From: Bacillota bacterium
Lineage (GTDB): Bacteria; Bacillota_E; Sulfobacillia; Sulfobacillales; Sulfobacillaceae
Length of the DNA stretch: 10,510 bases
Assembly: GCA_021802375.1 (NCBI GenBank)
Contig: JAKAAL010000083.1
Coordinates: 1 to 10,510 of the forward strand
Reading direction: 5' to 3'
Shown: positions 1 through 10,510 of the stretch, piece after piece
Layout of the letters: every line of letters begins with the position of its first letter
Position numbering within the stretch: position 1 is the stretch's first letter
Translations under genes and position numbers: made by a program
The notes under the pieces: generated by a model
Told to the model about the DNA's origin: nothing
The model's input: the letters and a program-made list of their open reading frames with translations, nothing else
Database searches by the model: none

Positions 1-56
1 CAGGTGGGCACCATTTATGGGATGGGGACCCCTTGGTGATCCTGGTCGACGCATAA
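1..56 (+). CDS. C-terminal tail of a probable biotin carrier protein/domain (partial)
   Basis: Only the last 17 codons are visible, reading from base 3 to a TAA at 54-56. They end in WDGDPLVILVDA. A Gly-Asp-Pro-Leu-Val-Ile-Leu ending is typical of the final strand of biotinyl/lipoyl carrier domains (compare 'G-x-x-L-V-x-L-E' tails). The gene lies 24 nt upstream of a carboxyltransferase subunit, where Bacillus-type leucine operons carry the biotin carboxylase and carrier genes. The biotinylated lysine is outside the window. It could be a free carrier protein or the C-terminus of a biotin carboxylase. The identification rests on a very short tail and on context. Confidence 0.42.
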   Translation, partial: GGHHLWDGDPLVILVDA

Positions 57-65
57 CCGGACAAT

Positions 66-73
66 AAAGGAGG
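66..73 (+). promoter_or_regulatory. Ribosome binding site of the carboxyltransferase gene
   Basis: AAAGGAGG lies 7 nt before a GTG codon at 81. This near-perfect anti-SD match fixes the GTG start and argues for translation independent of the upstream gene. Confidence 0.8.
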
Positions 74-80
74 CTAGCGG

Positions 81-1598
81 GTGAATACAGAAGAATTACG
101 GCAACATCGGAAGACGGCGGCTTCGGGCGGCCCGGAAAAATACCATCGTAAATTGGTGGACGATCACAAATTGTCGGTGCGACGTCGACTCGAATTGCTT
201 TTAGATCCCGGTTATGTAGAAGACGGCCTCTTGGCCAATGCCCTCGATGGGGGGTTGCCGGCGGATGGGGTGGTGACCGTGACCGGAACCATTGGGGGCC
301 GGACCGTGGTCGTGATGGCGAACGATCCGACCGTTAAAGCCGGTTCCTGGGGTTCGCGCACCGTCGAGAAGATCTTACGGATTCAAGAAAAGGCCATGGC
401 ACTCGAGTGCCCCATTTTTTATCTGGTGGATTCCGCCGGGGCCCGGATCACCGATCAGATTGAAATGTTCCCGGGTCGCCGCGGGGCGGGCGGAATTTTT
501 TACAATGAGGTTAAACTTTCGGGTAAAGTGCCCCAAATCTGTCTCTTGTTTGGTCCATCTGCGGCGGGAGGCGCGTACATTCCCGCGTTTTGCGATTTGG
601 TGGTGATGGTTGACCATAACGCCTCGATGTATCTCGGTTCGCCGCGGATGGCGGAGATGGTGATTGGCGAGAAGGTGAGTCTGGAAGAAATGGGCGGAGC
701 TCGCATGCATTGTACCATCAGTGGTATTGGGGACTTGCTGGCGACCAATGAAGAAGAAGCCATTCGATTAGGTCTCCAGTATTTTCGGTACATGCCAAAC
801 AACTTCAGGATGCGGCCCTTGTCGGTACCGACGCGATTGGCGCCCGAGGTGACTTGGGATCGGATCATTCCGGAAAATCAAAACGTGCCGTTCGACATGC
901 ATCGCGTGATTTTGGCGCTGGTGGATGAAGATAGCTGGTTTCCGATTAAACCGCTATTTGCCCCGGAAATGATTGTGGGATTGGCCCATCTGGATGGCCA
1001 ACCGATTGGCATCGTGGCCAATCAATCTAAGGTCAAGGGGGGAGTCCTATTTGGGGATTCGGCGGATAAAGCCGCGCGTTTTATCAATCTCTGCGATGCC
1101 TTTAACATCCCCTTATTGTTCTTGGCGGACGTGCCGGGATTTATGATCGGCACCAAAGTGGAGCGCGACGGCATCATTCGCCATGGGGCCAAATATATTG
1201 CCGCTGTGAGTGAGGCAACGGTGCCCAAAATTAGTGTGGTGGTCCGTAAAGCGTATGGCGCCGGTCTTTACGCCATGGCTGGCCCGGCTTTTGGGAGTGA
1301 CGTCACCATAGCGTTACCGACCGCGCAAATTGCGGTGATGGGCCCTGAAGCCGCGGTGAACGCCGTCTACTACAACAAGATTCATGAATTAGAAGGCGAC
1401 TCACGCCGGGCCTTTATCCAGGAAAAAGAGCGAGAATATCGCCAAGACATTGACCTATTGCGATTGGCCTCGGAATTGGTAGTGGATGAGGTGATCGAAC
1501 CCGATCACTTGCGCGACGAGCTCATCCAGCGCTTTCGGCTTTACCGGGATAAGAGGCGGGAGTTTAGTGACCGACGCCATCCCGTGACTCCGGTCTAG
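81..1598 (+). CDS. Acyl-CoA carboxylase carboxyltransferase (beta) subunit, methylcrotonyl-CoA carboxylase type
   Basis: This 505-aa protein has the full length and two-crotonase-fold layout of a biotin-dependent acyl-CoA carboxylase beta subunit. It would transfer CO2 from carboxybiotin to an acyl-CoA in the cytoplasm, probably 3-methylcrotonyl-CoA to 3-methylglutaconyl-CoA in leucine breakdown. The N-domain has the oxyanion-type glycine motif GPSAAGGAYIPAFCD (158-172) and the SMYLGSPRMAEMVIGE stretch (182-197). The C-domain has FLADVPGFMIG (347-357) and RKAYGAGLYAMAG (389-401). The pattern is close to Bacillus YngE as I remember it. The following HMG-CoA lyase and crotonase genes favour MCC over propionyl-CoA carboxylase, but substrate is not readable with certainty. 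The GTG start is set by the RBS at 66-73. The partner biotin carboxylase is not in the window. Confidence 0.9.
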   Translation: MNTEELRQHRKTAASGGPEKYHRKLVDDHKLSVRRRLELLLDPGYVEDGLLANALDGGLPADGVVTVTGTIGGRTVVVMANDPTVKAGSWGSRTVEKILRIQEKAMALECPIFYLVDSAGARITDQIEMFPGRRGAGGIFYNEVKLSGKVPQICLLFGPSAAGGAYIPAFCDLVVMVDHNASMYLGSPRMAEMVIGEKVSLEEMGGARMHCTISGIGDLLATNEEEAIRLGLQYFRYMPNNFRMRPLSVPTRLAPEVTWDRIIPENQNVPFDMHRVILALVDEDSWFPIKPLFAPEMIVGLAHLDGQPIGIVANQSKVKGGVLFGDSADKAARFINLCDAFNIPLLFLADVPGFMIGTKVERDGIIRHGAKYIAAVSEATVPKISVVVRKAYGAGLYAMAGPAFGSDVTIALPTAQIAVMGPEAAVNAVYYNKIHELEGDSRRAFIQEKEREYRQDIDLLRLASELVVDEVIEPDHLRDELIQRFRLYRDKRREFSDRRHPVTPV

Positions 1599-1630
1599 AA
1601 ACATTAAGGGTGTGCGAAGGAGGGACTTTT

Positions 1631-2557
1631 ATGGACCACTGGCAGTATCCAGACTCGGTGTCGATCAAAGAAGTAGGGCCTCGTGATGGGCTACAGGCGG
1701 AGCCCCGCGTGATGGACACGGCGTATAAGATTCAACTGGTCGATCAACTGTCGGCAGCGGGATTGCCTCGCATTGAGGTGACGTCGTTTGTGAGTCCCGA
1801 GTGGTTGCCACAGATGGCAGACGCGCAAGCGGTAATGGAGGGAATTGCCCGTCGACCCGGCACCATCTATTCGGTCTTGGTACCCAATTTAAAGGGTGCC
1901 GAGCGCGCGCTCGCGTGCCATCCTGATGAAATCACACTGTTTTTGTCGGCGAGTCAGACGCACAACATGAAGAACGTGCATCGAACCATTGAGGATTCGT
2001 TGGACGGGTTTCACCGCATTATGGATCGGGTCGCGGGGACCGTTCACGTGTCTGCGGTGATTGTGACGGCCTTTGGGTGTCCCTATGAGGGAACGGTGCC
2101 AGAAGCCAATGTGCTGGACTTGGCGAAGGAACTCCGGAACTTAGGGATCACCGAAATGACCTTGGGGGATACCGTCGGAGTGGCGCACCCGCGTCAAGTT
2201 TTTGACTTGGTCCGAAGATTCATGACGGAATTACAAGATGTACAGCTCGGGCTTCACTTTCATGACAATCGCGGCACCGCGTTAGCCAATTTGGTGGCGG
2301 CGCTTACGGCCGGAGCTTCGCGTTTTGAGACCGCATTGGGAGGAATTGGGGGTTCGCCGTTCTCCCCGGGAGCCGGGGGCAATTTGGCCACGGATGACGC
2401 GGTATATCTCTTGGAATCGATGGGAGTACACACCGGGGTCGACCTCGAGCGCTTGATTGCCATTACGGGGGGCCTGGTGGATCGACTCGAACACCCCGTC
2501 CCTTCCCGCGTGTATCAAGCGGGAGGCCGGATGGTGCCGAAAGGGGTGCCCTCGTGA
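1631..2557 (+). CDS. HMG-CoA lyase family protein (active-site Cys replaced by Ser)
   Basis: This 308-aa TIM-barrel protein of the HMGL-like family would cleave 3-hydroxy-3-methylglutaryl-CoA to acetyl-CoA and acetoacetate, the last step of leucine degradation. Visible motifs are EVGPRDGLQ (14-22, with catalytic Arg18/Asp19), the metal-binding LHFHDNRG (His209, His211), and GGIGGSPFSPGAGGNLATDD (237-256) with the metal-ligand Asn251. In characterised lyases the flexible loop reads GGCP[FY]A and its Cys is catalytic. Here the same place is Ser242. I chose the ATG at 1631 because AAGGAGG (1617-1623) precedes it by 7 nt; the longer reading from 1610 would run through that RBS. It lies 32 nt after the carboxyltransferase and overlaps the next gene by 4 bp. 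The fold is certain, but the exact reaction is less so because of the Ser. Confidence 0.85.
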   Translation: MDHWQYPDSVSIKEVGPRDGLQAEPRVMDTAYKIQLVDQLSAAGLPRIEVTSFVSPEWLPQMADAQAVMEGIARRPGTIYSVLVPNLKGAERALACHPDEITLFLSASQTHNMKNVHRTIEDSLDGFHRIMDRVAGTVHVSAVIVTAFGCPYEGTVPEANVLDLAKELRNLGITEMTLGDTVGVAHPRQVFDLVRRFMTELQDVQLGLHFHDNRGTALANLVAALTAGASRFETALGGIGGSPFSPGAGGNLATDDAVYLLESMGVHTGVDLERLIAITGGLVDRLEHPVPSRVYQAGGRMVPKGVPS

Positions 2558-3327
2558 ACATTGAGGTGGAGCGTCACGACGCAATCGTGCGACTGGCGAT
2601 TAATCGGCCCCAGGTGCGTAACGCCTTGAACACGGAGACGATTCGGGAGTTGAATCAGGCGTTTTTGCAGTGGGGGCACGATCCTACGGTTCATGCCATC
2701 ATTCTAACTGGGATTGGCGACAAGGCATTTTGTGCGGGGGCCGATCTTAGCGAAGTGCGGCAACTATCTTCCGTAGAGGCGGTCAGAAGTTATTTTGGTG
2801 GGATTGCCGAACTCATCCAAACCATGGCATCGATTCCTCCTTTAGTGATTGCCGCAGTGTTTGGCTATACCTTGGCGGGAGGGATGGGGTTAGCGGCCGG
2901 GGCGGACCTTTTGGTGGCAGCCTCAGACACCCAATTCGGCCTGCCAGAAATTAAGATTGGATTATTTCCGATGGTGGTCATGGCTCCCATTGTGCGGCTA
3001 ATCGGGAAACGCCGTGCCTTGGAACTACTCATGAGTGGCCGTATGGTCGATGCTCCTACAATGGAACAATGGGGTTTTTGTAATCGGGTGGTGGCGCCGG
3101 ATCAGGTGCAGCCACAAGCGCTGGATTTGGCGCGGGCCGTAACCTCGGGCAGTTCGACGATTGCTCGGCTCGGCAAAGAAGCGTTTCGCTGGTCTGAGGA
3201 TCTCAGCTATGAGCAAGCCTTGCACTATTTACAAAACATGGTATCACTCGTCGCCCTTACGGAAGACTCGCGCGAGGGCGTTGCGGCGTTTTCGGAACGG
3301 CGTGCTCCGAACTGGAATCAACGATGA
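2554..3327 (+). CDS. Enoyl-CoA hydratase/isomerase (crotonase) family protein, possible methylglutaconyl-CoA hydratase
   Basis: This 257-aa crotonase fold is of normal length. It shows the N-terminal RPQVRNALN (19-27), the CoA-binding/oxyanion segment KAFCAGADLSE (57-67), the second oxyanion strand FGYTLAGGMGLAAGADL (103-119) and LPEIKIGLFPM (130-140). Glu132 matches the second catalytic Glu of hydratases. The first catalytic Glu, expected in a GGG-x-E-L motif, is Gly112 here. Context suggests hydration of 3-methylglutaconyl-CoA to HMG-CoA (AUH/YngF role), but the missing Glu leaves isomerase, hydrolase or another crotonase chemistry open. The GTG start sits inside the lyase stop (GTGA overlap) with AAAGGGG 7 nt upstream, so translation is probably coupled to the lyase. 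Confidence 0.85.
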   Translation: MNIEVERHDAIVRLAINRPQVRNALNTETIRELNQAFLQWGHDPTVHAIILTGIGDKAFCAGADLSEVRQLSSVEAVRSYFGGIAELIQTMASIPPLVIAAVFGYTLAGGMGLAAGADLLVAASDTQFGLPEIKIGLFPMVVMAPIVRLIGKRRALELLMSGRMVDAPTMEQWGFCNRVVAPDQVQPQALDLARAVTSGSSTIARLGKEAFRWSEDLSYEQALHYLQNMVSLVALTEDSREGVAAFSERRAPNWNQR

Positions 3328-3401
3328 AAAGCCTGCACCCTAATGAGGGCACCAAGATGGAAAAGTTAGGACAATTCTTCGAGTAAATTGCTTGATCATA
3401 A

Positions 3402-3430
3402 CTGAATTCTCGCGCAAGTCGTTGTAGAAT
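3402..3430 (+). promoter_or_regulatory. Candidate sigma-A-type promoter for the acetyl-CoA synthetase gene
   Basis: A -10 element TAGAAT (3425-3430, 5/6 to TATAAT) lies 17 nt after a weak -35 CTGAAT (3402-3407). It is in the 132-nt gap between the crotonase and the synthetase, 29 nt before the ATG. No rho-independent terminator is visible after the crotonase, so read-through from the upstream operon is also possible. The rest of the gap shows no clear operator. Confidence 0.42.
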
Positions 3431-3459
3431 AAAATGGAATCGATGAAAGGAGGGTTAAA

Positions 3460-5496
3460 ATGGCCAACAATCAGAACGTGAATCCCCGAGACATTGAGGT
3501 CCATTGGCGGGAGGAGGATTATTACGAGCCTCCCGTGTCTTTTGTCCAACAGGCAAACCTGAAGGATCCCGAGGTGTTTCGGCGGTTTGATTTGGATCAC
3601 TTCCCAGAGAGCTTTACCGAATACGCGAACCTTCTAGATTGGGACCGGACCTGGGACACCGTGCTAGACGCAGCAAATCCGCCGTTTTGGCGATGGTTTG
3701 TGGGAGGACGCCTGAATGCTTCATACAACTGTGTCGATCGCCATGTCTCCCGCCACCATAGCAAGGTGGCCTATTATTTTGTGGCCGAACGGGAGTCCGA
3801 CCCCATTACTGCGGTGAGTTACCAGGAACTCTATTGGCGCGTCAATGAATTTGCGGCCTTATTACGGGATTTCGCCGGAGTGAAGAAAGGGGATCGGGTC
3901 ACTATCCATATGCCGATGGTGGTGGATTTACCGGTGGCGATGCTGGCATGTGCTCGGCTCGGTGCCATCCATTCGGTGGTCTTCGGCGGTTTTAGTGGTC
4001 AAGCCTGTGCCGATCGGATTGTAGACTCGGAATCGTCTTTACTCATTACCATTGACGGGTATTACCGCAATGGGAAATGGCTCGACCACAAAGAAAAAGC
4101 CGATGTGGCGGTGACCAAAGCCGCCGAACAGGGTCAAAAAGTGGATCGGGTCTTGATTTTTGAACGAAATGCAGGAAGCTATGGCGGGGCACCCTTGGTC
4201 GAAGGCCGCGACGTCGTGGTGAACGAGGTCTTACCTCAATATCGGGGGGCTCGGATCGACCCCGAATCCATGCCGGCCGAAGATCCGTTGTTTCTCATGT
4301 ATACGTCGGGATCCACCGGTAAACCCAAAGGGATCCAGCATGGGACGGGCGGGTATCTCTCTTATGCGGCGGCCACTTGCAAGAATATCTTGGACATCCA
4401 GCCTAACGACGTCTATTGGTGTATGGCGGACATTGGCTGGATTACTGGGCACTCGTACATCGTTTATGGTCCGTTGGCCCTTGGGGCCACCTCGGTTTTA
4501 TATGAAGGGGGACCTACTTATCCCGATGCCGGACGTCCATGGCGCATCGCTGAGCGGCTCGGGGTGAACATCTTTCATACATCTCCGACGGCGATTCGCA
4601 GCCTACGTCAACATGGGGACGCCATTCCGAGGCAGTATGCCTACCATTTTAAACTCATGGTGACCGTAGGCGAACCCATCGAACCGGACGTGTGGCGGTG
4701 GTATTACAACGTGATTGGCAAGGGGGAAGCGGCCATTGTCGATACGTGGTGGCAAACCGAAACCGGAGGATTCATGTGCAGCACGGTGCCGGCACTCCAA
4801 GCGATGAAGCCCGGGAGCGCGGGGCCGGGAATTCCCGGGATTCATCCCGTGGTCTATGACGAGGATGGGAAAGAGGTGGAACCGGGGTCCGGCGAAGGCG
4901 GCAACATTTGCATCCGAAACCCGTGGCCCGGGATCGCCCAGACGATTTGGAAAGACCCCGATCGATTCGTGCGGACGTACTACGAGAAATACAACAAGAA
5001 CCCCGAGAGTCGGGATTGGAGGGACTGGCCATACATGGCTGGCGACGGGGCGATGTTGGCGGCGGATGGGTACTTTCGTATCTTAGGGCGCATTGATGAC
5101 GTCATTAATGTGGCAGGGCATCGCCTGGGGACCAAGGAACTCGAGTCTTCCGTTCTACAAGTCCCGGGAGTGGCCGAAGCTGCCGTGGTGGCGGCCTACG
5201 ACGAAATTAAGGGAAGTATTCCCGAAATCTATGTATCGGTCCATGCTGGAGCCACGCCGGATAGTGGTCTTTCGCAAAAGATTGTGGATGCCATTGTGCG
5301 GGAAATTGGTCCCATCGCTCGCCCGCGCCATGTGTGGATTGTGCCCGACCTCCCAAAGACGCGATCCGGCAAGATTATGCGCCGGATTTTGGCCTCTATC
5401 TCCGACCACCGAGAAATTGGAGATGTGACCACGCTGTCCAACCCAGAAGTGGTCGAGGTGATTCATCAGCTGGTCGGATCCGAAAGCGGATCATAA
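3460..5496 (+). CDS. acsA: Acetyl-CoA synthetase (AMP-forming)
   Basis: This 678-aa ANL-superfamily adenylating enzyme would convert acetate + ATP + CoA to acetyl-CoA + AMP + PPi in the cytoplasm. The N-terminal ACS region is complete. The P-loop YTSGSTGKPKG is at 281-291, and the DTWWQTETGG motif is at 428-437, where the second Trp (431) narrows the acyl pocket to acetate in known Acs enzymes. GRIDDVINVAGHRLGT (543-558) forms the hinge and CoA region. KTRSGKIMRRIL (633-644) carries the catalytic Lys638, which is the reversible acetylation site in Acs proteins. A segment of about 10 residues rich in Trp/Arg/Asp (about 513-523) precedes the MAGDG motif and is absent from the enterobacterial enzyme as I recall it. 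AAAGGAGGG (3446-3454) sets the ATG. An acetate transporter gene follows 38 nt downstream. Propionate use is less likely given Trp431. Confidence 0.93.
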   Translation: MANNQNVNPRDIEVHWREEDYYEPPVSFVQQANLKDPEVFRRFDLDHFPESFTEYANLLDWDRTWDTVLDAANPPFWRWFVGGRLNASYNCVDRHVSRHHSKVAYYFVAERESDPITAVSYQELYWRVNEFAALLRDFAGVKKGDRVTIHMPMVVDLPVAMLACARLGAIHSVVFGGFSGQACADRIVDSESSLLITIDGYYRNGKWLDHKEKADVAVTKAAEQGQKVDRVLIFERNAGSYGGAPLVEGRDVVVNEVLPQYRGARIDPESMPAEDPLFLMYTSGSTGKPKGIQHGTGGYLSYAAATCKNILDIQPNDVYWCMADIGWITGHSYIVYGPLALGATSVLYEGGPTYPDAGRPWRIAERLGVNIFHTSPTAIRSLRQHGDAIPRQYAYHFKLMVTVGEPIEPDVWRWYYNVIGKGEAAIVDTWWQTETGGFMCSTVPALQAMKPGSAGPGIPGIHPVVYDEDGKEVEPGSGEGGNICIRNPWPGIAQTIWKDPDRFVRTYYEKYNKNPESRDWRDWPYMAGDGAMLAADGYFRILGRIDDVINVAGHRLGTKELESSVLQVPGVAEAAVVAAYDEIKGSIPEIYVSVHAGATPDSGLSQKIVDAIVREIGPIARPRHVWIVPDLPKTRSGKIMRRILASISDHREIGDVTTLSNPEVVEVIHQLVGSESGS

Positions 5497-5534
5497 AAAT
5501 CAGATAATCGAAGAAAACCAAGGGGAGGGATACA

Positions 5535-6122
5535 ATGTCAGCGAAACTGGGAAATGCGGCGCCGTTGGGTTTGGCGGGGTTTGCGTTTACAACCTGGATG
5601 CTTAGTATGATTAACGCGGGATGGTATGATTCTAAAAGTCTTGGAATAGTGATCGCCCTGGCCATGGCTTACGGAGGGACGGCACAGATGGTGGCCGCAG
5701 TCATGGAATTCCGTCGTGGGAACACATTTGGCACCGTAGCATTTTTTTCCTATGGGGCCTTTTGGTGGTCTTTTGCACTGTTCGCTCATTACTTTGGAGC
5801 AGTAGTGCCGGCCTCGTTTGTCGGATGGTACCTCCTGGTATGGGGGGTTTTTACATTCTATATGTGGATAGCCACATTGCGAGCCAACATGGCACTACAA
5901 CTGATATTTCTGGCCCTGTGGGTGACATTTTTCCTGCTCGCAATCGGCGCGTGGGGTGTAGGTGGGATGACCGTATTGGGTGGATATGTAGGGCTCATTA
6001 CCGCAGTTCTGGCTTTTTATCTTTCGGCTGCCGAGGTGATTAATGAAGCATTCGGGCGGACGGTATTGCCCATTGGCCCGTTTACGAAGCCGGCGTCGGA
6101 GCCCGCTGCGCATAGTGCCTAA
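5535..6122 (+). CDS. Acetate uptake transporter, GPR1/FUN34/YaaH (SatP) family
   Basis: This 195-aa, very hydrophobic protein has about six predicted membrane helices, the family's usual size and topology. The N-terminus has GNAAPLGLAGFAFTTWML, a variant of the family signature NPAPLGL (Ala for the first Pro, positions 7-12). Later come AYGGTAQMVAAVMEFRRGNTFG and SYGAFWW, matching the GGxAQ...G-NTF and SYGxFW patterns of SatP/YaaH. The family moves acetate or succinate with protons across the cytoplasmic membrane. Its place 38 nt after the acetyl-CoA synthetase fits an uptake-plus-activation pair in one transcript. A GGGGAGGG RBS lies just before the ATG. Ammonia or urea channel families (AmiS/UreI) are similar in size, but the motifs favour the acetate family. 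Confidence 0.85.
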   Translation: MSAKLGNAAPLGLAGFAFTTWMLSMINAGWYDSKSLGIVIALAMAYGGTAQMVAAVMEFRRGNTFGTVAFFSYGAFWWSFALFAHYFGAVVPASFVGWYLLVWGVFTFYMWIATLRANMALQLIFLALWVTFFLLAIGAWGVGGMTVLGGYVGLITAVLAFYLSAAEVINEAFGRTVLPIGPFTKPASEPAAHSA

Positions 6123-6160
6123 TGCTACGTAATGTGAGGTATTGGCTCATCAACAGATAA

Positions 6161-6202
6161 AGAGTGGCGTGTGAATGATAACAAATTCACACGCCACTTT
6201 TC
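6161..6202. terminator. Strong hairpin, probably a bidirectional rho-independent terminator
   Basis: A perfect 13-bp inverted repeat (AGTGGCGTGTGAA at 6163-6175 against 6186-6198) encloses a 10-nt loop and is followed by TTTT on the + strand. It stands about 40 nt after the acetate transporter stop and about 30 nt after the convergent small membrane protein's stop. On the - strand it is followed by a T-rich CTTTATCT. It very likely ends both transcripts. Confidence 0.88.
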
Positions 6203-6231
6203 TATGGCCTACTGGTTCCTGGTGCCCGATT

Positions 6232-6618
6232 TTAAGCTAGACGCCGCCTCCAGCCCATGATGTTGCCGACGATGACCAGGACTAGGGCCGGCAAAAAGAG
6301 GTAGGGGGTCATCGAAATTTCGTTAAGGATTAAGAGCAAGATGCCAACTCCCACTACAATTTTCACCGACCATGGGGAGCGCCGAATGGCGTAGATCATG
6401 AGCAAGACGGAGATGCCCAAGATGAGTGCAGAATAGTGGGTAATGGTATTAACCCAAGGCGGCAGGGCCGTAGATGTTGACATGCCCATCATGCCGGTGG
6501 AGGCAGATGCACCGATGGTACCTAGAAGCGCTGGAAATAAGGAAAACATCATGGCAGAACAACTTACCACGGTCCCGAGTACCCCGGCGATTGCTCCGGC
6601 TTGCTCATTTTTCACCAT
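6232..6618 (-). CDS. Small integral membrane protein of unknown function
   Basis: I do not recognise this 128-aa protein. It has four hydrophobic stretches, roughly at residues 7-36, 58-78, 84-99 and 103-122. A Met/Ser/Thr-rich linker containing GMMGMSTST lies between the first two, and the C-terminus is basic (GWRRRLA). The layout is loosely like small mercury/heavy-metal transport proteins (MerT/MerC types). It has one Cys only and lacks their vicinal Cys pair, so I do not propose that role. The ATG is well supported by AAGGAGG (6626-6632) 7 nt upstream. It converges with the acetate transporter across the shared hairpin and lies 141 nt downstream of the PLP enzyme on the same strand, so co-transcription is possible. 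Confidence 0.75.
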   Translation of the reverse strand: MVKNEQAGAIAGVLGTVVSCSAMMFSLFPALLGTIGASASTGMMGMSTSTALPPWVNTITHYSALILGISVLLMIYAIRRSPWSVKIVVGVGILLLILNEISMTPYLFLPALVLVIVGNIMGWRRRLA

Positions 6619-6625
6619 GATTTGG

Positions 6626-6632
6626 CCTCCTT
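6626..6632 (-). promoter_or_regulatory. Ribosome binding site of the small membrane protein
   Basis: CCTCCTT on the + strand reads AAGGAGG on the coding strand, 7 nt before the ATG at 6618. It supports this otherwise unrecognised ORF as a real gene. The rest of the 141-nt gap (6619-6759) shows no clear terminator or promoter to my eye. Confidence 0.8.
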
Positions 6633-6759
6633 AGGAACTTAGGTTGGGATTACGATGCCAGTGAATGATTGGAGTTTATCACAAATTACCGAGCGGCTAC
6701 CAAATTTCGATTGCTGTGCTGGGAAGGTGTTGGAGCCGTTCCCGGACGAGAGAGCGTGG

Positions 6760-7965
6760 CTAGAGCGATTGGGGTGGCTGCAGTAGGGCCTTAGAGATTC
6801 TCTTCAGCCCTTCTTCCAGCATGGATCGGGGACAGGCTACATTGAGGCGAATGTGACCCTCTGAGTTGGCCACAAACATGTTGCTCCCTTCCAACAAGAC
6901 GCCTGCGTTGTGGGCAAAATAGTACGGGAGATTACTCTCATTAGGCAGATAAGCGCGGACATCCACCCAAGCCAGATATGTTGCCTCAGGAATCCGGAAC
7001 ACCGCGTCGGGCAAATGGTGCTCCAAGTACTGTTGCACCACTAAAAAATTATCGTCCAGATAGGTTTTAAGTTGAGCCAGCCATGCGTCTCCGTGTTGGT
7101 ACGCGGCTTGTGCGGCGGCAATGCTCAGTGGATTGTCCATAGCATAGTGGCGTTGTTGCCACACGGACCGAATGCCTTCGTTGGGGATGATAATGTTCGA
7201 GAACATAAGACCGGCCAGATTAAAAGTTTTACTGGGCGCAATGCATGTAATGATCTTGTCCGATTCTGGAAAGAGTTTGGCTAAAGGGGTATGCACTTGC
7301 CCGTTCCTTAGCAGATCACAGTGTATTTCATCGGAAATGATCCACACGTTGTTTTCCAGGCAAATGTCGCCGAATCTCTTTAATTCTTTTGTCGTCCACA
7401 CCCGTCCCGACGGGTTGTGAGGATTACAGAAGATACATAAGGACACTTTTTCATCTTGGGCTTTGACCTCCAAGTCATCAAAATTCATCGTGTAGTAGCC
7501 TTGTTGGTTCACGAGATCGGAGGTCACCAATTCTCGATGATTGTAATCAGCGGCGTGCTTGAAATAGGCATAGGATGGTGTGACAATTAAAACCTTTTCG
7601 TCTGGTTTGCAGATGTAGTCCACTAACTCAAATAAGGCGGGAATAATGCCGGGCGAGGTCACTAGATGGTCTTTTTCGAAGGACCAATGGTAATGGCGCT
7701 CGGCCCAACCGGAGACTGCACGATAGTAGTGGGGATCCGAAATCTTGGTGTAGCCGAAAATCCGCTTGTCTAGTCGCTCTTTGATGGCTTGGATGATTTC
7801 AGGAGCTGTGGCGAATTCCATGTCGGCCACCCACATCCGAATGAACTCGTCATCAGTATAGGGGAAAACCATGTCCGAGGTATGGAAAAGATATTCTCGA
7901 AAACCATCGGTATTCATGGCATTGGTACCTTGACGGTCAATGATTTCGTCAAAATTGTAGGGCAT
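6760..7965 (-). CDS. MalY/PatB-type PLP-dependent aminotransferase / cystathionine beta-lyase
   Basis: This 401-aa fold-type I PLP enzyme is typical of MalY/PatB C-S lyases, which split cystathionine or cysteine conjugates to a thiol, pyruvate and ammonia. Motifs in order are WVADMEFATAPEI (45-57, the family's 'WVADMDF' signature), LVTSPGIIPAL (101-111), FCNPHNPSGRVW (179-190), SDEIHCDL (211-218, with PLP-N1-binding Asp212) and APSKTFNLAGL (243-253, with Schiff-base Lys246). An Arg near the C-terminus (HIRLNVACP) fits the carboxylate-binding Arg. The ORF is open to 8043, but the ATG at 7965 has GGAAGGAG (7973-7980) 7 nt upstream and starts like PatB proteins (MPYNFDEIIDRQGTNA). Exact substrate is not readable. 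It is divergent from the mutasome cassette. Confidence 0.88.
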   Translation of the reverse strand: MPYNFDEIIDRQGTNAMNTDGFREYLFHTSDMVFPYTDDEFIRMWVADMEFATAPEIIQAIKERLDKRIFGYTKISDPHYYRAVSGWAERHYHWSFEKDHLVTSPGIIPALFELVDYICKPDEKVLIVTPSYAYFKHAADYNHRELVTSDLVNQQGYYTMNFDDLEVKAQDEKVSLCIFCNPHNPSGRVWTTKELKRFGDICLENNVWIISDEIHCDLLRNGQVHTPLAKLFPESDKIITCIAPSKTFNLAGLMFSNIIIPNEGIRSVWQQRHYAMDNPLSIAAAQAAYQHGDAWLAQLKTYLDDNFLVVQQYLEHHLPDAVFRIPEATYLAWVDVRAYLPNESNLPYYFAHNAGVLLEGSNMFVANSEGHIRLNVACPRSMLEEGLKRISKALLQPPQSL

Positions 7966-8071
7966 TACTCGGCTCCTTCCGGAATTCAGGTTGATTTTGC
8001 TTCCCGGATCTTGGGCGGGGAGGCTGTTGGTCCTCGGGGTCACTCCTTGATTCTCTTCGAACAGAGGGGGA

Positions 8072-8101
8072 ATTGTCCATATTTATTCACGACTCCGTCA
8101 A
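8072..8101 (-). promoter_or_regulatory. Candidate promoter of the MalY/PatB-type gene
   Basis: On the - strand TTGACG (8096-8101, 5/6 to the -35 consensus) is followed after 18 nt by GACAAT (8072-8077, 4/6 to the -10). This would give a leader of about 100 nt. I looked for S-box (SAM) or T-box signatures in that leader and saw none. The call rests only on consensus matching. Confidence 0.33.
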
Positions 8102-8142
8102 CGATTTGGGCTATCGCACCGAAAATTGGGCAGAACTCCCTC

Positions 8143-8172
8143 TTGAATAATCTTTGGACTTTGGCATATAAT
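8143..8172 (+). promoter_or_regulatory. Sigma-A-type promoter of the imuB-dnaE2 cassette
   Basis: A perfect -10 TATAAT (8167-8172) follows a -35-like TTGAAT (8143-8148, 4/6) with an 18-nt spacer. The start of transcription would fall near 8179, inside the SOS-box match. It is correctly placed for the TTG start at 8216 with a leader of about 37 nt. Confidence 0.7.
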
Positions 8173-8178
8173 CATAGA

Positions 8179-8192
8179 CAAACAAACGTTCC
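8179..8192 (+). promoter_or_regulatory. Probable LexA (DinR) SOS operator
   Basis: CAAACAAACGTTCC matches the Bacillus SOS box CGAACRNRYGTTYG at 12 of 14 positions; the mismatches are position 2 (A for G) and position 14 (C for G). It starts about 7 nt after the -10 hexamer, so bound LexA would cover the transcription start. Context (error-prone polymerase genes downstream) makes a chance match unlikely. Confidence 0.68.
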
Positions 8193-8215
8193 AACACCGA
8201 AAGAAGGGCATTTTC

Positions 8216-9301
8216 TTGGGCATTATATACTGGCAACTTGGTCATTTGACTCGAGAACATGCTCCGCGACCTGTAGGCCCTTTTGTGGTGTTTCAAGGGG
8301 ATCGGGTATTTGACACAGATGCCCAAGGGTGGGATCTAGGAGTACGGGCCGGAATGTTATTAAAGGAATTAAAGTGGCGGTATCCCCAGGCAGTCATGGT
8401 GCCGTGGCACACACTACATTATCAAGAAGGACACCGTGAACGCATGCGTTGGCTTCAACAGCATGCCGTGTCCTACTTTCAGGAAGATCCCCGTGAAGGA
8501 TGGTGGGAGTGGCCTCGAATTCATCCGCAGATTTTAGAATCACTTATGGCAGAAGTTATCCCTAGATGGGCGTTACGAGTTGATATTGGGGTGGCTAGTC
8601 ATCCCGTATTAGCTCAATGGGCTTGTGCCCAAGGTGGCGTTTTGGGACTTAAAACCTGGCCCCTTAAAGGAATACGCGTATTTGTGATTCACCCGCAAGA
8701 AGAATCCCTATATTGGCCCGAGGTGCCTTTAGAGTATGTCGAGAAACGTTGGCCGAAGCGTATCTATGAATGGCGGCATCGCGGGTGGACCCGGGTGGGA
8801 GAAGTGCCTGGGCTCCTGGAACAGGTCAAATCCTTGCCGATCGCTACGGGATCGACCCCGGTATCGATTCGCATTACGCGACCGTTAGAAGGGGGCGTCG
8901 AGCAAGGTTTAGGGGAAATTATGGCACAGATGGCAAAAGAATTAGTCGACCGACTACGACAAGAAAATCAGGGGATGGCGCACGTGCGTTTGACATGGGA
9001 AACGCCGCGAGGCATTGAGACGCGGGAACGCTATTGGCCTGAGGTGGTGTCTGAACGGGATCGGATTATTAGTCGAGTATTAACCCTGTTGAAGATCTTG
9101 CCGACAGCGCCTCCGGATAAAGTCGTTTTGGAGGTAGACGATCCGGAATGTGTCAAAGCCCAACAATTGAATTTGTGGAAAATGGACAAAAAAAGTCAGG
9201 TGAATACTCTGGCCTATCCCTCCTACTTTGACATCCCTCGACGCGAGCTTCATTTACAATTCTGGGATATTTGGCGAATGCGGGAATCGCATGCGCCATG
9301 A
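8216..9301 (+). CDS. imuB: ImuB-like, degenerate Y-family DNA polymerase homologue
   Basis: This 361-aa protein has the outline of a Y-family translesion polymerase without its active site. GWDLGVRAGMLL (38-49) matches the 'YEARxxGVxxGM' palm/finger motif, and DIGVASHPVLAQWACA (123-138) matches 'SIGIAxNKLLAKIAS'. WPEVPLEYV...GWTRVGEVPGL (167-200) is the helix-hairpin-helix thumb, and residues 214-310 fit the little finger. The DxD motif at the N-terminus is replaced (IIYWQLGHL, 3-11), and no S-x-D-E follows in 85-105. In ImuB proteins this loss is usual; they bridge the beta clamp and DnaE2. QQLNLW (316-321) resembles a beta-clamp-binding motif (QLxLF). Translation starts at TTG 8216 with AGAAGG (8202-8207) 8 nt upstream; the promoter position excludes an earlier start. 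ATGA overlap joins it to the next gene. A highly diverged DinB is the alternative. Confidence 0.72.
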   Translation: MGIIYWQLGHLTREHAPRPVGPFVVFQGDRVFDTDAQGWDLGVRAGMLLKELKWRYPQAVMVPWHTLHYQEGHRERMRWLQQHAVSYFQEDPREGWWEWPRIHPQILESLMAEVIPRWALRVDIGVASHPVLAQWACAQGGVLGLKTWPLKGIRVFVIHPQEESLYWPEVPLEYVEKRWPKRIYEWRHRGWTRVGEVPGLLEQVKSLPIATGSTPVSIRITRPLEGGVEQGLGEIMAQMAKELVDRLRQENQGMAHVRLTWETPRGIETRERYWPEVVSERDRIISRVLTLLKILPTAPPDKVVLEVDDPECVKAQQLNLWKMDKKSQVNTLAYPSYFDIPRRELHLQFWDIWRMRESHAP

Positions 9302-9531
9302 AAGCCCTAGAAAAAGTGTGGGTTCGCCGTCAAGTGCCTTATGCCTTCGTGTGGAGACAGCAATATGTATCGATCGTCAGAGTACTAGATTATTGGCGAG
9401 ACATCGGAGAATGGTGGCGAGGAGAACCCGAATTATGGTTCTGGAGAATTCAGGGACAAGAGGACAGTGTGTTTGAATTGGCCTGTAACCCCCAAACCCA
9501 TCAGTGGTGGATGTATCACGTTTATGATTGA
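9298..9531 (+). CDS. Small DUF6504-like protein of the mutasome cassette
   Basis: This 77-aa protein is rich in Trp and Tyr (YAFVWRQQYVSIVRVLDYW, EWWRG, LWFWRI, WWMYHVYD). From memory, this order (WR-x-Y-x-V-x-x-VLD-W ... EWW ... Y/FWR ... VFEL ... WW-VYD) is that of DUF6504, a small domain found beside, or fused to, ImuB-like Y-family proteins in Actinobacteria. Its biochemical role is unknown to me; a role in assembling the ImuB-DnaE2 complex is inference. The ATG at 9298 overlaps the imuB stop by 4 bp (ATGA), which points to translational coupling. I prefer it to a TTG at 9271, which would add a nine-residue extension inside imuB. No strong SD of its own is seen. Confidence 0.62.
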   Translation: MKALEKVWVRRQVPYAFVWRQQYVSIVRVLDYWRDIGEWWRGEPELWFWRIQGQEDSVFELACNPQTHQWWMYHVYD

Positions 9532-9537
9532 GGAGGG
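9530..9537 (+). promoter_or_regulatory. Ribosome binding site of the 50-aa ORF
   Basis: GAGGAGGG overlaps the TGA stop of the preceding gene and lies 7 nt before GTG 9545. The strength of this site is the main evidence that the following tiny ORF is translated. Confidence 0.7.
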
Positions 9538-9544
9538 TCCTAAA

Positions 9545-9697
9545 GTGGCTAAAATTATTCCGTTTCCTCCGACAGAGGAATTAGCGGAGGTAAGACGCAG
9601 TGGGTATCAGGTAACAATAGGTCGCCATCATTATCGAATTCGCCCCCATTCTTTAATGGCCTCGGTGTGGCATTGGGTACAAGAATTGTGGGAATAG
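9545..9697 (+). CDS. 50-aa ORF of unknown function between the DUF6504-like gene and dnaE2
   Basis: I do not recognise this protein. It starts VAKIIPFPPTEEL and ends with a basic/aromatic part (GYQVTIGRHHYRIRP, then SVWHWVQELWE). It has no signal peptide, membrane segment or cysteine. The GTG at 9545 is chosen because GAGGAGGG ends 7 nt upstream; the frame stays open to 9467, but that would overlap most of the DUF6504-like 3' end. Its last 10 bp overlap the start of dnaE2, so its translation could deliver ribosomes to dnaE2, which has no good SD. It occupies a place where other mutasome operons may carry accessory genes. It may be a functional small protein or mainly a coupling leader. Confidence 0.58.
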   Translation: MAKIIPFPPTEELAEVRRSGYQVTIGRHHYRIRPHSLMASVWHWVQELWE

Positions 9698-10510
9698 GGG
9701 TAGAACTTCATGCTCATTCGGCTTTTTCATTTTTGGCGGGTGCTTCGACACCGCGGCAACTGGCAGCCGAGGCTTCACGTCAAGGGATTGGGACGCTGGC
9801 ATTAACCGACACGTTTCGGTTATCGGGGGTGCCAACCTTTTTAGAGGCGGCGACCGAAGTTGGTATCAAGGCGGTTGTCGGAGCCGAAATTGTGGTCGAA
9901 GATTTGGGGCAACTGGTGCTGTTGGTACCCCAAACCGAAGCCTACGCCGACCTCACACGTCTACTTACCGAAGCACTATTAAGTTCACCGAGGAAACAAC
10001 CCCAGGTCCAATGGGCAACCCTCGAACGTTACGGACGCAATCTAATAGCTCTGACCGGTGACCGGCAAGGTATTATCGCACGGCCTTGGCTACAAGGACG
10101 TCGTGCACAAGTCCCGGAAATCACAGAACGTCTCCTTAATATTTTTGGAACCCGTAATTTATTTATCGAACTCACCGTGAATTATTTGCCTGGAGATCGC
10201 TTGTTGTTTCAGTTTTTAAATGATGTAGCCGAAGCTAACCAATTGCAGTTGGTCGCAACCGGCGCCGTACGCTACGCACGTAAAGAAGATTTTGGACTGT
10301 TTGATCTCATGACTTGCATTCGGACCGGACAACGGGTTGAAGAGGTGGGACCGGAGCGCTATCTTAACGCAGAAAATTATCTGAAGCCTTGGACGGCGAT
10401 GGAGTCTGCTTTAAAGCCATGGCCTAAGGCAATCCGTAATACCCAGGCACTCGCCGAACGGTTAGAGACCCCCGATATTTTACGTAAGCCTCATTACCCC
10501 AAGTTTTCGG
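9688..10510 (+). CDS. dnaE2: DnaE2/ImuC-type error-prone DNA polymerase III alpha subunit (N-terminal part, runs off the window)
   Basis: 274 codons are visible, open to the right edge. They form the PHP domain of a C-family polymerase. ELHAHSAFSFLAGAS (6-20) is the DnaE2-style 'ELH-x-x-S-x-FSFL-x-GAS' opening, followed by LALTDTFRLSGVPTF (37-51), VVGAEI (63-68), FIELTVNYLPGD (159-170) and LVATGAVRYARKEDFGLFDLMTCIRTG (188-214 region). The metal-cluster His8/His10 and Glu67 are kept. The 'TDH' His is Thr42, and 'ATNDVHY' has become ATGAVRY, losing an Asp and a His, so this PHP is unlikely to be a working exonuclease. DnaE2 carries out error-prone translesion synthesis with ImuB. GTG 9688 best fits the known N-terminus; it overlaps the preceding ORF by 10 bp and lacks a clear SD. 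The polymerase active-site aspartates are beyond the window. Confidence 0.85.
   Translation, partial: MGIGVELHAHSAFSFLAGASTPRQLAAEASRQGIGTLALTDTFRLSGVPTFLEAATEVGIKAVVGAEIVVEDLGQLVLLVPQTEAYADLTRLLTEALLSSPRKQPQVQWATLERYGRNLIALTGDRQGIIARPWLQGRRAQVPEITERLLNIFGTRNLFIELTVNYLPGDRLLFQFLNDVAEANQLQLVATGAVRYARKEDFGLFDLMTCIRTGQRVEEVGPERYLNAENYLKPWTAMESALKPWPKAIRNTQALAERLETPDILRKPHYPKFS

Follow-up and report, generated by a model that had tools for sequence, protein, structure and literature searches.

The closest described relatives of the locus presented here are the ImuA-less mutasomes of Bacillota, in which an inactive Y-family protein (iPolY), a standalone ImuB-C protein and DnaE2 are encoded side by side; this layout is reported for Kyrpidia (Timinskas and Venclovas 2019, PMC6511836) and under the name 'DnaE2X' (Timinskas et al. 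2026, PMC12926913), with Kyrpidia tusciae ADG05750.1 as the exemplar. RecA is thought to stand in for ImuA in this type by means of the RecA-NT motif of iPolY (PMC6511836, PMC12926913), and DnaE2-type mutasomes are proposed to include RecA or ImuA, docked on RecA-NT, as a structural component (PMC12926913). The motif is there called critical for the binding of ImuB to ImuA' in mycobacteria, and ImuB-C, which PMC3765255 describes as a standalone SOS-linked domain of ~80 residues, is said to have a part in binding ImuA too, in the model for mycobacteria (PMC12926913).

The stretch of DNA analysed in this work (the window, 10,510 nucleotides) carries at its end a cassette that encodes a dead Y-family homologue, a DUF6504/ImuB-C protein, a 50-aa protein (p50) and the start of DnaE2, with a promoter and a LexA-type box in front. 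With DnaE2X it shares an operon in which DnaE2 is joined by a catalytically dead Y-family homologue and a stand-alone ImuB-C, and the lack of a recognised ImuA. The differences are that the RecA-NT motif was not found in the iPolY of Sulfobacillales, that a 50-aa gene is often added between imuB-C and dnaE2, and that a GAF-GGDEF gene often lies downstream of dnaE2. Sulfobacillus does not occur in the main text of PMC12926913. The ImuA-ImuB-DnaE2 (ImuC) mutasome of Proteobacteria and Actinobacteria shares the LexA-type box, the dead Y-family scaffold, DnaE2 and the ImuB-C domain, but in Sulfobacillales no ImuA is recognised, ImuB-C is separate and no RecA-NT is found in the scaffold. The DinB2 (iPolY) - DnaE2B pair of Streptomyces also places a dead Y-family protein beside DnaE2 without ImuA (PMC6511836), but it has no ImuB-C, whereas Sulfobacillales have both ImuB-C and p50. 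Finally, YqjW-YqjX(YolD)-RecA of B. subtilis may offer an analogy, in that a small subunit is encoded together with its Y-family protein; p50, however, has no match to the YolD profile (a weak test), and in Sulfobacillales the Y-family protein is dead and DnaE2 is present. Judged from its sequence, the cassette seems to be a diverged offshoot of the known ImuA-less type, the new features being the loss of RecA-NT and the gain of p50.

Gene content, gene order and promoter

The gene content and order of the cassette are established at the level of sequence. Of 13 loci, ten extend to a full-length dnaE2, and all ten keep the order iPolY - ImuB-C - DnaE2, as do 22 of 27 stretches from across the taxonomic order. 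A profile of iPolY matches 37 of 42 genomes in the order that contains Sulfobacillus harzensis; the window belongs to this order, which we take to be Sulfobacillales.

The first gene (8216..9301, forward strand, as are all features below) encodes the 361-aa iPolY, an ImuB-like scaffold protein recognised by profile and Y-family fold matches. Judged by the catalytic motifs of the Y family, all 19 iPolY sequences have lost both the first catalytic Asp and the one in the DE pair. The 361-aa protein matched nothing in a PDB sequence search, a search of viral contigs returned no relatives, and the predicted structure model is of low confidence. Two conserved elements lie near the C-terminus. The codons of QLNLW (residues 317-321; 9164..9178) form a motif resembling the beta-clamp consensus, given as QxxLF in PMC12926913; Q317 is invariant in the alignment of 19 sequences, and the QLxLW/QLxWW motif probably binds the clamp. 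The second element, a box RRELHLQFWDIWR at residues 342-354 (9239..9277), resembles RREQML.F.DP.R of other Bacillota iPolYs.

A separate ORF, joined to iPolY by an ATGA overlap rather than fused to it, encodes the 77-aa ImuB-C (9298..9531; DUF6504, PF20114, E=2.3e-9). The link between PF20114 and ImuB C-termini is weak but present: among four plasmid-borne Y-family proteins found beside DnaE2, the profile matches one, from Rhizobium, weakly at its C-terminus (E=0.0035), and it gives a genome-level hit above cut-off in the control genome of Caulobacter. DUF6504 and a DnaE2 are found together in 15 stretches from other Bacillota. Two extra DUF6504 matches in genome G012, one inside a TPR/glycosyltransferase protein and the other in the neighbourhood of genes for an enoyl-CoA hydratase and an MFS protein, were left uncounted. 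ImuB-C presumably acts as a subunit of the complex.

The dnaE2 gene starts with GTG, encodes a PHP domain and runs off the window (9688..10510); its orthologue L001:1518-4607 is 87% identical across the shared part. The catalytic motifs PDIDIDF and KLDLLSLR are present in all ten full-length DnaE2s of the Sulfobacillus type, the window copy ending before both. In a tree that included no named DnaE2X reference, Sulfobacillales DnaE2 groups with 13 of the 15 DnaE2s from Bacillota loci of similar layout (0.89), separately from the four reference DnaE2s; the two other Bacillota DnaE2s, from L053 and L057, which also have DUF6504, fall outside the Bacillota clade.

In front of the cassette lies a sigma-70-type promoter-like site, TTGAAT-18-TATAAT (8143..8172; 10 of 12 consensus positions), and a box CAAACAAACGTTCC that matches the Gram-positive LexA consensus abuts the -10 element on its 3' side (8179..8192). 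The LexA-type box is conserved by sequence in all 14 orthologous promoters, in many of which TATAAT-like elements can be read just 5' of it, and with up to two mismatches it occurs in 17 of 26 further loci, at varying distance. All 12 genomes examined have a LexA-type gene. No clear box was seen at the 13 lexA-type loci of these genomes, and the recA loci gave only two weak matches, both in one of the 12 loci, so the SOS circuit gains no independent support from those loci. LexA control and co-transcription of the cassette appear probable.

These results agree with much of the first-pass annotation, which had read the locus as an SOS-type cassette of a Bacillota genome with a LexA-box match at its promoter: profile, fold and gene-order evidence confirms the dead Y-family protein, the DUF6504 protein and DnaE2, the box recurs in the orthologous promoters, and the Y-family homology of the 361-aa protein is borne out by its fold matches, with the catalytic Asp residues lost. 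The further suggestion of a distinct ImuA-less version stands in part. No ImuA is recognised with the cassette, which lies in a Bacillota genome, but its layout is not novel: PMC6511836 and PMC12926913 already describe it, and DUF6504 occurs with DnaE2 in other Bacillota as well.

The RecA-NT motif and the search for ImuA

The RecA-NT motif is absent, as judged by motif comparison, from the iPolYs of Sulfobacillales: at its expected place it was found in none of the 45 rows of the family and, in leave-one-out tests, in every one of the 12 iPolYs from other Bacillota, a clean separation that rests on segments picked by eye. The iPolYs of L044, L046, L048 and L057 were left out of this comparison, and the ORF of L053 was dropped since it is not an iPolY. 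A matrix built from RecA only separated the groups poorly, being significant in just three of the 12 Bacillota iPolYs; it scored high elsewhere in the window iPolY, at residue 223. In P0002 and P0015 its high scores covered the clamp motif together with the beginning of the spacer (1 and 4 of 300 shuffles). The spacer between the clamp motif and the RRE box measures 24-28 aa in 18 of 19 family rows versus 41-47 aa in nine cleanly measured Bacillota rows, i.e. it is ~17 residues shorter in these 18. Some members from across the order have longer spacers by eye (~30-36 residues in L181 and L187-L190), hence shortness alone is not universal. The lack of RecA-NT in these iPolYs is an unusual feature that the first-pass annotation had missed.

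A recognisable ImuA was not found either. The profile NF033429 gave hits in 41 of 42 genomes of the order, none above cut-off and almost always one per genome and about as long as RecA (frames of 343-448 aa; G338 is the exception, with 177 aa). Their RecA identity was read or confirmed by pattern in the loci of G001-G012 and is presumed for the rest. Over 12 genomes, and then over the 42, the hits were RecA-like, with a second hit at E=0.16 in G007 in the 12-genome scan and an extra weak hit in G319 that is interrupted by stop codons. NF033429 misses the actinobacterial ImuA type. A second profile, made from four sequences and used without a positive control, gave further weak hits, many in frames of 222-266 aa; the ten fetched places of other than RecA length were all RadA. 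The genomes searched were those of relatives, many of them MAGs, the window's own genome lying outside the set. The earlier observation that no ImuA accompanies the cassette holds for the locus, and within the reach of the two profiles no ImuA is recognised in the relatives' genomes.

The 50-aa protein, modes of action and meaning

An ORF of 50 codons (9545..9697) with the motifs K-I-I-P-F-P and G-x-H-x-Y-R-I-R-P-x-S lies between imuB-C and dnaE2, overlapping the latter, in many but not all family members. By its substitution pattern it is a conserved protein family under purifying selection: the frame is open and conserved in 12 loci, dN/dS is ~0.26 (window/L001) and 0.3 (L003/L004), and there are profile matches in 17 further stretches and 18 database relatives. 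This conservation had been overlooked in the first-pass annotation. We hold it very improbable that the ORF is untranslated and the cassette an eroding three-gene system. The start position reads ACG in two of 12 copies (L007 and L009; ATG or GTG in the others), the ORF overlaps dnaE2, and p50 was found neither in L183-L190, the members that diverge most, nor in L008, where 164 bases of contig remain behind imuB-C; the open frame, the low dN/dS of close pairs and the many relatives argue against erosion.

The idea that ImuA has been replaced by the 50-aa protein finds no support, as p50 matches no RecA family in profile searches and is missing from L183-L190, which themselves lack RecA-NT. Since the motif is missing in these p50-less members too, compensation by p50 for its loss was also rejected, and p50 as carrier of the lost motif was rejected (best case 10 of 300 shuffles, L004). 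By analogy p50 could be a functional stand-in for a UmuD'/YolD-type subunit whose N-terminal arm (KRGxVIPFP) inserts into the dead polymerase and acts as a gate for the complex. It is small, its operon position fits, part of the family conserves a basic-G-hydrophobic-P-F-P N-terminus, and YolD arms are described in PMC12926913 as reaching into the polymerase and gating the complex. We nevertheless regard this as improbable: hhalign gave a YolD probability of 0.1% (a weak test, with six YolD sequences that did not include the arm), Pfam yielded no YolD match and only a sub-threshold one to DUF6074 (E=0.17), and the structure model is of low confidence.

Somewhat more credible, if still short of an even chance, is an ordinary DnaE2X-type mutasome in which RecA docks through ImuB-C or through a segment that has diverged too far for the motif scan to pick up, the 50-aa ORF being a minor addition of the lineage. 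The gene set is that of other Bacillota, most of whose DnaE2s group with ours, the RecA N-terminus is intact in ten of 12 recA loci, i.e. where the pattern was found, ImuB-C has its described share in mycobacterial ImuA binding, and some spacers exceed 28 aa. On the other side stand the 45 rows without RecA-NT, the shortened spacer and the described critical role of the motif.

The reading that we prefer, at a probability of roughly 75%, is that this is the translesion (mutasome) operon with which the Sulfobacillus order responds to DNA damage, of a divergent ImuA-less iPolY / ImuB-C / DnaE2 type. LexA would repress the single promoter, and upon DNA damage the overlapping genes would be made together. 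The dead Y-family protein would serve as a scaffold that grips the sliding clamp through QLxLW/QLxWW and recruits DnaE2 along with the separate ImuB-C subunit, and DnaE2 would copy across the lesion; its catalytic aspartates are preserved in the full-length orthologues. p50 would be an accessory subunit, probably acquired within the order. Since the scaffold has no RecA-NT helix on which RecA (or ImuA) could dock, RecA would act at most via LexA cleavage or another surface. Complex formation and mutagenic activity are likely on this evidence, and the mutasome may be independent of RecA. We also consider, as a doubtful extension, that without ImuA or a RecA-docking motif it is a RecA-uncoupled complex gated by other factors, for instance p50 and perhaps the linked GAF-GGDEF (c-di-GMP) protein.

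The cassette may be the main translesion system of Sulfobacillales, since among 12 genomes, some of them possibly incomplete, only two gave a strong hit for a canonical Y-family polymerase. If true, a RecA-uncoupled mutasome would split the role of RecA as SOS trigger from its supposed structural role in the mutasome, and a natural, order-wide loss of both ImuA and RecA-NT would directly test the need for the RecA-NT contact.

Composition of the cassette

The window carries four rightward genes: a 361-aa Y-family-like ORF (8216-9301), here called iPolY, a DUF6504 ORF (9298-9531), here called imuB-C, a 50-aa ORF (9545-9697), here called p50, and dnaE2, which begins at GTG 9688 and is incomplete at the window end. 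The start of imuB-C was set by comparison with relatives, and an alternative, longer ORF begins at TTG 9271. The iPolY and imuB-C genes overlap through ATGA, the imuB-C stop sits within TGAGGAGG, which is likely the ribosome-binding site of p50, and the p50 and dnaE2 reading frames overlap. ORF reading and profile searches of the window agree with the first-pass annotation, which had described four genes joined by overlaps and a shared stop/RBS signal. In four related loci (L006, L010, L012 and L013) p50 begins at an ATG inside the imuB-C end, and the ATG of dnaE2 overlaps the stop of p50, an arrangement that suggests translational coupling. Elsewhere in the window (81-6122) there is an apparently ordinary acyl-CoA/acetate gene cluster, i.e. 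a carboxyltransferase, an HMG-CoA lyase-like protein, a crotonase, an acetate-CoA ligase and a GPR1/FUN34/YaaH-family protein.

The Y-family identity proposed for the 361-aa protein is supported by Pfam IMS and IMS_C matches, both sub-threshold, and by the PDB matches listed for its AlphaFold2 model, which are Y-family polymerases going by their titles; the model is poor overall (pLDDT 70.3, pTM 0.34). A large protein database holds 18 relatives at E<=0.001. In an alignment with two motif-intact Pol IV-like proteins, neither the first catalytic Asp nor the Asp of the DE pair is preserved in any of the 19 family members. The 361-aa protein retains a QLxLW/QLxWW resembling a clamp motif, together with an RRE...WD.WR box at its C-terminus. 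DUF6504 appears to correspond to ImuB-C as described in PMC3765255, because the PF20114 profile weakly meets the C-terminus of the Rhizobium protein among four plasmid Y-family proteins encoded beside DnaE2, and, at the level of a whole-genome search, scores above cut-off in Caulobacter. The Burkholderia, Streptomyces and Microbacterium plasmid proteins gave no C-terminal PF20114 match.

DnaE2 is predicted to be polymerase-competent by two motifs in 10/10 full-length copies. In the tree, the DnaE2s of Sulfobacillus type make up a single clade (1.0), which groups with 13 of 15 Bacillota DnaE2s (0.89); the Thermomicrobium, Streptomyces-plasmid, Rhizobium and Burkholderia proteins stand apart, and two Bacillota DnaE2s (L053 and L057) fall outside both groups. 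A canonical Y-family polymerase (strong IMS match) was found in just 2 of 12 genomes (G001-G012); most seem to be without Pol IV, though some of these genomes may be incomplete.

Distribution, promoter box and the search for ImuA

A genome-collection scan gave 13 loci, entitled 'Bacillota bacterium' or Sulfobacillus, and the order iPolY, imuB-C, dnaE2 is intact in all ten that reach a full-length dnaE2. Within the order of S. harzensis (G012), which we take to be Sulfobacillales, iPolY occurs in 37/42 genomes, with two copies in G322 and G331. Downstream dnaE2 is present in 22/27 order-wide stretches; among the other five, L164 and L170 stop shortly after iPolY or imuB-C, and in L188-L190 it was not seen within the 1.6-2.3 kb remaining past imuB-C. 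In L171, L178, L180 and L187, 1.6-1.7 kb of other DNA separates two cassette members.

The LexA-box match noted earlier at the promoter recurs in relatives: CGAACAAAYGTTCC and its variants lie at -30 to -43 in 14/14 loci, and 17 of 26 further loci have a box with <=2 mismatches in the 120 bases that precede the matched start, at variable distance (3 mismatches in four others, 4-5 in five). Scanned over 12 whole genomes, GAACAAAYGTTY is rare: it occurs at 16 sites, against 6 for the reversed control, and 8 of the 16 belong to this promoter. Two more precede radical-SAM-type genes, L124 (G004), assigned by Pfam, and L130 (G003), assigned by similar translation. Among the most divergent members, L183, L184 and L186-L190 for the most part carry palindromes such as AGAACATATGTTCC or GGAACATAAGTTCC farther upstream, possibly reflecting a shifted start or a variant LexA box. 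No clear LexA-type box was found at lexA in the loci scanned, and the recA scan, in which the ORF of L059 was picked wrongly, gave just weak matches, at one recA; these results count against a simple SOS circuit.

The ImuA profile NF033429 matched in 12/12 and then 41/42 genomes, always below cut-off, in frames of 343-448 aa (177 aa in G338); a second weak match in G319 contains stops. Of 12 recA loci fetched, five were read, all as a normal RecA, and ten have the RecA N-terminal pattern, and from frame length we infer that the matches outside these loci are RecA. No ImuA was recognised by NF033429 among the 42 genomes of the order, with a profile that detects ImuA on Rhizobium and Burkholderia plasmids and misses it on Streptomyces and Microbacterium plasmids. 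A second profile, built to include the latter sequences, matched in 22/42 genomes at E<=0.01, in RecA-length and other frames; of the matches not of RecA length, the ten fetched were read as RadA.

As a separate observation, in all nine genomes of the order whose radA region was covered completely (L199-L207), radA is interrupted by about 0.75-0.8 kb of sequence (e.g. L201:2433-3211). The ends of this insertion are strongly conserved; it has segments that look like hairpins by eye and encloses an open frame of roughly 220-260 aa. The frame of L201, the one tested, had no Pfam match. By its core motifs the insertion presumably resembles a group I-type intron; an Rfam search of it gave no such match.

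The scaffold end and the RecA-NT motif

The first-pass annotation had suggested a distinct, ImuA-less version of the mutasome. No ImuA was recognised among the matches read from either profile, but the layout is already published: PMC6511836 reports operons that combine an inactive Y-family polymerase with a standalone ImuB-C and DnaE2 and lack ImuA, exemplified by Kyrpidia tusciae, and PMC12926913 treats this layout as 'DnaE2X'. The window shares this arrangement; the operons described there carry a RecA-NT-like motif (by which RecA or ImuA would dock), whereas none was found here. PF20114 is present in 77/299 sampled Bacillota genomes, and 16 of 20 chosen Bacillota stretches with DUF6504, S. 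harzensis included, also have a DnaE2-like gene, with an additional ORF between the two in L047 and L051. In the literature search no paper joined Sulfobacillus with ImuB or DnaE2, Sulfobacillus with translesion gave a single paper, unrelated by title, and DUF6504 was not mentioned; the authors of PMC12926913 may have seen Sulfobacillus-type sequences.

At the scaffold C-terminus of other Bacillota, the clamp motif is followed by a RecA-NT-like helix and strand and then by the RRE box. The spacer from clamp motif to RRE is 24-28 residues in 18/19 rows of the window family and 41-47 in 9 other Bacillota rows (P0018 of the window family, L039 and L058 left out, L045 mis-measured at 56, L053 dropped); some order-wide spacers are longer by eye, about 30-36 residues (L181, L187-L190). 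A leave-one-out matrix, whose 12 Bacillota segments were picked by eye, placed RecA-NT correctly in 12/12 Bacillota iPolYs (<=1/500 shuffles as good) and in 0/45 rows of the window family (19 alignment rows plus 26 loci from across the order, some of them almost identical; L171 was cut and excluded). In the sole window-family row with p<=0.02 (L185) the match falls ahead of the clamp motif. A RecA-only matrix performs poorly (significant in 3/12 Bacillota iPolYs); it gives the window iPolY a high score at residue 223, and P0002 (1/300 shuffles) and P0015 (4/300) high scores over the clamp motif. Judged from these sequences, the unusual feature of the window family is that RecA-NT is not found, unlike in other Bacillota.

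p50 and the downstream neighbour

p50 has an open frame in 12 loci, the window among them. Its conserved motifs are K-[IV]-I-x-F-P-like and Y-x-[ILV]-R-x-x-S-like, and dN/dS is ~0.26 (window/L001) and 0.3 (L003/L004), many other pairs being saturated at synonymous sites. ACG occupies the start position in L007 and L009, L011 stops short of the p50 position, and p50 was not found in L008 within the 164 bases left on the contig past imuB-C. A database search at E<=1 gave 18 relatives, every one at 6.1e-12 or better. Order-wide, p50 is found at E<1e-4 in 17/27 stretches (L164 and L170 are too short to count) and was not found in the eight most divergent members (L183-L190). Marginal matches in 2/197 sampled genomes of other Bacillota (E 4e-4 and 1e-3, one with an internal stop) were taken as chance, and no known family was recognised by Pfam and other profile comparisons.

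Past dnaE2, a member of one gene cluster comes next in 10/10 near loci with sequence there, within 18-169 bases in eight; in L005 another ORF stands in between, and L003 has a 136-aa piece at a distance of 1.5 kb. Both members tested are GAF-GGDEF (diguanylate cyclase-like) proteins, and examples of the gene are L013:14516-16549, L001:4636-6711 and L165:5377-7410. Order-wide, a similar gene is found in 11 of the 17 stretches that leave 1.98 kb or more for it, five matches beginning 0.7-1 kb away. This neighbour hints that c-di-GMP signalling may be tied to damage tolerance.
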